A stretch of 64,000 nt of DNA from Cystobacter ferrugineus. Lineage in GTDB: Bacteria > Myxococcota > Myxococcia > Myxococcales > Myxococcaceae. Location: assembly GCF_001887355.1 (NCBI RefSeq), contig NZ_MPIN01000017.1:62001-126000 (forward strand), given 5' to 3'. The position numbers and the translations under genes were made by a program. Below the pieces are notes generated by a model, which saw only the letters and a list, made by a program, of their open reading frames with translations, was not told the DNA's origin and ran no database searches. Positions 1-64,000 of the stretch are shown piece after piece; the first letter of the stretch is position 1, and every line of letters starts with the position of its first letter.

Positions 1-615
1 CGCTACATCGTGGTCGAGGGGCCCATCGGCGTCGGTAAGACGAGTCTCTCCAACATCCTCGCCGAGCGCTTCGGCGCGCGGCGCATCTTCGAGATCGTCG
101 AGGAGAATCCCTTCCTCGCCAATTTCTACTCGGACCGGCAGAAGTACGCCTTCCAGACGCAGATCTTCTTCCTGCTCTCGCGCTTCAAGCAGCAGCAGGA
201 GCTGTTCCAGACGGACCTGTTCCAGTCGGTGACGGTCAGCGACTACCTGTTCGCCAAGGATCGCATCTTCGCGTGTCTGACGCTGGACTCGCACGAGCTG
301 GCCCTCTACGAGCGCGTCTTCGAGGCGCTCGCGCCGCGGGTGACCCGGCCCGACCTGGTCATCTACCTGAAGGCCCGTCTGGACGTGCTGCTCCACCGCA
401 TCAAGAAGCGGGGCCGCGAGTTCGAGCGCCAGTTCGACGCGGGCTATCTGGAGGAGCTCGTCCACGCCTACAACGACTTCTTCTCCCGCTACACGGAGAC
501 GCCGCTGCTGGTGGTGGACACGTCGGACATCGACTTCGTCCACAACGAAGGTGACCTGAAGGGTCTGCTGGCGTCCATCGACCGGGCGCAGCTCTCCCAG
601 GGCAAGCGCGCCTGA
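1..615 (+). CDS. deoxynucleoside kinase (dAK/dGK family), 5' end outside the window
   Basis: Phosphorylates deoxynucleosides in the cytosolic salvage of DNA precursors. The reading frame is open from base 1, and the visible start (RYIVVEGPIGVGKTSL) runs straight into the P-loop, so a few N-terminal residues or a fused upstream domain are missing. The P-loop GPIGVGKT lies just inside the edge. The DRIFA segment of the deoxynucleoside-binding region and the Arg-rich lid (KKRGREFE) fit the bacterial dAK/dGK family. About 204 residues are visible, close to the usual 205-215. It is followed 165 bp later by panB on the same strand. Substrate preference (dA, dG or both) cannot be read from the sequence. 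Confidence 0.85.
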   Translation, partial: RYIVVEGPIGVGKTSLSNILAERFGARRIFEIVEENPFLANFYSDRQKYAFQTQIFFLLSRFKQQQELFQTDLFQSVTVSDYLFAKDRIFACLTLDSHELALYERVFEALAPRVTRPDLVIYLKARLDVLLHRIKKRGREFERQFDAGYLEELVHAYNDFFSRYTETPLLVVDTSDIDFVHNEGDLKGLLASIDRAQLSQGKRA

Positions 616-780
616 GCGGCGCCCGTTCGCCCGTCCGGTCTCAAAGAGGGCCCCACGGCGCGCGCAAGGGCGTTAGAGTGTTCCTCGGTGGCCGTCCAAG
701 GCGATCCCCCTCGGGGGACGGTGAAGGACGTCCATGCTCGTACCGCAGGAACCCTACCCCTCACCACTAGGAGGTGAACC

Positions 781-1689
781 GTGAAGGACAAGGTCACCAT
801 CCACACGTTGAAGCGCCAGAAGCAGGCCGGCCAGAAGATCTGCATGGTCACGGCCTACGATGCCACCTTCGCCCGGCTGTTCGACGAGGCCGGAGCCGAC
901 GTTCTGCTCATCGGGGACTCGCTGGGCATGGTCGTCCAGGGTCACGACTCCACCCTCCCGGTCACCATGGATCAGATGGTGTACCACTCGGCCATGGTGG
1001 CTCGGGGCACGAAGCGGGCGCTGGTGGTGGGCGACATGCCCTTCATGAGCTACCAGGTGTCGGTGCAGGAGGCGGTTCGCAACGCGGGCCGCCTGGTGGC
1101 CGAGGGCAACGTGGGCGGCGTGAAGCTCGAGGGGGGCGCGGAGTTCGCCGACGTCGTGTCGGCCATCGTGCGCGCCAGCATCCCGGTCATGGGGCACCTG
1201 GGCCTCACGCCCCAGTCGGTGCACAAGATGGGGGGCTACGTGGTGCAGGGCCGCGACGAGGATGCCGCGCGCAAGATGATGGACGACGCCCTCGCGTTGG
1301 AGCGCGCCGGGTGCTTCTCGCTGGTGCTCGAGGGCGTGCCGCTGGAGCTGGCGCGGCAGATCACCCAGAAGCTCACCATCCCCACCATTGGCATCGGCGC
1401 TGGCAAGCACTGCGATGGCCAGGTGCTCGTCTGCTACGACCTGCTGGGGATGAATCCGGACTTCAAGCCCAAGTTCGTCAAGCGCTTCACCAACCTGCAC
1501 GGCTCCATCACCGAGGCGGCGGGCGCCTACTTCTCCGAGGTGCGCGCGGGCAGCTTCCCGGACGAGGAGCACTCCTTCAAGGGCAAGCAGCCCGTGCGGC
1601 TGATTCCCACGCAGCCGGCCGTCACGGACGCGCTGCCCACCACCGAGGTGGGTGACAAGGTGGGTCCCATCTACGGAGCTCCGGTCTGA
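781..1689 (+). CDS. panB: 3-methyl-2-oxobutanoate hydroxymethyltransferase
   Basis: First committed step of pantothenate (CoA precursor) synthesis: transfers a hydroxymethyl group from methylene-tetrahydrofolate to 2-oxoisovalerate, in the cytosol. The 302 residues carry the family signatures [42 protein letters not shown] and KLEGG, with the later GIGAG motif. The GTG at 781 is chosen because AGGAGGTGA lies just before it (from 769) and the family N-terminus starts here. panC follows after only 3 bases, so the two pantoate-pathway enzymes are co-transcribed. Confidence 0.97.
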
Positions 1690-1692
1690 CCC

Positions 1693-2547
1693 ATGGCCCC
1701 GCTCGTCCTTCGCACTGTCGCCGAGACCGCCGCCTGGGTGGAGTCACTTCGCCGCTCGGGCCGGAGTCTGGCCCTGGTGCCCACCATGGGCTACCTGCAT
1801 GAGGGCCACCTGTCGTTGATGCGCGAGGGGCGCCGCCGGGCCGACGTCGTCGCGGCCTCCATCTTCGTCAACCCCACCCAGTTCGGTCCCAACGAGGACC
1901 TGTCGCGCTACCCGCGCGACCTGGAGGGCGACCTGGCCAAGTGCGCCAGTGCCGGCGCGGAGGCGGTGTTCACCCCCGAGCCGGCGGAGATGTACCCGCC
2001 CGGCTTCCAGACGTCGGTGACGGTGGGGGAGGTGAGCCAGGGCCTGTGCGGCGCGCGCCGGCCCGGCCACTTCCAGGGCGTGGCCACGGTGGTGACGAAG
2101 CTCTTGTGCCTCTTCAAGCCCCGGGTGGCCCTCTTCGGCGAGAAGGACTACCAGCAGCTCCAGGTCATCCGCGCCCTCGAGCGGGATTTGAGCCTGGGGG
2201 TGGAGATCGTCGGCATGCCCACCGTGCGTGAGCCGGACGGGCTCGCCATGAGCTCGCGCAATGCCTACCTGTCGCCGGAGGAGCGTCACCGGGCGCTCGC
2301 GCTGTCGCGGGGCATGGCGGGCGCCCAGGCGCTCTACCAGGGCGGCACCCGTGAGGCCGCGGCGCTCGTCGACGTGGTGCGCCGTGAACTGGCGGCGGCG
2401 GGGCTGCGCGAGGATTATGTGGAGCTGGTGGATGCCACGACGTTGAAGCCCCTGTCCGCCGTGACGCCGGGGCTGCCCGCGCGGATGATCGTCGCGGCCT
2501 TCGCCGGGAAGACCCGGCTCATCGACAACCAGCCCATCGGGGGCTAG
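1693..2547 (+). CDS. panC: pantoate--beta-alanine ligase
   Basis: Joins pantoate and beta-alanine with ATP to give pantothenate. The 284 residues include the adenylate-forming motif PTMGYLHEGHLSLM (HEGH is the HIGH-like box), FVNPTQFGPNEDLSRYPR, LFGEKDYQQ and the KMSKS-like region around MSSRNAYLSPEER. Length matches the family. The start at 1693 lies 3 bases after the panB stop. The next gene, smpB, begins 13 bases downstream, so panB, panC, smpB and the SspB-like gene are probably one transcript. Confidence 0.97.
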   Translation: MAPLVLRTVAETAAWVESLRRSGRSLALVPTMGYLHEGHLSLMREGRRRADVVAASIFVNPTQFGPNEDLSRYPRDLEGDLAKCASAGAEAVFTPEPAEMYPPGFQTSVTVGEVSQGLCGARRPGHFQGVATVVTKLLCLFKPRVALFGEKDYQQLQVIRALERDLSLGVEIVGMPTVREPDGLAMSSRNAYLSPEERHRALALSRGMAGAQALYQGGTREAAALVDVVRRELAAAGLREDYVELVDATTLKPLSAVTPGLPARMIVAAFAGKTRLIDNQPIGG

Positions 2548-2560
2548 AGGACACGCGCGA

Positions 2561-3058
2561 ATGTCGGGTGCGAAGGGTAAGGGTGGCGGGAAGGGCGCGA
2601 CGGGCGAACCCGGCATCAAGATCATCACGGAGAACCGCAAGGCGCGCGCCAGCTACTCCGTGGACGAGAAGCTGGAGGCGGGCCTGATGCTCACCGGCAG
2701 CGAGGTGAAGGCGCTGCGGGCCGGCACGGTCAACCTGTCGGACGCGTACGCGCTGCCCAAGGGCGACGAGCTCTACCTGCTCAACGCCCACATCGGTACC
2801 TACAACCCCTCCAGCTTCTTCTCCCACGAGCCCCTGCGGGGCCGGAAGTTGCTCCTGCACCGCGAGCAGCTCGATCGCTGGATGGCGAAGGTGCGCGAGC
2901 GCGGCTATTCCATCATTCCGCTGCTCATGTATTTCAAGCAGGGCCGGGCCAAGGTGGAGCTCGGGCTGTGCCGCGGAAAGACCCACGAAGACAGACGGCA
3001 GGACATCAAGGAACGGGAGACGAAGCGGGAGATGGACCGGGCGATGCGCCGTCGCTGA
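2561..3058 (+). CDS. smpB: SsrA (tmRNA)-binding protein SmpB
   Basis: Binds tmRNA and delivers it to stalled ribosomes for trans-translation. The 165-residue protein has a Gly/Lys-rich lead of about 20 residues, then the OB-fold core with ENRKA, LMLTGSEVKALR, the HI..Y segment and GLCRGKTHEDRR. A basic C-terminal tail (DRAMRRR) follows, of the kind that enters the decoding centre. It is followed 28 bases later by an SspB-like gene, whose family delivers SsrA-tagged proteins to ClpXP, so the two genes serve successive steps of the same quality-control route. tmRNA itself is not in this window. Confidence 0.97.
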   Translation: MSGAKGKGGGKGATGEPGIKIITENRKARASYSVDEKLEAGLMLTGSEVKALRAGTVNLSDAYALPKGDELYLLNAHIGTYNPSSFFSHEPLRGRKLLLHREQLDRWMAKVRERGYSIIPLLMYFKQGRAKVELGLCRGKTHEDRRQDIKERETKREMDRAMRRR

Positions 3059-3086
3059 AACGCCCCCCCTCCCGCCGGCGACGGCG

Positions 3087-3611
3087 ATGGACAATAAGGT
3101 TCCCGAGAAGAAGGCGCGGTTGCTCGCCGCGCTCGACAAGGGGATGGTGATGATCCACCTGGACGCGCGTCGTCCGGGGGTGCTCGTTCCCCACTCGCTG
3201 CGCAATGAGTCCCACCTGCGCCTCAATCTCTCCTACCGGTTCGATCCGCCGGACCTGACGGTGGGGGAGTGGGGCGTGCGCTGCACGCTGAGCTTCTCGG
3301 GGAGCCGCTTCAAGGTGGCCGTGCCGTGGTCCTCGCTCTTCGCCGTCACCAGCCACGTGACGAAGGAGTCCTGGGCCTATCCGGACGACATGCCGATCGA
3401 GCTGCTCCAGCAGTCGATGGTGACGACCAAGGTGCCCGAGGGGGTGCCGGAGCCGGCGAGCCCGCCCCCGCCTCCGGTGGAGCGTCCCCGGGCCGTGCTG
3501 CGCGAGGTGCTGCCTCCGCCGGAGTCCCCGGTGCCGCCGCCCGCCGAGTCCGAGGGCCCCAAGGACGAGCCGCCCGAGCCCCGGCGGGGCCACCTGCGTC
3601 TGGTGAAGTGA
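3087..3611 (+). CDS. SspB-like ClpXP adaptor (stringent starvation protein B family)
   Basis: Probable adaptor that tethers SsrA-tagged substrates to the ClpXP protease. The first 110 or so residues contain the family pattern: an N-terminal helix (LLAALDKGMVMIHLDARRPG), VLVPHSLRNESHLRLNLSYRF, then LSFSGSRFKVAVPWSSLFAV. Residues 125-174 are a Pro/Glu-rich flexible tail ending in a basic patch, comparable to the linker plus ClpX-binding tail of known SspB. The position directly after smpB supports the role. Family assignment is from remembered motifs, so it is likely rather than certain. Confidence 0.72.
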   Translation: MDNKVPEKKARLLAALDKGMVMIHLDARRPGVLVPHSLRNESHLRLNLSYRFDPPDLTVGEWGVRCTLSFSGSRFKVAVPWSSLFAVTSHVTKESWAYPDDMPIELLQQSMVTTKVPEGVPEPASPPPPPVERPRAVLREVLPPPESPVPPPAESEGPKDEPPEPRRGHLRLVK

Positions 3612-3633
3612 GGCGCGGGCTCCGCGCCCGTCC

Positions 3634-5364
3634 TCAGCGCTTGAGCTGGACGTCGAGCGACACCGGCTGGTTTCCCGTGATGGTTCCCTTCCAGGGCTTG
3701 TAGCCCTTGAGGGTGAGCCGCACGGGGATGTCCTGCTCGGGGTAGGTATTGTCGATGAACAGGGGCGTGGTGCCCACGACCTTGCCGTCCACGCTCACCG
3801 TGGCGCCCGAGGGGGTGCTCTGGATGGAGAGGATGGCGGAGTGGGGCGCGAAGCCCTGGGAGGCGCGCAGCCGCGTGAGCAGGGGCTCCGCGTGGGGCCA
3901 TGCCACCCAGAGCGCTCCGCCGACTCCTCCCAGCACGAGCAGCGTCGTGAGCAGGGAGCGCAGGCGTCGGCGCCAGGGGCCGCGCATGTCGACCGGCACA
4001 TAGGTGTTGACGGGCTGGGGGGCCCGTTCGGCGAGCCGCAGGGGCTCCGCGTGGGCTGCTCGTGGCTCGCCGAGTTCCAGTGGGGAGGGCTCCGCCCGCT
4101 CCGGTGTCCGGGAGGGGGGCGCGAGCTCGAGGGGCGTGTCGTCCCGGCCGAGGGGGGAGATGACGGGGGGTTGCGTCTGGCCGCAGCGTGGGCACCGGGC
4201 TCCGTCCTGGGGAAGGGGGGCATGGCAGTGGCCACAACGCGAAGGGGGCGGGGAGGTGGACACGGGCTCGGTCCGGACGACCTGTCCGCTCGTGCTGAGC
4301 GCGGGTCCGCCTGGCACCTCATCCCAGTCCTCCTCGGGCGGGAGCTCGGAGTCGGAGGGTTTCATGGCGTCGGAGGGGAGCGTCGGTTGACGGACGGTGT
4401 GGGTCTGCGCATGGGGCTGCTCGGCGGGTTCTTCCCGCTCGAGCAGGGTTGGGGGCGGGTGGAGTTGGGCGATGAAGGTGGCCAGGGCGTGTGAGCTGGC
4501 GGGCTCGCCACTCTGGGCGAGGTAGCGCGACAGGGCCTCGGCCATGTCCTCGGGCCGGGGGAAGCGCTGGGCGGGGGCGCGGGCCAGGGCGCGGAGGATC
4601 ACCGCGCTCAAGGGAGGGGGGACCCCGGGGAGGGGCGCGGGCTCCATCTGGATGATGGCCAGCGCGAGCGCCATGGGATCCTCCGACTCGCCCGGCTCGA
4701 AGGGGTGGCGCCCGGAGAGCAGCTCATGGAGCACGACGCCGAGCGCGAACTGGTCGCTCGCGGCGGTGGCGGGCTCGCCCCGGAGCACCTCCGGCGCGGA
4801 GTAGGGCAGCTTGCCCTTGAAGGTGCCGGGTTGGGAGCCCACGGAGACGCCTTCCAGGCGGGCGATGCCGAAGTCCGTCACCTTCACCTCGCCCTCGCGC
4901 GACACGAGGATGTTGGAGGGCGAGACGTCGCGGTGGGCGGTGAGCACGGGGCGGCCGTCGTGCAGGCGGCGGTAGGCGTGCACGAGCCCGGCGAGCACCT
5001 GGGTGCCGATGAAGGCCACCAGGTGTGGGGGGAAGCGCTGGCCGTGGTCCAGGGCGTGCTGCATCAGCACGCTCAGGTCCCAGCCCTCCACCAGCTCCAT
5101 GACGAGGAAGAGGCCCTCGGCGCCGCTGCCCACGTCGTAGACGCTGGCGATGTTCTGGTGCTGCAGGTGCGTGGCGAGCCGCGCCTCGGCGAGGAACATC
5201 CGGGCGAGGGTGGGATCCCGCGCCAGGTGCGGCAGCATGCGCTTGATGGCCACGGGCTTCTCGAAGCCACCCGCGCCCCGCGCCTTGCCGAGGAACAGCT
5301 CCGCCATGCCTCCCACGGCGAGCGGACGCACCAGACGGTAGCGGGACTCGTTCACGGGGCGCAC
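3634..5364 (-). CDS. Ser/Thr protein kinase with zinc ribbon, one TM helix and C-terminal PEGA domain
   Basis: Eukaryotic-type membrane kinase of 576 residues. The kinase domain covers about 8-285, with Lys41, HRD at 144-146, DFG at 164-166 and the APE motif, so it should be active. A four-Cys zinc ribbon (Cys377, 380, 391, 394) sits in a Pro-rich linker. One membrane helix spans about 470-489, and a PEGA domain (510-576, PSGATVSVDGKVVGTTP) would be periplasmic. The gene starts 11 bases after the DUF971 gene on the same strand and is probably cotranscribed with it. Substrate unknown. The layout suggests that an outside signal reaches the kinase through PEGA. Confidence 0.92.
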   Translation of the reverse strand: MRPVNESRYRLVRPLAVGGMAELFLGKARGAGGFEKPVAIKRMLPHLARDPTLARMFLAEARLATHLQHQNIASVYDVGSGAEGLFLVMELVEGWDLSVLMQHALDHGQRFPPHLVAFIGTQVLAGLVHAYRRLHDGRPVLTAHRDVSPSNILVSREGEVKVTDFGIARLEGVSVGSQPGTFKGKLPYSAPEVLRGEPATAASDQFALGVVLHELLSGRHPFEPGESEDPMALALAIIQMEPAPLPGVPPPLSAVILRALARAPAQRFPRPEDMAEALSRYLAQSGEPASSHALATFIAQLHPPPTLLEREEPAEQPHAQTHTVRQPTLPSDAMKPSDSELPPEEDWDEVPGGPALSTSGQVVRTEPVSTSPPPSRCGHCHAPLPQDGARCPRCGQTQPPVISPLGRDDTPLELAPPSRTPERAEPSPLELGEPRAAHAEPLRLAERAPQPVNTYVPVDMRGPWRRRLRSLLTTLLVLGGVGGALWVAWPHAEPLLTRLRASQGFAPHSAILSIQSTPSGATVSVDGKVVGTTPLFIDNTYPEQDIPVRLTLKGYKPWKGTITGNQPVSLDVQLKR

Positions 5365-5375
5365 CTCCGGGCAGC

Positions 5376-5714
5376 TCAGCCCCGGGGCTGGGTGAGCTCG
5401 CGCAGCAGCTTCCAGGGGTAGATGCCGGTGGAGTGCCCGTCACTGAAGACGAAGCTGAGCGCGTAGTTGCCCACGGGCTGCACCTGGGTGATGCGCAGCG
5501 AGGCGGGCACCTGGGACGCGTCCAGCGTGCGCTTGTTGGTCCACTCGTCCACGCACCCCGCGCACGGGCACTGCTGGCGCAGGTGCTGCGCGCTCGTGTC
5601 CGTCTTCAGCCCGTCCTCCCAGAGCAGGCGCAGGTGGAGGCCGTCCGCGGACGTCTCCGCCTCGGTGGCGGACAGGGGGCGCTCGGTGGGCTTGATGCGA
5701 TCCCAGAAGCTCAA
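5376..5714 (-). CDS. DUF971 (gamma-butyrobetaine hydroxylase-like N-terminal domain) protein
   Basis: Small protein of 112 residues made of the DUF971 domain alone. It shows the domain's LRLLWEDG start, the CPCAGCVDEWT segment with clustered cysteines, and the ending QVQPVGNYALSFVFSDGHSTGIYPWKLLREL. In gamma-butyrobetaine hydroxylase this domain binds zinc; free-standing bacterial copies are often linked to Fe-S or Mrp-type proteins, but no role is proven. Here it lies between an HD-GYP phosphodiesterase and a Ser/Thr kinase on one strand. Confidence 0.88.
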   Translation of the reverse strand: MSFWDRIKPTERPLSATEAETSADGLHLRLLWEDGLKTDTSAQHLRQQCPCAGCVDEWTNKRTLDASQVPASLRITQVQPVGNYALSFVFSDGHSTGIYPWKLLRELTQPRG

Positions 5715-5799
5715 GGCGATTCCTCTCTCGGGGCCAGGAGTCGGCCCGGGTGCTGCTTACCACCGGGCGGGGGTGGATGGGCGGCGGAAGGCGATGGCG

Positions 5800-7500
5800 T
5801 CACGACGCCAGCTTCACGGGCAGGCGGTGCCCTTCCACTCGCACGCCGCGCTTCTTGAGCACCCGGCGCAGCGCCTCCACCACGGTGGGATCCAACTGCC
5901 GGCCGCTCAGGTTGTCGAGGATCTCCATGGCCTTCTCCAGCGGCATGGCCTTCTGGTAGGGGCGGGTGGAGGTGCAGGCATCGAAGGTGTCCGCGCACCC
6001 GACGATGCGCGCGAGCAGGGGGATCTCCTCGCCCTTGAGCCCGTCCGGATAGCCGGTGCCATCCCAGCGCTCGTGGTGGCTGCGCACGCACGCGCGCATG
6101 GGGCCCAGGAAGCTGATGGGCTTGATGATGGTGTCGCCGATGTCCGGGTGGCCACGCATGATGGCCATCTCCTCGTCGGTGAGCCGCGACTGCTTGCAGA
6201 GGATGGACTCCACGATGCCGATCTTCCCGATGTCGTGGAGGATGCCGCCGAACTGCAACTGCTTGAGCTCGCGCTCGGACAGGCCCATCTCCCGGCCGAT
6301 CTCCACCGCCACGTCGCCCACGCGCTGGCTGTGGCCGCGGGTGTACGAGTCCTTGGAGTCGATGGAGTTGGCCAGCGCGACGATGGTTTCCAGGTAGCCC
6401 TGCTCGAGGCTCTCGTAGAGGCCGCGGTTCTCGTGGTCGTACGCGAGCAGCTGCTTGCTCATGTAGTTGAACGTCCGGGCCAGGTCGCCCAGCTCGTTCT
6501 TCTGGGGCACGTTGACCTCGAGGCCGAACTTGCCCTGGGCCAGCCGCAGCGCGCCCTCGGTGAAGCCCTTGAGGGGGCGGGTGACGCCGCGCGAGAAGAA
6601 GGCGGCGAGCCCCAGGGCCACCAGCGTGGCGGCGAGCACGGTGAGCAACAGCCGCCGCTCCATCGTCTCCACCTGCTTGTAGGCGAGCGCCACCGGCTGC
6701 TCGGAGATGATGGCCCAGTTGGGATCGGCCAGCGTGGCGTAGGCGGCCACCACGGCGTCCGCGCCCTCGCCGAAGTTGCCCACGTGGAGGATGTCCGTGT
6801 CCTGGGTGCGCGTCACGTCCTGGAGGAGGTAGGCCACCACGGGCCGCTTGGAGGCGTCCTGGTGGGCCACGAGTCCGCCTCCGCCGGCGATGACGAGGCC
6901 CCGGGTGTCGGTGAGGTAGACGAAGCCGGTGCTGCCCACGCGCTCCTGGGCGAGCATGCTCTGCAGCTCCCCGAGCGACACGTCCGCGGCGATGTAGCCC
7001 TGGATGGGCTCGCCCACGGAGAAGGCGAACGTCACCACGGCCTCGCCGTCGGTGCGCCCCACCACGTCCGCGTAGCGCAGGCCGTTGAGCCCCTCGAGCA
7101 GCTCCATGGCGCGCGCCTCGTGCTCGGCGAGCGCCGTGGGGGGCACGTCATTGACGGCGAAGGCCTGCAGGCCCGGCAGCCGCCGGCCATCCGGGCCCAG
7201 GACGGTGATGGCCTGGATCTCCCGGCGCTGGTTGAGCACCGAGCGCAGGTAGGTCTGCTGCTGCTCCAGGGGGAGGGAGAAGAACTGGGGCACGCGCGCC
7301 ATGCTCATCACCGCGCGCGTGGGCTCGGCCAGGAAGGTCTCCGCCTTGAGCTTGAGCTGCTTGACGCGCTCCTGGGCCATCTCCTGGGCGTCGCGCACCA
7401 GCAGCTCGCGCGTGTCGGACACGGACAGCAGGCCCACCATCACCGTGGGCACCAGGCTGGCCACCAACATCAACAGCAGGAGCGTCTTGAAGAGCCGCAT
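5800..7500 (-). CDS. membrane HD-GYP cyclic-di-GMP phosphodiesterase with Cache sensor and HAMP
   Basis: Probable receptor enzyme that degrades cyclic-di-GMP in response to a ligand outside the cytoplasm. The 566 residues run as TM1 (5-26), double-Cache-like sensor (about 30-270), TM2 (284-303), HAMP (304-355), short coil and HD-GYP domain (370-555). The metal site is intact: His422-Asp423 in ILHDIGKIG, paired His475-His476, and GYP at 483-485. It follows the LysM gene by 18 bases on the same strand, so it is probably expressed with the FecR and LysM proteins upstream. Ligand unknown. Confidence 0.93.
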   Translation of the reverse strand: MRLFKTLLLLMLVASLVPTVMVGLLSVSDTRELLVRDAQEMAQERVKQLKLKAETFLAEPTRAVMSMARVPQFFSLPLEQQQTYLRSVLNQRREIQAITVLGPDGRRLPGLQAFAVNDVPPTALAEHEARAMELLEGLNGLRYADVVGRTDGEAVVTFAFSVGEPIQGYIAADVSLGELQSMLAQERVGSTGFVYLTDTRGLVIAGGGGLVAHQDASKRPVVAYLLQDVTRTQDTDILHVGNFGEGADAVVAAYATLADPNWAIISEQPVALAYKQVETMERRLLLTVLAATLVALGLAAFFSRGVTRPLKGFTEGALRLAQGKFGLEVNVPQKNELGDLARTFNYMSKQLLAYDHENRGLYESLEQGYLETIVALANSIDSKDSYTRGHSQRVGDVAVEIGREMGLSERELKQLQFGGILHDIGKIGIVESILCKQSRLTDEEMAIMRGHPDIGDTIIKPISFLGPMRACVRSHHERWDGTGYPDGLKGEEIPLLARIVGCADTFDACTSTRPYQKAMPLEKAMEILDNLSGRQLDPTVVEALRRVLKKRGVRVEGHRLPVKLAS

Positions 7501-7518
7501 GGCGGAGGGGCCTCCCTG

Positions 7519-8394
7519 CTACTTCCACTTCGAGGACTTCACCTTGACGGGCAGGCGTTTGGCGGGGGGCTCCGCCACCTCGAAGCCCTGCTCGGCCGAG
7601 GCCTCGGAGCGCGAGTCGCGCGCGAGGGCGCGCACGCTCCAGCGGTAGGTCCCCGCGGCGAGCGGCACCTGGAGCTGGGGCTGCGAGGCGGGCATCACCC
7701 GGCGCTCGCCCTGGGCGGGCACCAGCTCCACCTCGTAGCTCTCGGCGCCCTGCACCGCCTGCCAGGAGATGCGCACGGGCTGCAGGCCGCTCTTGTCGGG
7801 CTTGACGCTCAGCCGCTGCTTGTCCCCGGGCTGGGTGGGGTGGGGCACGCCCAGCACCAGCCGCGGCGCCTGGCCCTTCTCCACCTGGACGCTGGCCCCG
7901 TCCTCGATGACCCGGGTGGTGCCGCCGCCCTCCACGGACACCCGGCCGGACACGGCCTTCACCACGGTGTCGCCCCGGTCGTTCACCACCACGCTCAGCC
8001 GGGTGGGCTGGGCGGGGCGCTCGGCCAGCCGCTTCCAGGCGTCGTCGGCCGTCTGGGCGGCCTCTGCATAACGCTCGTTGTGGAAGAGGGACTCGGCCTC
8101 CTTGAGCTTGGCCAGGGCCTCCTCGTGCTGGGGCGACTTGGGATCGGCCTGCGCCACCGAGTTGCGCGCCGACTCCAGCGCCATCTGCGCCCGCTCCCGA
8201 TCGGCCCCCGGCAGCTTCAGCTTCGTGCCGGGCACGAGCGTGTCGCCCTGCAACTTGTTGAGCGCCTTGAGCTCACTGGCTCTGTCGCGGTTGCCCAGGG
8301 TTCGCTCGGCCACCTGGTCCAGCGACTCGCCGGCGCGGACCTCGACCTCGCCGGGCGCGAGGGACAGCAACGCCATCAGAAGGTAGAGCCTCAT
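7519..8394 (-). CDS. LysM-domain envelope protein
   Basis: A 291-residue protein with a short hydrophobic leader (MRLYLLMALLSLAPG), then a LysM domain at about 17-64 (AGESLDQVAERTLGN ... VPGTKLKLP) expected to bind peptidoglycan. A helical Ala/Glu-rich segment (70-130) follows, then a FecR-like beta segment around 135-185. The C-terminal 90 residues resemble a fibronectin-like fold (ISWQAVQGAESYEVELVPAQG ... YRWSVRALA). Its ATG overlaps the stop of the FecR lipoprotein (ATGA), so the pair is translationally coupled. A role in the cell wall or in sensing is inferred, not shown. Confidence 0.82.
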   Translation of the reverse strand: MRLYLLMALLSLAPGEVEVRAGESLDQVAERTLGNRDRASELKALNKLQGDTLVPGTKLKLPGADRERAQMALESARNSVAQADPKSPQHEEALAKLKEAESLFHNERYAEAAQTADDAWKRLAERPAQPTRLSVVVNDRGDTVVKAVSGRVSVEGGGTTRVIEDGASVQVEKGQAPRLVLGVPHPTQPGDKQRLSVKPDKSGLQPVRISWQAVQGAESYEVELVPAQGERRVMPASQPQLQVPLAAGTYRWSVRALARDSRSEASAEQGFEVAEPPAKRLPVKVKSSKWK

Positions 8395-8840
8395 TGGAAC
8401 ACGATGTCCCTTCCGGCCCGGACCGTGGCCGCGGGGGTGGTGACGGAGAGCGACTGGTGCGAGGAGTCCTCCAACTCGGCGTCGACCCGTCCGCGCAAGA
8501 CCGTCAGGTCCGTGCGCTCCTGGCCGGGGCGGGGCCGCGTCTCCGCGATGCCGATCAACGCGTCCTCGCCCAGGTTCACCACGCTGCCCTGCACGAAGAC
8601 GACCTGCACTCCTGCTCCCGCCACGGTCCGTACCTTGTCATTCTCGAAGAGCGCCATGCCTTCCTGGGCGGGGAGCCATTCGTCTCCGGCCGCGCGTTTG
8701 ACCTTCACGTCCCCATGCAGCCCCTTGAGCTGGGCGCGGCGCACCGGGGGCGGTACGGCCGGCACATGCACCGGCTCGACGGGCTTCTCATCGGCGGGGC
8801 AGGCCACGCCGAGGGCCGAGAGGGCGAGGACGAACATCAT
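8391..8840 (-). CDS. FecR-domain lipoprotein
   Basis: About 149 residues starting MMFVLALSALGVACPADE. The lipobox LGVAC follows a short hydrophobic stretch and decides the start at 8840; a longer frame reaches 8924 but its extra 28 residues look unlike a signal peptide. The FecR-like core (LKGLHGDVKVKRAAGDEW ... LTVLRGRVDAEL ... TPAATVRAG) covers most of the mature protein. In other systems FecR domains relay envelope signals, but stand-alone lipoproteins of this type have no settled role. It overlaps the LysM gene by 4 bases. Confidence 0.82.
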   Translation of the reverse strand: MMFVLALSALGVACPADEKPVEPVHVPAVPPPVRRAQLKGLHGDVKVKRAAGDEWLPAQEGMALFENDKVRTVAGAGVQVVFVQGSVVNLGEDALIGIAETRPRPGQERTDLTVLRGRVDAELEDSSHQSLSVTTPAATVRAGRDIVFQ

Positions 8841-8937
8841 CGAATACCAGCGGTTGTTCACAGGGGGGGTCCAGCCCCCAGTGTACCGGGGAATGCAACC
8901 GGGACCCAGGGGGGCATGCTCCAACCGCCTGGTCGCT

Positions 8938-9741
<804 letters not shown>

Positions 9742-9834
9742 GGCGTCGTTATAGCCGTCACCCCCTCGCGGAACCCCTGGGAATCCTTATGGCCGGGGGG
9801 AATGTTGGATGACGGAGCAAGGGGTGCGTCTTCC

Positions 9835-9864
9835 TTTACACCCCGAGGTGGCGTGTGCTAGGGA
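9835..9864 (+). promoter_or_regulatory. possible sigma-70 promoter for the rimP-nusA-infB operon
   Basis: TTTACA at 9835-9840 followed 18 bases later by TAGGGA at 9859-9864, preceded by TGTGC. The -35 is good and the -10 is weak. It is placed correctly upstream of the leader terminator (9894-9931) and the rimP start (9959). Confidence 0.35.
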
Positions 9865-9893
9865 CGCCGCCGACATTTTTCGACGCAGTTCCT

Positions 9894-9931
9894 CGAAAAG
9901 TGGGCCGTCCGTGCCCGCTTTTCGTGTTTTT
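9894..9931 (+). terminator. intrinsic terminator in the rimP-nusA leader (probable attenuator)
   Basis: Arms CGAAAAGTGGGC (9894-9905) and GCCCGCTTTTCG (9913-9924) pair over 12 positions with one G-T wobble, with a 7-base loop, and are followed by TGTTTTT (9925-9931). The hairpin precedes the operon's first gene by 28 bases. No plus-strand gene ends upstream, since the neighbour is divergent. It therefore sits inside the leader and is likely to control readthrough into nusA. Confidence 0.75.
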
Positions 9932-9958
9932 GGGAGTCCGGAGTTTTCGAAGCGGCCT

Positions 9959-10441
9959 ATGGCGGAAAACATCAAGCAGACGGTGGAGGCGAGGGCACAG
10001 ACGCTGCTCGAGCCCATCGTTGCGGGCGAGGGGCTGGAGCTCCTCGAGGTGGAGTTCCTCCGCGAGCACGAGGGCTGGGTCCTGCGCCTGTTCATCGACA
10101 AGCCCGGTGGGCGGGTGGGCCTGGATGAGTGTTCGCAGGTGTCGCGGGCGGTGGACACGGTGTTGGACGTGGAGGATCTGATTCCCCACGAGTACAACCT
10201 GGAAGTGTCCAGTCCGGGCGTGAACCGTCCCCTGAAGAAGCCCCAGCATTACGAGCGGGTGAAGGGTCAGCGGGTGAAGGTGAAGACCTTCGGGCCCGTT
10301 GGGGAGCCGCCACGCAAGAACTTCACCGGCACGCTCACCGAGGTGGCGGCCGACGCCATCAGCGTGGACGTGGAAGGAGCGGGCAGCTTCCGCATCCCCT
10401 TCAAGGACATCGCCAAGGCCAATCTGGAGTTCGAGTTCTAG
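9959..10441 (+). CDS. rimP: ribosome maturation factor RimP
   Basis: Helps assemble the 30S subunit. The 160-residue protein has the expected LEVEFLREHEGWVLRLFIDKPGG and CSQVSRAVDTVLDVEDLIPHEYNLEVSSPG motifs, followed by the C-terminal SH3-like part ending LEFEF. An in-frame start exists at 9809, but the ATG at 9959 matches the family N-terminus, and the upstream frame would span the terminator hairpin. It is the first gene of the conserved rimP-nusA-ylxR-infB order. Confidence 0.95.
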   Translation: MAENIKQTVEARAQTLLEPIVAGEGLELLEVEFLREHEGWVLRLFIDKPGGRVGLDECSQVSRAVDTVLDVEDLIPHEYNLEVSSPGVNRPLKKPQHYERVKGQRVKVKTFGPVGEPPRKNFTGTLTEVAADAISVDVEGAGSFRIPFKDIAKANLEFEF

Positions 10442-10501
10442 CAGTCCACATACAGGGGGCGCCCTCGCGCGGGCGCGCCCGTGGAACCTTTGGAGAAGAA
10501 G

Positions 10502-12190
10502 ATGCCCACGCCAGCCAATCCCAACATCAACCTCAACCTCGTCCTGGACCAGGTGGCCAAGGACAAGGGCATCGAGCGGAGCGTGCTGATTTCCACGCTC
10601 GAGGACGCGATGACGACCGCGGCCAAGAAGCACTTTGGCCAGGAGCGCAACCTCGAGGCCAAGTACGATCCCGAGAAAGGCGTGGTGGAGCTCTTCCAGG
10701 CCATCACCGTGGTGGAGACCATCACCGATCCCATCCAGGCGGTGAACCAGATTCCCCTCGACGAGGCCCACAAGAAGGGCATGGAAGTGGAGCCGGGCGA
10801 CGAGCTCGTGTTCCAGATCTTCTACCGGGACGAGGACGCCGAGGAGGCCAAGGCCCAGGACAACCAGTACGGTGACATCCTGCGGCTCAAGACGTTCCGG
10901 CGCGGCTTCGGGCGCATCGCGGCCCAGACGGCCAAGCAGGTCATCCTGCAGCGCACCCGCGACGCCGAGCGCGAGAACGTCTTCAACGAGTACAAGGACC
11001 GCAAGAACGAGATCGTCACCGGCATCGCCCGGCGCTTCGAGCGCGGCAACATCATCGTGGACCTGGGCCGCGCGGAAGCGGTGCTGCCGGTGCGCGAGCA
11101 GGTGCCGCGCGAGACGTACCGCGCGGGCGACCGCGTCCAGGCGTACGTGCTCGACGTGCTGCGCGAGTCCAAGGGCCCTCAAATCGTCCTCAGCCGCGCC
11201 TCGGTCAACCTGCTCACCAAGCTCTTCGAGATGGAGGTGCCGGAGATCGCCGAGGGCATCGTGGTCATCGAGGCGGCGGCGCGTGAGCCGGGCGGGCGGG
11301 CGAAGATCGCCGTGTCCAGCCGCGACGCGGACGTGGATCCGGTGGGCGCGTGCGTGGGCATGAAGGGCAGCCGCGTGCAGGCCGTGGTGCAGGAGCTGCG
11401 CGGGGAGAAGATCGACATCGTCCCCTTCGACGAGGACCCGGCGCGCTTCGTGTGCTCGGCGCTCGCTCCCGCCGAGGTCAGCCGCGTCATCATCGACGAG
11501 GCCAACCACGCCATGGAGCTCATCGTGCCGGATGACCAGCTCTCGCTGGCCATCGGCCGCCGGGGCCAGAACGTGCGCCTGGCCGCGCAGCTCACCGGCT
11601 GGAAGCTGGACATCAACAGCGAGAGCCGCGTGCGCGAGATGCGCGAGTTCGCCAACCGCTCCCTGGGCGCGCTGCCCGGCGTCAACGAGATGCTGGTGGA
11701 GACGCTCTACGCCCACGGCTTCCGTCAGGCCAAGGACATCGCCGAGGCCAATGCGGAGGTGCTGTCGCAGATTCCGGGCGTGGACCCCTCGCGCGTGCCG
11801 GCCATGCAGGAGGAGGCACGCAAGCAGATGGGGCTGGACGCCGCGGAGCTGTCACGCATGGAGCGTGAGCGCGAGCAGGCCCGCCAGGCCGAGGCGCGCC
11901 GCCATCCGGACGAGCTCAGCCAGACCGAGCGCATGGCGCGCGTGCGCGGAATGGGCGAGAAGGCCATCGAGCAGCTGGTGCTGGCCGGTTACAAGTCGGT
12001 GGAGGACATCGCCAACGAGAAGGACCTGGCCCGGCTGGGGGACGTCCCGGGCGTGGGCATCAAGAAGGCCCGCCAGCTCAAGAGCGCGGCGGAGAACTAC
12101 CTGGTGGAGGAGGCTCGGCTCCGGGCGGAACTCAACGCGGAACGTGGCTCGTCCGCTTCCTCGCCCTCCGCCGAGCCGGCGGGCGCTTAG
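10502..12190 (+). CDS. nusA: transcription termination/antitermination protein NusA
   Basis: Binds RNA polymerase and nascent RNA, aiding pausing, intrinsic termination and antitermination. About 562 residues: N-terminal polymerase-binding domain, S1 domain (about 140-205, [15 protein letters not shown]), two KH domains ([12 protein letters not shown] and [11 protein letters not shown]), then helix-hairpin-helix repeats (about 370-535) ending in a Ser/Ala tail. The ATG at 10502 is preferred over GTG 10481 because GGAGAAGAAG precedes it. This product may act on the terminator found in its own operon's leader. Confidence 0.97.
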
Positions 12191-12218
12191 TTCGCGGTAA
12201 TGTCGTAAGCTCGCTTGG

Positions 12219-12572
12219 ATGGCTGAGGGGATGCGCCTGAAAGCCCGCTCCAGTACTAATAGTAGGAAAGAGTTGCCGGTGGTGGCTGGACCGGTGCGAA
12301 GCTGCATCGGTTGCGGCGCGAGGCGCAGCCAGGAGGAACTCATCCGATTGGGGGTGGGTCCTGAAGGGGGGGTGGTGGTGGTGGGGCGAAGGAAGCCCCC
12401 TGGACGGGGAGCTTATCTTTGTGGGGTGGGGTGCCTGGCGGCGGCGGTCAAGCGGAAGGCCTTCGGTAGGGCCTTCCGGGGAAAGGCGGGTCCGGTCGAC
12501 CCGTCGCTCCTGGGGCAGGCGCTGGAGTCGGTCCCGGGCCGGGGTGGAGCGACCGGAGGGAGTGGGCGTTAG
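12219..12572 (+). CDS. YlxR family (DUF448) RNA-binding protein
   Basis: A 117-residue protein. Residues 26-85 form the YlxR fold: RSCIGCGARRSQEELIRL, then GRRKPPGRGAYLCGVGCLAAAVKRKAFGRAFR. The two Cys-x-x-Cys-like sites and basic surface are typical. Family members sit between nusA and infB in many bacteria, and related proteins bind RNA or act as nucleoid-associated regulators. The gene lies 28 bases after nusA and 71 before infB. The N-terminal 25 residues are basic and not part of the core domain. Confidence 0.9.
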   Translation: MAEGMRLKARSSTNSRKELPVVAGPVRSCIGCGARRSQEELIRLGVGPEGGVVVVGRRKPPGRGAYLCGVGCLAAAVKRKAFGRAFRGKAGPVDPSLLGQALESVPGRGGATGGSGR

Positions 12573-12643
12573 CACCACTCAAACACGTTTTTGGATTAGG
12601 GTGCTGCGCCTGGTAGCCGGCGGAGCAAAAGGCCAAGCAAGGT

Positions 12644-15600
12644 ATGTCGAAGAAGCGAGTTCACGAGATTGCCAAGGAGCTCAAGGACCACGGGGTCGAG
12701 CTCGACAACAAAGAGGTCGTGACCGAGCTCGTCGCGCTCGGTTACGACGTCAAGAGCCACTCGTCCTCGCTCGAGGACGACCAGGCCACCTCTGCGGTGC
12801 AGCGGATCCTCGACAAGCGCAAGCCGAAGCAGGCCGCCGCGCCCGTGACCGCCAAGGGCTTCGTGGTGCGCCGCAAGGCCCCCTCGAACGCGCCTTCCGC
12901 CGAGCAGCCCGAGGAGGCACCGGCCGCCGCGGCTCCGACCGCTTCCGTCGACCTGCCGCGTGAGGTCACGGAGCCGGCCGCCACCCAGGCCGCCGCTTCC
13001 GCGGTGGTCGCGCCTCCCGAGCCTCCTCGTGCCGAGGCCCCGCCCATCGCCGCGCCCGTGGCGGAGAGCCCGGCCGCGCCCGCTCCGGCCACGCCTGCTC
13101 CGGCCGTGACCGCGCCGGTGTCGGCCGCCCCCGAGGCACCCGGCCCGGTGGCCGCGCCGCCGCCTCCTCCTCCTGTTGCCGAGGCCCCCCGGGCCGAGGC
13201 CGCCGCCCCGGCTCCCGCCGAGGCGCTCCGCGTCGAGACGCCCGCCCCCGTGGCGGCCGCGACGCCTCCCACCCCTGCTGTCCCGCAGCCTCCCGTCGCC
13301 GCCGAGGCGCCCCGGGCGGCGGAGCCCCCTCGGGCTTCGACCCCTGCCCCCGCCGCCTCGCGGCCGGCATCCTCTTTCAAGGAGTCACCCCACTTGCCTA
13401 CCCGCCCGCCGCCTTCGGCGGTTTCGCCCTCTGTCCGGACGCCTTCTCATCCCTCTTCTGGACCCCAGCGGTCCTCTTCCTCGGGTGGACCCGGCATGTC
13501 GGGCTCCGGCCGTCCGGGTGGACCCGGTGGTCAGGGTGGCCGTCCCGGCGGACCCGGTGGTCAGGGTGGCCGTCCCGGCGGACCCGGTGGTCAGGGTGGC
13601 CGTCCCGGCGGACCCGGTGGTCAGGGTGGCCGTCCCGGCGGACCCAGCCAGTACCAGCGCGGCGGGCCCAGCCAGTATCAGCGCGGGGGTCCGTCCTCGG
13701 GGCCGGTGCGTCCTTCGTCCCCGAACGCTTCGATGGGGGCACAGGGGGCTCCGCCCGCTGGCGCGCCGGGCACGACTCCGTCGCCGACCCACATGGTGGG
13801 TGGTATTCCCCACCAGCAGGTCGCGCAGGATCCGCGCTCGCTGCGTCCCACGGCCACCCAGGCCGTCGTCATCTCGCGCCCGCTCATCCAGGTGCGCCGG
13901 GTCACGCCCACCACGAGCACGGGCCGACAGTACCCCATGGCGCCGGGCAAGAGCGCCATCGGTGAGAAGCGCGAGTACAAGGTCGTTCCGGACCACCTGG
14001 GCCGGGGCCGCGAGCTCGTCGACGTCTCCAAGAACAAGGAGAAGGAGAAGGCAGGCGGGCGTGGCAACAAGCGTGGAACGGGCGCCGAGGGCGGCATCTC
14101 CAAGCAGGAGATGACGGACCTGGTGTGGGGCCGCGTCACCATCCCCGTCCGGGGCAAGAAGAAGAAGCCCACGAAGAAGGGCGCCAAGACGCAGATCACC
14201 CAGATGGCCGAGGAGAAGAAGGTCATCAAGATCCAGGAGGGCATCAGCGTGTCCGACCTGGGCCAGCGCATGGGTGTGCGCACCAACGAGCTCATCAAGA
14301 AGCTCATGGGCCTGGGCAAGATGGCCACGGCCAACCAGGTCATCGACGCGGAGACCACCGAGCTGCTCGCCACCGACTACGGCTGGCGCGTGGAGAAGGC
14401 GGGCTTCGAGGTCGAGGACTTCCTGCCCGAGGTTCAGGTGCGCCCCGAGGACGAGCGTCCGCGTCCGCCGGTCGTCACCGTCATGGGCCACGTCGACCAC
14501 GGCAAGACGAGCCTGCTCGACGCCATCCGCGCCGCCAACGTGGCGGCGGGCGAGGCTGGAGGCATCACCCAGCACATCGGTGCCTACTCGGTGAAGACGT
14601 CGCGCGGCGACATCACCTTCCTCGACACGCCGGGCCACGAGGCCTTCACGGCCATGCGCGCCCGCGGCGCCAACGTGACGGACATCGTGGTGCTGGTGGT
14701 GGCCGCCGATGACGGCGTGATGCCCCAGACGATCGAGTCCATCAAGCAGGCCAAGGCCGCCGAGGTGCCCATCGTCGTCGCCATCAACAAGATGGACGTG
14801 CCGGGCGCCAACCCGGACCGCGTGAAGAAGGACCTGGCCAACCACGAGCTCACTCCGGAAGAGTGGGGCGGCGAGACCATCATGGTCCCCGTGTCGGCCA
14901 AGCAGAAGATGGGCATCGACCTGCTGCTGGAGAACATCGCGCTGCAGGCCGAGGTGCTCGAGCTCACGAGCAACCCGTCCCGTCCGGCGGTGGGCGCCAT
15001 CATCGAGGCCAAGCTGGAGAAGGGCCGCGGTCCCGTGGCCACCGTGCTGGTGCAGGAGGGCACGCTCAAGGTGGGCGACGCCGTCGTCACCGGCACCCAC
15101 TTCGGCCGCGTGCGCGCCATGAACAACAGCCGCGGCGAGGCCGTGAAGGAAGTGCTCCCGGGCTACTCGGCGGAGGTCATCGGTCTGTCCGGTGTCCCCA
15201 CCGCCGGTGAGACGCTCAACGCCGTGGCGGACGAGAAGGCCGCCAAGGAGATCGCCACCCACCGCGCCATGAAGGGCCGGGAGGCGGAGCTGGGCAAGGC
15301 CAACACCCGCGAGACGCTCGAGCAGCTCTTCGCCAAGACGAAGGCGGGCGGTGGTCCCAAGGAGCTGCGGCTCGTCATCAAGGCGGACGTGCAGGGCTCG
15401 GCCGAGGCCGTCAAGGAAGCGGTGCAGAAGCTGTCCACGCACAAGGTCCGGGTGGAGATCATCCACACGGGCGTGGGCGCCATGACCGAGGGCGACGTGA
15501 TGCGCGCGGCCGCCTCCAAGGGCATGGTGGTGGGCTTCAACGTGAAGCCCGAGTCCGGCACCGAGGCCGCCGCCAAGGCCCAGGAGGTGACGCTGGAGAC

Positions 15601-15973
15601 CTACGGCATCATCTACGAGCTCATCGACGGCGTGCGCAAGTCCATGGAAGACCTCCTGGAGCCCATCCGCACCGAGCGCAAGCTGGGCCGTGCGGAGGTG
15701 CGCAACACCTTCAACGTGCCGAAGCTGGGCACCATCGCCGGCGCGGCGGTGCTCGATGGCGTCATGAAGCGCGGCGCCTTCATCCGCCTGCTGCGCGACA
15801 GCAAGCAGATGTTCTCGGGGAAGATGGCCTCGCTGCGGCGCTTCAAGGACGACGTGAAGGAAGTCGCCCAGGGCTTCGAGTGCGGTATCGGCATCGAGAA
15901 CTACAGCGATCTCAAGCCGGGCGACATCATCGAGGCCTACGAGATCGAGGAGACGCGGCCGAGCCTGAGCTAG
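12644..15973 (+). CDS. infB: translation initiation factor IF-2
   Basis: GTPase that brings initiator tRNA to the 30S subunit. At 1109 residues it is longer than most, because of a very long Ala/Pro-rich and Gly-rich linker (about 60-400). The N-terminal IF2_N helix bundle starts at residue 1 ([18 protein letters not shown]), with a second copy around 520-570. The GTPase has G1 (GHVDHGKTS), G3 (DTPGHEAF) and G4 (NKMD), followed by domains II-IV. The linker contains 30-bp DNA repeats (see 13511-13645). Such extended linkers are common in myxobacteria. Confidence 0.97.
13511..13645 (+). repeat. 30-bp tandem repeat inside infB
   Basis: Four and a half copies of a 30-bp unit beginning CGTCCCGGCGGACCCGGTGG. 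They are in frame and encode [10 protein letters not shown] decapeptides. A shorter 24-bp repeat encoding PSQYQRGG twice follows at about 13645-13692. The last three full copies are identical, so copy number could vary between strains without breaking the frame. Confidence 0.9.
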
Positions 15974-15998
15974 TCCCGCTCGGGGTCGCCGTTCTCCA

Positions 15999-16019
15999 CC
16001 ACCGGGATGTTCCCGGTGG
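15999..16019 (+). other. hairpin between infB and the DUF503 gene
   Basis: Perfect 9-bp stem CCACCGGGA / TCCCGGTGG with a TGT loop, 26 bases after the infB stop. No T-tract follows, so it is more likely an RNA-processing or stability element than a terminator. Confidence 0.5.
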
Positions 16020-16062
16020 CCCGCCCTCGCGGCGCGGTCACCGGGACGAGGGGCTTTGAGTC

Positions 16063-16662
16063 ATGTTCGTGGGTGTCGCGCGGTTGACCCTCCAGATTCC
16101 GGAAAGTGGCTCCCTCAAGGCCAAGCGTCAGGTCCTCCGCCGGGTGACGGATCGCTTGAAGGCTCGTTTCAACGTGGCCGTGGCCGAGGTGGATGATCAG
16201 GATCTGTGGCAGAAGGCCACGCTCGGGCTGTCGGTGGTGGGCAATGACCGCCGTCACGTCGACGAGCAGATGGAGAAGGTCATCCACTTCGTCGAGGAAA
16301 TGTACGTCGCCCCCCTGCTCTCCCGTCAGACGGAGATCATGGGCTTTGGTGACACGCTCTACACCCCTCCGCGCTCCACGTCCGCCGCACGGGACGAGGA
16401 GGACGAGGAGGCGGGCGACCTCGAAGGAGATGAGGACGAGGCGGGGCCGGAGGCGGACCTGGAGGAGCTCATCGCCGGCATGGGCCGGGGAGATCGCTCC
16501 ATGGCCGAGGCCGAGGGCATGGTGGACTGGGCGCGCAGGCCCGGTAAGCGGGAGAGCGGACTGACGAGCGTCGCCCCGGAACGGCGGGGTTCGCTGTCCG
16601 ACGACGATATCCGGGCTCGTGCCCGGAGCCTGCGCAATCCGAGGGAGTGGGAGAAGAAATGA
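16063..16662 (+). CDS. DUF503 (YlxP-like) protein with acidic C-terminal extension
   Basis: Residues 1-97 are the DUF503 domain ([49 protein letters not shown]), a small alpha/beta fold of unknown function commonly encoded between infB and rbfA. The remaining 100 residues are specific to this gene: first a Glu/Asp-rich stretch, then a basic end. Its stop overlaps the rbfA start (ATGA), so translation is coupled. A role linked to ribosome assembly is inferred only from location. Confidence 0.88.
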
Positions 16663-17018
16663 GTACGAGCAATCGGCCGGAGCGCGTGGGACAGGAGATC
16701 CAGGCCGCCATGGGGAGGATGCTCACCCGGGGCGAGCTGAAGGATCCGCGCATTGGCTACATCACCATCACCGGCGTCAAGGTGTCGCCGGACCTGAAGA
16801 CCGCGCGCATCTACTACTCGATGATGGGCAGCGAGCAGGAGCGCAAGGAGACCCACAAGGGGCTCGAGGCGGCCAAGGGGTTCATCCGTCGGCAGATCAC
16901 CGAGGCGGTGAACATGCGGGTGTCGCCCGAAGTATTCTTCACCTTCGACGAGTCGTTGGAGCGGGGCGATCGCATCGAGCGACTGCTGCGCGAGGTGAAG
17001 GAGAAGGAAGGTGGGTAG
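16659..17018 (+). CDS. rbfA: 30S ribosome-binding factor RbfA
   Basis: Binds the 30S subunit late in 16S rRNA maturation. The 119 residues show [39 protein letters not shown] and the KH-like core through to [17 protein letters not shown]. The start at 16659 overlaps the preceding stop by 4 bases. truB follows within 6 bases. Confidence 0.95.
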
Positions 17019-17024
17019 TTGAGC

Positions 17025-17894
17025 ATGGACGGCGTGCTGGTCATCGACAAGCCCAAGGGCCCCACGTCGTTCGACGTGGTTCGACAGGTGCGTGGTCTGC
17101 TCCGGGTGAAGAAGGTGGGCCACACCGGCACGCTGGATCCCATGGCGACCGGGGTACTGCCCCTGTGCCTGGGGGAAGCCACCAAGGTGGCGGGCTTCAT
17201 CACCGAGGGCGACAAGGCCTATGACGCCGTGGTGCGTCTGGGCGCGGAGACGGACACCCTGGACGCCGAGGGCAAGGTGGTCGCCGAGGCGCCCGTGCCC
17301 CCGCTCACCGCCTCGCTGCTCGAGGACGTGCTCGGCCGCTTCCGAGGCACCTTCGAGCAGGTGCCGCCCATGTATTCGGCGGTGAAGGTGGGCGGCAAGC
17401 GGCTGTACGAGCTTGCCCGCGCGGGCGAGGAGGTGGAGCGCGCCAGCCGTCAGGTGACGGTGTACGAGCTGGTGTTGCGCGACTTCAACTCCACCCAGCT
17501 TCGCCTGTCCGTGCGCTGCTCCAAGGGCTTCTTCGTGCGCACGCTGGCCCATGACGTGGGCCGGGCGCTCGGGTGTGGCGCCCACCTGGAGGCGCTGCGG
17601 CGCACCGCGAGCGGGCCTTTCTCGCTCGCCCACGCGCTCCCCCTGGCGGACGTGCCCGCGCTGGTGCGCGAGCCCGAGGCCCTGGTGCGGCGCCTGTTGC
17701 CCGTGTCCGAGGCGCTCGTGGACCTTCCCGCGGTGCTGGTGAGCGCGGCGGACGCGGAGCGGGTGTCTCACGGCGTGCCCGTCGAGGCCCCCTCGCATCC
17801 GGGCCGGGTGCGCGTGGTGGGGCCCTCGGGCGTGCTGCTCGCGGTGGCCGAGGTGGTCCGCGGCCGGCTGCGCTACCTGCGTGTGCTCGTCTAG
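17025..17894 (+). CDS. truB: tRNA pseudouridine(55) synthase
   Basis: Converts U55 in the T-loop of tRNAs to pseudouridine. About 289 residues with the catalytic motif GHTGTLDPMATGVLPLCLGEATK (catalytic Asp in TLDP), YDAVVRLGAETDTLDAEG and the RCSKGFFVRTLAHDVG motif. The C-terminal PUA-like part is short. Start is either ATG 17025 or TTG 17019; both follow a GGAAGG ribosome site at about 17006. Confidence 0.96.
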   Translation: MDGVLVIDKPKGPTSFDVVRQVRGLLRVKKVGHTGTLDPMATGVLPLCLGEATKVAGFITEGDKAYDAVVRLGAETDTLDAEGKVVAEAPVPPLTASLLEDVLGRFRGTFEQVPPMYSAVKVGGKRLYELARAGEEVERASRQVTVYELVLRDFNSTQLRLSVRCSKGFFVRTLAHDVGRALGCGAHLEALRRTASGPFSLAHALPLADVPALVREPEALVRRLLPVSEALVDLPAVLVSAADAERVSHGVPVEAPSHPGRVRVVGPSGVLLAVAEVVRGRLRYLRVLV

Positions 17895-17895
17895 C

Positions 17896-18216
17896 GTGGC
17901 CCGGGCGCTCGACGTCAACGTGGTGATTCCTCCGCCCCTGCGCCCCCTCTTCGAGGGCCGCCGCGAGGTGAGCCTCGGCGTGCCCGGCTCCGCCGGCGTG
18001 GGCGACGTGTTCGAGACCCTGCTCTCGCTCTACCCCCGGCTGCGCCAGCACCTCGCCGGGGACAGGCCCGCCACGGGCGGCTCCTACGTGCACCTGGCCC
18101 TGGACTCCCATTCCCTCGAGGAACTCGCCCTGGGAGGGACGGGACTGTCGACTGGACGGCGGCTCCATCTCTTCCTCTTGTCGCGTCCTCCTCCGAGCAG
18201 TCCCTCGGGCGCTTAA
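17896..18216 (+). CDS. possible MoaD/ThiS-like beta-grasp protein
   Basis: About 106 residues from GTG 17896, one base after the truB stop. The pattern (hydrophobic strand VNVVIPPPLRPLFEGRREVSL, a helix VGDVFETLLSLYPRLRQHL, then strands SYVHLAL and RRLHLFLL) resembles ubiquitin-like sulfur carriers. It lacks the C-terminal Gly-Gly required for thiocarboxylate chemistry and ends in SPSGA. It may therefore be a non-carrier beta-grasp protein. The assignment is tentative; it is a real gene by its coupling to truB and coding pattern. Confidence 0.45.
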   Translation: MARALDVNVVIPPPLRPLFEGRREVSLGVPGSAGVGDVFETLLSLYPRLRQHLAGDRPATGGSYVHLALDSHSLEELALGGTGLSTGRRLHLFLLSRPPPSSPSGA

Positions 18217-18218
18217 GG

Positions 18219-18250
18219 TTGACCGCTCATCCTGGCGACGCTTATAAGCG
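18219..18250 (+). promoter_or_regulatory. sigma-70-type promoter for rpsO
   Basis: TTGACC at 18219-18224, 18-base spacer, TATAAG at 18243-18248, about 100 bases before rpsO. The -10 lies inside a 12-base palindrome CGCTTATAAGCG (18239-18250). The leader that follows contains a CACTCCGGAGTG palindrome just before the rpsO ribosome site, a possible S15 autoregulation element. Confidence 0.6.
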
Positions 18251-18350
18251 CCCGGTTTATTAGAAGCAGGAGACCCGGTCTGTACCCCTCCGCGGACCGT
18301 GGCGACCGCAGTACCTCACTCCGGAGTGGGCAGAGAAACGAAGGAATCAC

Positions 18351-18623
18351 ATGTCGGCATTGCATCAGGAGCGCAAGGCAGAGGTCGTCTCGAAGTACCG
18401 CACCCACGAGACGGACACGGGCTCCCCCGAGGTGCAGGTGGCGCTGCTCTCCGAGCGCATCACCATGCTCACCGAGCACTTCAAGACGCACAAGAAGGAC
18501 CACCACTCCCGCCGTGGTCTGCTCAAGCTGGTCGGTCAGCGCCGCCGCCTGCTCGACTACCTGCGCAGCAAGGACGCCAACCGCTACAAGAAGCTCATCG
18601 AGGGCCTCGGCATCCGCAAGTAG
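18351..18623 (+). CDS. rpsO: 30S ribosomal protein S15
   Basis: Primary 16S rRNA-binding protein of the small-subunit platform. The 90 residues match the family throughout: [47 protein letters not shown]. The ribosome site AAGGAA lies before the ATG. It is followed by a 12-bp hairpin and then pnp, the same order as in many proteobacteria. Confidence 0.98.
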
Positions 18624-18636
18624 GCCTCGAAAAACC

Positions 18637-18672
18637 CGGGGCGCTGGCATGAGCCGGCGCCCCGAGTTGTTG
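18637..18672 (+). terminator. hairpin after rpsO (terminator-like or processing site)
   Basis: Stem CGGGGCGCTGGC (18637-18648) with GCCGGCGCCCCG (18653-18664), one wobble, ATGA loop, followed by a weak T-rich run TTGTTGT. Probably partial termination and 3'-end protection of rpsO mRNA, with readthrough to pnp. Confidence 0.55.
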
Positions 18673-18978
18673 TAAGCGCTCAAGAAGGACGGTGGAGACG
18701 AGACGGACGTTTTGGTTTTCGTTCGGACGGGCCGACCCCCCAAGGCGGGTGGGCCCGCGCGAGCAGGGATCAAAACTCCGGCGTATCCCTCCGGCGCTTC
18801 CGAGGCGCCCCACCGCAGTACACAGTCGCGGTTGCCTGTCTGTGCCTGGTTCCAGGCCTGGCGACCGCATCCACCCCACCGGCCTCAAAGCGAGGTGCGT
18901 GGTCCCCGGTCTTCCTTCGCGAGGACGGGGCGCGCGCGGCTCGGGGGGCCACCAGACAGTCACAAGGCAAGACGGACT
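18673..18978 (+). other. rpsO-pnp spacer / pnp leader, no gene
   Basis: About 300 bases with no convincing gene on either strand. A stable imperfect hairpin lies at 18729-18756 (GGGCC / GGCCC outer and ACCC / GGGT inner pairs). In E. coli the pnp leader folds into a stem that RNase III cuts for autoregulation by PNPase. A comparable role is possible here but not demonstrable from one sequence. Confidence 0.4.
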
Positions 18979-21156
18979 ATGCACCTGAAGAAGAGCGTCA
19001 AGATTGGCGAGGCCGAGCTGAGCATCGAGACGGGCCACCTGGCCAAGCAGGCCGATGGCGCCGTGGTGGTTCGCTATGGCGACACCATGCTGCTCGTCAC
19101 CGCGGTGAGCGCGCGTGAGAAGAAGGACGTGGACTTCCTCCCGCTCACGGTGGAGTTCCAGGAGAAGCTGTACGCGGCCGGCCGCATCCCCGGCAGCTAT
19201 TTCAAGCGCGAGGGGCGCCTCACGGAGAAGGAGACGCTGGCCAGCCGCATCGTCGACCGCTCCATGCGCCCGCTCTTCCCCGAGGGCTACGCCTACGAGA
19301 CCCAGGTCATCGCGAGCGTCATCTCCTCGGACCCCGAGCACGAGGCGGACGTGCACGGCATCACCGGCGCCTCCGCGGCGCTGTGGGTGTCGGACATCCC
19401 CTTCAACGGTCCCATTGCCGGCATCCGCGTGGGCCGCGTGGGCGGCAAGCTCGTGGCCAACCCCACCGCCAAGCAGCGTGAGCAGTCGGACATGGACATC
19501 GTCCTGGCCGTCAGCCGCGAGGCCATCGTGATGGTGGAGGGTGGCGCCGAGGAGGTGAGCGAGGCGGACATGGTGGCCGCGCTCGAGTTCGGCAAGCAGT
19601 CCGCCCAGCCCGCCCTGGATCTCCAGGACGAGCTGCGCCGCACGCTCAACAAGACCGAGCGCTCCTACGATCGCATCCCCGCGGTGGCCGAGGACCTCAA
19701 GGCCAAGGTGCGCGCGCTGGTCTGGGACGGCATCGTCCAGGGCTACACCATCAAGGAGAAGCACGCGCGCTACGACGCGCTCTCCAAGGCCAAGAAGGAG
19801 GCCGTGGCCAAGCTCAAGGAGCAGCTCGCCGAGGCCTACACCCCGCTGGTGGAGAAGCACGCCAAGCAGGTGGTGGAGGACCTCAAGTACGAGCACATGC
19901 GCACGCTCACCGTGGACGGCGGCCGCATCGGTGGCCGTGGACACGCCGAGGTGCGCAACATCACCTGTGAGGTGGGCGTGCTCCCGCGCACCCACGGCAG
20001 CGCGCTCTTCACCCGTGGCGAGACGCAGGCGCTCGTCGTCACCACGCTGGGCACCACCGAGGACGAGCAGCGCCTGGAGCTGCTCAACGGCCAGTCCTTC
20101 AAGAAGTTCATGTTGCACTACAACTTCCCGCCCTTCAGCGTGAACGAGACCAAGCCCCTGCGCGGTCCCGGCCGCCGCGAGGTGGGTCACGGCGCCCTGG
20201 CCGAGCGCGCCCTGCGCAACATGATGCCCGTGAGCGATCGCTTCCCGTACACGGTCCGCCTCGTGTCGGAGATCCTCGAGTCCAACGGCTCGTCCTCCAT
20301 GGCCTCCGTGTGTGGCGGCACCCTGGCGCTCATGGACGCGGGCGTGCCCATCAAGGCGCCCGTGGCCGGCATCGCCATGGGTCTGGTGAAGGAGGGCGAC
20401 AAGGTCGCCATCCTCTCGGACATCCTCGGTGACGAGGACCACCTGGGCGACATGGACTTCAAGGTGTGCGGCACCGCCCAGGGCATCACCTCCATCCAGA
20501 TGGACATCAAGATCACCGGTCTCACCACGGAGATCATGAGCCGCGCGCTGGAGCAGGCGCGTCAGGGCCGTCTGCACATCCTCGGCGAGATGCTCAAGAC
20601 GATGGCCGAGCCGCGCAAGGAGATCAGCGCCTACGCGCCGCGCATCACCACGCTGCAGATCCGCCCCGAGTTCATCAAGAACGTCATCGGGCCGGGCGGC
20701 AAGGTCATCAAGGACATCATCGCCCGCACGGGTACCGTCATCAACATCGACGACTCGGGCCGCGTGGACATCGCCAGCTCCAACGTGGACTCGGTCAAGT
20801 CGGCCATCGCGATGATCCAGGCGCTCACGCGCGAGGCGGAGATCGGCAAGATCTACACGGGCACGGTGCGCAAGATCGCCGAGTTCGGCGCCTTCGTGGA
20901 GCTGTTCCCCGGCACCGACGGCCTCATCCACATCTCCGAGCTGTCCGACAAGCGCGTCAAGGCCGTCTCGGACATCCTCAAGGAGGGCGATGAGGTGCTC
21001 GTGAAGGTCGTCAGCATCGACAAGACGGGCAAGATCCGCCTGTCGCGCAAGGAGGCCATGGCCGAGCGCGCCGCCGCCCAGCAGGGCAGCGTTCCCGCCG
21101 CTCCCGTCGAGGCCGCCGCCACCACCGAGGCCACCCAGCCCGGCGCCAAGGCCTGA
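18979..21156 (+). CDS. pnp: polyribonucleotide nucleotidyltransferase (PNPase)
   Basis: Phosphorolytic 3'-5' RNA exonuclease of the degradosome. 725 residues: two RNase PH-like domains (first at about 5-140, with FFKREGR-like [13 protein letters not shown]; second at about 320-550, with [14 protein letters not shown]), then KH ([16 protein letters not shown]) and S1 ([28 protein letters not shown]). An Ala/Thr tail closes it. The frame extends upstream to 18712, but the family N-terminus ([19 protein letters not shown]) sets the start at 18979. Confidence 0.97.
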
Positions 21157-21208
21157 GCTGGTGTGACTCCTCCGCCCCGCGTCCAGCGTGGGGTGGCGTG
21201 AGGTGACA

Positions 21209-21250
21209 GACGCCCTCTCTCCGCTCCGGCGGGGGAGGGCGTCTTGTTTT
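21209..21250 (+). terminator. intrinsic terminator after pnp
   Basis: GACGCCCTCTCTC at 21209-21221 pairs with GGGGGAGGGCGTC ending at 21243, with a short loop, then TTGTTTT. It closes the translation/RNA gene cluster, 52 bases after the pnp stop. Confidence 0.85.
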
Positions 21251-21297
21251 GCGGGCGTCGTTGGTGGGACAAACCTTCTGGCGGGTCTGGTGCGTTG

Positions 21298-22059
21298 ATG
21301 CGTGGGCCCCTCGTCCGGAGCGTCCCCGTGTCCCAGGTCTCGTTGACCGCGTTCTCGCGCTTCCTCGGCTTCTTCCGGTGGGCCTTCATGCCGCTGGGAC
21401 TGCTGGCGCTCATCGCCGTGGGGGTCCACGCCGCGGCGGACACGCTCGATGATCGGCTGCTGACCCTGGTGGATGGGGCCGACGCCGCGTTCGACCAGCT
21501 CGTCAGCCGCCATCCCCTCACCGAGCCCCTCGTGGACCTGCTCTCGCTGGAGCGCCGCACGCTGCTCGCGCGCGTCCTCGCCCTCGTCTGGGAGCTCTCC
21601 GCGGACGCGGTGCTCGCGCTGCCCGCGCTCGGCTACCGCGAGGGGCCTTCCGACTCGAAGGGAGACACGTGGCGCGGGGTGCTCAGGCGCTGCCTGCGCG
21701 CCCCCACCACCCTGCGGTGGCTCCGCCCCCTGGCCACCGCGCTCGTCGTCGTGGCCGGCGCCTGTGTCGTGGCGCGGCTCGTCCAGGGGACGGTGTACCT
21801 CTCGTGGCGCGAGCTGCTGGGTGAGCCGGTGGCGGATGGGGTGGCCCGGGTCCTCGCGCTCGCGGCGCTCGGGGGGCTCCTGTGGCGGTTGGGCGCGCGA
21901 GCCGTGCTCCGCAACCTCCAGCACGCCGACGCGGCCTCCGCGGAACATGCACGGGGCTTCCTCCGCGCCCTCTCCCATGGGCTGCCCGGCTCCGCGGTGG
22001 TGGTGCCCCTGGCGCTCGCCGCCCTCGACGCCACCTCCCTGCACTCCTTCCTGCGCTGA
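21298..22059 (+). CDS. uncharacterised membrane protein
   Basis: About 253 residues, family not recognised. Hydrophobic helices are visible near residues 22-42 ([21 protein letters not shown]), 150-172 ([19 protein letters not shown]), 195-215 and at the end. No catalytic motif is evident. Start ATG 21298; the frame opens a little earlier, inside the pnp terminator. The next gene, an M23 peptidase, begins 15 bases downstream, so a shared transcript and an envelope role are plausible. Confidence 0.7.
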
Positions 22060-22074
22060 GGAGCGGCCCCGCCC

Positions 22075-23112
22075 ATGTTCTCGCGCCCCACCCGCGGCCT
22101 GCTCGACTTCTCCCTGGCTGTCCTCTGTCTGTGGACCGCCTGGCACCACACGCCCGCGGGCGCCCTGGTCCGGCGCGGCACGGCCTGGGTCCTCGGCCGC
22201 TCGAGCACCGCCCGGCCCCTGCTCTCCTACTACGAGGGCACGGGGGGCGCCGTGGTGCCCGAGTTCCCTCCCGGCTCCCCGGCGAGCCCCTTCCCCATGG
22301 GCGCCGCGCCCGTGCTCGTCTCCAGGGAGCCCCCTCTCGCCCAGGGCACCTTCCTCGCGCTCAAGGGCCTTCCCGTCGAGGCCCGCGCGCCCGTCCACGC
22401 GCTCGCGGGTGAGCTGGGGCTGACTCCCGGCGCGCTGCTGGATGAGGCCAGAGGCCCCGAGGCCGCGCGGCGATTGCTCGAGGCCCTGGCCCCGGAGTTC
22501 CCCGAGGAGGAGGTTCGTCTCGCGGCCCTCTTCGCGGGCCCCATCCCCACCCGCTACGCACTGGCTCGCGTGACGGCCGAGGGCGGGACGCCGAGCCTGG
22601 AACACCTCGCCCGGCATTGGCCCTCGGGCCTCGAGGCGGCCACGGGGGCCGCGGCCCAGGCGCTCGCGCTCGCCACGGCGTTCGGGCTCGCGTGGCCCGT
22701 GCCCGAGCACACCCCGATCTCCAGTCCCTTCGGCTATCGCCTCCACCCCGTGCTGGGTACGCGCAAGCTGCACACGGGGGTGGACCTCGTCGTGCGCGAG
22801 GGCTCCCAGGTGCTCGCGGTGGCCGAGGGCAGGGTGCGCCGCGCGAGCGAGGACGCCGTGAATGGCCGCGTGCTCGTCATCGACCACGGGCGCGGGGTGA
22901 CGACGGCCTACTGCCACAACTCGGAGCTGCTGGTGCGTCCGGGGGAGCGGGTGGCACGCGGTGCGCTCATCGCCCGCTCGGGCAACACCGGACGCTCCAC
23001 CGGGCCGCACCTGCACTATCAACTCGCCTTGTCCTCCCAGCCGGTGGATCCCCTGCGCTTCCGCACCCGCTCCCGGCCGCCGCCGCTCGCGGGAACGGCG
23101 GGCGAGCCCTGA
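22075..23112 (+). CDS. M23-family peptidase (LytM-like, membrane-anchored)
   Basis: 345 residues. The N-terminus has one hydrophobic segment (about 9-24) that serves as anchor or signal. The C-terminal 120 residues form the M23 domain: [24 protein letters not shown] carries the first His and Asp ligands, and [10 protein letters not shown] carries the HxH. All zinc ligands are present, so it is likely an active peptidoglycan endopeptidase in the periplasm. The central region is specific to this lineage. It lies between a membrane protein and dut. Confidence 0.9.
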
Positions 23113-23155
23113 CCGGGAACTCGCTTGCTCCGGGGGACGTGTTACAGCGTCGCCG

Positions 23156-23611
23156 ATGACCTCGCCGATCGTCGTGCGGGTTCGCCGGGTGCGGACCCAT
23201 CCGGAGCCCCTGCCCCTGCCTCGCTACGAGACGGCGCTCGCCGCCGGAATGGACCTGCGCGCGGACATCGAGGGGGAGTTGACGCTCGGGCCGTTCGAGC
23301 GGGCGGCGATCCCCACCGGGCTGGCCATCGCGCTGCCTCCGGGGTTCGAGGCGCAGCTCCGGCCCCGCTCGGGACTCGCGCTGCGTCATGGCCTCACCCT
23401 GTTGAACTCGCCCGGCACGGTGGACGCGGACTACCGGGGGGAGGTGCAGGTGGTGCTGGTGAACCTTTCCTCGCACCCCTTCACCGTGAAGCGGGGCGAG
23501 CGCATCGCGCAGCTCGTGGTGGCGCCCGTGTCACGCGTTTCTCTCGTGGAATGGGAAGTGTTGGACTCCACCGAGCGCGGTGAAGGCGGCTTCGGCTCCA
23601 CGGGCCGCTGA
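23156..23611 (+). CDS. dut: dUTP diphosphatase
   Basis: Hydrolyses dUTP to dUMP, keeping uracil out of DNA. The 151 residues hold all five trimeric dUTPase motifs: [35 protein letters not shown] and the C-terminal GGFGSTGR that closes the active site. The ATG at 23156 gives the standard N-terminus (the frame runs further upstream inside the M23 gene). Confidence 0.97.
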
Positions 23612-23722
23612 CTGCGGCGTTCCTTGCTCCCCGTTGTCGCGGCGCGGTAAGAGATCTCCGGGTAAAACCGGGAGGACCCCTTCTCCCCACCTGCCCTCCA
23701 CCTCCCCCGGAGTTGAACCGTT

Positions 23723-25981
23723 TTGCTCTGTCAACGCTGCGGCAGCCCTGTCCCCGACAACAGCGCGTCCTGCACCACCTGTGGGCTGAAGCTCGCGGGG
23801 GCCTCGGCGGGAGGAGCGGCTCCGCGTCGTCGCACGGCGACGGTGGAAGCCCCCTACAAGCCCGGCGACACCTTCGCCCGGCGCTACGCCATCCGCGAGG
23901 TGATCGGCCCGGGCCCGGTGGGCCACGTGTTCCGTGCGCAGGACCTGGAGATGGACGTCGAGGTCGCGCTCAAGGTCATCAACCCCCGCCTGGTGCAGAT
24001 GCAGGAGGAGCGCACCCAGTTCTCGCTGGCGCTGCGCGCGGGCAAGAAGCTCACCCATCCGCACCACATGCGCGTCTACGAGGAGGGCGAGGATCGCAAC
24101 CGGCCCTTCTTCACCACGCAGTTCCTGGAGGAGGGCACGACGCTGCGGCGGAAGATCGAGCAGCGCGTGTCCCAGGGGCAGCGCTTCTCCCTCAAGGAGG
24201 TGGAGGCGCTGCTGGTGCAACTCGTCGAGGCGCTGGACAGCGCGCACCGCTACGGGCCGCACTCGGACCTCAAGCCGGAGAACATCTTCCTGCTGCCGGA
24301 CCTGCTCAAGGTGACGGACTACGGTCTGGCCCTGGGCATCCCGCGCCTGCCCTACATCCAGGCCCAGAAGGCGTGGAAGGTGGGGTGCTACCTGGCTCCC
24401 GAGTACTTCGAGGGCGGGGAGCTGGACACGCGCATGGACCTCTATGCGCTGGGCATCATCGTGGGCGAGATGCTCACGGGCCAGGTCCCGGAAGAGGACG
24501 AGGTGTCCGAGCTGCTGGCCTACGAGGCCGATCTGCCCTCGGGCATCGAGGCCCTCTACCGGCGCGCCACCAACGCCAACCCGCTCGCGCGCCCGAGGTC
24601 CGCGGGTGAGTTCCTCTCCGACTTCACCGCGGCGCTCTCCTCGCGTCCGCGGCCGGCGGCGGTGCGGCCCGCCACCCAGGGCCCCGGTCGCTCCAAGGCC
24701 CGGCAACAGGTGCCCTTCAGCCTCACCGCCGAGCTGGCCACGGCGACCCCGCGCGCCAACTCGCTGCCCCCGCCCGTTCCCACCTCGGAGCTGCCCACGC
24801 TTGGCTCGCCCACCGTGCAGGTGCCGACCGTCGGCCATGGACCTCCTGCCGACTCCGACGAGGATGACGTGAAGACGGCGGTGGACGAGGCGCCGAAGCC
24901 GACGTCGGAGACCCCCATCTCGGAGCGCACGACGCTCGAGCTTCCCCAGGTGGAGCGCACGACGCTCAAGATTCCCCAGGTGGAGCGCACGACGCTCGAG
25001 ATTCCCCAGGTGGCGGTGACCGAGGAGATCGTCCCGCCGGATGCCACCCAGAAGCTGGATTCCGAGGCCCTCGCGGCCATCATGGACACGGCCCAGTCGT
25101 CCACTTCGAGTCCGGCTCCGGCCCCGAAGGCCCGCGCGCAGCGCGCCGAGCCCCGGCCTCCGGTGAAGGCCGCCGCCCCGTCGAGCCGGGCCGCCACGCG
25201 CACGGATCCCGTGATTCCCGTGGCCCGTCCCTCGCTCTTGTCCCGGCTGTGGATGCCGCTGCTGGCGGTGGGGGGACTGGGCCTGGGCGCGATGGCGGGC
25301 TACGGCCTGCTCAAGTGGCGCCAGGCGTCCCAGGCTCCGGCCGCGCCGGTGGCGGGTGCTCCCTCCGTCGCGACTCCCCGGGAGGAGGCGGGCGCGGAGC
25401 CGCTGCTGCCCGCGAGCGGGTGCCCGAAGGGGATGCGCCGGGTGAGCGGAGGCACCTTCAAGATGGGCAAGGAGACGGCCGAGGAGGGCACCGCCGCCGA
25501 GCCGCTGCTCATGCCTCGGCAGGTGGCGACCTTCTGCATCGACGAGTTCGAGTTCCCCAACCAGGCGGGGGCCGCTCCCCGGGTGGACGTGACGTGGGAA
25601 GAAGCGCGGACCGAGTGCGCCAGGCTCGGCAAGCGCCTGTGCTCCGAGGACGAGTGGGAGAAGGCCTGCAAGGGGCCGGGCAGTCTGCGCTACCCCTATG
25701 GCGCCACCTTCGACGCCAAGGGGTGCAACACGCAGGGCAACGCCGGGGAGCCGGCCGCCTCGGGTGCGTTCGCCCGTTGCCGCTCGGGGTATGGGGTCGC
25801 GGACATGTCGGGCAACGTGGCGGAGTGGACCGAGTCCTCCATGGGAGGCGCCGATCGGGTGCAGAAGGGCGGGGCGTTCAATCGCCAGCAGCCCTCGGTG
25901 CGCTGCTCGGCGCGGATGAGCGCGGAGCCCGATTCGAGCTCCGCGTCGGTGGGGTTTCGCTGTTGCAAGGGGGAGCCGTGA
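23723..25981 (+). CDS. Ser/Thr kinase-like protein with N-terminal zinc ribbon and C-terminal sulfatase-modifying (FGE/SUMF1) domain
   Basis: 752 residues from TTG 23723. A zinc ribbon opens the protein (Cys3, 6, 17, 20). The kinase domain is at about 50-310, with Lys in VALKVINP. The usual HRD is HSD (HSDLKPENIF) and DFG is DYG, and the Gly-loop reads GPGPVG. The catalytic Asp residues remain, but activity may be altered. A Pro/Thr-rich linker holds three VERTTLEIPQ-type repeats. One TM helix lies at about 508-530, then an FGE-like domain (565-750: GGTFKMG, GNVAEWTES, FRCCKGEP). Its stop overlaps the next gene's start by one base. Confidence 0.88.
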   Translation: MLCQRCGSPVPDNSASCTTCGLKLAGASAGGAAPRRRTATVEAPYKPGDTFARRYAIREVIGPGPVGHVFRAQDLEMDVEVALKVINPRLVQMQEERTQFSLALRAGKKLTHPHHMRVYEEGEDRNRPFFTTQFLEEGTTLRRKIEQRVSQGQRFSLKEVEALLVQLVEALDSAHRYGPHSDLKPENIFLLPDLLKVTDYGLALGIPRLPYIQAQKAWKVGCYLAPEYFEGGELDTRMDLYALGIIVGEMLTGQVPEEDEVSELLAYEADLPSGIEALYRRATNANPLARPRSAGEFLSDFTAALSSRPRPAAVRPATQGPGRSKARQQVPFSLTAELATATPRANSLPPPVPTSELPTLGSPTVQVPTVGHGPPADSDEDDVKTAVDEAPKPTSETPISERTTLELPQVERTTLKIPQVERTTLEIPQVAVTEEIVPPDATQKLDSEALAAIMDTAQSSTSSPAPAPKARAQRAEPRPPVKAAAPSSRAATRTDPVIPVARPSLLSRLWMPLLAVGGLGLGAMAGYGLLKWRQASQAPAAPVAGAPSVATPREEAGAEPLLPASGCPKGMRRVSGGTFKMGKETAEEGTAAEPLLMPRQVATFCIDEFEFPNQAGAAPRVDVTWEEARTECARLGKRLCSEDEWEKACKGPGSLRYPYGATFDAKGCNTQGNAGEPAASGAFARCRSGYGVADMSGNVAEWTESSMGGADRVQKGGAFNRQQPSVRCSARMSAEPDSSSASVGFRCCKGEP
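24923..25012 (+). repeat. 30-bp tandem repeat, three copies, in the kinase-FGE gene
   Basis: Three in-frame copies of a unit starting GAGCGCACGACGCTC encode ERTTLELPQV-like decapeptides with small variations. They contain Thr-Thr pairs and could be phosphorylation sites, which is inference. Confidence 0.9.
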
Positions 25982-26931
25982 TGAGCCGGTGGTGGGCGCT
26001 GGTGCTGTGGTGGGCGTGCTGGGTGCCCTGGGTGGCCGTCGCCGCGGAGCCGGCGCGTCCCCGGGCGGTGGTGGTGAAGTCCGCGCCGCTCGCGCCCTAT
26101 GCCTCGGTGGTGGCGGGCTTCGGTGCCGAGGTGCGCGCCGAGGTGGTGGAGGTGACGCTGGAGGACAGTGCCCAGGCCGCGACACGGGCCTTGCAGCGCA
26201 TCGCCGCGCAGAAGCCGGCGCTGGTGCTGGCCATCGGCCCGCTGGCGGCCAACACCGCGCGCCGCTCGCTGGGCAAGGACGTGCCCGTCCTCTTCGCCAT
26301 GGTGCCCTACTACGAGAAGTATGGCCTGGGGGGCCCCAACCTCACGGGCATCGCGCTCACCAGCGACTTCGAACCCGAGCTGTCCGCCCTCAAGGCCCTG
26401 TCCCCCTCGGTGAAGCGGGTGGGCATCCTGCATGACGCGCGCTTCTCCTCCGGCAGCGTGGCGACGGCGCGCACCGCCGCGGAGCCGCTCGGCCTCACCA
26501 TCGTGCCCCTGGACACGGATGCCGAGGCCAAGGTGGACAAGGTGCTCGCCGGCGCGAAGGACAAGGTGGACGCCCTGCTCATGGTGGCCGACAAGACGGT
26601 GGGCAACGCCTCCGTGGTGCAGCAGCTCATCTCCTTCGCCACCGCCCAGCGCCTGCCGCTGGTGGGCCTCACCCCGAGCCAGGTGCGCGAGGGCGCCACG
26701 CTGGCGCTCGCGCCCAGTCCCACCGCCATCGGCCAGCAGGCCGGGCGGCTGGCCAACCGCATCATCCACGAGAAGGTCGACCCCGGAGCGCTCGCCGTGG
26801 CACAACCCGAGGGACTGGACATGGCCATCAACCTCTCCGCCGCCGGCAAGCTGCAGGGCTCCAAGAACGTGGTGCTGGATCTGCTTCGCTTCGCCGCCAG
26901 GAGGGACTTCCCCGTGAGGGTTTTCGAGTGA
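25981..26931 (+). CDS. ABC-type substrate-binding protein (ABC_sub_bind family)
   Basis: 316 residues with a signal peptide (WWALVLWWACWVPWVAVAA) and a periplasmic binding fold of the PF04392 type: KPALVLAIGPLAANTARRS, VPVLFAMVPYYEKYGLGGPNLTGIAL, VKRVGILHD, and a second lobe with LPLVGLTPSQVREGATLAL. No permease or ATPase gene is next to it. It may serve as a sensor partner for the kinase-FGE protein, whose stop codon it overlaps. Its own stop overlaps the purB start (GTGA). Ligand unknown. Confidence 0.8.
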   Translation: MSRWWALVLWWACWVPWVAVAAEPARPRAVVVKSAPLAPYASVVAGFGAEVRAEVVEVTLEDSAQAATRALQRIAAQKPALVLAIGPLAANTARRSLGKDVPVLFAMVPYYEKYGLGGPNLTGIALTSDFEPELSALKALSPSVKRVGILHDARFSSGSVATARTAAEPLGLTIVPLDTDAEAKVDKVLAGAKDKVDALLMVADKTVGNASVVQQLISFATAQRLPLVGLTPSQVREGATLALAPSPTAIGQQAGRLANRIIHEKVDPGALAVAQPEGLDMAINLSAAGKLQGSKNVVLDLLRFAARRDFPVRVFE

Positions 26932-28241
26932 TTCCCCGCTATAGCCGCAAGGAGATGTCTTCCCTCTGGACCGACGTGGCCCGTCTGCGCCGCTGGCGCG
27001 ACGTGGAGCTCGCCGCGCTGGAGGGCATGGTGCAGGGCGGCATCGCGCCGCGCGAGGCGCTGGAGGACTGTCTGGCCCGCGCCGGTGACTTCACCGAGGC
27101 GGATGCCGCGCGCATCGAGGAGATCGAGCGCACCACCAAGCACGACGTCATCGCGTTCCTCACCTTCATGGAGGAGCGCATCGGGCCGAGCGCGCGCTGG
27201 CTGCACCTGGGGATGACGTCCTCGGACGTGCTGGACACGGCGCTGGGCATGTCGCTGCGCGACGCGGCGGGCCTCATCCTCCAGGGCGTGGAGCGGGCCA
27301 TGGCCGCGGTGGAGAAGCGCGCCTTCGAGCACGCGCGCACGGTGATGATGGGCCGCAGCCACGGCATCCATGCCGAGCCCATCACCTTCGGGCACAAGCT
27401 GGCCATCTGGTACGACGAGCTGCGCCGCGCGAGGACGCGCATCGAGCGGGCCCGGGACGTGGTCTCCGTGGGGATGATTTCCGGCGCGGTGGGCACGTTC
27501 GCGCACCTGCCCCCGTCGGTGGAGGTGTTCGCCTGCCAGAAGCTGGGCCTCACGCCCGCGCCGGCCTCCAGTCAGATCATCCAGCGGGACAGGCACGCCG
27601 AGTACTTCTCCGCGCTGGCGCTGCTGGGCTCGAGCCTGGAGAAGTTCGCGGTGGAGATCCGCCACCTGCAGCGCACCGAGGTGGGCGAGGCCGAGGAGCC
27701 CTTCACCGCGGGCCAGAAGGGCTCGAGCGCGATGCCGCACAAGCGCAACCCCATCCTCTCGGAGAACCTCTCGGGGCTGGCGCGGCTCTTGCGCGGCTAC
27801 GCGCTGAGCGCGCTGGAGGACGTGGCGCTCTGGCACGAGCGCGACATCTCCCACTCGTCGGTGGAGCGGGTGATCGCCCCGGATGCCACCATCGTGGCGG
27901 ACTTCATGCTGCACCGCTTCTCCGGGCTGATGGAGAACCTGCGCGTCTACCCGGAGCGGATGCAGAAGAACCTGGAGCAGCTCGGCGGGGTGGTCAACTC
28001 CCAGCGCATCCTCCTGGAGCTGGCGCGCAAGGGCATGGACCGCCAGGCCGCCTACGTCATCGTCCAGCGCAACGCCATGCGCATGTTCGAGCAGGGCGTG
28101 CCCTTCCGTCAGGCGCTGCTGCAGGACAAGGATCTGCTCGCGGTGATGACGCCGGCGGAGATCGAGGACTGCTTCTCGGCCGGCTACCACCTCAAGCACG
28201 TGGACGACATCTTCCAGCGTGTGTTCGGGCGCCGCGCGTAG
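26928..28241 (+). CDS. purB: adenylosuccinate lyase
   Basis: Acts twice in purine synthesis: releases fumarate from SAICAR and from adenylosuccinate. 437 residues starting from GTG 26928, with the family signature SSAMPHKRNPILSENLSGLARLLRGY, GRSHGIHAEPITFGHK (catalytic His) and TSSDVLDTAL. It is convergent with purC, only 25 bp apart; purC makes the SAICAR that PurB cleaves. Confidence 0.97.
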   Translation: MIPRYSRKEMSSLWTDVARLRRWRDVELAALEGMVQGGIAPREALEDCLARAGDFTEADAARIEEIERTTKHDVIAFLTFMEERIGPSARWLHLGMTSSDVLDTALGMSLRDAAGLILQGVERAMAAVEKRAFEHARTVMMGRSHGIHAEPITFGHKLAIWYDELRRARTRIERARDVVSVGMISGAVGTFAHLPPSVEVFACQKLGLTPAPASSQIIQRDRHAEYFSALALLGSSLEKFAVEIRHLQRTEVGEAEEPFTAGQKGSSAMPHKRNPILSENLSGLARLLRGYALSALEDVALWHERDISHSSVERVIAPDATIVADFMLHRFSGLMENLRVYPERMQKNLEQLGGVVNSQRILLELARKGMDRQAAYVIVQRNAMRMFEQGVPFRQALLQDKDLLAVMTPAEIEDCFSAGYHLKHVDDIFQRVFGRRA

Positions 28242-28266
28242 AGCGGGCGCGGCGGCCCGGGGGGGC

Positions 28267-29226
28267 TCACTTCAGGTAGCCGCGTGCCTGGAGGTTCTTC
28301 TCGATGCGCGCGTGCACGTCGCCCGGCTCCAGCGCGAGCGGCGTGCCGGTGAGCTGCGCGTAGGCGGCGAGGTACTTCTCCGCGAGCGACACGCGCACGT
28401 CGTCCGGAATGGCGGGCGGCGTGCCGTGGCCCTGGAAGCCGCGCTCGCGGATGAGCCACTGGCGGATGTTCTCCTTGTCCAGCATCCGCTGAGCCTCGCC
28501 CTTGGCCAGGCGCGCCTCGTACTCGTCGGCCACCCAGTAGCGGCTCGAGTCCGGGGTGTGCATTTCGTCGATGACGTACAGGTCATCGCCCACCTTGCCG
28601 AACTCGTACTTGGTATCCACGAGGATGAGGCCGCGCGTGCGCGCCCACTTCTGGCCCTCGAGGAACAGCCCGCGCGCCGCCTCGGTGATGCGCGCCCAGT
28701 CCCGCGCGCTCACCAGGCCCCGCGCGAGGATCTCCTTCTCGGAGATGGGCTCGTCGTGCTGGCCGTACTGCGCCTTGGTGGAGGGCGTGAAGATGGGCTC
28801 GGGGAAGGCCTCGTCCTTGCGCATGCCTTCCGGGAAGGCCACCCCGTAGGCGGTGTGCGTGCCCTTCTGCAGGTCGCGCCACAGGCTGCCGGTGAGGTAG
28901 CCGCGCACCACGACTTCCACCGCGAAGGGCTGGCAGGCGCGCGCGACGATCACGTTCGGATCCGGCATGTCCAACACGTGGTTGGGCACGATGTGGCGCG
29001 TGCGCTCGAACCAGAAGTGGGCCAGCCGGTTGAGCACCTCGCCCTTGAAGGGGATGGTGGTCAGCACGTGGTCGAACGCGGACAGACGATCCGAGGTGAC
29101 CAGCACGAGCCGGTCCCCCTGGCGGTAGGTGTCACGCACCTTGCCCTGGTAGTGCTCGCCGAGGGAAGGCAGGTGAACGCGCCCGAGCGTCTGGGTGAGC
29201 TGGGCGTGGAGTGCGGAGGTAGTCAC
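28267..29226 (-). CDS. purC: SAICAR synthase (phosphoribosylaminoimidazole-succinocarboxamide synthase)
   Basis: Joins CAIR and aspartate using ATP, the step before PurB. 319 residues, the length of the longer PurC class (about 300). Motifs: GKVRDTYRQGDRLVLVTSDRLSAFDHVL, VEVVVRGYLTGSLWRD, ILVDTKYEFG and DEMHTPDSSRYW. It reads towards purB, so the pair is convergent. Upstream, 51 bp separate it from a lipoprotein gene on the same strand. Confidence 0.97.
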   Translation of the reverse strand: MTTSALHAQLTQTLGRVHLPSLGEHYQGKVRDTYRQGDRLVLVTSDRLSAFDHVLTTIPFKGEVLNRLAHFWFERTRHIVPNHVLDMPDPNVIVARACQPFAVEVVVRGYLTGSLWRDLQKGTHTAYGVAFPEGMRKDEAFPEPIFTPSTKAQYGQHDEPISEKEILARGLVSARDWARITEAARGLFLEGQKWARTRGLILVDTKYEFGKVGDDLYVIDEMHTPDSSRYWVADEYEARLAKGEAQRMLDKENIRQWLIRERGFQGHGTPPAIPDDVRVSLAEKYLAAYAQLTGTPLALEPGDVHARIEKNLQARGYLK

Positions 29227-29277
29227 GAGAGAAGCGCCTCGGCCCCGTGAAGTGGGGCACAGAAAGAGGCGCGGACT

Positions 29278-29865
29278 CTACTGGACCGCGCCCGGCAGGG
29301 AAGCGGGACCGTACGCCGCCGCCATGTACAGGAACGCGGGGTTGATGCGCAGGATGCCGTCCACGTAGGCGGCCGCGTAGGGCGCGCTCGACGCCCGGTC
29401 CACCTGCACGACGCCCGAGGGGTTCACCTTCCAGTGGGCCAGCAGCGTGCGCGCCACCAGCTCGGCCGCCTCGCGCTCGGACAGACCCTGGAAGCTCTCG
29501 CGGCGATCCTCCTGCCAGCGCTCGCCCGTCCGCCCATCGAAGTTCAACTGGAGGGGTGCTCCCGCGTCGGGTGCCTGCAGCAGGTCCGTGCGCCCCTCGA
29601 TGCCCGGCGCCGCCACCAGCTCCCCGTTCACGGTGATGGGGAAGAGCATGGAGGACTGCGCGGCCTGGCCCGCTTCCAACTGCGAGAGGCGCGCCACCTC
29701 GCGGTACAACTCCAGGCGGATGGAGGGGCTCTCGAACTCCAACAGCTCGGGCGAGCTGGTGAGGGCCTGCCGGGCACCCAGGGAAGCGCGCACGGGGGCA
29801 CTCCCGACGCCACAACCCGTCAGGACCACGAGAGAGAGGAGCAGGCCAGCGACCCAGCGACGCAT
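29278..29865 (-). CDS. uncharacterised lipoprotein
   Basis: 195 residues starting MRRWVAGLLLSLVVLTGC. The lipobox LTGC at residues 15-18 sets the start at 29865 (the open frame extends to 30042). The mature part has no recognised domain. It holds a region that looks two-layered alpha/beta (RESFQGLSEREAAELVARTLL, then NPSGVVQVDRASSAPYAAAYVDG). Divergent from the TrmJ-like gene, 52 bp away. Confidence 0.7.
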   Translation of the reverse strand: MRRWVAGLLLSLVVLTGCGVGSAPVRASLGARQALTSSPELLEFESPSIRLELYREVARLSQLEAGQAAQSSMLFPITVNGELVAAPGIEGRTDLLQAPDAGAPLQLNFDGRTGERWQEDRRESFQGLSEREAAELVARTLLAHWKVNPSGVVQVDRASSAPYAAAYVDGILRINPAFLYMAAAYGPASLPGAVQ

Positions 29866-29917
29866 CGTGGGGGAATATACCGATGCGGCTCTGCCTCGGG
29901 AAGCTAAACTCGGAGGC

Positions 29918-30703
29918 ATGCTCCCGGCAGCGAACTTGACAGTTGTCCTCCACCAGACGCGATCACCCGAGAACATGGGAGCGGTGGCCCGGGTGATGGC
30001 CAACTTCGGCTTCTCGCGGCTCATCCTGTCGGATCCCGCCACCTACTCCTTCCGGGGCGCCGAGCGGCTCGCCGTGAAGGGCGGGGCGGTGCTGGAGGGC
30101 ATGGCCGTGGCACAAAACCTGCCAGAGGCCCTCAAGGACTGCGTGTACGCGGTTGGCACCACGTCTCGCACCCAGATCGAGGGACGCATCGCCCTCACCC
30201 CGGAGGAGGCGGCGGCGCGGCTGGCGGATCAGAGCCGGCGGGGGAGGGTGGCGCTGGTGCTGGGGGGCGAGCAGCGGGGGCTGTCCAACGAGGAGCTGGC
30301 GTTCTGCTCGGACTTCCTCGTCATTCCCACCAGCGAGGTGCAGCCCTCGATGAACCTGGCGCAGGCGGCGGCGGTGCTGCTCTACCTGTGCTCGCGCGAG
30401 GGCCGGGGCGCACCCGAGCAGGCGCCGGAGCTGGGGCCGGAGTTCCAGGGGGCGCGCATGGGCACGGTGAGCGCGCTGGGCGAGCGGATGCGCGAGGTGT
30501 TGCTGCGTGCGCAGTTCCTCAACCCGCAGGCGCCGGAGCACGTGCTGCGCGAGCTGGAGCGGAGTCTGTTGCGAGCGGAACTCACCCAGCGCGAGGCGGA
30601 GCTGTGGCTCACGGCCTTCAAGCACCTGGGGAGGATGGTGGGCGGGGGCAAGGGCCCTTCCGAGCAGGAAGCGCCCTCGCGAGACCCGCGCCGGAACGCC
30701 TAG
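29918..30703 (+). CDS. TrmJ-like RNA 2'-O-methyltransferase (SPOUT superfamily)
   Basis: About 261 residues. Residues 4-160 form the SpoU-type knot domain: LHQTRSPENMGAVARVMANFGFSRLILSDP, ALVLGGEQRGLSNEEL and IPTSEVQPSMNLAQAAAVLLYL (AdoMet-binding knot). A C-terminal helical domain of about 80 residues matches TrmJ (tRNA Cm32/Um32 methylase). CGGAGG at 29911 precedes the ATG at 29918, which fixes the start; a longer frame to 29447 is not used. The last 4 bases overlap the convergent small gene at 30700. Confidence 0.88.
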   Translation: MLPAANLTVVLHQTRSPENMGAVARVMANFGFSRLILSDPATYSFRGAERLAVKGGAVLEGMAVAQNLPEALKDCVYAVGTTSRTQIEGRIALTPEEAAARLADQSRRGRVALVLGGEQRGLSNEELAFCSDFLVIPTSEVQPSMNLAQAAAVLLYLCSREGRGAPEQAPELGPEFQGARMGTVSALGERMREVLLRAQFLNPQAPEHVLRELERSLLRAELTQREAELWLTAFKHLGRMVGGGKGPSEQEAPSRDPRRNA

Positions 30704-30963
30704 GCCGCGGCGGTCTTGTAGGTCTCGGCGTAGTGCTTGGCGCACAGGCCGGCCTTCTCGGTCTTCGTGCGGCACTCCGCCTTGGAGCAGGTGCGGTAGC
30801 GCGAGTGGGGCAGCTCGCCCTGGCGCCACTTCTTGAAGTGGAAGAAGCAGTAGCTCTTGGCGCGGTAGGGGCGCTTGCAACCCTCGACGGTGCAGGCCTT
30901 CTTGCCCCCGCCCTTGGCCGTGCGCGGCCAGTTCTTCAGGGTGGTCTTCTGTGCTTCAGGCAT
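30700..30963 (-). CDS. small Cys/His-rich, probable zinc-binding protein
   Basis: 87 residues, basic. Two near-repeats of a C-x4-C ... C-F-x-H or C-x4-C ... C-x2-H type are visible: CTVEGCKRPYRAKSYCFFHF (about 24-43) and CSKAECRTKTEKAGLCAKHY (about 59-78). This suggests two small zinc knuckles that may bind nucleic acid. I recall similar myxobacterial genes but no function. GGAGC precedes the start. Confidence 0.8.
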   Translation of the reverse strand: MPEAQKTTLKNWPRTAKGGGKKACTVEGCKRPYRAKSYCFFHFKKWRQGELPHSRYRTCSKAECRTKTEKAGLCAKHYAETYKTAAA

Positions 30964-31081
30964 GACAGCTCCTCAATGCAACGCAGCGAAAATCGTGCGG
31001 AAAGGAGCCTCGTGTAGCGCTGGCCGCCGCGGAACGCAAGGAGGCAGGCGGGGACGCGGGCGCCCCCCTCCGCCTTCCAGC

Positions 31082-32263
31082 TCAGGGCGAGCCCGCCTTC
31101 TTGCCCGCCTGCCCGGAGCCTCCCGTCCCCTCGTTCTCCGCCGGTTGAACGTGCTTGGACGGTGCCGAGAGGACGGCCGTGGCGGGCACCGTCTCGCCTG
31201 GCTGCTCCTCCAGCTTCACCCGCATCTTCAGGGGCTGCTCTCCCCGGCGCACGTGCAGCATCACCCGGCCGCCCACGCCCCGGGCCGCCACCTGCCAGCG
31301 CAGGTTGTGGGCCCGCTCCACGTGGAGCGTGTCCAGTCCCTCGATGACATCGCCCACCTGCAGGCCGGCGCGCGCGGCGGGTCCTCCATCCGCCACCTCC
31401 GACACCACCACGCCCCGGGGGTGCCCCAGCCCGTAGGCCTCGACGACGTCGGGGGTGCAGTCCTGCACGGACACGCCCATCCAGCCCCGGCGCACCCGTC
31501 CGTACTTCTGCAGGTGCGGCAGCACCGCCTTGGCGATGTCCACGGGGATGGCGAAGCCGATGCCCTGGCCCGCCACGTTGACGGCGTTGGCGATCGCCAC
31601 CACCTCCCCATTCAGGTCCAACACCGGCCCTCCCGAGTTGCCCGGGTTGATGGAGGCGTCCACCTGCATGTAGTCGAAGTCGCCGTCCTTCCCGTTGGGC
31701 GTCACGTCCGTGCGGCCCTTGGCGCTCACCACGCCCGCCGTCACCGAGTGCGTCAGTCCGAACGGGTTGCCGATCACCATCACCCAGTCGCCCACCTCCA
31801 CCCGCGAGGCCGACGACAGCTTCAGCACGGGCAGCTTGCGCGGGGCGTGGATCCTCAGCAGCGCCGAGTCCGTGCGCGTGTCCTCGCCCACGAGCTCCGC
31901 CGGGTACTCCTCCGCGTAGCCCGTCGGCGACAGCACCGAGATGGTGATTTCCTGCGCGCCCTCGATGACGTGCGCGCTGGTGAGGATGAAGCCGTCGGGG
32001 TGGATGATGAGGCCCGAGCCGATGCCCTTCTGCGTCTCTCCCTCGGAGCCGGGCGTGGGACTGGGCTGGCGCGTGGTGATGGAGACCACCGCGGGCATGG
32101 CCGCTCGCGCCACCTCACTGAGCGCCGAGCGTTGTTCTCGCACCGAGCGTTGCCTGGCTTCCACCCACAGCCTGCCCGCTTCTGCGCTCGGGCTCGCCCA
32201 GGCCGGCGCGCTCAACAACACGGCCAGCGTGAGCCCCGTCCACCACCGTTGACCCGCCATCAT
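31082..32263 (-). CDS. HtrA/Deg-type serine protease with PDZ domain
   Basis: Periplasmic protease and chaperone for damaged envelope proteins. 393 residues: signal peptide (1-24), trypsin-like domain with the full triad His98 (LTSAHVIEG), Asp132 (TDSALLR) and Ser210 (NPGNSGGP), then one PDZ domain (about 265-350, RGVVVSEVADGGPAARAGLQVGDVI). A Gly/Lys-rich tail ends the protein. DegS-like single-PDZ architecture; whether it is a regulatory or a bulk protease is not readable. Confidence 0.93.
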   Translation of the reverse strand: MMAGQRWWTGLTLAVLLSAPAWASPSAEAGRLWVEARQRSVREQRSALSEVARAAMPAVVSITTRQPSPTPGSEGETQKGIGSGLIIHPDGFILTSAHVIEGAQEITISVLSPTGYAEEYPAELVGEDTRTDSALLRIHAPRKLPVLKLSSASRVEVGDWVMVIGNPFGLTHSVTAGVVSAKGRTDVTPNGKDGDFDYMQVDASINPGNSGGPVLDLNGEVVAIANAVNVAGQGIGFAIPVDIAKAVLPHLQKYGRVRRGWMGVSVQDCTPDVVEAYGLGHPRGVVVSEVADGGPAARAGLQVGDVIEGLDTLHVERAHNLRWQVAARGVGGRVMLHVRRGEQPLKMRVKLEEQPGETVPATAVLSAPSKHVQPAENEGTGGSGQAGKKAGSP

Positions 32264-32350
32264 CCCCGCCTCTCCCCAAACCGCCTTCTGACAACCTAGG
32301 GTGGGCGGGGGCGGAGTGGAAGCGGGCCCCTCCCGCCCCCTTCCGGGGAA

Positions 32351-32683
32351 CTACTTCTTCTGGGCGATGATGCGATCGATCGCCGCGCGATCCTCGTGGG
32401 TGATGCGCTCGCGCGGCCCCGCCGAGGGGGCCGGAGCCGGAGCCGGGGCCTTCGCGGCCGACGGGGTGGCCTGCCTGGTCGTCCGCTTCACCGCGTTCTC
32501 GGCGTCGTCGAGCGCGTCGCGCAGGCTGTTGGCCACCCGCTCCACCCGGTTCGGCTGCACCTGGCGCTTCCACTCGCGCTGCACGTACTCCACCGGCGTG
32601 CGGCCGTTGAAGTCCACCGTGGCCAGGAAGACCCCGAGTCCCACCGCGCAAGCCGTCCACACCAGGAACTTCAGGAAACCCAT
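32351..32683 (-). CDS. small single-pass membrane protein
   Basis: 110 residues: one N-terminal hydrophobic helix (FLKFLVWTACAVGLGVFLATV), then a helical charged region (about 35-75, with regularly spaced Arg/Asp) and a Pro/Ala linker ending in ERITHEDRAAIDRIIAQKK. Topology suggests a membrane anchor with a soluble coiled helix. No family recognised. 67 bp downstream of it on the same strand begins the HtrA gene's upstream region, so the two could share a transcript. Confidence 0.7.
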   Translation of the reverse strand: MGFLKFLVWTACAVGLGVFLATVDFNGRTPVEYVQREWKRQVQPNRVERVANSLRDALDDAENAVKRTTRQATPSAAKAPAPAPAPSAGPRERITHEDRAAIDRIIAQKK

Positions 32684-32784
32684 GGTTCACACCCTCCTAC
32701 CCAGTCGTACATCGGAGCAGGACAGAAGGCCAGTTTCCAGCGGGGGGAGGGGAAGGGCGCTGACAGCGGACGGGGCACCTTCTA

Positions 32785-33867
32785 ATGTGCGCGGCCTTGC
32801 AGCCCGAAGAGCTCTTCCAGGCCGCCCGGAAGCGGGCGGAGGCCATGTCCCTTCCCCGAGCGCACGAGGCGCGCGAGCCGTTGCGCGCCCAGGCGCTGGC
32901 GCTGTTCGCCCGGATTCCGGAGCCCCCCGTGTACCACCGGGCGGACGACCCGGCGCGCAAGGCGGCCGAGGCGCTGCTGCCGGAGCTGGAGCAGGTGCTG
33001 GCGCTGGGGCTGGCGGTGAGGCGCGACGCGGGGCCGGCGGAGGCCACGGATCGGCTCCTCGAGGCGCTGCGGGCCCATGGGGAAGCGCTGTGCCATACGG
33101 CGGATGGACGGCTCACCCAGGCGGAGGAGGCGTGGCGGCGCGCGGTGGAGCTGGAGCGCGTGGCGCACCCCACGCGTTCGCTCGGCACCCGGGAGCAGGC
33201 CGTGGGGCCGGTGTATGACCGGGGCACGGGGGCGTCGCGCTACGATCCCCGCGAGGAGCCCGTGGCCCAGGTGTGGCTGGCGTGCCCCAACATGGGCTGC
33301 AAGCGCATCAACGAGTACGGGTACGTGCCGGGGCCCGGCATCCACCCGTACGTGTGTTCCGCCTGTCAGGTGCCCTTCCGGGCCTACTTCGGCGAGCTGC
33401 GCTCGGTGGAGATCGAAACGAAGCCCAGCTCCAAGCGTTTCCTGTTCACGGTGGACGAGGTCCGGGGCGTGGGCAGCTCGCGCATCGAGTTCGAGGAGGC
33501 CAGTGGAGAGGACTTCCCGTCGACGCGGGGGGACCTGCTGGTCTTCCTGTACACCGAGGCGCGCGAGCTCAAGGCGGTGATGAACCAGACGAACAAGCGG
33601 CTGATGTGGATTTCACCGGCCAGCTCGTGCTTCGTGGTGACGGCGGCGTTCGGTGAGGGCGCGCCGGAGTTGGTGACGTTCCGGGCGTTCCGGGACGAGG
33701 TGTTGCGCCACCATGCGTGGGGGCGCGGGTTCATTCGCGTCTACTACCGGCATGGGCCGGGGCTGGCGCGCTGGGTGGTGGGCCGGCCGCGGGTGAGGCG
33801 CGAGGTGCGGCGGGTGCTCACGCAGGTTCATCGGGTGTTGACGACGACGAGAGGAACACACACGTGA
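32785..33867 (+). CDS. CFI-box-CTERM domain protein
   Basis: 360 residues. The last 70 or so residues form the CFI-box module: SCFVVTAAFGEGAPELVTFRAFRDEVL, then an Arg-rich helix, as in proteins ending with a conserved Cys-Phe-Ile/Val box. Before it lies a zinc-ribbon-like segment (about 168-195: CPNMGCKRINEYGYVP ... YVCSACQVPF) and an N-terminal helical tetratricopeptide-like region. Function of the CFI box is unknown. The gene overlaps the TlpA-like gene by 4 bases (GTGA). Confidence 0.75.
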   Translation: MCAALQPEELFQAARKRAEAMSLPRAHEAREPLRAQALALFARIPEPPVYHRADDPARKAAEALLPELEQVLALGLAVRRDAGPAEATDRLLEALRAHGEALCHTADGRLTQAEEAWRRAVELERVAHPTRSLGTREQAVGPVYDRGTGASRYDPREEPVAQVWLACPNMGCKRINEYGYVPGPGIHPYVCSACQVPFRAYFGELRSVEIETKPSSKRFLFTVDEVRGVGSSRIEFEEASGEDFPSTRGDLLVFLYTEARELKAVMNQTNKRLMWISPASSCFVVTAAFGEGAPELVTFRAFRDEVLRHHAWGRGFIRVYYRHGPGLARWVVGRPRVRREVRRVLTQVHRVLTTTRGTHT

Positions 33868-34448
33868 CGGAGCCGCAGACTGGGGATGCCGGGCAGCAGC
33901 AGCCGCCGCCGCCGGCGCGCCATGGGTGGAGCAAGGTGTTGTTGGTGGTGACGGGGCTGCTGGGGCTGGCGGGACTGTCGTACCTGGGCGTGAGCGAGGC
34001 GCTGCGGGCACGGCTCGCGGCCGACGGCACCGTGGCCCCGGCGATGAAACTGCAGAAGTACGACAACGGGACCATGTCGCTGGCGGATCTCCAGGGCAAG
34101 GTGGTGATGCTGGACTTCTGGGCGACGTGGTGCGCGCCGTGCCAGGCGGAGATGCCGTCGCTGCTCAAGCTCGCCAAGGAGTACGAGAGCCAGGGGCTCG
34201 TGTTCGTGGCGGCGAGCCGGGACGAGATGCCGGACGCGCCGCTGTTCGTGCAGGAGTTCGTGCAGAGCCGCATGCCGGAGCTGGCGCCGTACATCGTGTT
34301 CGCGCCGGACGAACTGGCGGCGGTCTACCAGGTGACGGCCCTGCCCACGCTCTACTTCCTGGACCGCAAGGGGCAGGTGGTGGACGCGCAGCGCGGCATG
34401 TTGTCGGAGGCGGCGCTGCGCCAGCGGATCGAGCGGGCCCTCAAGTAG
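33864..34448 (+). CDS. TlpA/ResA-like membrane-anchored thioredoxin
   Basis: 194 residues from GTG 33864. One hydrophobic anchor at about 23-44 (SKVLLVVTGLLGLAGLSYLG) is followed by a thioredoxin fold with redox motif Cys90-Ala-Pro-Cys93 (DFWATWCAPCQAEMPSLL) and the cis-Pro region (TALPTLYFLDRKG). It probably reduces disulfides or supports c-type cytochrome maturation outside the membrane. Coupled to the CFI-box gene upstream. Confidence 0.92.
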   Translation: MTEPQTGDAGQQQPPPPARHGWSKVLLVVTGLLGLAGLSYLGVSEALRARLAADGTVAPAMKLQKYDNGTMSLADLQGKVVMLDFWATWCAPCQAEMPSLLKLAKEYESQGLVFVAASRDEMPDAPLFVQEFVQSRMPELAPYIVFAPDELAAVYQVTALPTLYFLDRKGQVVDAQRGMLSEAALRQRIERALK

Positions 34449-34483
34449 GGCCGCCGCCGTGCACCGCGAGGGGCGCCTGTCCC

Positions 34484-34903
34484 TCAGCGCGACGCGCCGG
34501 GCGGCACCGCCCCGCGCTGGAGCTTCACCACCTCGGCGCTCAGCGTGACGCTCGTGGGCAGGGGGATGAAGAAGAACAGGACGCCCAGCGCCTTCGTCAC
34601 CGGCAGGTACTGCGTCTGGTGGAAGCGCACGTTGATGGCGCCATCGCCTCCCATGCGCCGCACCTGCGGGATGAGCGCCTGATGGAAGCCCGCCTCGAGG
34701 TCGGTGCCCACCACGTCCGCGAAGCCGAAGAGCAGCACCCCCGAGCGAGTGACCTGCACGAGGCCGAGTGACTCATGGGGCTCGGAGATGTCGCCCGCCG
34801 TCACGAAGATGTCCTGGCCGTCGCGGCTGGACGGCACGGAGGCGGTGTTGACGACGGTGCACCCGGTGAGCGCCAGGAGCGCGAGCACGGTGAGAAGTCG
34901 CAT
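34484..34903 (-). CDS. lipoprotein, paralogue 1 of three
   Basis: About 139 residues from ATG 34903 (MRLLTVLALLALTGC); a GTG at 34918 overlapping the upstream stop is also possible. The lipobox LTGC is followed by a conserved body: SVPSSRDGQDIFVTAGDI, ESLGLVQVTRSGVLLFGFAD, RRMGGDGAINVRFHQTQYLP, then a hydrophobic LGVLFFFIPLPTSVTLSAEVV. It is about 60 percent identical by eye to the product of 35377-35811. Family resembles small beta-alpha lipoproteins of the YbjQ/heavy-metal-binding type (ATG..GVLLFG, MGGDG), but the match is tentative. Confidence 0.78.
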   Translation of the reverse strand: MRLLTVLALLALTGCTVVNTASVPSSRDGQDIFVTAGDISEPHESLGLVQVTRSGVLLFGFADVVGTDLEAGFHQALIPQVRRMGGDGAINVRFHQTQYLPVTKALGVLFFFIPLPTSVTLSAEVVKLQRGAVPPGASR

Positions 34904-34914
34904 CGGAGGGAGTC

Positions 34915-35355
34915 TCACGGGGAGGGGAGGAACTGGATGACTTCACCGGTGACGAGCACGTTGCGGTCCCGGGTCTTCACTCCCCCCTGGCCGCTCAACC
35001 CGTTGGAGATGGACTCGGACAGGTCGGAGGCGCGCTCCACGTCCGTGGGCGGGTTCAGGTCCTCGAACTCGATGTGGATGACGCCATCTCCGCCCATCTT
35101 CAGCGCCGCGTCCGCGAGCGCGCCCTGGATGGTCTGGTCGATGGCGGCGTTGCCCACGTCCGTGAGCCCCGCCACCGTGACACCGTAGCCGGTGATCTGG
35201 GCGAAGCCGATCGTGCGGAAGGGCCAGGGCGAGCCCCCCGTGCTGAGATACAGGCCTCGCCCGGTATGGGGCGGACGGTCCGACAGCCTCGAGCCACGCG
35301 ACACGGCATTGCAGCCCGCGCACAGCAGCAAGCAGAAGAAGAGGAGAAGTCTCAC
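34915..35355 (-). CDS. lipoprotein, paralogue 2 of three
   Basis: 146 residues from GTG 35355 (AGGAG at proper distance). Leader MRLLLFFCLLLCAGC gives a lipobox CAGC. The body keeps the pattern of its neighbours in diverged form: FRTIGFAQITGYGVTVAGLTDVGN, LKMGGDGVIHIEFED, ending VTGEVIQFLPSP. Stop overlaps the next gene's alternative GTG start. Middle gene of a tandem trio transcribed together. Confidence 0.78.
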   Translation of the reverse strand: MRLLLFFCLLLCAGCNAVSRGSRLSDRPPHTGRGLYLSTGGSPWPFRTIGFAQITGYGVTVAGLTDVGNAAIDQTIQGALADAALKMGGDGVIHIEFEDLNPPTDVERASDLSESISNGLSGQGGVKTRDRNVLVTGEVIQFLPSP

Positions 35356-35376
35356 CGGAGCTCCTGGCGGGTGGGG

Positions 35377-35811
35377 TCAGCGCGACGGGCTGTTCGGAGG
35401 AGGCGGCGGAAGACCCTCGGGATCGAGCCGCACCACTTCGCCGCTGAAGGTGACCTGGGTGGGCAGGGGGATGAAGAAGAGCAGGGTGAAGAGCAGGCGC
35501 GTGGGCAGTGCGTACTGCGTCTGATGGAAGCGCACGTTCATGATGCCGTCGCCTCCCATGCGCCGCACTTCGGGGAGCAGGGTTTCCCTCAGCCCATCCT
35601 CCAGACTGGTCCCGGCGGGATCCGCGAAGCCGAAGAGCAGCACGCCCTTGCGAGTGGCCTGCACCAGCCCGAGGCTCTGGTAGGGAACCTGGACATCGGA
35701 GGTGGTGACGAAGACGTCGCGCGTGTCGCGGGAAGAGGGCAGCGACGCCACGTTCACCGTCGTGCAGCCAGTCAGCCCCACCGACAAGAGGAGCCCGAGT
35801 GTCCTACGCAT
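35377..35811 (-). CDS. lipoprotein, paralogue 3 of three
   Basis: 144 residues from ATG 35811, set by the leader MRRTLGLLLSVGLTGC with lipobox LTGC (frame open to 35997). The body is clearly homologous to the 34484 gene: SLPSSRDTRDVFVTTSDV, SLGLVQATRKGVLLFGFADPAG, RRMGGDGIMNVRFHQTQY, FFIPLPTQVTFSGEVV. First gene of the trio. It ends 21 bases before paralogue 2 starts. Confidence 0.8.
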   Translation of the reverse strand: MRRTLGLLLSVGLTGCTTVNVASLPSSRDTRDVFVTTSDVQVPYQSLGLVQATRKGVLLFGFADPAGTSLEDGLRETLLPEVRRMGGDGIMNVRFHQTQYALPTRLLFTLLFFIPLPTQVTFSGEVVRLDPEGLPPPPPNSPSR

Positions 35812-36085
35812 GCGATCCCGCCCCCAATCACGAAGAGGGCCGAGCATGGGACACAAGCGGGGTCCGGGCAATGTTCCCGTTCTCCGCGTGCGCACCACGG
35901 CCGTGAGCGCGGAGCTGCCTCGCGCGCGCCGTGGTGCGTTCCCGGTTTCTGCTTGTTGCGTTTCAAGGGGTGCACCGGCCCTCGCGGTTGAACTCACCAG
36001 CGAGGACCGGCTCCAACCTTCCCCGTCCCCTTACTCCCCGAGCCGTATCCGCGAGCGGTCGCTCCCACTCGCTACCTACGTCCGT

Positions 36086-36215
36086 CCCCGACCCGCCCAA
36101 CCCCGTACTGCCCTGTACTGCCCCGACCCGCCCAACCCCGTACCGCCCCGACCCGCCCAGCCCCGTACTGCCCCGACCCGCCCAACCCCGTACTGCCCGA
36201 CCTGCCCCGTACTTC
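36086..36215. repeat. 25-bp direct repeat array
   Basis: Four nearly identical copies of a unit starting CCCCGACCCGCCCAACCCCG (36086-36110, 36121-36145, 36146-36170, 36171-36195), with partial units CCCTGTACTG at 36111 and a degenerate fifth at 36196-36215. Three copies are directly adjacent. C-rich on the plus strand, with a GTACTG end in each. No spacers, so not CRISPR. Confidence 0.9.
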
Positions 36216-36379
36216 GCGTCGACCCCTGTCGACCACGGGGAAGAGCCATAGCATTCGTCGTGCCGATCCCCCGCATCACTCAAAACCCAAGTGATTTCAA
36301 TGAGATGGGGGAATGGGCAGGGGGCGACTCCAGGACAATTGCGCGAGGATCCTGTAAAAAACTCACCCCCATCCGTTCC

Positions 36380-36403
36380 GTCCCTTGCAGGTTGTGAAGG
36401 GAC
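36380..36403 (-). terminator. hairpin downstream of the ATPase/nuclease operon
   Basis: GTCCCTT / AAGGGAC, 7-bp perfect stem with a 10-base loop, starting 9 bases after the minus-strand stop at 36412. A run of Ts occurs only about 25 bases further, so termination efficiency is uncertain. Confidence 0.45.
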
Positions 36404-36411
36404 AAGTTCCG

Positions 36412-36879
36412 TTAGAGGAAATCACGCAGGTCACAGGTGTTGCCTGCTGGAATCGATTTGCGCACCAGTCGTCTTCCGGTCTTTCTCTGGAAGGACTCCT
36501 GGGCTTTCCGGGCCGTTTGCTCCGGTGTGCCCCCTCCCGTCACGGCCAGTACCATGAAATCCGTCGATTGACGGCACGTCGGTGGCAGCTTGTCGCGAAC
36601 GGCGAGGAAGGTCTCCGCGAGCTGGTCGATGGCATCCTCGAAGCGGCGACCTTTCAGCTCGATGAAGAAGAGCTTCCGCTGTTGCGCCGTCTCGATGAGG
36701 AAGACGGCATCACAGGACTGGCGGTTGCCGAAATGCGCTCGGAACTCCTGGCTGTCCGAGCGGAAGAGCCAGGCCCGCTCGCCCGCTTTGGGCACGAAGC
36801 GGATACCCCGCCCACTCTCCCGGTGGCTCGTGCCCTGGCCCAGGAGATGCTCCCATGGCGCCAAATCGCACGGAGTCAT
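36412..36879 (-). CDS. PD-(D/E)XK-like nuclease-fold protein, partner of the adjacent ATPase
   Basis: 155 residues, no named family recognised. The core reads CDAVFLIE ... KLFFIELKGRRFEDAIDQL: Asp57, Glu74-x-Lys76 and Gln86 fit the D...E-x-K...Q pattern of PD-(D/E)XK nucleases, with beta strands on both sides. Its start overlaps the stop of the ATPase gene (ATGA), so the two are made together. A nuclease effector controlled by the ATPase is inferred. GC is lower than in the flanking chromosome, suggesting transfer. Confidence 0.65.
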   Translation of the reverse strand: MTPCDLAPWEHLLGQGTSHRESGRGIRFVPKAGERAWLFRSDSQEFRAHFGNRQSCDAVFLIETAQQRKLFFIELKGRRFEDAIDQLAETFLAVRDKLPPTCRQSTDFMVLAVTGGGTPEQTARKAQESFQRKTGRRLVRKSIPAGNTCDLRDFL

Positions 36880-38252
36880 TCGCGCTCTTTCGCTTCGAGG
36901 ATGCGGCCGTAGAGGTTGCTCAGCTCATCGGTCACCCGGCTGAACGTGCGCCAGTCGATGGTCTCCGTCTCCCGGTTCAGCACGTCTCGGACCTCCACCT
37001 TCCCGCTCACTGGAGCGAAGTGGAATGCCGCCACCTTGTCCGCGGGTAGGAAGGCCTCGCGGCTCTTGAGTTGGAAGTGCGGAGTCAGCTCGTCCTGGCG
37101 CTCGGGCGCGACCCGCGCCGCTGCCATCAGGTTGTTCAGGTGGTCCACGATGTACGGGCTGTGGGTCGTCATCACCACGCGGATGCCCCGGTTGACGAGC
37201 ATTGCCACCAGCTCCGTCAACGCGAGCTGCGCCTCCGGGTGCGCGTTCATCTCCAGCTCGTCGATGACGACGAAGTCTCCCGGCTTCGCTGTTTCCAGAT
37301 AGAGGTTCAAGCCCGCCAACGCCCGCACCAGCGACGATGCGGCATGGATGGGAAGCTCGACCTGGTCGGACGGGCTGAAGGTGAAACCTGTTCCCTCCTC
37401 ATCCTCCGTGAAGCCGATGGTCCCCTTGACCACCTGACTTTCCAGGAGCTTTCCAAGGTCCTGGAGTGGAAATTCGCCCACTGCTTCGAATCCGTAAGCA
37501 GCGGCCCGTCCTCGCGACCCGAGGAACTCCGCGTAATCGGCGACCGGAATGGTCACCACCTTGCCAAATTCATCTCTCAGGAGGTCATGGGCCGATGCCA
37601 ACGTCTTTCTTTCCGCGGGAAGGACGAATACGTTTCCGGGAGCTTGAGAGAGCCAGAGTTCGAAAGCAGATGACAATGTCGTCTCCCACCAGGCGGCATC
37701 GCGAAGCTTGTCTCTCGAATCTAGAAAACTCACATGCTCGACATCGGGAGAGGTGCGCACCCTCAGCACTGCACTCACTGCACTCCTGCTCGATGCTTCA
37801 ACAATTATCCTCACTGGATCGGTCTTGGTGCGGTACTCGGAGCTGGCGAACTCCAGCCTGAGTTCGACGTCAGGTAAGCTCTTGGGAAGCCTCAACAGCT
37901 GACGCACGAAGGGGACCTTGCCCACGAGTACTCGCGTGGCAGAACTTTCCGAGAAGTACTTCGAAAAATCGCGCTCCAGCGACAGGTTTCGGCTGCCCTC
38001 CCCAGCTAGACTCGAGGCAATGGCCGCATTGTCGGCCCGAATCCGCTCCAAGGTGGAATGATGTGCGTCATCGAGTGCATGCTCCACCGGAAGCGATGGA
38101 GGGTTGTCCCTCATCAGGCTCCGCATCAGGCCGTAGAGCGAGTAGGCCACCCAGGTCTTGTTGGTCCCGTTTTCCCCGATGAATACCGTCAGTGGGCGGA
38201 TGTCGAGTTCCGCGTGTTCGATGAGCCCCAATTTTCGAACCAGCAGCTTCAC
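36876..38252 (-). CDS. AAA15/OLD-like ABC-type ATPase
   Basis: 458 residues from GTG 38252, preceded by a strong AAGGAG. Walker A is GENGTNKT (26-33). Walker B plus D-loop is VVIDELEMNAHPEAQ with Glu332, and the switch His is in TTHSPYIV. This is the OLD/AAA15 head domain, SMC-like, without a TOPRIM nuclease part at the C-terminus. A small PD-(D/E)XK-like protein is encoded next, as the nuclease is separate in other ATPase-effector defence pairs such as Septu and PARIS. Lower GC than neighbours. Confidence 0.85.
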   Translation of the reverse strand: MKLLVRKLGLIEHAELDIRPLTVFIGENGTNKTWVAYSLYGLMRSLMRDNPPSLPVEHALDDAHHSTLERIRADNAAIASSLAGEGSRNLSLERDFSKYFSESSATRVLVGKVPFVRQLLRLPKSLPDVELRLEFASSEYRTKTDPVRIIVEASSRSAVSAVLRVRTSPDVEHVSFLDSRDKLRDAAWWETTLSSAFELWLSQAPGNVFVLPAERKTLASAHDLLRDEFGKVVTIPVADYAEFLGSRGRAAAYGFEAVGEFPLQDLGKLLESQVVKGTIGFTEDEEGTGFTFSPSDQVELPIHAASSLVRALAGLNLYLETAKPGDFVVIDELEMNAHPEAQLALTELVAMLVNRGIRVVMTTHSPYIVDHLNNLMAAARVAPERQDELTPHFQLKSREAFLPADKVAAFHFAPVSGKVEVRDVLNRETETIDWRTFSRVTDELSNLYGRILEAKERE

Positions 38253-38306
38253 GGCAGCTCCTTTTTCATCTCGTCACTTGTCGCACCAGTACCGGCGTTT
38301 CCGTGG

Positions 38307-38334
38307 ACTATAGGGCCCGCTCCGCACTTCCCAA
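38307..38334 (-). promoter_or_regulatory. possible promoter of the ATPase/nuclease operon
   Basis: On the minus strand, TTGGGA (38334-38329) and TATAGT (38312-38307) are separated by 16 bases. It lies 55 bases before the GTG start at 38252 and 37 bases past the P450 stop. Confidence 0.45.
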
Positions 38335-38370
38335 GCTTCTTCCAGCGTCGGCTCCGCACCCGCTTGGGGG

Positions 38371-39558
38371 TCAGGGTCGTGCGGTTCGCCTGACTCCCTC
38401 CAGGCGCAGGGGCAGACGGACGGGGCCATGCACGTGGATGGCCCGGCGTGGCTCCCAGGGGGTATCGCTCGCGAGCTCGAAGTGTTTCACCCGCTCGAGG
38501 AACACGCCCAGGGCGATCCGCGCCTCCAACCGTGACAGCGGGGCCCCGATGCAGAAGTGGATGCCATGGCCGAACGCGAGGTGCGGGTTGGGATCTCGCG
38601 TGATGTCGAAGCGGTGCGCGTCGGGGAACCTGCGCGGATCCCGGTTCGCCGAGCCAATCATGGGCATCACCAGCTTGCCGGCGGGAATCACCTGGCCGTG
38701 GAGCGGGACGTCCCGCGTCGTCACACGGAACATCGTCTGGACGGGCGAGCGGTAGCGCAGCACCTCCTCGATCGCCAGGGGCAACAGGCCCGGGTCCGCC
38801 CGGAGCCGGGCGAGCTGCTCCGGATGCTCCAGCAGGCAGAGCAGGGTGTTGCTGATCAGGTTCGTCGTCGTCTCGTGCCCGGCGGAGAGCAGCAACTGGA
38901 AGAAGCCGAGGAGATCCTCCTCCGTCAGCCGCTCTCCATCCACCTCGGCCGCGATGAGCTGGGTGAGCAGATCCTCCCTCGGCTCCGCCCGCCGCTGGGA
39001 AATCAGGCCCGTGAGATACGCTTGCATCTCGTCCGTCACCGCGCGGAACTCCCGCCCCGCCCGCTCGGCCTCCGCTCCTCCCGCGAGGAAGTAGCTCAAG
39101 GCCATGATCACATCACTCCAGCGCTTGAACCGTGGCAGATCCTCCCGGGGCGCGCCGAACATCTGGGTGATCACCCACAGCGGCAGGGGAACCGCCAGCT
39201 CCTCGACCAGGTCCATGCTCCCCCGCTCGAGCGGTCCGTCCAGGAACTGGTGGGACCACTCCCGGATGCGGGGCTCGAGGTTGGCCACGGCGCGTGGGGT
39301 GAAGGCTCGCATGATGAGGGCGCGCAGCTTCGTGTGGCGCGGTGCATCGGTGAAGACGAGCCACCGGGAGGTCTTGTTGTCCGGCGGTGACACGACCGAG
39401 CTGAAGAGCTCGTGCTCGTGGAGCGCGCGCTTGACGCCCTCGTGGTCGAAAATCATCCATACATCCGCGCGCGGCTCGTGAAGCACGGGAGAGACGTCGC
39501 GCGCCTGGTCATACGCGGGATAGGGATCGCGGCGCATTTCATCGGACAGAAGGTTCAT
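38371..39558 (-). CDS. cytochrome P450
   Basis: Haem monooxygenase of 395 residues, typical soluble bacterial size. I-helix AGHETTTNLI (oxygen activation), ExxR in EEVLRYRSP, and haem loop FGHGIHFCIGAPLSRLEARIAL with Cys336. Start ATG 39558. A divergent AraC-type regulator lies 56 bp away and probably controls it. No ferredoxin or biosynthetic cluster is next to it, so the substrate is unknown. Confidence 0.96.
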   Translation of the reverse strand: MNLLSDEMRRDPYPAYDQARDVSPVLHEPRADVWMIFDHEGVKRALHEHELFSSVVSPPDNKTSRWLVFTDAPRHTKLRALIMRAFTPRAVANLEPRIREWSHQFLDGPLERGSMDLVEELAVPLPLWVITQMFGAPREDLPRFKRWSDVIMALSYFLAGGAEAERAGREFRAVTDEMQAYLTGLISQRRAEPREDLLTQLIAAEVDGERLTEEDLLGFFQLLLSAGHETTTNLISNTLLCLLEHPEQLARLRADPGLLPLAIEEVLRYRSPVQTMFRVTTRDVPLHGQVIPAGKLVMPMIGSANRDPRRFPDAHRFDITRDPNPHLAFGHGIHFCIGAPLSRLEARIALGVFLERVKHFELASDTPWEPRRAIHVHGPVRLPLRLEGVRRTARP

Positions 39559-39614
39559 CGTGGCTCGCTCCTCCAGGGCTCGGCACCGGGGGAGGACGCT
39601 AGGCTTCGAGCCCC

Positions 39615-40424
39615 ATGGAGCGCTTGAACGAATCGCGGATCGGAGCCCTCATCACGGATGCCTACTCGGTGCGTGCCTCCACCGGCGTGGCGTCGACGCT
39701 CCACGCGCAGCACGGCGCGGCGATCCTCATCGGCCTGGACGCCGACGTGACGGTGTTGGAGCCGGGGCGCGGGAGGGTGAGCGGACGCGTGGTGGTGGTG
39801 CCTCCCCATGTGCGGCACGCCACCTCGAGCCCCGGACCCACGCTCGCGCTCCTCTATGATCCGCAGGCGGCGCCGCACATCGCCGACTATTCACGCCTGC
39901 GCGGAGGGGCCTTTCCGCTCGAGTCCCACCTCGCGCGGCGGCTCGAGGCCGCCTCGGTGGCGCATGGCGCGTGCCTGACGCGCGCGGAGGTACTCGATGG
40001 CCTCGCCCGCGAGTCGGCGACGTGGCTCGCCCGGGAGCTGCCCCGCCGCCGGCCCGATGCCCGCGTGGCCCGGGTGCTCGAGGCCCTGAAGGATCCAGCC
40101 GCCGACCCGCGCCTCGTCCTCGCGCGCACGGGCCTGTCCCGCGCGCACCTCCGGGCGCTGTTCGTGCGCGAGGTGGGCATGCCCCTGCGGACCTACCAGC
40201 TCTGGCGCCGGCTGCTCGTCGCGCTGAGAGCCTTCGCGCACCTGGACGCCACGAGCGCCGCCCACTTCGCCGGCTTCGCCGACCTCGCCCACTTCTCGCG
40301 CACCTGCCGCCGCATGCTGGGCTACTCGCCGACCACGCTGCGCGGACAGCTCCTCCGGGAGGAGGGGGCCCCGCTCAACTCGCGCGGCGCTCCTCGCCCC
40401 GGCGGCGCACGGCCCGCCAGGTGA
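39615..40424 (+). CDS. AraC-family transcriptional regulator
   Basis: 269 residues. The N-terminal half (1-130) is a cupin-like sensor (RGRVSGRVVVVPPHVRHAT). The C-terminal 100 residues form the double HTH: VLARTGLSRAHLRALFVREVGMPLRTYQLWRRLLVALRAF and FAGFADLAHFSRTCRRMLGYSPTTLR. Divergent from the P450 gene, so likely its local regulator. Its 3' end overlaps the convergent membrane-protein gene by 50 bp. Confidence 0.92.
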   Translation: MERLNESRIGALITDAYSVRASTGVASTLHAQHGAAILIGLDADVTVLEPGRGRVSGRVVVVPPHVRHATSSPGPTLALLYDPQAAPHIADYSRLRGGAFPLESHLARRLEAASVAHGACLTRAEVLDGLARESATWLARELPRRRPDARVARVLEALKDPAADPRLVLARTGLSRAHLRALFVREVGMPLRTYQLWRRLLVALRAFAHLDATSAAHFAGFADLAHFSRTCRRMLGYSPTTLRGQLLREEGAPLNSRGAPRPGGARPAR

Positions 40425-40932
40425 GCCACAGCCCGAAGAGCATCACGAGGCTGGCCGTCGCGGTGAACAGGACGCCGATGCGGCTGGCGCGGGGCCGGTC
40501 GTCGTGCCACATGCTGAAGCCGGGTGCCCCGGGCGTGCTCAGGAAGCGCTCCACGGAGACGGTGGCGCTCCGGGCCTGCTTCTCCTGCTCCATCCAGTGG
40601 GCGGCGATGGGGAAGTCACCCCGCGTGGTGACGAGCATGGGCCGGTAGATGCTCTCGTCCTCGCCCCGGGAGCTGCGGCGCCGATCGATGCGCGTGCCCT
40701 GCAACTCGCCGAGCTGGAAGGTGGAGGGCGCCTCGCGCGTGAGCCAGCCCACGCGGGTGAGGGTGCACGGGCCACCCCGCTCGCACTTCAGCTCGATGCG
40801 CGCCTTGGTGTCGAGGAAGCCCAGGCCGAAGACGAAGAAGGGCACGGAGAGCAGCAGGGCGCCGGCGCCTCCGATGAACAGGGAGCGTGAGGAGGTTTTC
40901 GGGGACGGGGTATCGCTCACGCCCCCCCTCAT
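40375..40932 (-). CDS. two-helix membrane protein of unknown function
   Basis: About 185 residues from ATG 40932. TM helices at about 16-36 (SLFIGGAGALLLSVPFFVFGLGFLD) and 155-175 (IGVLFTATASLVMLFGLWLTW) enclose a soluble domain with CERGGPCTLTR, suggesting a periplasmic loop with a disulfide. No family recognised. A longer frame to 41220 runs into the upstream glucose dehydrogenase promoter region and is less likely. Confidence 0.65.
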   Translation of the reverse strand: MRGGVSDTPSPKTSSRSLFIGGAGALLLSVPFFVFGLGFLDTKARIELKCERGGPCTLTRVGWLTREAPSTFQLGELQGTRIDRRRSSRGEDESIYRPMLVTTRGDFPIAAHWMEQEKQARSATVSVERFLSTPGAPGFSMWHDDRPRASRIGVLFTATASLVMLFGLWLTWRAVRRRGEERRAS

Positions 40933-41098
40933 AGACCTGGACCCGGGGTCGGGGCACGCGAGAAACGCGCGGGGGGGCCCTGTTGACCGGTGCGCATCCG
41001 GGGGGCCCGAGTGTCCACCACCCGGAGGGAACGGGCTCCAGGGGGCTGCGCCCGGGGGCGGGAGGATGCACGACAGGGGCCCCACGGGAGGTGGTGCG

Positions 41099-42193
41099 AT
41101 GAAGGCGGTGGTGCTGTTCCCCAAGGACCGGAAGGTCAAGGTCATCGATGTGCCCGAGCCACGGCTGGGCTCGCCCACCCAGGTGCGGGTGCGCACGCTG
41201 GAGGTGGGGGTGTGTGGCACCGACCGGGAGGTGGCGCGGGGCGAGCATGGCCGGGCGCCCGAGGGAGAGGACTACCTCATCGTCGGCCACGAGTGCCTGG
41301 GCGAGGTGGTGGAGGTGGGCGGGGCGGTGAAGGACCTGAAGCCCGGGGACCTCGTGGTGCCGCGGGTGCGCCGGCCTTGTCCGAGCGAGCGGTGCACGCC
41401 GTGCCGCGAGGGCCACGCGGACTTCTGCGTGACGGGTGAGTACACGGAGCGGGGCATTCAGGGCGCGCATGGCTTCTGCGCGGAGTTCTTCGTGGAGGAC
41501 GTGCGCTACCTGCACCGGGTGCCGCGCGAGCTGCGCGAGGTGGCCGTGCTCACCGAGCCGCTGACCATCGCGGAGAAGAGCCTGCGTCAGGTGAAGCTCA
41601 TCCAGCAGCGGGTGCCCTTCAAGGGCGAGCAGGCCTCGCACGCGGTGGTGCTGGGCGCGGGGCCGGTGGGGTTGCTCGGGGCCATGGCGCTCGTGCGCGC
41701 GGGCTACCAGACGACCATGTATTCGCACTCTCGCAAGCCCAACAAGAAGGCGGAGCTGAGTGAGGCATTGGGCGTGCCCTATGTGTCCTCCGAGGAGCAT
41801 TCCGTGAAGGAGCTCGTGAAACAGCGGGGGCAGGCGGACGTGGTGTACGAGGCGGCGGGCGTGGCGAGCGCTGCTTTCAAGCTGCTCGAGGGGCTCGCGC
41901 CCAATGGGGTGTTCGTCTTCACGGGCGTGCCGCCGAGCGAGCAGTTGGATGTGGACGAGGGCGCTCTGATGAAGCGGGTGGTGCTCGACAACCAGGTGCT
42001 GCTCGGCACGGTGAACGCCGCGGCGGAGGACTTCGACGCGGCGCTGGAGGATCTGCGACACTTCCAGAGCAAGTGGCCCGGGCCGCTCGAATCCCTCATC
42101 ACCGCTCGCCATCCTCCCGAGGACTACGCCGAAGTGGTGGATGGTGACAAAAAGAGCGGCGTCAAGGACATCATCGTCTTTCCCCGAGGGTGA
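41099..42193 (+). CDS. glucose 1-dehydrogenase (zinc-dependent MDR family)
   Basis: Oxidises glucose (or a related sugar) with NAD(P). 364 residues. Catalytic zinc ligands: Cys39 in VGVCGTDREV and His64-Glu65 in GHECLGEV. The structural zinc loop PCPSERCTPCREGHADFC is present, with a Rossmann motif VVLGAGPVGLLG, and the C-terminal glucose-dehydrogenase-type domain completes it. The ATG follows GGGAGGTGG. A GH15 enzyme that could release glucose lies 860 bp downstream. Confidence 0.88.
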   Translation: MKAVVLFPKDRKVKVIDVPEPRLGSPTQVRVRTLEVGVCGTDREVARGEHGRAPEGEDYLIVGHECLGEVVEVGGAVKDLKPGDLVVPRVRRPCPSERCTPCREGHADFCVTGEYTERGIQGAHGFCAEFFVEDVRYLHRVPRELREVAVLTEPLTIAEKSLRQVKLIQQRVPFKGEQASHAVVLGAGPVGLLGAMALVRAGYQTTMYSHSRKPNKKAELSEALGVPYVSSEEHSVKELVKQRGQADVVYEAAGVASAAFKLLEGLAPNGVFVFTGVPPSEQLDVDEGALMKRVVLDNQVLLGTVNAAAEDFDAALEDLRHFQSKWPGPLESLITARHPPEDYAEVVDGDKKSGVKDIIVFPRG

Positions 42194-42284
42194 GAAGCGG
42201 GTGACAATGCGTCCATCGCCTCGCGGGGGGCAGGGGGACTAAAGTGCGGCGCGGGGGCCCGTCTGACCACTCAAGGAGGAGTAC

Positions 42285-42923
42285 ATGCAAGGAGCCTGGC
42301 TGGACATCTCGATACCGTTCACGGAGGAACCGTCCGGGCAAGAGATGGTCGCGGAGCGGGTGTCGATGCCCGAGAACGCCGCGGAGCAGGCCGAGTGGTT
42401 GAAGCGGGCCGCGTGGATGGGGACGTATGTGATGGCGCCTCCGAGTCTGGAATTGGATCTGGAGGACACCGAGCGGCTGCCCTTGAGCGCGACGGTGGGC
42501 AAGGCGCGCGTGCTGCATCTGGATGACGTGGACTGCATCCGGGCCGACTCGCTGGCCGAGTACGAGCCTCGCGAGGGAGAGCGGTTGCTCCTGCGCACGC
42601 GCAACTCCTCGCGCGAGTGGTGGAAGCGGCCGCATGGCGAGGACTTCGTGATGTTGTCGGACGCGGCGGCGCGGCTGCTCGTGGAGCGGCGCGTGGCGTG
42701 CGTGGGCGTGGACTACGTGTCGCGCGCGGGCTTCCACTCCGAGGGCCTCGGCGTGCACCGGAGTCTGCGCGAGGCCGGGATGTGGCTCATCGAGGGGTTG
42801 GACCTGAGCGAGGTGAAGGTGGGCGTGCACGAGCTGGTGTGCCTGCCCTTGAAGGTGAAGGCCGAGTGGGGCTCTCCGGCGCGGGCGCTCGTGCGCACGC
42901 TCCGGGACTCGTCCCTCGGGTAG
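42285..42923 (+). CDS. cyclase/kynurenine-formamidase-fold protein without metal ligands
   Basis: 213 residues from ATG 42285 (AAGGAGGAG). The fold shows as the start LDISIPFTEE and the end VACVGVDYVS ... GVHRSLREAGMWLIEGLDL, typical of the cyclase family (PF04199). The family's HxGTHxDxP metal motif reads WMGTYVMAP at 44-52: both His and the Asp are replaced while Gly, Thr and Pro remain. Probably a non-catalytic or differently acting paralogue. It lies between glucose dehydrogenase and a GH15 enzyme. Confidence 0.72.
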   Translation: MQGAWLDISIPFTEEPSGQEMVAERVSMPENAAEQAEWLKRAAWMGTYVMAPPSLELDLEDTERLPLSATVGKARVLHLDDVDCIRADSLAEYEPREGERLLLRTRNSSREWWKRPHGEDFVMLSDAAARLLVERRVACVGVDYVSRAGFHSEGLGVHRSLREAGMWLIEGLDLSEVKVGVHELVCLPLKVKAEWGSPARALVRTLRDSSLG

Positions 42924-43052
42924 CCAGCCGGCTGGCGCGCGCGAGGGTCGGCGTGCGGACATCCGGAGGATTTCCTTCGCGTCCGCGCGCGCTTCGGGCT
43001 GGCGGGCGCCGGGGTCCACTCCCTACCTCCAGGTACAGCGAGGGAGAGGCCC

Positions 43053-44909
43053 ATGAACGGGGAGAAGACAGCGCGACCACCCGCCATCGAGGACCATGGC
43101 GTGATTGGAGATCTGCGTACCGTGGCGCTGGTGGCGACCGACGGCACATTGGACTGGTTGTGCTTTCCGCACTTCGACAGCCCCACCGTCTTCGCCGCGT
43201 TGTTGGACGCGGACAAGGGCGGCCACTTCCGCATCCAGCCGGAGCACCTGCCGAACCAGCCGGAGGTGGTGCACAAGCAGTTCTACTGGCCGGACACCAA
43301 CGTGCTGGTGACTCGCTTCTACAGCGAGAACGGCGTGGGCGAGCTCGTGGACTTCATGCCCCTGGGCACCCAGGAGCCGGTGCGCATGGTGGTGCGGCGC
43401 ATCCGCGTGGTGCGCGGGGAGATGCCCTTTCGCATGGAGTGTCTGCCCGCCTTCAACTACGCGCGGGACGAGCACTCGGTGCGGGTGCTCGACCATGGGG
43501 TGAGCTTCCTGTCCCCCACGCTCAACCTGACGCTGGCCACGAAGGCGAAGCTGGAGACGGACGGCAAGCGAGTCACCTCGCGCTTCACCCTGCGCGAGGG
43601 CCAGTCCATGGTGTTCGCCCTGATCGAGGGCGCGCCCTCGTCCTGCGCCCGGCAGGCCATGGGGCACGAGTCCGCCGAGGGCCTGTTCCGCGACACGGTG
43701 GTCTACTGGCGGCACTGGCTGTCGCAGTGCACCTACCGGGGGCGCTGGCGCGAGGTGGTGTACCGCTCGGCGCTCGCGCTCAAGCTGATGACGTTCGAGC
43801 CCTCGGGGGCCATCGTGGCCTCGCCCACGTGCAGCCTGCCGGAGTCCCCTGGCGGCGGACGCAACTGGGACTACCGCTTCGTGTGGATCCGCGACGCGGC
43901 CTTCACGGTGTACGCGCTGCTGCGCATCGGGTTCTCGGACGAGGCGGGTGGGTTCATGCGCTGGTTGGAGCAGCGCATCGCGGAGCTGGGCCCGGACGAG
44001 CCGCTTCCGATCATGTTCGCGCTGGATGGCAGCAAGGTGCCCAGGGAGGAGGAGCTGTCCCATCTGGCGGGCTACCGCGACTCGCGCCCGGTGCGCATCG
44101 GCAACGAGGCGGCCAACCACCTCCAGCTCGACATCTACGGCGAGCTGATGGACGGCGTGTACCTGTACAACAAGCACGGCGCGCCCATCAGCTATGACTT
44201 CTGGAACCACCTGCGCCGGTTGACGAACTGGCTGTGCGACAACTGGCGGCGCAAGGACGAGAGCATCTGGGAGGTGCGCTCGGGGCGGCAGCACTTCGTG
44301 TACTCGAAGATGATGTGCTGGGTGGCGTTGGACCGGGCCATCCGCCTGGCCAGCAAGCGCAGCTTCCCCTCGGACCTGGCCCGGTGGATCCGCGAGCGCG
44401 ACGCCATGTTCGAGGAGATCATGGACCAGGGCTGGTGCCAGGAGCGGGGCACCTTCGTGCAATACTACGGCGCCAGGGCCCTGGACGCCTCCGTGCTGTT
44501 GATGCCGCTGGTCTTCTTCCTGTCGCCCGTGGACCCGCGCATGCTCTCCACCGTGGAGCTCATCCGCAAGCCGCCGAAGGAGGGGGGCCTCACGTCGGAC
44601 GGGCTCGTGTTCCGCTACGACACGGAGGCCAGCCAGGATGGGCTCACGGGCCGCGAGGGCACGTTCAACCTGTGCACCTTCTGGCTCGTGGAGGCCATGA
44701 CGCGCGCGAGCGTCACCCGGCCCGACTTGTTGGACGAGGCCCGGCTCCTCTTCGAGCGGATGCTCGGCTATGCCAGCCACCTGGGCCTGTTCGCCGAACA
44801 GACGGGACCGGCCGGCGAGGCACTCGGCAACTTCCCCCAGGCCCTCACCCACCTGTCGCTCATCAGCGCCGCGTACAACCTGGACCGGGCGCTCGGCGCG
44901 GGCGACTGA
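43053..44909 (+). CDS. glycoside hydrolase family 15 (glucoamylase/trehalase)
   Basis: 618 residues, cytosolic (no signal peptide). Removes glucose units from alpha-glucans or cleaves trehalose. N-terminal beta-sandwich ([28 protein letters not shown]), then the alpha/alpha barrel: [23 protein letters not shown] (substrate loop) and [21 protein letters not shown] (catalytic-acid region). The two activities cannot be told apart without a phylogeny. Confidence 0.93.
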
Positions 44910-45044
44910 GCGCCCTCGGGGTGTACCAGGAGTGTCCCGGGGATGTCACGGCGACGTCACGCGGGCCCGGTGTAGAGTGGGGACACGCGCTGCCCCCTTC
45001 CAGGCGGAGTGTCAGGGCCGGGGGGCGGCGCCCGGGAGCGCCGG

Positions 45045-45992
45045 ATGAATCCGCTGGATTGGAATGGGCCGCAGTTCCTCGCCCTGTATGGGCCGTTCCT
45101 CCTGCTCGTCCTCGTGGGGGCGCTGCTGTGGAAACGTCAGCTCAACCGGCCGGCCGGCACCCCCTCGCCCGCCGAGCTGGACATGAACCCCTATCTGGCG
45201 GCCACCCTGGAGAGTGAGGACGTGGCGGTGAAGGCGGCCGTGGTGGCGCTCGTGCACGACGGCACGCTGAAGTTCGGGGAAGAGGATGAGGAGTTGAGCG
45301 TCGCCAAGGCCCTGCCCAAGCGGGCGCTGGAGCTCGAGCGTGTCGTGCATGCCGCGGTGGCCGAGGGCAAGACGTCGCTCGTGGAGTTGCGCGAGGAGGC
45401 GCGGGCGGAGCTCTCCCGGATCGAGCAGTCCCTGCGGGCGCGGGGCTTCCTGCGCGCTCCCGAGCAGGACTCCGCCTACAGGCTCCATCCCCGGCTGCTC
45501 TTCCTCGCGGCGCTCGCGCTCGGGGTCATGAAGGTGATGGTGGGCCTGTCCCGTGGCAGGCCCGTGAGCCTCCTCGTGCTGCTGCTCCTCCTGGGAGGAG
45601 GGGTGGGGCTGGTGCTGCTGAGCGGACGCACCCGGCTCACCCCCCGGGGCCAGGAGGCGCTGAGGCTGCTGCGCAAGCGGCATGAGCCCCTGCGGACCAC
45701 CGCCACCTCGGAGGGCAGCGCCCGGACGATGAGCGCGCGCGACGTGGCCCTGGCGACGGCGCTCTTCGGGGTGGGCGGGCTCGCCCTGATCGGCGGCCAT
45801 CCCCTGCTGCGCGACTACCTGTTTCCCCCGGGCCCAGGAGGCGGGGGGGGAGGGGGTTACGGAGGGGACAGCTCGAGCGGTTCTGGCGGTAGCAGCAGTT
45901 GCGGCAGCTCGAGCAGTTGCAGCAGCTCGAGCAGTTGCAGCAGTGGGAGCAGCGGCTGTGGCGGCTGTGGGGGTGGGGGAGGCGGGGATTGA
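45045..45992 (+). CDS. TIGR04222-type membrane protein with Cys-bearing Gly/Ser tail (candidate MNIO substrate)
   Basis: 315 residues from ATG 45045. TM helices at about 11-29, 150-166, 175-194 and 235-251 enclose a soluble domain (35-148). The tail (262-315) is almost only Gly and Ser with Cys at 286, 292, 298, 305 and 308. No other cysteine exists in the protein, so the tail alone concentrates them. The stop overlaps the TTG start of the DUF692 gene. DUF692 enzymes modify cysteines in known cases. Modification of this tail is inference from layout and composition. Confidence 0.8.
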   Translation: MNPLDWNGPQFLALYGPFLLLVLVGALLWKRQLNRPAGTPSPAELDMNPYLAATLESEDVAVKAAVVALVHDGTLKFGEEDEELSVAKALPKRALELERVVHAAVAEGKTSLVELREEARAELSRIEQSLRARGFLRAPEQDSAYRLHPRLLFLAALALGVMKVMVGLSRGRPVSLLVLLLLLGGGVGLVLLSGRTRLTPRGQEALRLLRKRHEPLRTTATSEGSARTMSARDVALATALFGVGGLALIGGHPLLRDYLFPPGPGGGGGGGYGGDSSSGSGGSSSCGSSSSCSSSSSCSSGSSGCGGCGGGGGGD

Positions 45993-46819
45993 AGCGGCTC
46001 GAGGGCGTGGGACTGGGCTGGCGGCGGCAGCTCGCGCACTTCATCGACACCTGGGAGGGCCTGGGTTTCGTGGAGGTGCTGGCCGAGCAGTTGGATGAGC
46101 GGGGCGCCTTGCCCGAGCCGCTCCTCCAGCTCAAGGAGCGTGGGGTGCCGGTGGTGGTGCACGGGGTGTCGCTGGGCCTGGGTGGCGCCGAGCCTCCCTC
46201 GCCCGCGCGGCTCTCCCGGCTGGCGCGGCTGGCCGAGCGGCTGGGCGCGGTGTGCGTGAGCGAGCACCTGGCCTTCGTGCGCGCGGGGGGCCTGGAGTCC
46301 GGGCACCTGCTGCCGGTGGCGCGCCACGAGGAGTCCCTGGAGGTGCTCACGGACAATATCCGGCGGGCCGAGGCGGCGCTGCCGGTGCCCCTGGCGCTGG
46401 AGAACGTGGCGAGCCTCTTCGAGTGGCCCGAGCCCGCCTTCTGCGAGGCCGGGCTGCTCACGGGGGTGCTCGAGCGCACGGGGGCGGGGGTGCTGCTGGA
46501 CGTGGCCAACCTGTACGCCAACGCGCTCAACCTGGGCACGGATGCGCGCGCGGTGCTGGCGGCGGTGCCACGCGAGCGCCTGGCCTACGTGCACGTGGCG
46601 GGCGGGGTGCGGCACGGCGGGCTGTACCATGACACCCATGCGCACGCGGTGCCCGAGGGGCCCCTGGCCCTGCTGGAGGAGCTGACGGCGCGGGTGGGCC
46701 CGGTGCCGGCGCTGCTGGAGCGGGATGATCGCTTCCCGCCCGTGGACGAGCTCGCGGGCGAGCTGGAGGCCATGCGGGTGGCGATGGCCCGGGGCGTGGC
46801 GCGCCGGGAGGCGGCATGA
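45989..46819 (+). CDS. DUF692 multinuclear non-haem iron oxygenase (MNIO)
   Basis: 276 residues from TTG 45989, chosen because it overlaps the preceding TGA. All expected metal-ligand motifs are present: VVHGVSLG (His58), SEHLAF (Glu92-His93), LENVASL (Glu138-Asn139), LLDVANLYANALN (Asp171), VHVAGG (His202), DTHAHAV (Asp215, His217) and LLERDD (Glu244). Characterised relatives (MbnB, TglH, BufB) oxidise or rearrange Cys residues of ribosomal peptides, usually with a partner. Here the genes before and after are a Cys-tailed membrane protein and a small partner-type protein. Confidence 0.92.
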   Translation: MKRLEGVGLGWRRQLAHFIDTWEGLGFVEVLAEQLDERGALPEPLLQLKERGVPVVVHGVSLGLGGAEPPSPARLSRLARLAERLGAVCVSEHLAFVRAGGLESGHLLPVARHEESLEVLTDNIRRAEAALPVPLALENVASLFEWPEPAFCEAGLLTGVLERTGAGVLLDVANLYANALNLGTDARAVLAAVPRERLAYVHVAGGVRHGGLYHDTHAHAVPEGPLALLEELTARVGPVPALLERDDRFPPVDELAGELEAMRVAMARGVARREAA

Positions 46820-47304
46820 GCCGCGCGCGCGAGGAGCTGGCCCGCGCCCAGGCGGAGCTGATGCGCGCGCTGGAGCTGGGCGAGCCGGTGCCCGCGGGCT
46901 TCGACGCGGGACGGGTCCGGGCCACGGCCGACACGCTGCTCGCCAAGCGCCGGCGGGGGGTGCGGCGCGCGTGGCCCGTGCTCGAGCGGGCGCTCGGGGA
47001 GGCCTTCACCGGGGAGTTCGACGCCTGGGCCCGGGCGAATCCACCGCGTGCCTTCGAGCCCCACGCGGGCGTGGAGGGCTACCGCTTCGCCCTGGCCCTG
47101 CACGCGAAGGGACGTCTTCCCCGCGAGGCGGAGGCGGAGGTGCTCGGCTTCGGGGTTCGCTGGCGGATCACCACCACGGGCGGACTGGCCCCGCGCCGGG
47201 GGCTCGTCTTCCGGATGCTGCGCATGGGGGAGCAGCGGCGCTGGAGGTGGGCGGTGCGGCTGCCCGGAGGGCGCGTGCTCCGGGGGCGGCTACCCGGCGG
47301 GTGA
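46816..47304 (+). CDS. partner protein of the MNIO (SCO6045-like/DUF2063-like)
   Basis: 162 residues, starting within the stop of the MNIO gene (ATGA). The N-terminal 80 or so residues are helical and follow the pattern P-x-G-F-D ... LLxKR ... WPxLERALG-x-x-F, seen in small proteins encoded beside DUF692 genes. The C-terminal half is a basic, Arg/Trp-rich region. Likely delivers or recognises the substrate tail, as MNIO partners do elsewhere. Overlaps the convergent TetR gene by 15 bp. Confidence 0.6.
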   Translation: MSRAREELARAQAELMRALELGEPVPAGFDAGRVRATADTLLAKRRRGVRRAWPVLERALGEAFTGEFDAWARANPPRAFEPHAGVEGYRFALALHAKGRLPREAEAEVLGFGVRWRITTTGGLAPRRGLVFRMLRMGEQRRWRWAVRLPGGRVLRGRLPGG

Positions 47305-47901
47305 GGCCTGGCCCGGCGGCGCCATGCCCCGCCAGAGCATGTTGAGCAGGCGCTCCACGAACGGATCCTCCTCCTCCGTGGGGACGCGCTGCTGCGTGAT
47401 GTGGGCGAGGAAGTAGCGGTACTGCACCCCCGCCATGAAGAGGCCGGCCATGAGGCTGGGGTCTCCCTCGCGCAGCAGGCCCCGCTCCTGGGCCCGCTTG
47501 AACCAGGCCGTCATCGAGTCCTGGGCCCGCGCCGCCGGAGAGTCCTCCGAGTCTCCCCGGATTTCCTCGGGTGTGAGGCCCGCCTCGCGCAGCACCGAGA
47601 AGGCCGGCACCATCTTGCGGAAGAAGGCATCGATGGTGAGGGCCAGCTCGCGGAGCTGCACGGAGATGTCCCGATCATCCGGCCCCTCCTCCACCATGGG
47701 CAGCCACGGGGGAGGACTCCCCACCGCGAAGGCCGCCTTGAGCAGCTCCCGCTTGCTGCCGAAGCGCTTGAGCAGTGCCGGACCGGAGACGCCCAGGCGC
47801 GCCGCGATCGTCTCCGTGCTCACGGACGACCCGTGCTCGATGAAGCAGGCCCGTGCCGCTTCCAGAATCTCCTCGTCCAGGACCTGTCGGGGACGCCCCA
47901 T
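47290..47901 (-). CDS. TetR-family transcriptional regulator
   Basis: 203 residues. N-terminal HTH at about 10-56 (EAARACFIEHGSSVSTETIAARLGVSGPALLKRFGSKRELLKAAF), then a helical ligand-binding domain. Start ATG 47901. An inverted repeat at 47921-47936 lies 20 bases before the start, a good autoregulatory operator. Its target genes are not obvious: the MNIO set is convergent with it and the nearest divergent gene starts 540 bp away. Confidence 0.92.
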   Translation of the reverse strand: MGRPRQVLDEEILEAARACFIEHGSSVSTETIAARLGVSGPALLKRFGSKRELLKAAFAVGSPPPWLPMVEEGPDDRDISVQLRELALTIDAFFRKMVPAFSVLREAGLTPEEIRGDSEDSPAARAQDSMTAWFKRAQERGLLREGDPSLMAGLFMAGVQYRYFLAHITQQRVPTEEEDPFVERLLNMLWRGMAPPGQASPAG

Positions 47902-47920
47902 GAACCCGCCCGCTGAATTG

Positions 47921-47936
47921 GTTAGCTATTGCTAAC
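47921..47936. promoter_or_regulatory. TetR operator candidate
   Basis: Perfect inverted repeat GTTAGC-TATT-GCTAAC in an A/T-rich patch that stands out from the GC-rich surroundings, followed by a further TAACTAACTAAC run. 20 bases upstream of the TetR start. Confidence 0.75.
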
Positions 47937-48370
47937 TAACTAACCCCGCGCAGGGGGCGGAATCAAGGGCACGTCACATCGGCCAACGTCTTGGGACGGG
48001 TACCCGGCGAGCGACGGAGCAAGCGGAAGGCGGCTGCTCTGGCGGTGAGCACTCCCACTGCCCGTCTTCCTGAAGGGAGGACCTGTCCTGTTTCGGAGCC
48101 TGGAAGTCGTTTTTACCGTCCCGGACGCGGCCCGGAATGCGGGGGGACACGTAAGAGCCTGGAATCACGAGGGAGGCTGAGGTGCCTTCCCTGGCATGCG
48201 GAGTGCTTTACCCCTGCTCGCGACGGGGTTGGGTGAGGGCGGCGGGTCGGTGGGCGGCGGGTTGGACGGGCGTTCGGGTCGAGGGCGGCGGGTCGGGGAT
48301 TCGCATCAACTCTTCAGCATGGGGAGGACGTACGGGGCCGTGCACTCGGGGGAGTGCAGGGGGAAGTGAG

Positions 48371-48411
48371 TCGGGGAGGAGCCGCGGGGGTGGCTCCTCC
48401 CCGATTCCTTT
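48371..48411 (+). terminator. strong intrinsic-type terminator, 30 bp before the YdcF-like gene
   Basis: Arms TCGGGGAGGAGCC (48371-48383) and GGCTCCTCCCCGA (48392-48404) pair perfectly over 13 bp with an 8-base loop, followed by TTCCTTTC. No plus-strand gene ends upstream. Either it ends an unannotated RNA or it attenuates the next gene. Confidence 0.7.
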
Positions 48412-48440
48412 CGCGGGCTTTTGCTAGGGTCGGCCGGACG

Positions 48441-49082
48441 ATGCCTCCCCTCGCGCTGCGTCAGACGCCGGGTTCCCTGCGGCGCGGGCTGTTGCTGGGC
48501 CTGGGTGCCATGACCGGGGGGCTGTTCGGTCTGGCCTTCGTGGTGGACCGGTTCGGCCAGAAGGAGCGGGCGGTCGCCGCCGAGGTGGTGGTGGTGCTCG
48601 GGGCCCGGGTGCTGCCGGGAGGTGAGCCCTCCGCGGCGCTGCGCGCGCGGGTCGAGCGGGCGGTGGTGCTCTACCACCAGGGGCTGGCGCCCCGGCTGCT
48701 CTTCTCCGGGGGCGTGGGCCTGCACCCGCCCGCCGAGGCCCACGTCATGCGCGAGCTGGCGCTGCGGCTCGGTGTCCCCGAGCACGTCTGCCTGCTGGAG
48801 GATCAGAGCCGCTCCACCGGGGAGAACGCGCGGCTGTGCGCGCGGGTGCTGGGGACGCTCGGGCTGCGGCGCGTGGTGGTGGTGTCGGATCCCTTCCACC
48901 TGCTCAGGGCCCGCCAGTACTTCCGGCTCCACGGCCTGGAGGTGGCCACGAGCCCCGCGCTCGTGCCCGGACGCACCCCGCGCGCCACGGATCGCTTCTA
49001 CTGGACACTGCGCGAGGCGGCCGCGCTGCTGCTCCACCCGCGGGTGCTCCTGGCGCGTGCGCCCACCCGGGAGTCCAGGTGA
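48441..49082 (+). CDS. YdcF-like (DUF218) membrane-anchored protein
   Basis: 213 residues from ATG 48441. Anchor at about 15-33 (GLLLGLGAMTGGLFGLAFVV), then the DUF218 fold: AEVVVVLGARVLPGG, LLFSGGVG, EDQSRSTGENARLC and RRVVVVSDPFHLLRARQYFR. Family members (YdcF, SanA, ElyC) act in envelope processes or bind AdoMet; the exact role is unknown. It starts just after a terminator hairpin that may regulate it. Confidence 0.88.
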   Translation: MPPLALRQTPGSLRRGLLLGLGAMTGGLFGLAFVVDRFGQKERAVAAEVVVVLGARVLPGGEPSAALRARVERAVVLYHQGLAPRLLFSGGVGLHPPAEAHVMRELALRLGVPEHVCLLEDQSRSTGENARLCARVLGTLGLRRVVVVSDPFHLLRARQYFRLHGLEVATSPALVPGRTPRATDRFYWTLREAAALLLHPRVLLARAPTRESR

Positions 49083-49136
49083 GAACCCGGGTCAGGACCA
49101 TTGTCACCACGGGCGGAAGTCAGTAGCTCTAGGTCC

Positions 49137-50300
49137 ATGACCCGCAAACGGCCCAACGCCCTGGTCCGGCTCGCCTTCCAGGTGGAGCACCACGCCGAGA
49201 CCTTGAGCTGGCGGCTGCGGCACAAGCTCCGGCTGGCCCGTCCTCCGCGAATCCTCCCCTACCGGGGCTATGGGACGCCGCGCGCGAGCCTCATCAAGGC
49301 GCGCGTGCTGGAGGACCGCAAGGTGCGCCCGCCCTGGAAGCGCTACACGCTGCTGGGCAGCGCCATCGCCTCGTGGAAGCGCTACATGACGCTGGAGATT
49401 CCCCACGCGCGGGTGGCGGTGCGCTGGGGAGACAAGCGGTGGGAGGGCACGACGGACGAGGAGGGCTTCCTCGAGCTGTGGGTGGAGCCTCCCGAGGGGG
49501 TGAAGGCGGGCTGGCACGAGGTGGAGCTGGAGTTGCTCTCGCCCGTGTCACGGCGCGGGGTGGCGCGCGTGTGCGCCCCCGTGCTGGTGTCCGGCCCCGA
49601 GGCGGAGCTGGGCGTCATCAGCGACATCGACGACACCGTCATCGTCACCGAGGTCACCAACGTCCTCAAGCGCTTCTGGACGCTCTTCCTCACCGAGCAC
49701 CGCACGCGCCTGCCCTTCGAGGGCGTGGATGCCTTCTACCAGGCGCTGCGCCAGGGCCGCACGGGCTCGGCGTGCAACCCCATCTTCTACGTCTCCTCCA
49801 GCCCGTGGAACCTGTACGAGCACCTGGACGAGTTCCTCGGCCTGCACCACATCCCCGCGGGCCCGCTGCTGTTGCGGGACTGGGGCTTGAGCCGCACCGG
49901 CTTCGCGCCCGGGGGTGGACATGGCCACAAGCTGGAGAAGATCCGCGGCCTGATGGACGCGTTCGCCCCGCTGCCCTTCCTGCTCATCGGGGACAGCGGC
50001 CAGGAGGACGCCGAGCACTACCGCACCATCGTGCGCGAGTACCCCGGCCGCGTGCGCTGCGTGTACATCCGCAATGTGTGGCATCGCTCGGGCCGCGAGC
50101 GCGAGCTGGCGGCCATCGCCGAGGACATCCGCGCCGCGGGTAGTCTGATGCTCACCGTGGACGACACCGTCACCGCCGCGCGCCATGCGGCCAGCCAGGG
50201 GTGGATCCGCCGCCAGGAGGTGGCCGAGGTCCAGGCCCACCGTGAGGAGGATCTCCAGGCGCGCACCGCCCTGGACGCGCTGGATCGCGAGCCCTCGTGA
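49137..50300 (+). CDS. App1-like phosphatase (DUF2183 family)
   Basis: 387 residues. The phosphatase core is HAD-like: SDIDDTVIVTEV with the nucleophile Asp163 in DIDDT, FYVSSSPWNLYEHLDEFL, and LIGDSGQEDAEHY. The N-terminal 150 residues contain a beta region (VAVRWGDKRWEGTTDEEGFLELWVEPP). Yeast App1 is a phosphatidate phosphatase; the bacterial substrate is unproven. Start ATG 49137, 54 bp after the YdcF-like gene. Confidence 0.9.
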   Translation: MTRKRPNALVRLAFQVEHHAETLSWRLRHKLRLARPPRILPYRGYGTPRASLIKARVLEDRKVRPPWKRYTLLGSAIASWKRYMTLEIPHARVAVRWGDKRWEGTTDEEGFLELWVEPPEGVKAGWHEVELELLSPVSRRGVARVCAPVLVSGPEAELGVISDIDDTVIVTEVTNVLKRFWTLFLTEHRTRLPFEGVDAFYQALRQGRTGSACNPIFYVSSSPWNLYEHLDEFLGLHHIPAGPLLLRDWGLSRTGFAPGGGHGHKLEKIRGLMDAFAPLPFLLIGDSGQEDAEHYRTIVREYPGRVRCVYIRNVWHRSGRERELAAIAEDIRAAGSLMLTVDDTVTAARHAASQGWIRRQEVAEVQAHREEDLQARTALDALDREPS

Positions 50301-50320
50301 GGCCCATTGCTTCTCATGAA

Positions 50321-50333
50321 ATGATTCTCATTC
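50321..50333. promoter_or_regulatory. Fur-box-like palindrome
   Basis: AATGATTCTCATT: 5-bp arms AATGA/TCATT around TTC, matching 11 of 13 central positions of the Fur consensus (AATGATAATCATT). It lies 67 bases before the lipoprotein start at 50400, in a short A/T-rich patch. Iron control of that lipoprotein is a hypothesis. Confidence 0.4.
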
Positions 50334-50399
50334 CTGTCACTTGAATTCAGGGGAGGCGCGTGACACATGGCATCGACTTTCAACTCGAGAGGGTGGTCG

Positions 50400-50936
50400 A
50401 TGATGCGTCACGTGATGAAGACGTTGAGCCTGGTGTCGATGGCCGTGCTGGCGGCGTGCGGTGGGGGCGTGGAGACCTCGCACGAGGAGACGGCGGCCCA
50501 GGTGGGCCAGGGTCTCGTGGAGCTGTCCGAGAGCTCCATCACCTCGGCGCTCCAGTCGACGCTCAACACGGGCAACGCGAAGTACCGCTGGACGGAGGGC
50601 TACCTGCGCCGCTTCGACTTCTCGGGCTCGGCGACCATCGCCCAGGCGGACGCGGCCGTCCTCGCGCTCCAGGAGTACGAGGCGTATGGCTACTTCGGCT
50701 CGACCCAGGCCATCTCCTACGCGGACTGGAAGAACACCCTGTACTCGGAGTTCCAGCCGCTGCACTCGCAGATCCTCTCCACCTACTCGAACGGGACGGA
50801 GACGGTGCAGGTGGTGACGCACTACTACGAGCAGCTCGTGGCGGCGGGCTCGACGGGCTGGTTCCGGCTGACCGTCATCCTCTTCCCCCAGTCGCGCAAG
50901 GTCATCGTCTTCGAGCAGACCGGCTACGAGGTCTGA
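50400..50936 (+). CDS. small lipoprotein of unknown function
   Basis: About 178 residues from ATG 50400 (or 50403). Leader MMRHVMKTLSLVSMAVLAACGG ends in lipobox LAAC. The mature part has a helical YRWTEGYLRRFDFSGSATIAQADAAVLALQEYEAYGYF region and an alpha/beta end (VVTHYYEQLVAAG ... GWFRLTVILFPQSRKVIVFEQ). Family not recognised. A Fur-like palindrome lies upstream. Confidence 0.75.
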   Translation: MMRHVMKTLSLVSMAVLAACGGGVETSHEETAAQVGQGLVELSESSITSALQSTLNTGNAKYRWTEGYLRRFDFSGSATIAQADAAVLALQEYEAYGYFGSTQAISYADWKNTLYSEFQPLHSQILSTYSNGTETVQVVTHYYEQLVAAGSTGWFRLTVILFPQSRKVIVFEQTGYEV

Positions 50937-51007
50937 GCCACCCGACGACGTGAGGACGTGCGCGGGCGCCGGTGTTCCCCTCGGGGAGCCCGGCGCTTCG
51001 TGTTTCG

Positions 51008-53212
51008 TCACTGGCAGTCGGAGTCCGCCTCGTCCGCGCGGCCGTCCGCGTCGTCGTCGGCGCCATTGGCGCACCGGCCGGCCTCGTGGGCGACGTACTC
51101 GGAGATGTGCAGCGTGTAGCGGATGGGCCAGGCCGTGTCGCTCCGGGCCATGCCGTCCACCACCACGAGCACCGTGCGCCCCTTCTCCAGGGTGAGCTTC
51201 ACCCGGGGCGCGCCCGTCCTGTCCGCGGTGCGGCCCGACGCGCACGCGAGCTCCTGGCCCCGGCACCCGGTGAGCACGTACAGCGCGTTGCCGTCGCTGC
51301 CCGAGGTGTCGAAGACGAAAGTGCCGTCCCGGGGCGCGGTCCACAGGTGCGCCCGGTCCTGCTGGAGCAGCTCCCCGCACGTGCCCTGGAAGCCATCCCC
51401 CGCGTGCACCGTGTCGCCGAGGAACGTGACGGGCAGGGCGCTGCCCAGGTTGATGTCCGCGCACCCGCGCCCGTCACACAGCACGTCTCCCTGGCAGTCC
51501 GTGTCCGCGCAGTCCACCCACCGGTCCCCGTCGTTGTCCGCGCCGTCGAAGCAACTGGCGGCCTCGGCGGCGAGCTGCTCGGTGATGTGCAGCTCGAAGT
51601 CTCCCGCGCTGAAGTCGCCGCCCTGGGGGGAGTCCACCCCCACCAGCACCCGCTGTCCCGCGGCGAGGCGCACCGACACCCGGGCCCCGCCCCCATAGCT
51701 GATGCCGCCCGTGGCGCACGCGAGCTCCGCGCCCCCACAGCCGCCCTGCCGCACGCTCACCAGCGTCCGCATCGCCGAGCGCGCCGTGTCGAAGCCGTAG
51801 GTGCCCGTGCGTGGCGCCGTCCACAGGAAGCCCCGGTCCGGCGCTCCCTGGCCGCCGCAGGAGGCCTGGTGGTCATCGCGCGCGTTGCGCGTGCTGCCCT
51901 TGAGGCGCACGGGCAGCGCGCTGCCCAGGTCCTGATCCACGCACACGCTGGCCGTCTGCTCGCACACGTTGGCGCCGCCCGCGCCGCCGCCACACGTCTC
52001 GCCCGCGGCGCAGGTGCCGCACTCGAGCGTGCCCCCACACCCGTCCGCCACCGTGCCGCACGTCTTGCCGAGCAGGCCGCACGAGGAGGGCCTGCACCCG
52101 GCCACCGCGCAGACGTTGGGGGTGCCACCGCCGCCGCACGTCTCGCCCGCGGCGCAGGTGCCGCAGTCCAGCATGCCCCCGCAGCCGTCCGGCACGAGGC
52201 CACAGTCCTTGCCCAGCTCCTCGCACGTGGAAGGCAGACAGTGCGCGCTGCCACAGACATTGGGCACGCCGCCGCCGCCGCACGTCTGGCCGCCGTAGCA
52301 CATGCCACAATCGAGCAGGCCGCCACAGCCGTTGGAGACCAGGCCGCAATTCTTTCCCTGGGCGGCGCACGTGGCGGGGCTGCACGAGGCCGGGCCGCAC
52401 GTGTTGGGAGCGCCGCCACCGCCGCACGTCTCGCCCTCCGCGCAGGTGCCACAGTCCAGCACGGCGTCGCCACACCCATCCGGCAGGAGGCCACACTCCT
52501 GCTTCATCTCCGAGCAGGTATGGGGCACGCACGGGGGTTGGCCGCACGTGTTGGGCACGCCGCCGCCGCCGCACGTCGCGTTGCCGGTGCAGGTGCCGCA
52601 ATCGAGCGTCCCTCCACAGCCGTCCGAGAGGAGGCCGCAATTCTTGCTCAGCGCCTCACAGGTGGTGGGCGTGCAGGGCGCCTGGCCACACACGTTGGGA
52701 GCGCCGCCACCGCCGCACGTCTCGCCCGCGGCGCAGGTGCCGCACTCGAGCGTGCCCCCGCAGCCGTCCGAGAGGGTGCCGCAATTCTTGCCCATCGCCT
52801 CACAGGTGGTGGGCGTGCAGGGGGCCCGGCCACAGACATGGGCCACGCCGCCGCCGCCGCAGGTGTCCGGCGAGGTGCACGTGCCGCAATACAACCGTCC
52901 GCCGCAACCATCCGGCACGTCGCCACAGTTGGCGCCCAGGGAGTCACAGGTGGCGGGGGTGCAGGTGGCCGGGCCGCACACGTTGGGCTGGCCGTCTCCG
53001 CCGCACGCCTCGCCCGAGGGACAGGTGCCACAGCGCAGCACACCCCCGCAGCCGTCGATCGTCACTCCACAGTTGAAGCCCTGCTCCTCACATGTGCGCG
53101 GCTGACACAGCCCGCCACTTGTCTGGGAAGGATCCTCGAGCGTCCCTCCGCAGGCCAGCCATACCACCGCGAGGCTCGCCCATCCCTGTGTACTCCACCA
53201 CCGGTTGCCCAT
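51008..53212 (-). CDS. lipoprotein with eight 8-Cys repeats and two C-terminal beta domains
   Basis: 734 residues, start ATG 53212, lipobox LAC within WASLAVVWLAC. Residues about 33-420 hold eight tandem repeats of some 46-48 residues, each with eight Cys (C-x-P-x-TC ... NCG ... DGCGG ... CGTC ... TCGGGG ... VCG), probably a rigid disulfide-linked stalk. Two related beta domains follow (about 430-550 and 580-690: GYDTARSAMRTLVSV- and FVFDTSGSDGNALYVL-like), similar to pre-peptidase C-terminal domains. Exposed surface protein is inferred. An inverted repeat sits 10 bases before the start. Confidence 0.85.
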   Translation of the reverse strand: MGNRWWSTQGWASLAVVWLACGGTLEDPSQTSGGLCQPRTCEEQGFNCGVTIDGCGGVLRCGTCPSGEACGGDGQPNVCGPATCTPATCDSLGANCGDVPDGCGGRLYCGTCTSPDTCGGGGVAHVCGRAPCTPTTCEAMGKNCGTLSDGCGGTLECGTCAAGETCGGGGAPNVCGQAPCTPTTCEALSKNCGLLSDGCGGTLDCGTCTGNATCGGGGVPNTCGQPPCVPHTCSEMKQECGLLPDGCGDAVLDCGTCAEGETCGGGGAPNTCGPASCSPATCAAQGKNCGLVSNGCGGLLDCGMCYGGQTCGGGGVPNVCGSAHCLPSTCEELGKDCGLVPDGCGGMLDCGTCAAGETCGGGGTPNVCAVAGCRPSSCGLLGKTCGTVADGCGGTLECGTCAAGETCGGGAGGANVCEQTASVCVDQDLGSALPVRLKGSTRNARDDHQASCGGQGAPDRGFLWTAPRTGTYGFDTARSAMRTLVSVRQGGCGGAELACATGGISYGGGARVSVRLAAGQRVLVGVDSPQGGDFSAGDFELHITEQLAAEAASCFDGADNDGDRWVDCADTDCQGDVLCDGRGCADINLGSALPVTFLGDTVHAGDGFQGTCGELLQQDRAHLWTAPRDGTFVFDTSGSDGNALYVLTGCRGQELACASGRTADRTGAPRVKLTLEKGRTVLVVVDGMARSDTAWPIRYTLHISEYVAHEAGRCANGADDDADGRADEADSDCQ

Positions 53213-53534
53213 GCCCCGACCTCCACTCGGCCTCCGAGTGGTCCACGAGTTGCCAACCTGTGACTCTTGCTCGCCTCACGGAAGGGCTCGGGCAGGCTGC
53301 CGCCCGGTGGTGAACGGACGTGAGCCCGCCGTGGTGGGGGTAGAAGGTGACCTGGCCAACAACGCGGGGGCCCGCGCCCCGTCGGAGAGGGGAGACGTTC
53401 ATTGCCGAACGTCCCGAGGGGGGAAGGGCGTCGGGAAGTGGATGCCTGTCCCCGCCCGCGGGGAGAGGCGCGCGGGGCGCGTTGAACGGGAGGCTGGATC
53501 GGTTCACGCTGCGGCGGATCATGAGGTGAGTGTC
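53213..53534. other. intergenic region between divergent genes
   Basis: 322 bases, no gene supported. It has an inverted repeat CCACTCGG-CCT-CCGAGTGG at 53223-53241 next to the Cys-repeat lipoprotein start. Apart from this I see no clear promoter or repeat. Confidence 0.6.
53223..53241. promoter_or_regulatory. inverted repeat upstream of the Cys-repeat lipoprotein
   Basis: Perfect 8-bp arms with a 3-base spacer, 10 bases upstream of the minus-strand start codon at 53212. At this position it could hide the ribosome site in mRNA or bind a regulator. Confidence 0.5.
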
Positions 53535-54299
53535 ATGGTGAAGCTGGCCCTTCTGGGAGAGTCCTTTCCGTCGCAGCTGCGGGAGAATCCGCAGGCGCTT
53601 CGGGACGTGCAGGTGGTGTGGTCGGGAACGTCGATCGAGGCCTTCCGGAACGAAGTGCCGGCGATGCGGCCGGACGTGCTGGCCCTGGACTTCCTGGAGC
53701 TGAACGCGGTGCAGTCGGACGTGGTGCCGGCGCTGTTGGAGAACTCGAGGGCCAAGCACGCCATCGTGACGTACCGGTTCGCGCGGCGCGGGGTGTTGCA
53801 GCAATATCCGGCGGGCAAGGTGCGGCTGCTGCAGGGGCCCATCTCGCTGTCGCTCTTGCGCGCGCACGTGCACCTGGCGGTGCTGGACGACGTGTTGAAG
53901 CCCCAGGCGGCCCCGGTGGTGGAGTTCCCCCGGATGCCGCCGCCTCCTCCGCCCGCGCCGCCTCCGGCGCCGGTGTCGCCCATCCAGATGAACGCGCCGG
54001 GCGCGGACACGATGGCCACGGTGACGGTGCCGGCCAGGCCCAAGCCGCCGCGCTATACGCAGGAGCAGCTCGGAACGTTGCTGGAGTACGCGAGCAGCGT
54101 GAAGTGCGAGTGCCCCAATCACTTGTCACAAATCGTGAGCAGCCTGCAGGCCTTCGAGGAGTACTCGAAGCAGTGCGAGAACCGGAACGACGCGGACCGC
54201 GAGGTGCACGGGCTGCTCTACCGGTACACGGCGAGCGCGCGCGCGGTGATGGAGGAGGCGCTCGACGCGCTGGTGAAGCACGAGAACATCCCGTTGTGA
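53535..54299 (+). CDS. CxCPxHL-domain protein (receiver- or B12-binding-like N-terminus)
   Basis: 254 residues from ATG 53535 (GTG 53526 possible). N-terminal 120 residues look like an alpha/beta fold without clear active residues (ALRDVQVVWSGTSIEAFRNEVPAMRPDVLALDF, resembling degenerate receiver or B12-binding folds). A Pro-rich linker (about 138-152) leads to a helical C-terminal domain with KCECPNHLSQIVSSLQAFEEYSKQCENR. I recall similar CxCPxHL domains in MerR-type regulators but do not know their function. A strong terminator follows. Confidence 0.65.
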   Translation: MVKLALLGESFPSQLRENPQALRDVQVVWSGTSIEAFRNEVPAMRPDVLALDFLELNAVQSDVVPALLENSRAKHAIVTYRFARRGVLQQYPAGKVRLLQGPISLSLLRAHVHLAVLDDVLKPQAAPVVEFPRMPPPPPPAPPPAPVSPIQMNAPGADTMATVTVPARPKPPRYTQEQLGTLLEYASSVKCECPNHLSQIVSSLQAFEEYSKQCENRNDADREVHGLLYRYTASARAVMEEALDALVKHENIPL

Positions 54300-54319
54300 G
54301 CGGGAGGCGGAGTTGATTG

Positions 54320-54353
54320 AAAGGCCAGGCGCTGCGGGTGTCTGGCCTTTTCT
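54320..54353 (+). terminator. intrinsic terminator after the CxCPxHL gene
   Basis: AAAGGCCAG / CTGGCCTTT with a 13-base loop and TTTTCT tail, 20 bases after the stop at 54299. It also marks the left boundary of the accessory stretch that follows. Confidence 0.88.
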
Positions 54354-54367
54354 ATTCCTCCAACGCA

Positions 54368-54891
54368 TTACGACGCCAAGGGCGGTCTGTCGAGGCCCGC
54401 CAGGTTCTCCTCGGCCATCTGGCGGTATTGCGGCACGACCTCCACGGCGAGCAGGTCGCGCATGGCTTGCTGTGCCCCGTCGAGGTCCCCTTTCTTCTGG
54501 AGTGTGCCCGCCCGGTCCAAGGCATCCCCAAGTCGATGTGACCCATCCCGGATGCGCTGGCGGATCTCCCTGAGCAACGCCGTAGCGGTGGACAGGCCGC
54601 GCAAAGCGTCTTTCGGAGTTTGGGGAGAAAATGCTTGGCGGCATCGACTGCCTCCTTTATGTCGGACTTCCTGAGTCGTGCGGGCGTTTTGCGCACTTTG
54701 GCTTGAATGCCCACCCACTGTCTCTTGTCATCCTCGGCATAGGCATCGACGCCGTGTTCCGGTTTTCCGTCTCGTTCCTTTCCGTGGGGCTGGAAGTCGA
54801 GCTTCCATACAGCCCCTAGCAGTTGAATGCATAGCCATTCAAAATCGGGAGGATCGTCAATGACGGAGTAGGACGGGTATATCGGGTGCAT
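54368..54891 (-). pseudogene. broken chimera: Mrr-like nuclease N-terminus joined out of frame to a DUSAM-domain C-terminus
   Basis: The frame from ATG 54891 encodes a restriction-endonuclease-like segment: FEWLCIQLLGAVWKLDF, GVDAYA and WVGIQAK match the D ... Q-x-K site of Mrr-type nucleases. After about 95 residues (near 54605) the homology continues only in another frame (54368-54718) as a DUSAM half-domain: TALLREIRQRI ... GDLDGAQQAMRDLLAVEVVPQYRQ. A single-base shift plus loss of the DUSAM N-terminal half explains both. The C-terminal piece closely resembles the neighbouring DUSAM protein, so recombination between copies is likely. Confidence 0.7.
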
Positions 54892-55171
54892 TAGTAGAAT
54901 GCTCGTCTGCTCACTTGGGGATTGCAAGCTAGCTAGCCTGCCCCCGCATAACAGGCGTGCAGGCGGGCTGAATTCCCGCTTCAGGCTGCTCCTCGCCATC
55001 GGGAAGCAGCTCCGGCGAGTACGAGCCGCGATGCCACCCCACAACGCCGGGAAGGGCCCGCCAAGCCTCGAAAGCAGTCCGGGGGCACCCAGATGCCCCA
55101 GGCCCTCAACGACACTCAGCGGGTCCCCCTTCGATTTGTGTCCTACTCCCGAGCGCCCAGCCCCGAGCCAG

Positions 55172-55960
55172 TCACGACTTCGGGGGTGGACTGTCGAGGC
55201 CCCGTAGCTGTTCCTCGGCTGCCTGACGGAATCGCGGCACGGTCTCAACGGCGAGCACGTCACGCATCTGCTGGCGCGCACCTTCGATGTCACCCGAGTC
55301 CCGGAGGCTCGTCATCCGGAACATGGCGCGCAGGAATCGGCGTTTGGCATCCCGGAAACGAGAGAGAATCATCCCCATCAGAGCCTTGGCGCCTTCCGGA
55401 CTCTTGAGGGCCTCTTCGGTTTCGGTCTCGGTGATGGCTGCCGTGGGGGCGGTCCGGCGTAGAAGGTCGCGCAAGTCGTCGGTGAGTTCCAGGGCGTGCC
55501 CCTGCTGGAGGCGTTGCGCGAAAACGGCGAGTTGCGGCCGGTCGGGTAGGTCCGGATTGAGCCGCCCGGTTGCGAGCACTTCCGAAAGCCCGGTGAATTG
55601 ATCGAGCAGGGTTTCGGCCTGCTCCCGGTAGAGGGGCACAACCTCCACGGCGAGTACGTCATGCATGAGCTGCCGCGCCCCGTCGAGATCGCCCGCGTCC
55701 CGTAGTTCGTATGCTCGGTTTCGGGCCCTGCTGAGTCGCCGCGACCCCTCCCCGATGCGGTGACGGATCTCCCTGAGCAGCGCCGTTGCGGTGGGCAGGC
55801 TGCGCAGAGCATCTTCCGCGTCCCGCTGACCTATGGCCACCTTTTGAGCAGTCCGCAAAATAAGGCCGCGCGTTTCGTCGGTCAGTTCGAGGGATGCGCC
55901 GTCCTCAAGAACCCTACGAGACAGCGCCCATACCTCGTCCAAGTCCGTTTCTTCGGCCAT
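55172..55960 (-). CDS. DUSAM (DUF2379) protein with two domains
   Basis: 262 residues, start ATG 55960. Two copies of the myxobacterial DUSAM domain: residues 5-125 (VWALSRRVLEDGASLELTDETRGLILRT ... GDLDGARQLMHDVLAVEVVPLYRE) and 135-262 (LQQGHALELTDDLRDLLRRTA ... GDIEGARQQMRDVLAVETVPRFRQ). All-helical; function unknown, and copies are numerous in Myxococcus relatives. It starts 4 bases after the Cys-rich gene's stop, so they form one unit. The broken DUSAM fragment downstream is its relative. Confidence 0.82.
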   Translation of the reverse strand: MAEETDLDEVWALSRRVLEDGASLELTDETRGLILRTAQKVAIGQRDAEDALRSLPTATALLREIRHRIGEGSRRLSRARNRAYELRDAGDLDGARQLMHDVLAVEVVPLYREQAETLLDQFTGLSEVLATGRLNPDLPDRPQLAVFAQRLQQGHALELTDDLRDLLRRTAPTAAITETETEEALKSPEGAKALMGMILSRFRDAKRRFLRAMFRMTSLRDSGDIEGARQQMRDVLAVETVPRFRQAAEEQLRGLDSPPPKS

Positions 55961-55964
55961 ATGG

Positions 55965-56228
55965 CTACCTCTTCTTCCGCTCGTAGCACATGTTGGAGGG
56001 CCACTTCCGCTGTCCCTCGCACATGCGCAGGCAGTCGTCACACTTGCCGGTCCAGCTGTTATTTATGCAGTCGTTATAGTCTCTGATGCACTCCTGTTTC
56101 CACTCGGGAAGGGATTCGTTGTTGGCGAAGTCGTCAACATCGGAGCCGGTTCGCACAGCCCTGAGCACCTGATCCACTTCGGATTGAGTGGCTCCACAAG
56201 CGCCTACCGGGTCTTGAAAGTGTTTCAT
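55965..56228 (-). CDS. small Cys-rich protein cotranscribed with the DUSAM gene
   Basis: 87 residues. Cysteines are grouped in the second half: ECIRDYNDCINNSWTGKCDDCLRMCEGQRKWPSNMC, seven Cys in about 40 residues. There is no signal peptide or membrane helix. The ending resembles C-terminal tails of certain myxobacterial effector-like proteins, but I cannot name a family. Translationally close to the DUSAM gene (4 bases), so a functional pair such as toxin and immunity or effector and chaperone is possible. Confidence 0.7.
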   Translation of the reverse strand: MKHFQDPVGACGATQSEVDQVLRAVRTGSDVDDFANNESLPEWKQECIRDYNDCINNSWTGKCDDCLRMCEGQRKWPSNMCYERKKR

Positions 56229-56642
56229 GCGGCCAGCGTAGAGTAGTCTCTTTTCGAGACGCTACGACGGGCTCTCGCACTGGGGACTGGCCGCTCGCGC
56301 TCCTTATCTGGTAGGTTCACCCGCAGTATGCGGAACTTCCTACTTCTCCGGTCTGCTCTGTTTCTCGTCCTGGTGGCGTCCGTGGCTGTGGTCAAGGAAC
56401 GCGCGCCCGAGTCTCGGTATGTCTTTCTGTCGGAAAAGTCCCAAGGAAGAACCGTGGCTCGGCTGGCTCTCGGGCAGATGCAGAAAAAGCCCGAGTCCAA
56501 GCCCGGAATGGCCATCCTCGAATTCTCCAGTGCTGGGGTCTACATCGTGAACTCGTTCCGATGAACCGACCCACCGGGACACCCAATGAGAGGAATAAGA
56601 GGATGTGCCTGCGGCGGCCTTCCTGTCTTCGGAGCATGGCGC
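56229..56642. other. intergenic stretch with one doubtful small gene
   Basis: 414 bases between the Cys-rich gene and the HipA gene, lower in GC than the core. Apart from the possible ORF at 56328-56564 I see no feature. Confidence 0.5.
56328..56564 (+). CDS. possible small secreted or membrane protein
   Basis: 78 residues with a convincing hydrophobic N-terminus (MRNFLLLRSALFLVLVASVAVV) followed by a mixed soluble part (SRYVFLSEKSQGRTVARLALGQM ... GMAILEFSSAGVYIV). No good ribosome site precedes the ATG and the reverse strand is also open. It may be real or a remnant. Confidence 0.35.
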   Translation: MRNFLLLRSALFLVLVASVAVVKERAPESRYVFLSEKSQGRTVARLALGQMQKKPESKPGMAILEFSSAGVYIVNSFR

Positions 56643-57980
56643 TCAGAGAGGTAGTCGTTCCCGGAGTGCCTCCAGCGCCTCCCTGCATTGTCTGGCGAGG
56701 GCCCGGAAGCCATCGCTGAGCGCCTCGTGCTCGATGACCCGGGTCCAGAACAGGCTCGCGTGGTGGGCGGCCTCCGGCCAGATGTCGAGTGTTCTCGCGG
56801 TGGGAGGATCCGGCACGAAGGGGCGGTCAACCACCGCTGTCGCCGAGGGCACGAACCGCATCGGTAGCATGTCATACGTGGGTGCGAGCCGAAGCCGACC
56901 CTCGCCTGTTTCCAGAAAGCTCAGATTGCCAAAGTGGCGATCATCGTTGCCGGTGAGCTGCCCGAAGACATCGAGCCACCGCATGCGCCTTGCGTCCTCG
57001 GCGTGGATGAATCCCGCCGCCTGGAGCTTCGGTGCAACACTCGTCCACGAGGACCCGGGGCCCATGTCGCCGATGTATTCGTTGTCCAGGGCCTTGAGCG
57101 AGATCATCCCGCGTCTTCCTCTCTCTCCCACGCGGTCGAAGCGCTCGACCTCCAGGAAGCGGTAGTCGCCCTCGTCGAACCAGTGCGCCGTGGCGGCTTC
57201 GATGCCCGCCTCTCGAATCACCTCGAGCGCGAGGCTTTCACACACCAGCAGATCCCTCCACCGGCGGGAGATCGCGCCCTCATCGCTGCTCGCGAACTTG
57301 ACCAGCACATGCCGTCCTCCCGAGAACGTGAGGAACTTGGGGTGTTCTCCTCCCGCGGAAGAACCGGGCTGCTCCCGGTCGGAGCGGCGGGCCAGCTCCG
57401 GGTATATGCCGCGATCGGTTGGTTCGCGTGGGTGGGCGAGCCACTGATTCAGCGAGTCCTCACCCAGGATGAGATTGCCGACGCAATCCGCCCCATGCAC
57501 GGCCAGGGCGATGAGGTGGTGATCATCGTTCCAATCTCCAAGGCGGAGCGGCAGTCCCAACTCGGGGTGCTGCCTGCTGAATGTCCGCCCCACGTACCCC
57601 TGGGGACACATGTCGACGATGAAAGGCGGGAGGCCCTCGAACAGGGCTCCGGTGCCCTCGGGGAGGTGGAGCCAGGAACGTCCTTGCTCCAGCGTGAACC
57701 AGTGGTGTCCTCCCTCCAGCAGGTGCATTTCCCCGAACCGCTCAACCTTCCCTGTCTCGCTGATCCGATGGAGGGGCTGCCGGGTGCCGAGCCGCGGCAG
57801 TGAGCGCGTGCGCGCGTAGCGGGTGGCTCGCGTCTGGCCCATCCGGCACACACGCTCGCCCGCTTCCTGGATGAGGCGCGACACCGTGGGTTGGGACACG
57901 CCCAGCTCGCTCGCCAGCTCCTTCGCCTGCGCCACCTGCAGACGGGCCAGCACTCCCAGCATCCGTTCGAGCGAACTCAT
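56643..57980 (-). CDS. HipA-family kinase fused to an N-terminal HTH (toxin-antitoxin fusion)
   Basis: 445 residues. Residues 5-48 form a DNA-binding helix-turn-helix (LARLQVAQAKELASELGVSQPTVSRLIQEAG). The HipA-like kinase follows: GGEHPKF (210-216), VLVKFAS with Lys228, LEVERFDR, GNDDRHFGNLSFL (catalytic Asp in 346-347, Asn352) and LAPTYDML (metal-binding Asp370). In HipBA the HTH protein is a separate antitoxin and the kinase phosphorylates glutamyl-tRNA synthetase. Here both functions seem joined. GAATAGAAA repeats upstream fit self-repression. Confidence 0.85.
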   Translation of the reverse strand: MSSLERMLGVLARLQVAQAKELASELGVSQPTVSRLIQEAGERVCRMGQTRATRYARTRSLPRLGTRQPLHRISETGKVERFGEMHLLEGGHHWFTLEQGRSWLHLPEGTGALFEGLPPFIVDMCPQGYVGRTFSRQHPELGLPLRLGDWNDDHHLIALAVHGADCVGNLILGEDSLNQWLAHPREPTDRGIYPELARRSDREQPGSSAGGEHPKFLTFSGGRHVLVKFASSDEGAISRRWRDLLVCESLALEVIREAGIEAATAHWFDEGDYRFLEVERFDRVGERGRRGMISLKALDNEYIGDMGPGSSWTSVAPKLQAAGFIHAEDARRMRWLDVFGQLTGNDDRHFGNLSFLETGEGRLRLAPTYDMLPMRFVPSATAVVDRPFVPDPPTARTLDIWPEAAHHASLFWTRVIEHEALSDGFRALARQCREALEALRERLPL

Positions 57981-58078
57981 GAATAGAAAGGTGAATAGAA
58001 ACCAGCGCCTTGCTGGTAATCCAACCCCTTGGAATTTAAAGGTTCTTCGGCTCCGGCGCCAGGAGTCGTGAATAGAAA
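57981..58078. promoter_or_regulatory. three GAATAGAAA direct repeats upstream of the HipA fusion
   Basis: GAATAGAAA occurs at 57981-57989, 57993-58001 and 58070-58078 (TTTCTATTC when read in the direction of the HipA gene, whose start is at 57980). The first two are 12 bases apart centre to centre, about one helical turn. The third is 77 bases further. A natural operator for the fused HTH. Confidence 0.65.
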
Positions 58079-58097
58079 CGCCGCCGGAACGGACGGC

Positions 58098-58943
58098 TCA
58101 CCGGGGCAGGTGGGCGCTCAGGAACTCCTCCACCAGCTCGAACACCTGCTCCTTGCCGGGGTCGTTGTGGGGCTCGTGGTAGCCGCCCGGCACCAGGTGC
58201 AGCTTCTTGTCCGTCAGCTTCACCGCGTCGAAGAAGCGCCGCGAGCCCTCCACGGTGTTGATGCGGTCCTCGGCACCATGCAGCATCAACAGGGGCACGC
58301 GCAGATCCGCGGCGTGGGCCTTGATCCACTCGTTGGCGTCGATGGCCTCCACCGCCCAGCGAGCCGTGCCCTTGCGGTGCACCAGCGGATCCTCCCGGTA
58401 GCGCTTCACCCAGGCCGGATCGCTGCTCAGCAACTCGGCTTCCAGGGGCACCGGGAGCGGCAGCCGGGGCAGGAGGCGCGAGAAGAGCCGCGCCGAGTTC
58501 ACCAGCCAGGGCCTCGCCACCCCCACCGACTCCAGCGCCGCGCCGCTGATGATGATTCCCGCGAGCCCCTCGGGGTGGCGCAGCACGTAGTCCAGCACCA
58601 CCAGGCCCCCCATGCTGTGGCCGTACAGGAAGACGGGCTTGCCGGGCTCGCGCGTGGAGAGCTGTTTCAGGAAGGCGCGCATGTCGTCCTGGTACTCGGA
58701 CCACGACATCACGTGTCCGCGCTGCCCCGACGAGCGGCCATACCCCCGGAGATCGACTGCATGGACCGCGTGGCCCCTCGAGACGAGCGCTTCCACCACG
58801 TTCGTGAACCGGCCGCCGTGTTCGCCCACTCCGTGGACGATTCCCACCACCGAGCGCGGTTCGCCTGGGGGCCGCCAGGCCTGGCCGTGCAGCCGTACCC
58901 CGTGTGTGCTCTCGAAGAACCCTTCCTCATGCGCAATCGCCAT
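58098..58943 (-). CDS. alpha/beta hydrolase, monoacylglycerol-lipase-like
   Basis: 281 residues from ATG 58943 (a frame to 58961 is possible). Serine nucleophile in GHSMGG, oxyanion region GIVHGVGEHGGRF, HAVDLRGYGRSSG, catalytic Asp in LLMLHGAEDRI and His in GGYHEPHND. The HGxGEHxGR pattern is typical of monoglyceride lipases and lysophospholipases (YtpA/PldB group). Located after the HipA operator and before a methyltransferase on the same strand. Confidence 0.92.
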   Translation of the reverse strand: MAIAHEEGFFESTHGVRLHGQAWRPPGEPRSVVGIVHGVGEHGGRFTNVVEALVSRGHAVHAVDLRGYGRSSGQRGHVMSWSEYQDDMRAFLKQLSTREPGKPVFLYGHSMGGLVVLDYVLRHPEGLAGIIISGAALESVGVARPWLVNSARLFSRLLPRLPLPVPLEAELLSSDPAWVKRYREDPLVHRKGTARWAVEAIDANEWIKAHAADLRVPLLMLHGAEDRINTVEGSRRFFDAVKLTDKKLHLVPGGYHEPHNDPGKEQVFELVEEFLSAHLPR

Positions 58944-58972
58944 GCGCCCCATCCTAGGCACCCCCGAGTCCC

Positions 58973-59794
58973 TCAGGGACCCGGTTTGATGCCGCGCACC
59001 ACCATGCCGGCCATGCAGCCGTAGAAGCTGTCGTTCTTCTCGCCTTCCTTCAGGAACTGGAGCCAGTCATTCACCTGCTCCCGTGTCACCACCTTCTCGG
59101 CGATGGCCTTCTCCAGCACCGGGTACATGCCGAACGTCTCCAGCATGCGCGGCACCCATGTGCCCACCACGGGCCGCATCGCCACCTGCTTCACGCCCAG
59201 CGAGTGGAACAGCCGCGGGAGCTGCCGGCCAATCCATGGGTTGCGGAGCTGATCCGTCCAGAAGTGGATCAGCGCGCGCACCACCCCGCGATCCGGTCCA
59301 TCCAACGCCCAGGTGTCGAACTCGGGTTCGAAGAGCACCACCGCCCCGCCCGGACGGGTGAGCCGCAACAGCTCGCTCAGCGCCTCGCGGGGGTCATCCA
59401 GATAGATGAAGACGCGGGAAGAGCGGCAGCGATCGAAGCTCTCCGAGGGGAAGTCCAGGGCGTGGACGTCTGCCTTGAGATACTCCACGGACAGCCCCGT
59501 GCCCTCCGTGCGCGCGCGGGCCTCGGCCAGCATCGCCTCGCTCAGGTCCACGCCCACCACGTGGCCCTTGGGGCCCACCAGCGTGGCCAGCTCCCGGGTG
59601 ACATCACCCACGCCGCAGCCCGCGTCCAGGATGCGCTGGCCGGGCGCCACTCCCAGCATGCGGTGCGTGAGCTGCTGCATCTCCTGCACCTGCTGGGACG
59701 TGTTCAGCGCATCCAGGAAGCGCACGGCCTCCTTCGAGGTCGTGGCCTGATCGATGTCATGGAAATCCGAAAAAATGGTTGAAGTGGCAGTCAC
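58973..59794 (-). CDS. class I SAM-dependent methyltransferase
   Basis: 273 residues. AdoMet-binding motif I is ILDAGCGVGDVTRELA, followed by VVGVDLSEAMLAEARAR, VHALDFPSESFDRCRSSRVFIYLDD and LLRLTRPGGAVVLFEPEFD. It resembles UbiE-like or small-molecule methylases; the substrate is not identifiable. 12 bases separate its stop from the upstream reading frame limit of the lipase gene, so they may be cotranscribed. Confidence 0.9.
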   Translation of the reverse strand: MTATSTIFSDFHDIDQATTSKEAVRFLDALNTSQQVQEMQQLTHRMLGVAPGQRILDAGCGVGDVTRELATLVGPKGHVVGVDLSEAMLAEARARTEGTGLSVEYLKADVHALDFPSESFDRCRSSRVFIYLDDPREALSELLRLTRPGGAVVLFEPEFDTWALDGPDRGVVRALIHFWTDQLRNPWIGRQLPRLFHSLGVKQVAMRPVVGTWVPRMLETFGMYPVLEKAIAEKVVTREQVNDWLQFLKEGEKNDSFYGCMAGMVVRGIKPGP

Positions 59795-59943
59795 AGGCCC
59801 CTCCCAGGCGAGTGATGGATTGAATCTCCATCATCTCATGTGAGGGCCCGTCTCCTGAATCCCCGGGAACAAAGACATACAACCCGTGCTTACTGGTTAC
59901 TCGGGAAGTGCGTGAAACGCCGGGATGAACCGTGTCAATGTCA

Positions 59944-60864
59944 TCAAGTGGGCAAGGTGGGCTCCATCATGCCCAGCTCCGGCGTCACCGAGCCCAGGCC
60001 GCGCAAGGCATGTTCCTCGTGGGAGCGCGCCGCTTCCTCCAGGCGTTCGAACTCCACGGCGTCATGCGCGCAGAACACCTTCACGTCCCGGTCATGGTAG
60101 CGCACCAGCGAGCGCAGCCGCTCCTGGTTGAGCCGGCGCATCCGCCCATCCTTCTGCATCAGCTCCTGGTACAGGAGGAGCCCCGGCGTGCACGTGGGGC
60201 GATCCGGATTCATCTCCTGATGATGGAAGTACGCGTCCCCGGCGTGCAGCAGCCATCCGTCCGGCTGCTGGATCGCCACGCCCGCGTGTCCCAGGGTGTG
60301 CCCCACCAGCGGCACCAGGAGGATCTCCGGCGGCAGGCCCGACAGCTCGCGCACGCACTCGAAGCCGAACCAGCGCTCGCCCCCACGCGGCATCGCGTAC
60401 GTCACCCAGTGCGGCTGCGTCCTCCACTGCCTCGGCCGGAAGCGCTCGCGGTCCAGCCACGTGCGCTGTGCCGCCGCGGCCTCCACCTCGGCGTTCATCA
60501 CGTGCACCCGCGCCATCGGGAAGTCATCCAGTCCTCCCGCATGGTCGAAGTCCAGGTGCGTCAGCACGATGTGCCGCACATCGCTGGCCTTGAAGCCCAG
60601 CCGTTCGATCTGCCGCACCGCCGTCAGGCCCTCGTGGAGCTGCGGCCGGTTGAGTCCGAGGAAGAAGGAACTCAGCCGGGGCCTCGGGTGCAGCACGTCC
60701 TGCATGCCAAAGCCCGTGTCCACCAGCAGCAGCCCCTGCTCCGTTTCCACCAGCAGGCAGTGGCACACCAGCGCCGCCGGGACGCCCTTGGGCCGCTGTC
60801 GGCCATCCATCAACGCTCCGCCAGGGGGACACATGGTCACGCAATTCAGATGATGGATGCGCAT
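59944..60864 (-). CDS. metallo-beta-lactamase-fold hydrolase, N-acyl-homoserine-lactonase-like
   Basis: 306 residues. Zinc motif HLDFDH (His103, Asp105, Asp107, His108), GHTLGH (His189, His193) and HAGD (Asp210) match the dizinc lactonase group, which includes AiiA/AttM. Such enzymes open lactone rings and can quench signals, but many relatives act on other esters. The protein has no signal peptide. Identity as a quorum-quenching lactonase is plausible but unproven. Confidence 0.82.
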   Translation of the reverse strand: MRIHHLNCVTMCPPGGALMDGRQRPKGVPAALVCHCLLVETEQGLLLVDTGFGMQDVLHPRPRLSSFFLGLNRPQLHEGLTAVRQIERLGFKASDVRHIVLTHLDFDHAGGLDDFPMARVHVMNAEVEAAAAQRTWLDRERFRPRQWRTQPHWVTYAMPRGGERWFGFECVRELSGLPPEILLVPLVGHTLGHAGVAIQQPDGWLLHAGDAYFHHQEMNPDRPTCTPGLLLYQELMQKDGRMRRLNQERLRSLVRYHDRDVKVFCAHDAVEFERLEEAARSHEEHALRGLGSVTPELGMMEPTLPT

Positions 60865-61048
60865 CCCGCGACTCTCTCTCTCTGGGGCGGACCCGGACGG
60901 GCCCCCGCCCGTGTACGCACGAGAAAGTGGGGAGGACTCTCCGACAGGACCAGCGGCCCCGAGTGCAGCCCGCCTGGCGAGCGGGCCGGAGAGCAGTCAG
61001 GAAGAGGGGTCCCGGCTCCGGTGGAGGAGCCAGGCCCGCGCCCCGCCC

Positions 61049-63757
61049 CTAGCCCGCGGTGGGTTGGCTGACGGCGGGCACCTCGGACGCATCGCGCGGA
61101 CCCGAGGACTTGTAGCCGAGCAGGCGCAGGCCGTTGGCGACCACCAGGAGCGTGCTGCCCTCGTGGAGCACCACCGCCTCGCTGATCCGCGTGAGCCCGA
61201 GGATGGCGGCGATGATCAGCACGCCACTCACCCCGAGGGCGATCATCAGGTTCTGCCGCATCACCGACGTGGCGGCGCGGGCGAGACCCAGGGCGAAGGG
61301 CAGCCGCGACAGGTCATCGCTCATGAGCACCACGTCGGCGGTCTCCAGCGCCGCGTCCGAGCCGGCACCCCCCATGGCCACACCCACCGCGGCGGCGGCG
61401 AGCGCGGGGGCGTCGTTCACCCCATCGCCGACCATGGCCACCGAGCGCTCCTTGCCCAGCTCGCGCACCGCGGTGACCTTGTCGGCGGGCATCAGCGGGG
61501 CGCGTGCCTCGTCGAGCCCCACCCGCGAGGCGATGGAGCGGGCGACGCGCGCGTTGTCTCCAGAGAGCATCACCGTGCGCTCGATGCCCGCTCGCTTGAG
61601 TTCCTGGACGGTCTGTTGCGCGCCCGAGCGCAACGTGTCCGCCACCCCGAGCACGCCGAGGAAGCGCGACCCGCGGCGCACCACCATGGTCGTCTGCCCC
61701 GCCTCCTCGAGCCGGTTCACCTCGGGGGCGAGCTCGGGGGGAAGCGGCTGGCCCGCGAAGAGCGCGAGGTTGCCTACCTCCACGGCCTCCTCGCCGAGCT
61801 TCGCGCGGATGCCCTGGCCGTGGATGGCCTCGAGATCCTTGGCGCCCGGGGGCAGCGAGAGGCCCTCGCGCGAGGCGGCCTGCACCACGGCGTGGGCGAG
61901 CGGATGGGCGGAGAGCGACTCGACGGCCGCGGCGGTGCCGAGCAGCTCCTCGCGGGACACACCCGGGGTGGGCGAGGCGGTGAGGAGCTGGGGCCGGCCC
62001 ACGGTGAGCGTGCCCGTCTTGTCGAAGGCGATGGCGCGCACGCCCGCGAGCAGCTCCAGGTAGATGCCACCCTTGACGAGCACGCCGCCGCGCGCCGCCG
62101 CCGCCACCGCGGACAGCACCGCCGAGGGCGTGGAGATGGCGAGCGCGCAGGGTGAGGCCGCCACGAGCAGCGCCACCGCGCGCAGGACGGCCTCCTTGAG
62201 CGGGGTGCCGAGCAGCACGAGCACCACCGGGAAGACGAGCGCGGCGATCATCACCAGGGGGGCGAACGTGCGCTCCAGGCGCTGGGCGAAGCGCTGGTTG
62301 GGGCCCTTCTGGGCCTCGGCCTGGGCGACCATGTCCACCACCCGCGCGAGCACCGACTCCGAGGCGGGCCGCGTCACCTCCACCTCCAGCAGGGCCTCGC
62401 AGTTGATGGTGCCGCTGAACACCTCGTCGCCGGGTTGTTTGGCCACGGGGATGGACTCGCCGGTGATGGCGGCCTGATCCAGCGAGCTCTTGCCCTCGCG
62501 GATGATGCCGTCCAGGGGCACGCGGTCGCCGGGGCGCACGACGATGCGCGCGCCCTGGGCCACCTCTTCCACGGGAAGCTCGACGAGCTCCTCGCCCCGG
62601 CGCACGCGAGCTACCTCGGGACGCAGGGCGCTGAGCGACTCGATGGACCGGCGGGCCTTGTCCATCGCCCGGTGCTCGAGCGCGTGGCCCGCGCTGAAGA
62701 GGAAGAGCAGGAAGGCGCCCTCGAACCAGGCGCCGAGCACCGCCGCGCCCAGGGCCGCCACCACCATCATGGTCTCGATGTCGATGCGCCGCTGGAGCAG
62801 CGACTGCACCGAGCCCTTGATGGCGAAGAAGCCACCGCTGGCCATGGACAGGGCCCAGACGAGCGTGGGGACCAGGGCGGGCACGGGGGCGAAGCGCTCG
62901 AGCAGCCAGCCCACGGCGAGCAGCACGCCGGCGGCCACGACGAGGGGCATCTCGAGCAGGGGAGCGAGGCCGCCACCATGGGCATGGTGCGAGCAGACAT
63001 GGCCCGCGGTGGGCACTTCCAGCCCGTAGCCGAGCGACTTCACCCGGGCCTCGACGTCCTCGAGGGTGAGGGCCTCGCGGTCGTACTCGACCACGAGCCG
63101 CTCGCTGGCGTACGCCACGCTCGCCGAGAGGATGCCGTTCATGCGGCTCACGGCGTGCTCGATGACGGCCGCCGCGTCGCCCGAGTCCATGCCGCGCACG
63201 AACCAGGTGTGGTGGTGGTAGCGCCCGGCCACGGTGGCGCTGGTGTACTGGGCGAGCGTGAGCAGTTGCTGGGGCGCCACGCCCTCGGGCTGGTAGTGGA
63301 TGCACACCTCGGTGTGGCCCGCGTCGCGCCGCAGGTGCACGTCGGTGACACCGTGGTGGGACTTCAGGGCCGCTTCCAGCTTCTCGAAGCGGCCGACTTC
63401 ATCGGTCTCGCCCGGGAGCGCGCCTTCCAGGTCCAATTGGAGCGCGGTGCCTCCACCTTCCGCGGGCCGGTTGCCGGGCGGGCGGATCCGCTTCGGCCGG
63501 GGCGCGTGGTGGTGGTGACCGTGGTCGTGGTCATGGTTGCAGCCCGGGCCGTGGACGTGCGGCTTGTCCTCGTGCGCGTGGGCATGGCCGTGGCCATGGT
63601 CGTGGCCGTGCTTGCAGCCGGGGCCGTGCACGTGGGGCTCGTGCGCATGGTCATGGCCGTGGTCATGAGCATGGTCGTGCTTGCAGCCGGGGCCGTGCAC
63701 GTGCGGCTTCTTCTCCCGGATGTTGCTGAAGCGGGCGCTCTTCTTGGGCTCGGACAT
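61049..63757 (-). CDS. heavy-metal P1B-type ATPase (Zn/Cd/Pb type) with His-rich N-terminus
   Basis: 902 residues from ATG 63757. The N-terminus has three HVHGPGC-type motifs among long His-Asp runs, a metal-binding sensor region. A degenerate HMA-like domain (about 195-250) lacks the CxxC. Core motifs: [12 protein letters not shown] (the CPx-type transmembrane metal site, SPC variant), DKTGTLTVG (phosphorylated Asp), HP and [13 protein letters not shown] with His-rich termini favours Zn/Cd/Pb or Co export. No metal regulator gene is visible before the window edge. Confidence 0.93.
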
Positions 63758-64000
63758 GGGGCTAGGGGCGGACGCGGTTCCGAAAACGGAACCGCGCACC
63801 GGAGGCTGGCGGGTGGTGGCGCGACCAGATCGACGGGGTGCTGCTGGCGGCCATGAGTTGGGACTGACCTCGATATTACTCGGTCGTTCCCTTTGGCGGG
63901 TTGCGCCGCTACGCCAAGAGGCTTGGTTCCCTGAGTCCCCCTTGCTCGGAGGGTGGCCAGGCTCGGTGTTGCTGATGGGGAGGTGCAGTCGCGGCGAGGT
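63758..64000. other. window end, no gene recognised
   Basis: 243 bases upstream of the P-type ATPase. I see no rRNA, tRNA or supported coding sequence. The ATPase promoter must lie here but is not obvious. Confidence 0.5.

What the first reader, a model, noticed from the sequence alone, without database searches (positions are those of the whole stretch)
45045..47304. Cys-tailed membrane protein + MNIO (DUF692) + partner: candidate membrane-anchored peptide-modification system
Three genes overlap start-to-stop. The membrane protein has no Cys in its first 285 residues but five in its Gly/Ser tail (286, 292, 298, 305, 308; spacing 6, 6, 7, 3). The next gene encodes a DUF692 enzyme with all metal-ligand motifs, a family that modifies Cys in MbnA, TglA-bound and bufferin peptides. 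The third resembles a substrate partner. This suggests a modified, metal-binding or redox-active tail fixed to a membrane protein instead of a cleaved peptide.
Basis: partly seen in the sequence, partly recalled or inferred. Interest (0 to 1): 0.82.

Follow-up and report, generated by a model that had tools for sequence, protein, structure and literature searches.

The report
Membrane protein with enzyme-modified cysteine tail
A soil bacterium carries three overlapping genes that probably make a membrane protein whose cysteine-studded tail is chemically altered by an iron enzyme and its helper; this kind of gene set was already predicted in print in 2025, and no test of it was found.

Summary
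Window 45045-47304 holds three start-to-stop overlapping genes: a TIGR04222 membrane protein with no Cys before residue 286 and five in its Gly/Ser tail, an MNIO (DUF692) enzyme, and a small third protein. The set TIGR04222 + MNIO + "PME-type 2" partner, with the Cys tail as possible substrate, is a published prediction (PMC12452194); no experimental test was found. This is a new member of a known kind.

New tests here. The third protein's predicted fold best matches the known MNIO partners TglI, NGO1945 and MbnC. Its family occurs in 87 of 88 MNIO-linked actinobacterial loci and 0 of 52 unlinked ones, and is fused to the MNIO in 17. Two genomes carry MNIO and partner at different TIGR04222 loci. 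In 109 actinobacterial genomes, Cys tails occur in 79 of 94 with a cognate MNIO and 0 of 15 without.

Against: two Myxococcota genomes have Cys tails without a cognate MNIO, 13 Streptomycetaceae MNIO loci hold only tailless TIGR04222, and the linkage is weak after phylogenetic pairing (7:1 of 25, p=0.07). The 6-6-7-3 spacing is not conserved; in Myxococcota only the terminal CGGC is. Chemistry, tail side and function are inferred.

The parts
45045..45992 (+). TIGR04222 membrane protein (315 aa), probable substrate; hydrophobic helices about 8-33, 139-169, 175-192, and a marginal one at 231-252
   Evidence: NCBIfam TIGR04222 132 bits; hydropathy; AlphaFold2 helices. A fifth segment flagged by plain hydropathy at 52-70 was not counted: it scores unfavourably in all 24 proteins
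45825..45989 (+). Gly/Ser/Cys tail (residues 261-315), Cys at 286, 292, 298, 305, 308; terminal CGGC, Gly run, Asp; predicted disordered
   Evidence: translation; pLDDT below 50 over most of 266-315; CGGC within last 12 residues in 40 of 44 Myxococcota frames
45989..46819 (+). MNIO (DUF692, PF05114) enzyme, TTG start overlapping the stop of gene 1
   Evidence: 252 bits; ten putative ligand/base positions unchanged in 245 MNIO frames apart from one gapped row (duplicates of a place not removed); alignment to 3BWW, TglH, MbnB
46816..47304 (+). MNIO partner protein (162 aa): N-terminal helical DUF2063-like domain plus C-terminal strand domain; ATG overlaps the stop of gene 2
   Evidence: AlphaFold2 pLDDT 93.3; best matches TglI, NGO1945, MbnC; 4 of 36 family members match DUF2063, best E 2.9e-6
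43053..44909 (+). Flanking gene, not shown to be part of the system: GH15 / trehalase-like glycoside hydrolase, kept upstream in close relatives
   Evidence: Pfam PF00723; tblastn hits in 11 loci, which stand for the own genome and 6 others
47290..47901 (-). Flanking gene, not shown to be part of the system: TetR-family regulator facing the operon
   Evidence: Pfam PF00440; besides the own place, found only in L042 (most fetched loci do not reach this far downstream)

Best explanation
A dedicated modification cassette for one membrane protein. SHOWN by sequence and model: the three genes are coupled start-to-stop; gene 2 is an MNIO with the expected ligand positions intact; gene 3 has the fold of MNIO partners; the partner family travels with the TIGR04222-linked MNIO clade; in Actinomycetota, Cys tails were seen only in genomes with that MNIO. 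INFERRED: partner and MNIO form a complex in the cytosol that oxidises tail cysteines, most of which precede Gly, probably to 5-thiooxazole or a related Cys-derived group as in other MNIO systems. The C-terminal tail, the last part translated, would be modified before the last, marginally hydrophobic helix inserts and places the tail outside. The product would be a membrane-tethered, soft-metal-binding (perhaps copper-buffering) brush, not a released peptide. The MNIO and partner presumably also act in trans on other Cys-tailed copies in the same genome.
For: Family assignments. Ten putative ligand/base positions conserved. Partner fold: TglI 8hi7 Z 7.0 (148 aligned, rmsd 4.6) and 8hci Z 6.9, NGO1945 3dee Z 6.5, MbnC 7dz9_C Z 6.0, then 4.9 for an unrelated protein; DUF2063 sequence matches in 4 of 36 family members. 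Partner family in 35 of 36 and 52 of 52 MNIO-linked loci of two actinobacterial samples and 0 of 15 and 0 of 37 unlinked ones; in one open frame with the MNIO in 17 of the 52 linked Streptomycetaceae loci. Split system: in G063 and G066 the clade MNIO sits at one TIGR04222 locus without partner, and the only partner gene found sits at the second TIGR04222 locus without MNIO. Genome level: tail with two or more Cys in 79 of 94 genomes with a clade MNIO and 0 of 15 without; Fisher p 1.5e-10, not corrected for descent. Same-genome pairs: in 6 of 8 genomes holding both kinds, the MNIO-linked copies have 4-6 tail Cys and the unlinked copy none. Gly follows 139 of the 172 Myxococcota tail Cys counted and 485 of 613 actinobacterial ones; the MNIO FonB prefers Cys-Gly (PMC13097082, section 13 read). 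The last helix is more hydrophobic in Cys-tailed than in other TIGR04222 proteins (p 6e-5 and 2e-7 in the two actinobacterial samples, 0.03 in Myxococcota with only 2 others). Precedent: an MNIO subfamily recognises a C-terminal motif and modifies C-termini of proteins above 30 kDa (PMC12636315, abstract read).
Against: No direct evidence of modification. Tail state largely follows subfamily: of 25 phylogenetically independent contrasts, 17 do not differ in Cys state, 7 go the predicted way and 1 the other (p 0.07). In 13 of 52 MNIO-linked Streptomycetaceae loci the TIGR04222 proteins have no Cys tail and no other Gly/Ser/Cys-rich gene-like frame was found near, although those MNIOs keep all ligands. 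In Myxococcota, G056 (98% complete) has a Cys tail but no MNIO match at E<=1e-10, and G163 (whose TIGR04222 frame has a stop inside) has only a distant MNIO (35%) and no partner. In 2 of 8 genomes an unlinked copy keeps its Cys tail. The last helix is only marginally hydrophobic (median 0.29, below 0 in 46% of 24 proteins), so the tail side is uncertain. The terminal Gly run and Asp also encode the start and probably the ribosome-binding site of the MNIO gene, which may explain part of their conservation, though an unlinked copy keeps the same end.
Confidence: 0.66

Rival explanations
1. Membrane protein as leader: the tail is modified and then cut off, so the TIGR04222 body serves as a membrane-bound leader and the product is a released metallophore-like peptide.
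For: Many established MNIO products are peptides (abstracts of PMC12452194 and PMC13097082 read). The tail is predicted disordered and distinct from the folded body.
Against: The overlapping operon holds three genes and none looks like a protease. No shared cleavage-like motif stands out at the body-tail boundary in the printed tails (by eye only).
Confidence: 0.17
2. The Cys tail works unmodified as a thiol brush (metal or redox), and the MNIO acts on something else; tail and MNIO are linked only as parts of one stress response.
For: Cys tails without a cognate MNIO in G056 and G163; MNIO plus partner beside tailless TIGR04222 in 13 of 52 linked Streptomycetaceae loci.
Against: 0 of 15 sampled actinobacterial genomes without a clade MNIO have a Cys tail, and the 4 genomes with a Cys tail but no MNIO near a fetched copy have a clade MNIO elsewhere, in three of them beside a TIGR04222 copy that was not fetched. 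The window operon offers no other Cys-rich candidate.
Confidence: 0.13
3. Cytoplasmic tail: the protein has three membrane helices, so the tail stays inside, where the MNIO can reach it, and serves as a cytosolic metal store or sensor. (This rival is about the side of the tail and can be true together with modification.)
For: The fourth helix is short (231-246 in the model) and only marginally hydrophobic. The strongly basic stretch 193-232 before it fits a cytoplasmic side.
Against: The tail has few Lys/Arg (3.0 per 100 against 19.8 in 193-232). The helix is clearly more hydrophobic in Cys-tailed than in other paralogues. Published models also place the tail outside (PMC12452194, section 16 read).
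Confidence: 0.2
4. Low-complexity drift: the Gly/Ser/Cys tail is a GC-rich repeat without function, Cys arising by single changes from Ser/Gly codons.
For: Tail length and upstream Cys number vary widely.
Against: Terminal CGGC in 40 of 44 Myxococcota frames; Cys-to-Cys spacing peaks at 6 in Actinomycetota, 166 of 498 spacings; strong tie to MNIO presence at genome level.
Confidence: 0.03

Closest known systems
TIGR04222-MNIO gene clusters with PME-type 2 partners (Antoine et al. 2025, PMC12452194; abstract, TIGR04222 passages, sections 16 and 18 read)
   Same: Same three components. The paper also proposes that C-terminal Cys-rich segments, predicted outside, may be MNIO-modified on a membrane protein.
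   Different: The paper predicts partners in 'at least 10%' of TIGR04222 clusters and says many TIGR04222 + MNIO clusters appear to lack one. Here the partner family is found in 87 of 88 MNIO-linked loci of two actinobacterial samples. The paper's percentage also counts clusters without MNIO.
Captophorins / bufferins / oxazolin (MNIO + PME-type 1; PMC13097082, abstract and sections 7, 13, 14 read)
   Same: P0002 shares the Arg-Arg near the N-terminus and the ERD motif with 3BWW, a member of that group; the partner has a helical plus a strand part; Cys-Gly target context. Across the TIGR04222-linked MNIOs the second Arg is usually Pro (134 of 232).
   Different: Those precursors are peptides, most MNIO precursors with Sec signal peptides (PMC12452194 abstract), and the partner is a DUF2063 protein. 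Here the candidate substrate is a multi-helix membrane protein and P0003 has no DUF2063 hit.
ChrH-like MNIOs that modify C-termini, including proteins above 30 kDa and lipidated peptides (PMC12636315, abstract only)
   Same: C-terminal modification of a larger protein by an MNIO, and membrane-anchored products, here by lipid.
   Different: Different MNIO subfamily (P0002 scores 51.8 bits against a ChrH cut-off of 600); anchoring is by diacylglycerol, not by membrane helices.
TglA-TglHI (3-thiaglutamate)
   Same: Partner fold closest to TglI (Z 7.0); MNIO aligns to TglH.
   Different: TglHI acts on a Cys added to the end of a scaffold peptide (abstracts seen in the listing); no membrane protein.
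MbnABC (methanobactin)
   Same: Partner fold also matches MbnC (Z 6.0); MNIO ligands align with MbnB.
   Different: Short free peptide substrate (recalled); distant enzyme (38 bits to the MbnB model, cut-off 325).
DUF2207 C-terminal domain proteins
   Same: Weak sub-threshold match to the body of gene 1 (23.1 bits, cut-off 33).
   Different: Below cut-off; no MNIO link known to me.

Membership tests
TIGR04222 domain membrane proteins | Score over the curated NCBIfam cut-off across the whole domain | tested here: met
   132.1 bits against 43, profile 1-229 of 229
TIGR04222 domain membrane proteins | C-terminal Gly/Ser tail with Cys (the subset linked to MNIO in print) | tested here: met
   five Cys in residues 286-308
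MNIO (DUF692, PF05114) | Score over Pfam gathering cut-off | tested here: met
   252.5 bits against 25
MNIO (DUF692, PF05114) | Conserved metal ligands and catalytic base | tested here: met
   positions lined up with 3BWW, TglH and MbnB; H58 H93 E138 D171 N174 H202 D215 H217 E244 D246 unchanged in 245 frames apart from one gapped row. That these are the ligands is recalled; the base is inferred from FonB-Asp249 (PMC13097082)
MNIO (DUF692, PF05114) | Iron-dependent oxidation of a peptide or protein substrate | not testable with these tools
   needs enzyme and mass spectrometry
Bufferin maturase BufB / HvfB | Score over the NCBIfam equivalog cut-off | tested here: not met
   192.4 against 310 (MNIO_BufB) and 154.9 against 360 (HvfB)
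MNIO partner proteins (PME-type 2) | Fold like NGO1945/TglI without the DUF2063 Pfam signature | tested here: met
   no Pfam hit for P0003; VIA-align Z 7.0/6.9 TglI, 6.5 NGO1945, 6.0 MbnC, next 4.9. Z under 8 alone is not proof; Foldseek E 0.08 (MbnC) and 0.77 (NGO1945) are weak
MNIO partner proteins (PME-type 2) | Gene follows or is fused to the MNIO gene | tested here: met
   overlap at 46816; one open frame with the MNIO in 17 of 52 linked Streptomycetaceae loci
[quoted passage not shown]
   P0003 itself has no hit; 4 of 36 family members match at E<=0.1, best 2.9e-6
Captophorin (5-thiooxazole) class | 5-thiooxazole in the product | not testable with these tools
   needs mass spectrometry, UV and NMR
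Captophorin (5-thiooxazole) class | DUF2282, Lys-Cys or Cys-Lys precursor with PME1 partner | tested here: not met
   the tail has no Lys-Cys or Cys-Lys, gene 1 has no DUF2282 hit and P0003 no DUF2063 hit

The most novel reading that the evidence does not exclude
A protein-scale, helix-anchored counterpart of the thiooxazole metallophores: an iron enzyme and partner decorate arrays of Cys (commonest spacing six in Actinomycetota, ending in CGGC in Myxococcota) on an integral membrane protein, making a permanent metal-binding brush on the cell surface, served in trans by one MNIO-partner pair per genome.
Probability: 0.4. Interest if true: 0.62.

Novelty: new member of a known kind. Interest (0 to 1): 0.4.

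Why it matters
If the tail is modified, MNIO chemistry reaches integral membrane proteins, and bacteria can hold a metal-binding modified amino acid array fixed in their membrane. The system is compact (three genes), has a clear test by mass spectrometry, and the tie of enzyme, partner and Cys tail found here makes the published guess sharper. Against this, the idea is already in print (PMC12452194), and MNIO modification of large proteins and of lipid-anchored peptides has been reported for another subfamily (PMC12636315, abstract).

Tried and rejected
Sequence-only search of the partner alignment A2 against PDB sequences gave nothing up to E 10; structure comparison was needed. Fold search of the TIGR04222 model gave no meaningful PDB match (best E 1.8). 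A first partner HMM iteration drifted onto the MNIO because it merged fused domains; its partner counts were discarded and the search redone with single domains; the list headed 'MNIO no partner' also names loci that hold no MNIO and was not used. A neighbourhood clustering of long frames was dominated by antisense frames in GC-rich DNA and was not used. A 296-genome actinobacterial sample gave only 11 genomes over the cut-off and was replaced by two denser samples. The linkage of Cys tail and nearby MNIO in Streptomycetaceae is weak at gene level (p 0.028) and 7:1 among the 8 differing of 25 contrasts overall; I therefore rest more on genome-level presence, which is not corrected for descent. 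Low-complexity drift was judged unlikely because of the terminal CGGC and the MNIO tie.

Literature: 'TIGR04222' occurs in 2 papers of the held library; PMC12452194 was read in part, PMC5183585 was seen only in the listing. No experimental test of a TIGR04222 protein was found; some of these lists were capped (one search shows 20 of 59, one search shows 20 of 70,339), and most subscription papers are not in that library.

Rows left out and limits: L007 and L028 (places also held as L001 and L042) in the Myxococcota tail counts, in which broken or cut frames (L043, L045, L046) were kept. In one search, 250 of 254 MNIO frames were aligned, 5 from the own genome were shown apart, and repeated places were not removed. 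In the contrasts, fragments under 150 profile positions, L028 and the short versions of refetched loci were left out. Streptomycetaceae loci cover 67 of the 78 genomes with a match, and some low-scoring copies were not fetched, among them copies in four genomes counted as 'MNIO, no Cys tail' (G360, G381, G445, G657), so 79 of 94 is a lower bound. A Cys tail means two or more Cys after the matched domain; one of the 15 genomes without clade MNIO (G545) has one Cys. Two of the 15 (G630, G631) have a distant MNIO (39 and 36%). Completeness of those genomes is not told. In one search only 150 candidates were scored in most genomes.
Full report
WHAT IS THERE. The three genes are real and placed as stated. 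Gene 1 (45045-45992) is a TIGR04222 membrane protein whose only five cysteines lie at 286, 292, 298, 305 and 308 of 315. Gene 2 (45989-46819) is an MNIO (PF05114) that begins at a TTG inside the stop of gene 1. Gene 3 (46816-47304) begins at an ATG inside the stop of gene 2. Upstream is a GH15/trehalase-like gene, downstream a TetR regulator on the other strand. The GATTGA junction is kept in the 8 relatives printed, and the GH15 neighbour is found in 6 other genomes. Nine loci found by a named scan are myxobacterial (Archangium, Pyxidicoccus, Hyalangium, Myxococcus).

PRIOR ART. TIGR04222 proteins were described in 2025 as putative MNIO substrates: more than 3,500 proteins, Ser/Gly-rich C-termini with Cys predicted outside, partners of 'PME-type 2', and the statement that nature and role of the modification remain to be investigated (PMC12452194: abstract, TIGR04222 passages, sections 16 and 18 read). 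A preprint on another MNIO subfamily reports C-terminal modification of proteins above 30 kDa and lipid-anchored products (PMC12636315, abstract only); this makes MNIO action on a protein tail more plausible and less novel. I found no experimental test of a TIGR04222 protein (some with capped lists).

THE ENZYME. P0002 aligns to the solved MNIOs 3BWW, TglH and MbnB. In 245 MNIO frames from the loci gathered here (232 + 13; repeated places not removed; five other MNIOs of the own genome shown apart), the positions H58, H93, E138, D171, N174, H202, D215, H217, E244 and D246 are unchanged apart from one gapped row. D246 lies in the ERD motif that corresponds, by my inference, to the FonB base Asp249 (PMC13097082, section 14). 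P0002 scores below the equivalog cut-offs of BufB and HvfB, so it is related to the bufferin maturases but not filed as one of them.

THE THIRD GENE. P0003 has no family hit. Its model (36 sequences, mean pLDDT 93.3) has six N-terminal helices and a C-terminal strand part. Foldseek's best hit was MbnC and its third NGO1945, both weak (E 0.08 and 0.77). VIA-align ranks TglI (Z 7.0 and 6.9), NGO1945 (6.5) and MbnC (6.0) above everything else it compared (next 4.9): the top four rows are three known MNIO partners. Z under 8 alone is not proof, but 4 of 36 family members also hit DUF2063 by sequence (best E 2.9e-6). Genome context agrees: the family is in 35 of 36 MNIO-linked Pseudonocardiales loci, 52 of 52 in Streptomycetaceae, 26 of 28 in Myxococcota and 77 of 80 loci of the MNIO scan, but in 0 of 52 unlinked actinobacterial loci. 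In 17 of the 52 Streptomycetaceae loci it lies in one open frame with the MNIO. This goes further than the 'at least 10%' of the 2025 paper, whose denominator also holds clusters without MNIO.

A SPLIT SYSTEM. The two Myxococcota MNIO loci without partner (L038 in G063, L039 in G066) belong to genomes whose only partner gene found lies at their second TIGR04222 locus, which has no MNIO within the 13.7 kb read (L344, L345). Whole-genome searches found one MNIO of this clade (77-78% identity; the others 36% or less) and one partner in each genome (in one search 150 of about 400 candidates were scored). These two genomes are of one genus, so this is probably one event. It suggests that enzyme and partner work together and reach both tails in trans. 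The window's own genome likewise has a second Cys-tailed TIGR04222 (G000 C5, tail ending CGGCGGGGD) without MNIO or partner within 13.7 kb, while one clade MNIO and one partner were found in the genome.

THE TAIL. Of 44 Myxococcota TIGR04222 frames, 40 have two or more tail Cys, 40 have CGGC in the last 12 residues, and 26 end in CGGC, Gly run, Asp. The upstream Cys vary in number and spacing. In Actinomycetota the terminal motif is not the rule (tails); spacing six is commonest (166 of 498). Cys is mostly followed by Gly (139 of 172 in Myxococcota; 485 of 613 in Actinomycetota), the context preferred by FonB (PMC13097082, section 13). A caution: the terminal Gly run and Asp codon overlap the start and probable ribosome-binding site of the MNIO gene, though the unlinked copy in the same genome keeps the same end.

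DOES THE TAIL GO WITH THE ENZYME? Locus level: in Pseudonocardiales all 36 MNIO-linked loci hold a TIGR04222 frame with two or more tail Cys, against 3 of 15 unlinked; in Streptomycetaceae 39 of 52 against 13 of 37. Same-genome pairs: in 6 of 8 genomes with both kinds the linked copies have 4-6 tail Cys and the unlinked copy none; five of these six look like one orthologous pair, so independent cases are few, and in the other 2 an unlinked copy keeps Cys. Genome level: of 109 sampled genomes, 94 have an MNIO of the clade (near a fetched locus, or at 50% identity or more elsewhere) and 79 of these have a Cys tail; 15 have none of the clade, and 0 of these have a Cys tail (Fisher p 1.5e-10, not corrected for descent). 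Each of the 15 has a single TIGR04222 match. Against: of 25 independent contrasts on a tree of 225 frames, 10 pairs both have Cys, 7 both lack it, 7 go as predicted and 1 the other way (p 0.07). Thirteen of 52 MNIO-linked Streptomycetaceae loci have only tailless TIGR04222, 11 of them with the fused MNIO-partner frame; a scan for Gly/Ser-rich frames with three or more Cys near them gave one hit, antisense to an MNIO. Of 12 Myxococcota genomes checked for the enzyme (chosen mostly because they hold unlinked copies), G056 has a Cys tail and no MNIO at E<=1e-10, and G163 only a distant one. So Cys tail and MNIO go together strongly but not absolutely.

TOPOLOGY. Helices 8-33, 139-169 and 175-192 are clear. 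The last one (231-246 in the model) is marginal (median 0.29 on a scale recalled from memory), yet it is more hydrophobic in Cys-tailed proteins than in others in all three groups (Myxococcota 37 against 2, Pseudonocardiales 54 against 21, Streptomycetaceae 54 against 56). With positive charges at 193-232 and few in the tail this favours four helices and an outside tail, as the 2025 paper proposed, but the folded part at 30-140 looks cytoplasmic by charge, where that paper speaks of large periplasmic domains. An inside tail is not excluded.

VERDICT. The best-supported account is MNIO-plus-partner modification of a membrane-tethered Cys tail, presumably also in trans. Chemistry, side and function are inferred.

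Noticed in passing
L257, L260, L264, L265, L266, L268, L271, L256, L302, L284, L270, L274, L285 (Streptomycetaceae): MNIO loci that hold only a tailless TIGR04222 protein; in 11 of 13 the MNIO is in one open frame with the partner. No Cys-rich substrate found nearby; the true substrate is unknown.
   Followed up: partly
G063 (L038, L344) and G066 (L039, L345): MNIO and its partner are split between two TIGR04222 loci in the same genome, each locus lacking the other half.
   Followed up: yes
window's own genome, G000 C5:605665-606354 (L002, L343), outside the window: A second Cys-tailed TIGR04222 copy without MNIO or partner nearby, still ending in the GATTGA that starts the MNIO gene elsewhere.
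   Followed up: partly
L042 (G093 C1:603309-618001): A run of four TIGR04222 genes before one MNIO and one partner; one of the four has no Cys tail.
   Followed up: no
L346 (G056) and L043 (G163): Cys-rich CGGG-type tails in genomes without a cognate MNIO, so some Cys tails may work without it or with another enzyme.
   Followed up: partly
window's own genome: L003, L004, L005, L006, L008: Five further MNIO genes outside the window, four of them 34-38% identical to P0002; L008 is divergent with two altered ligand positions.
   Followed up: partly
G115 C181:16370-17664: Clade MNIO and partner on a contig without a TIGR04222 match over the cut-off, while two TIGR04222 copies lie on a short contig (C405); may be an assembly break.
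   Followed up: no
window 43053-44909: GH15/trehalase-like gene kept directly upstream of the operon in close relatives; a functional link is unclear.
   Followed up: partly
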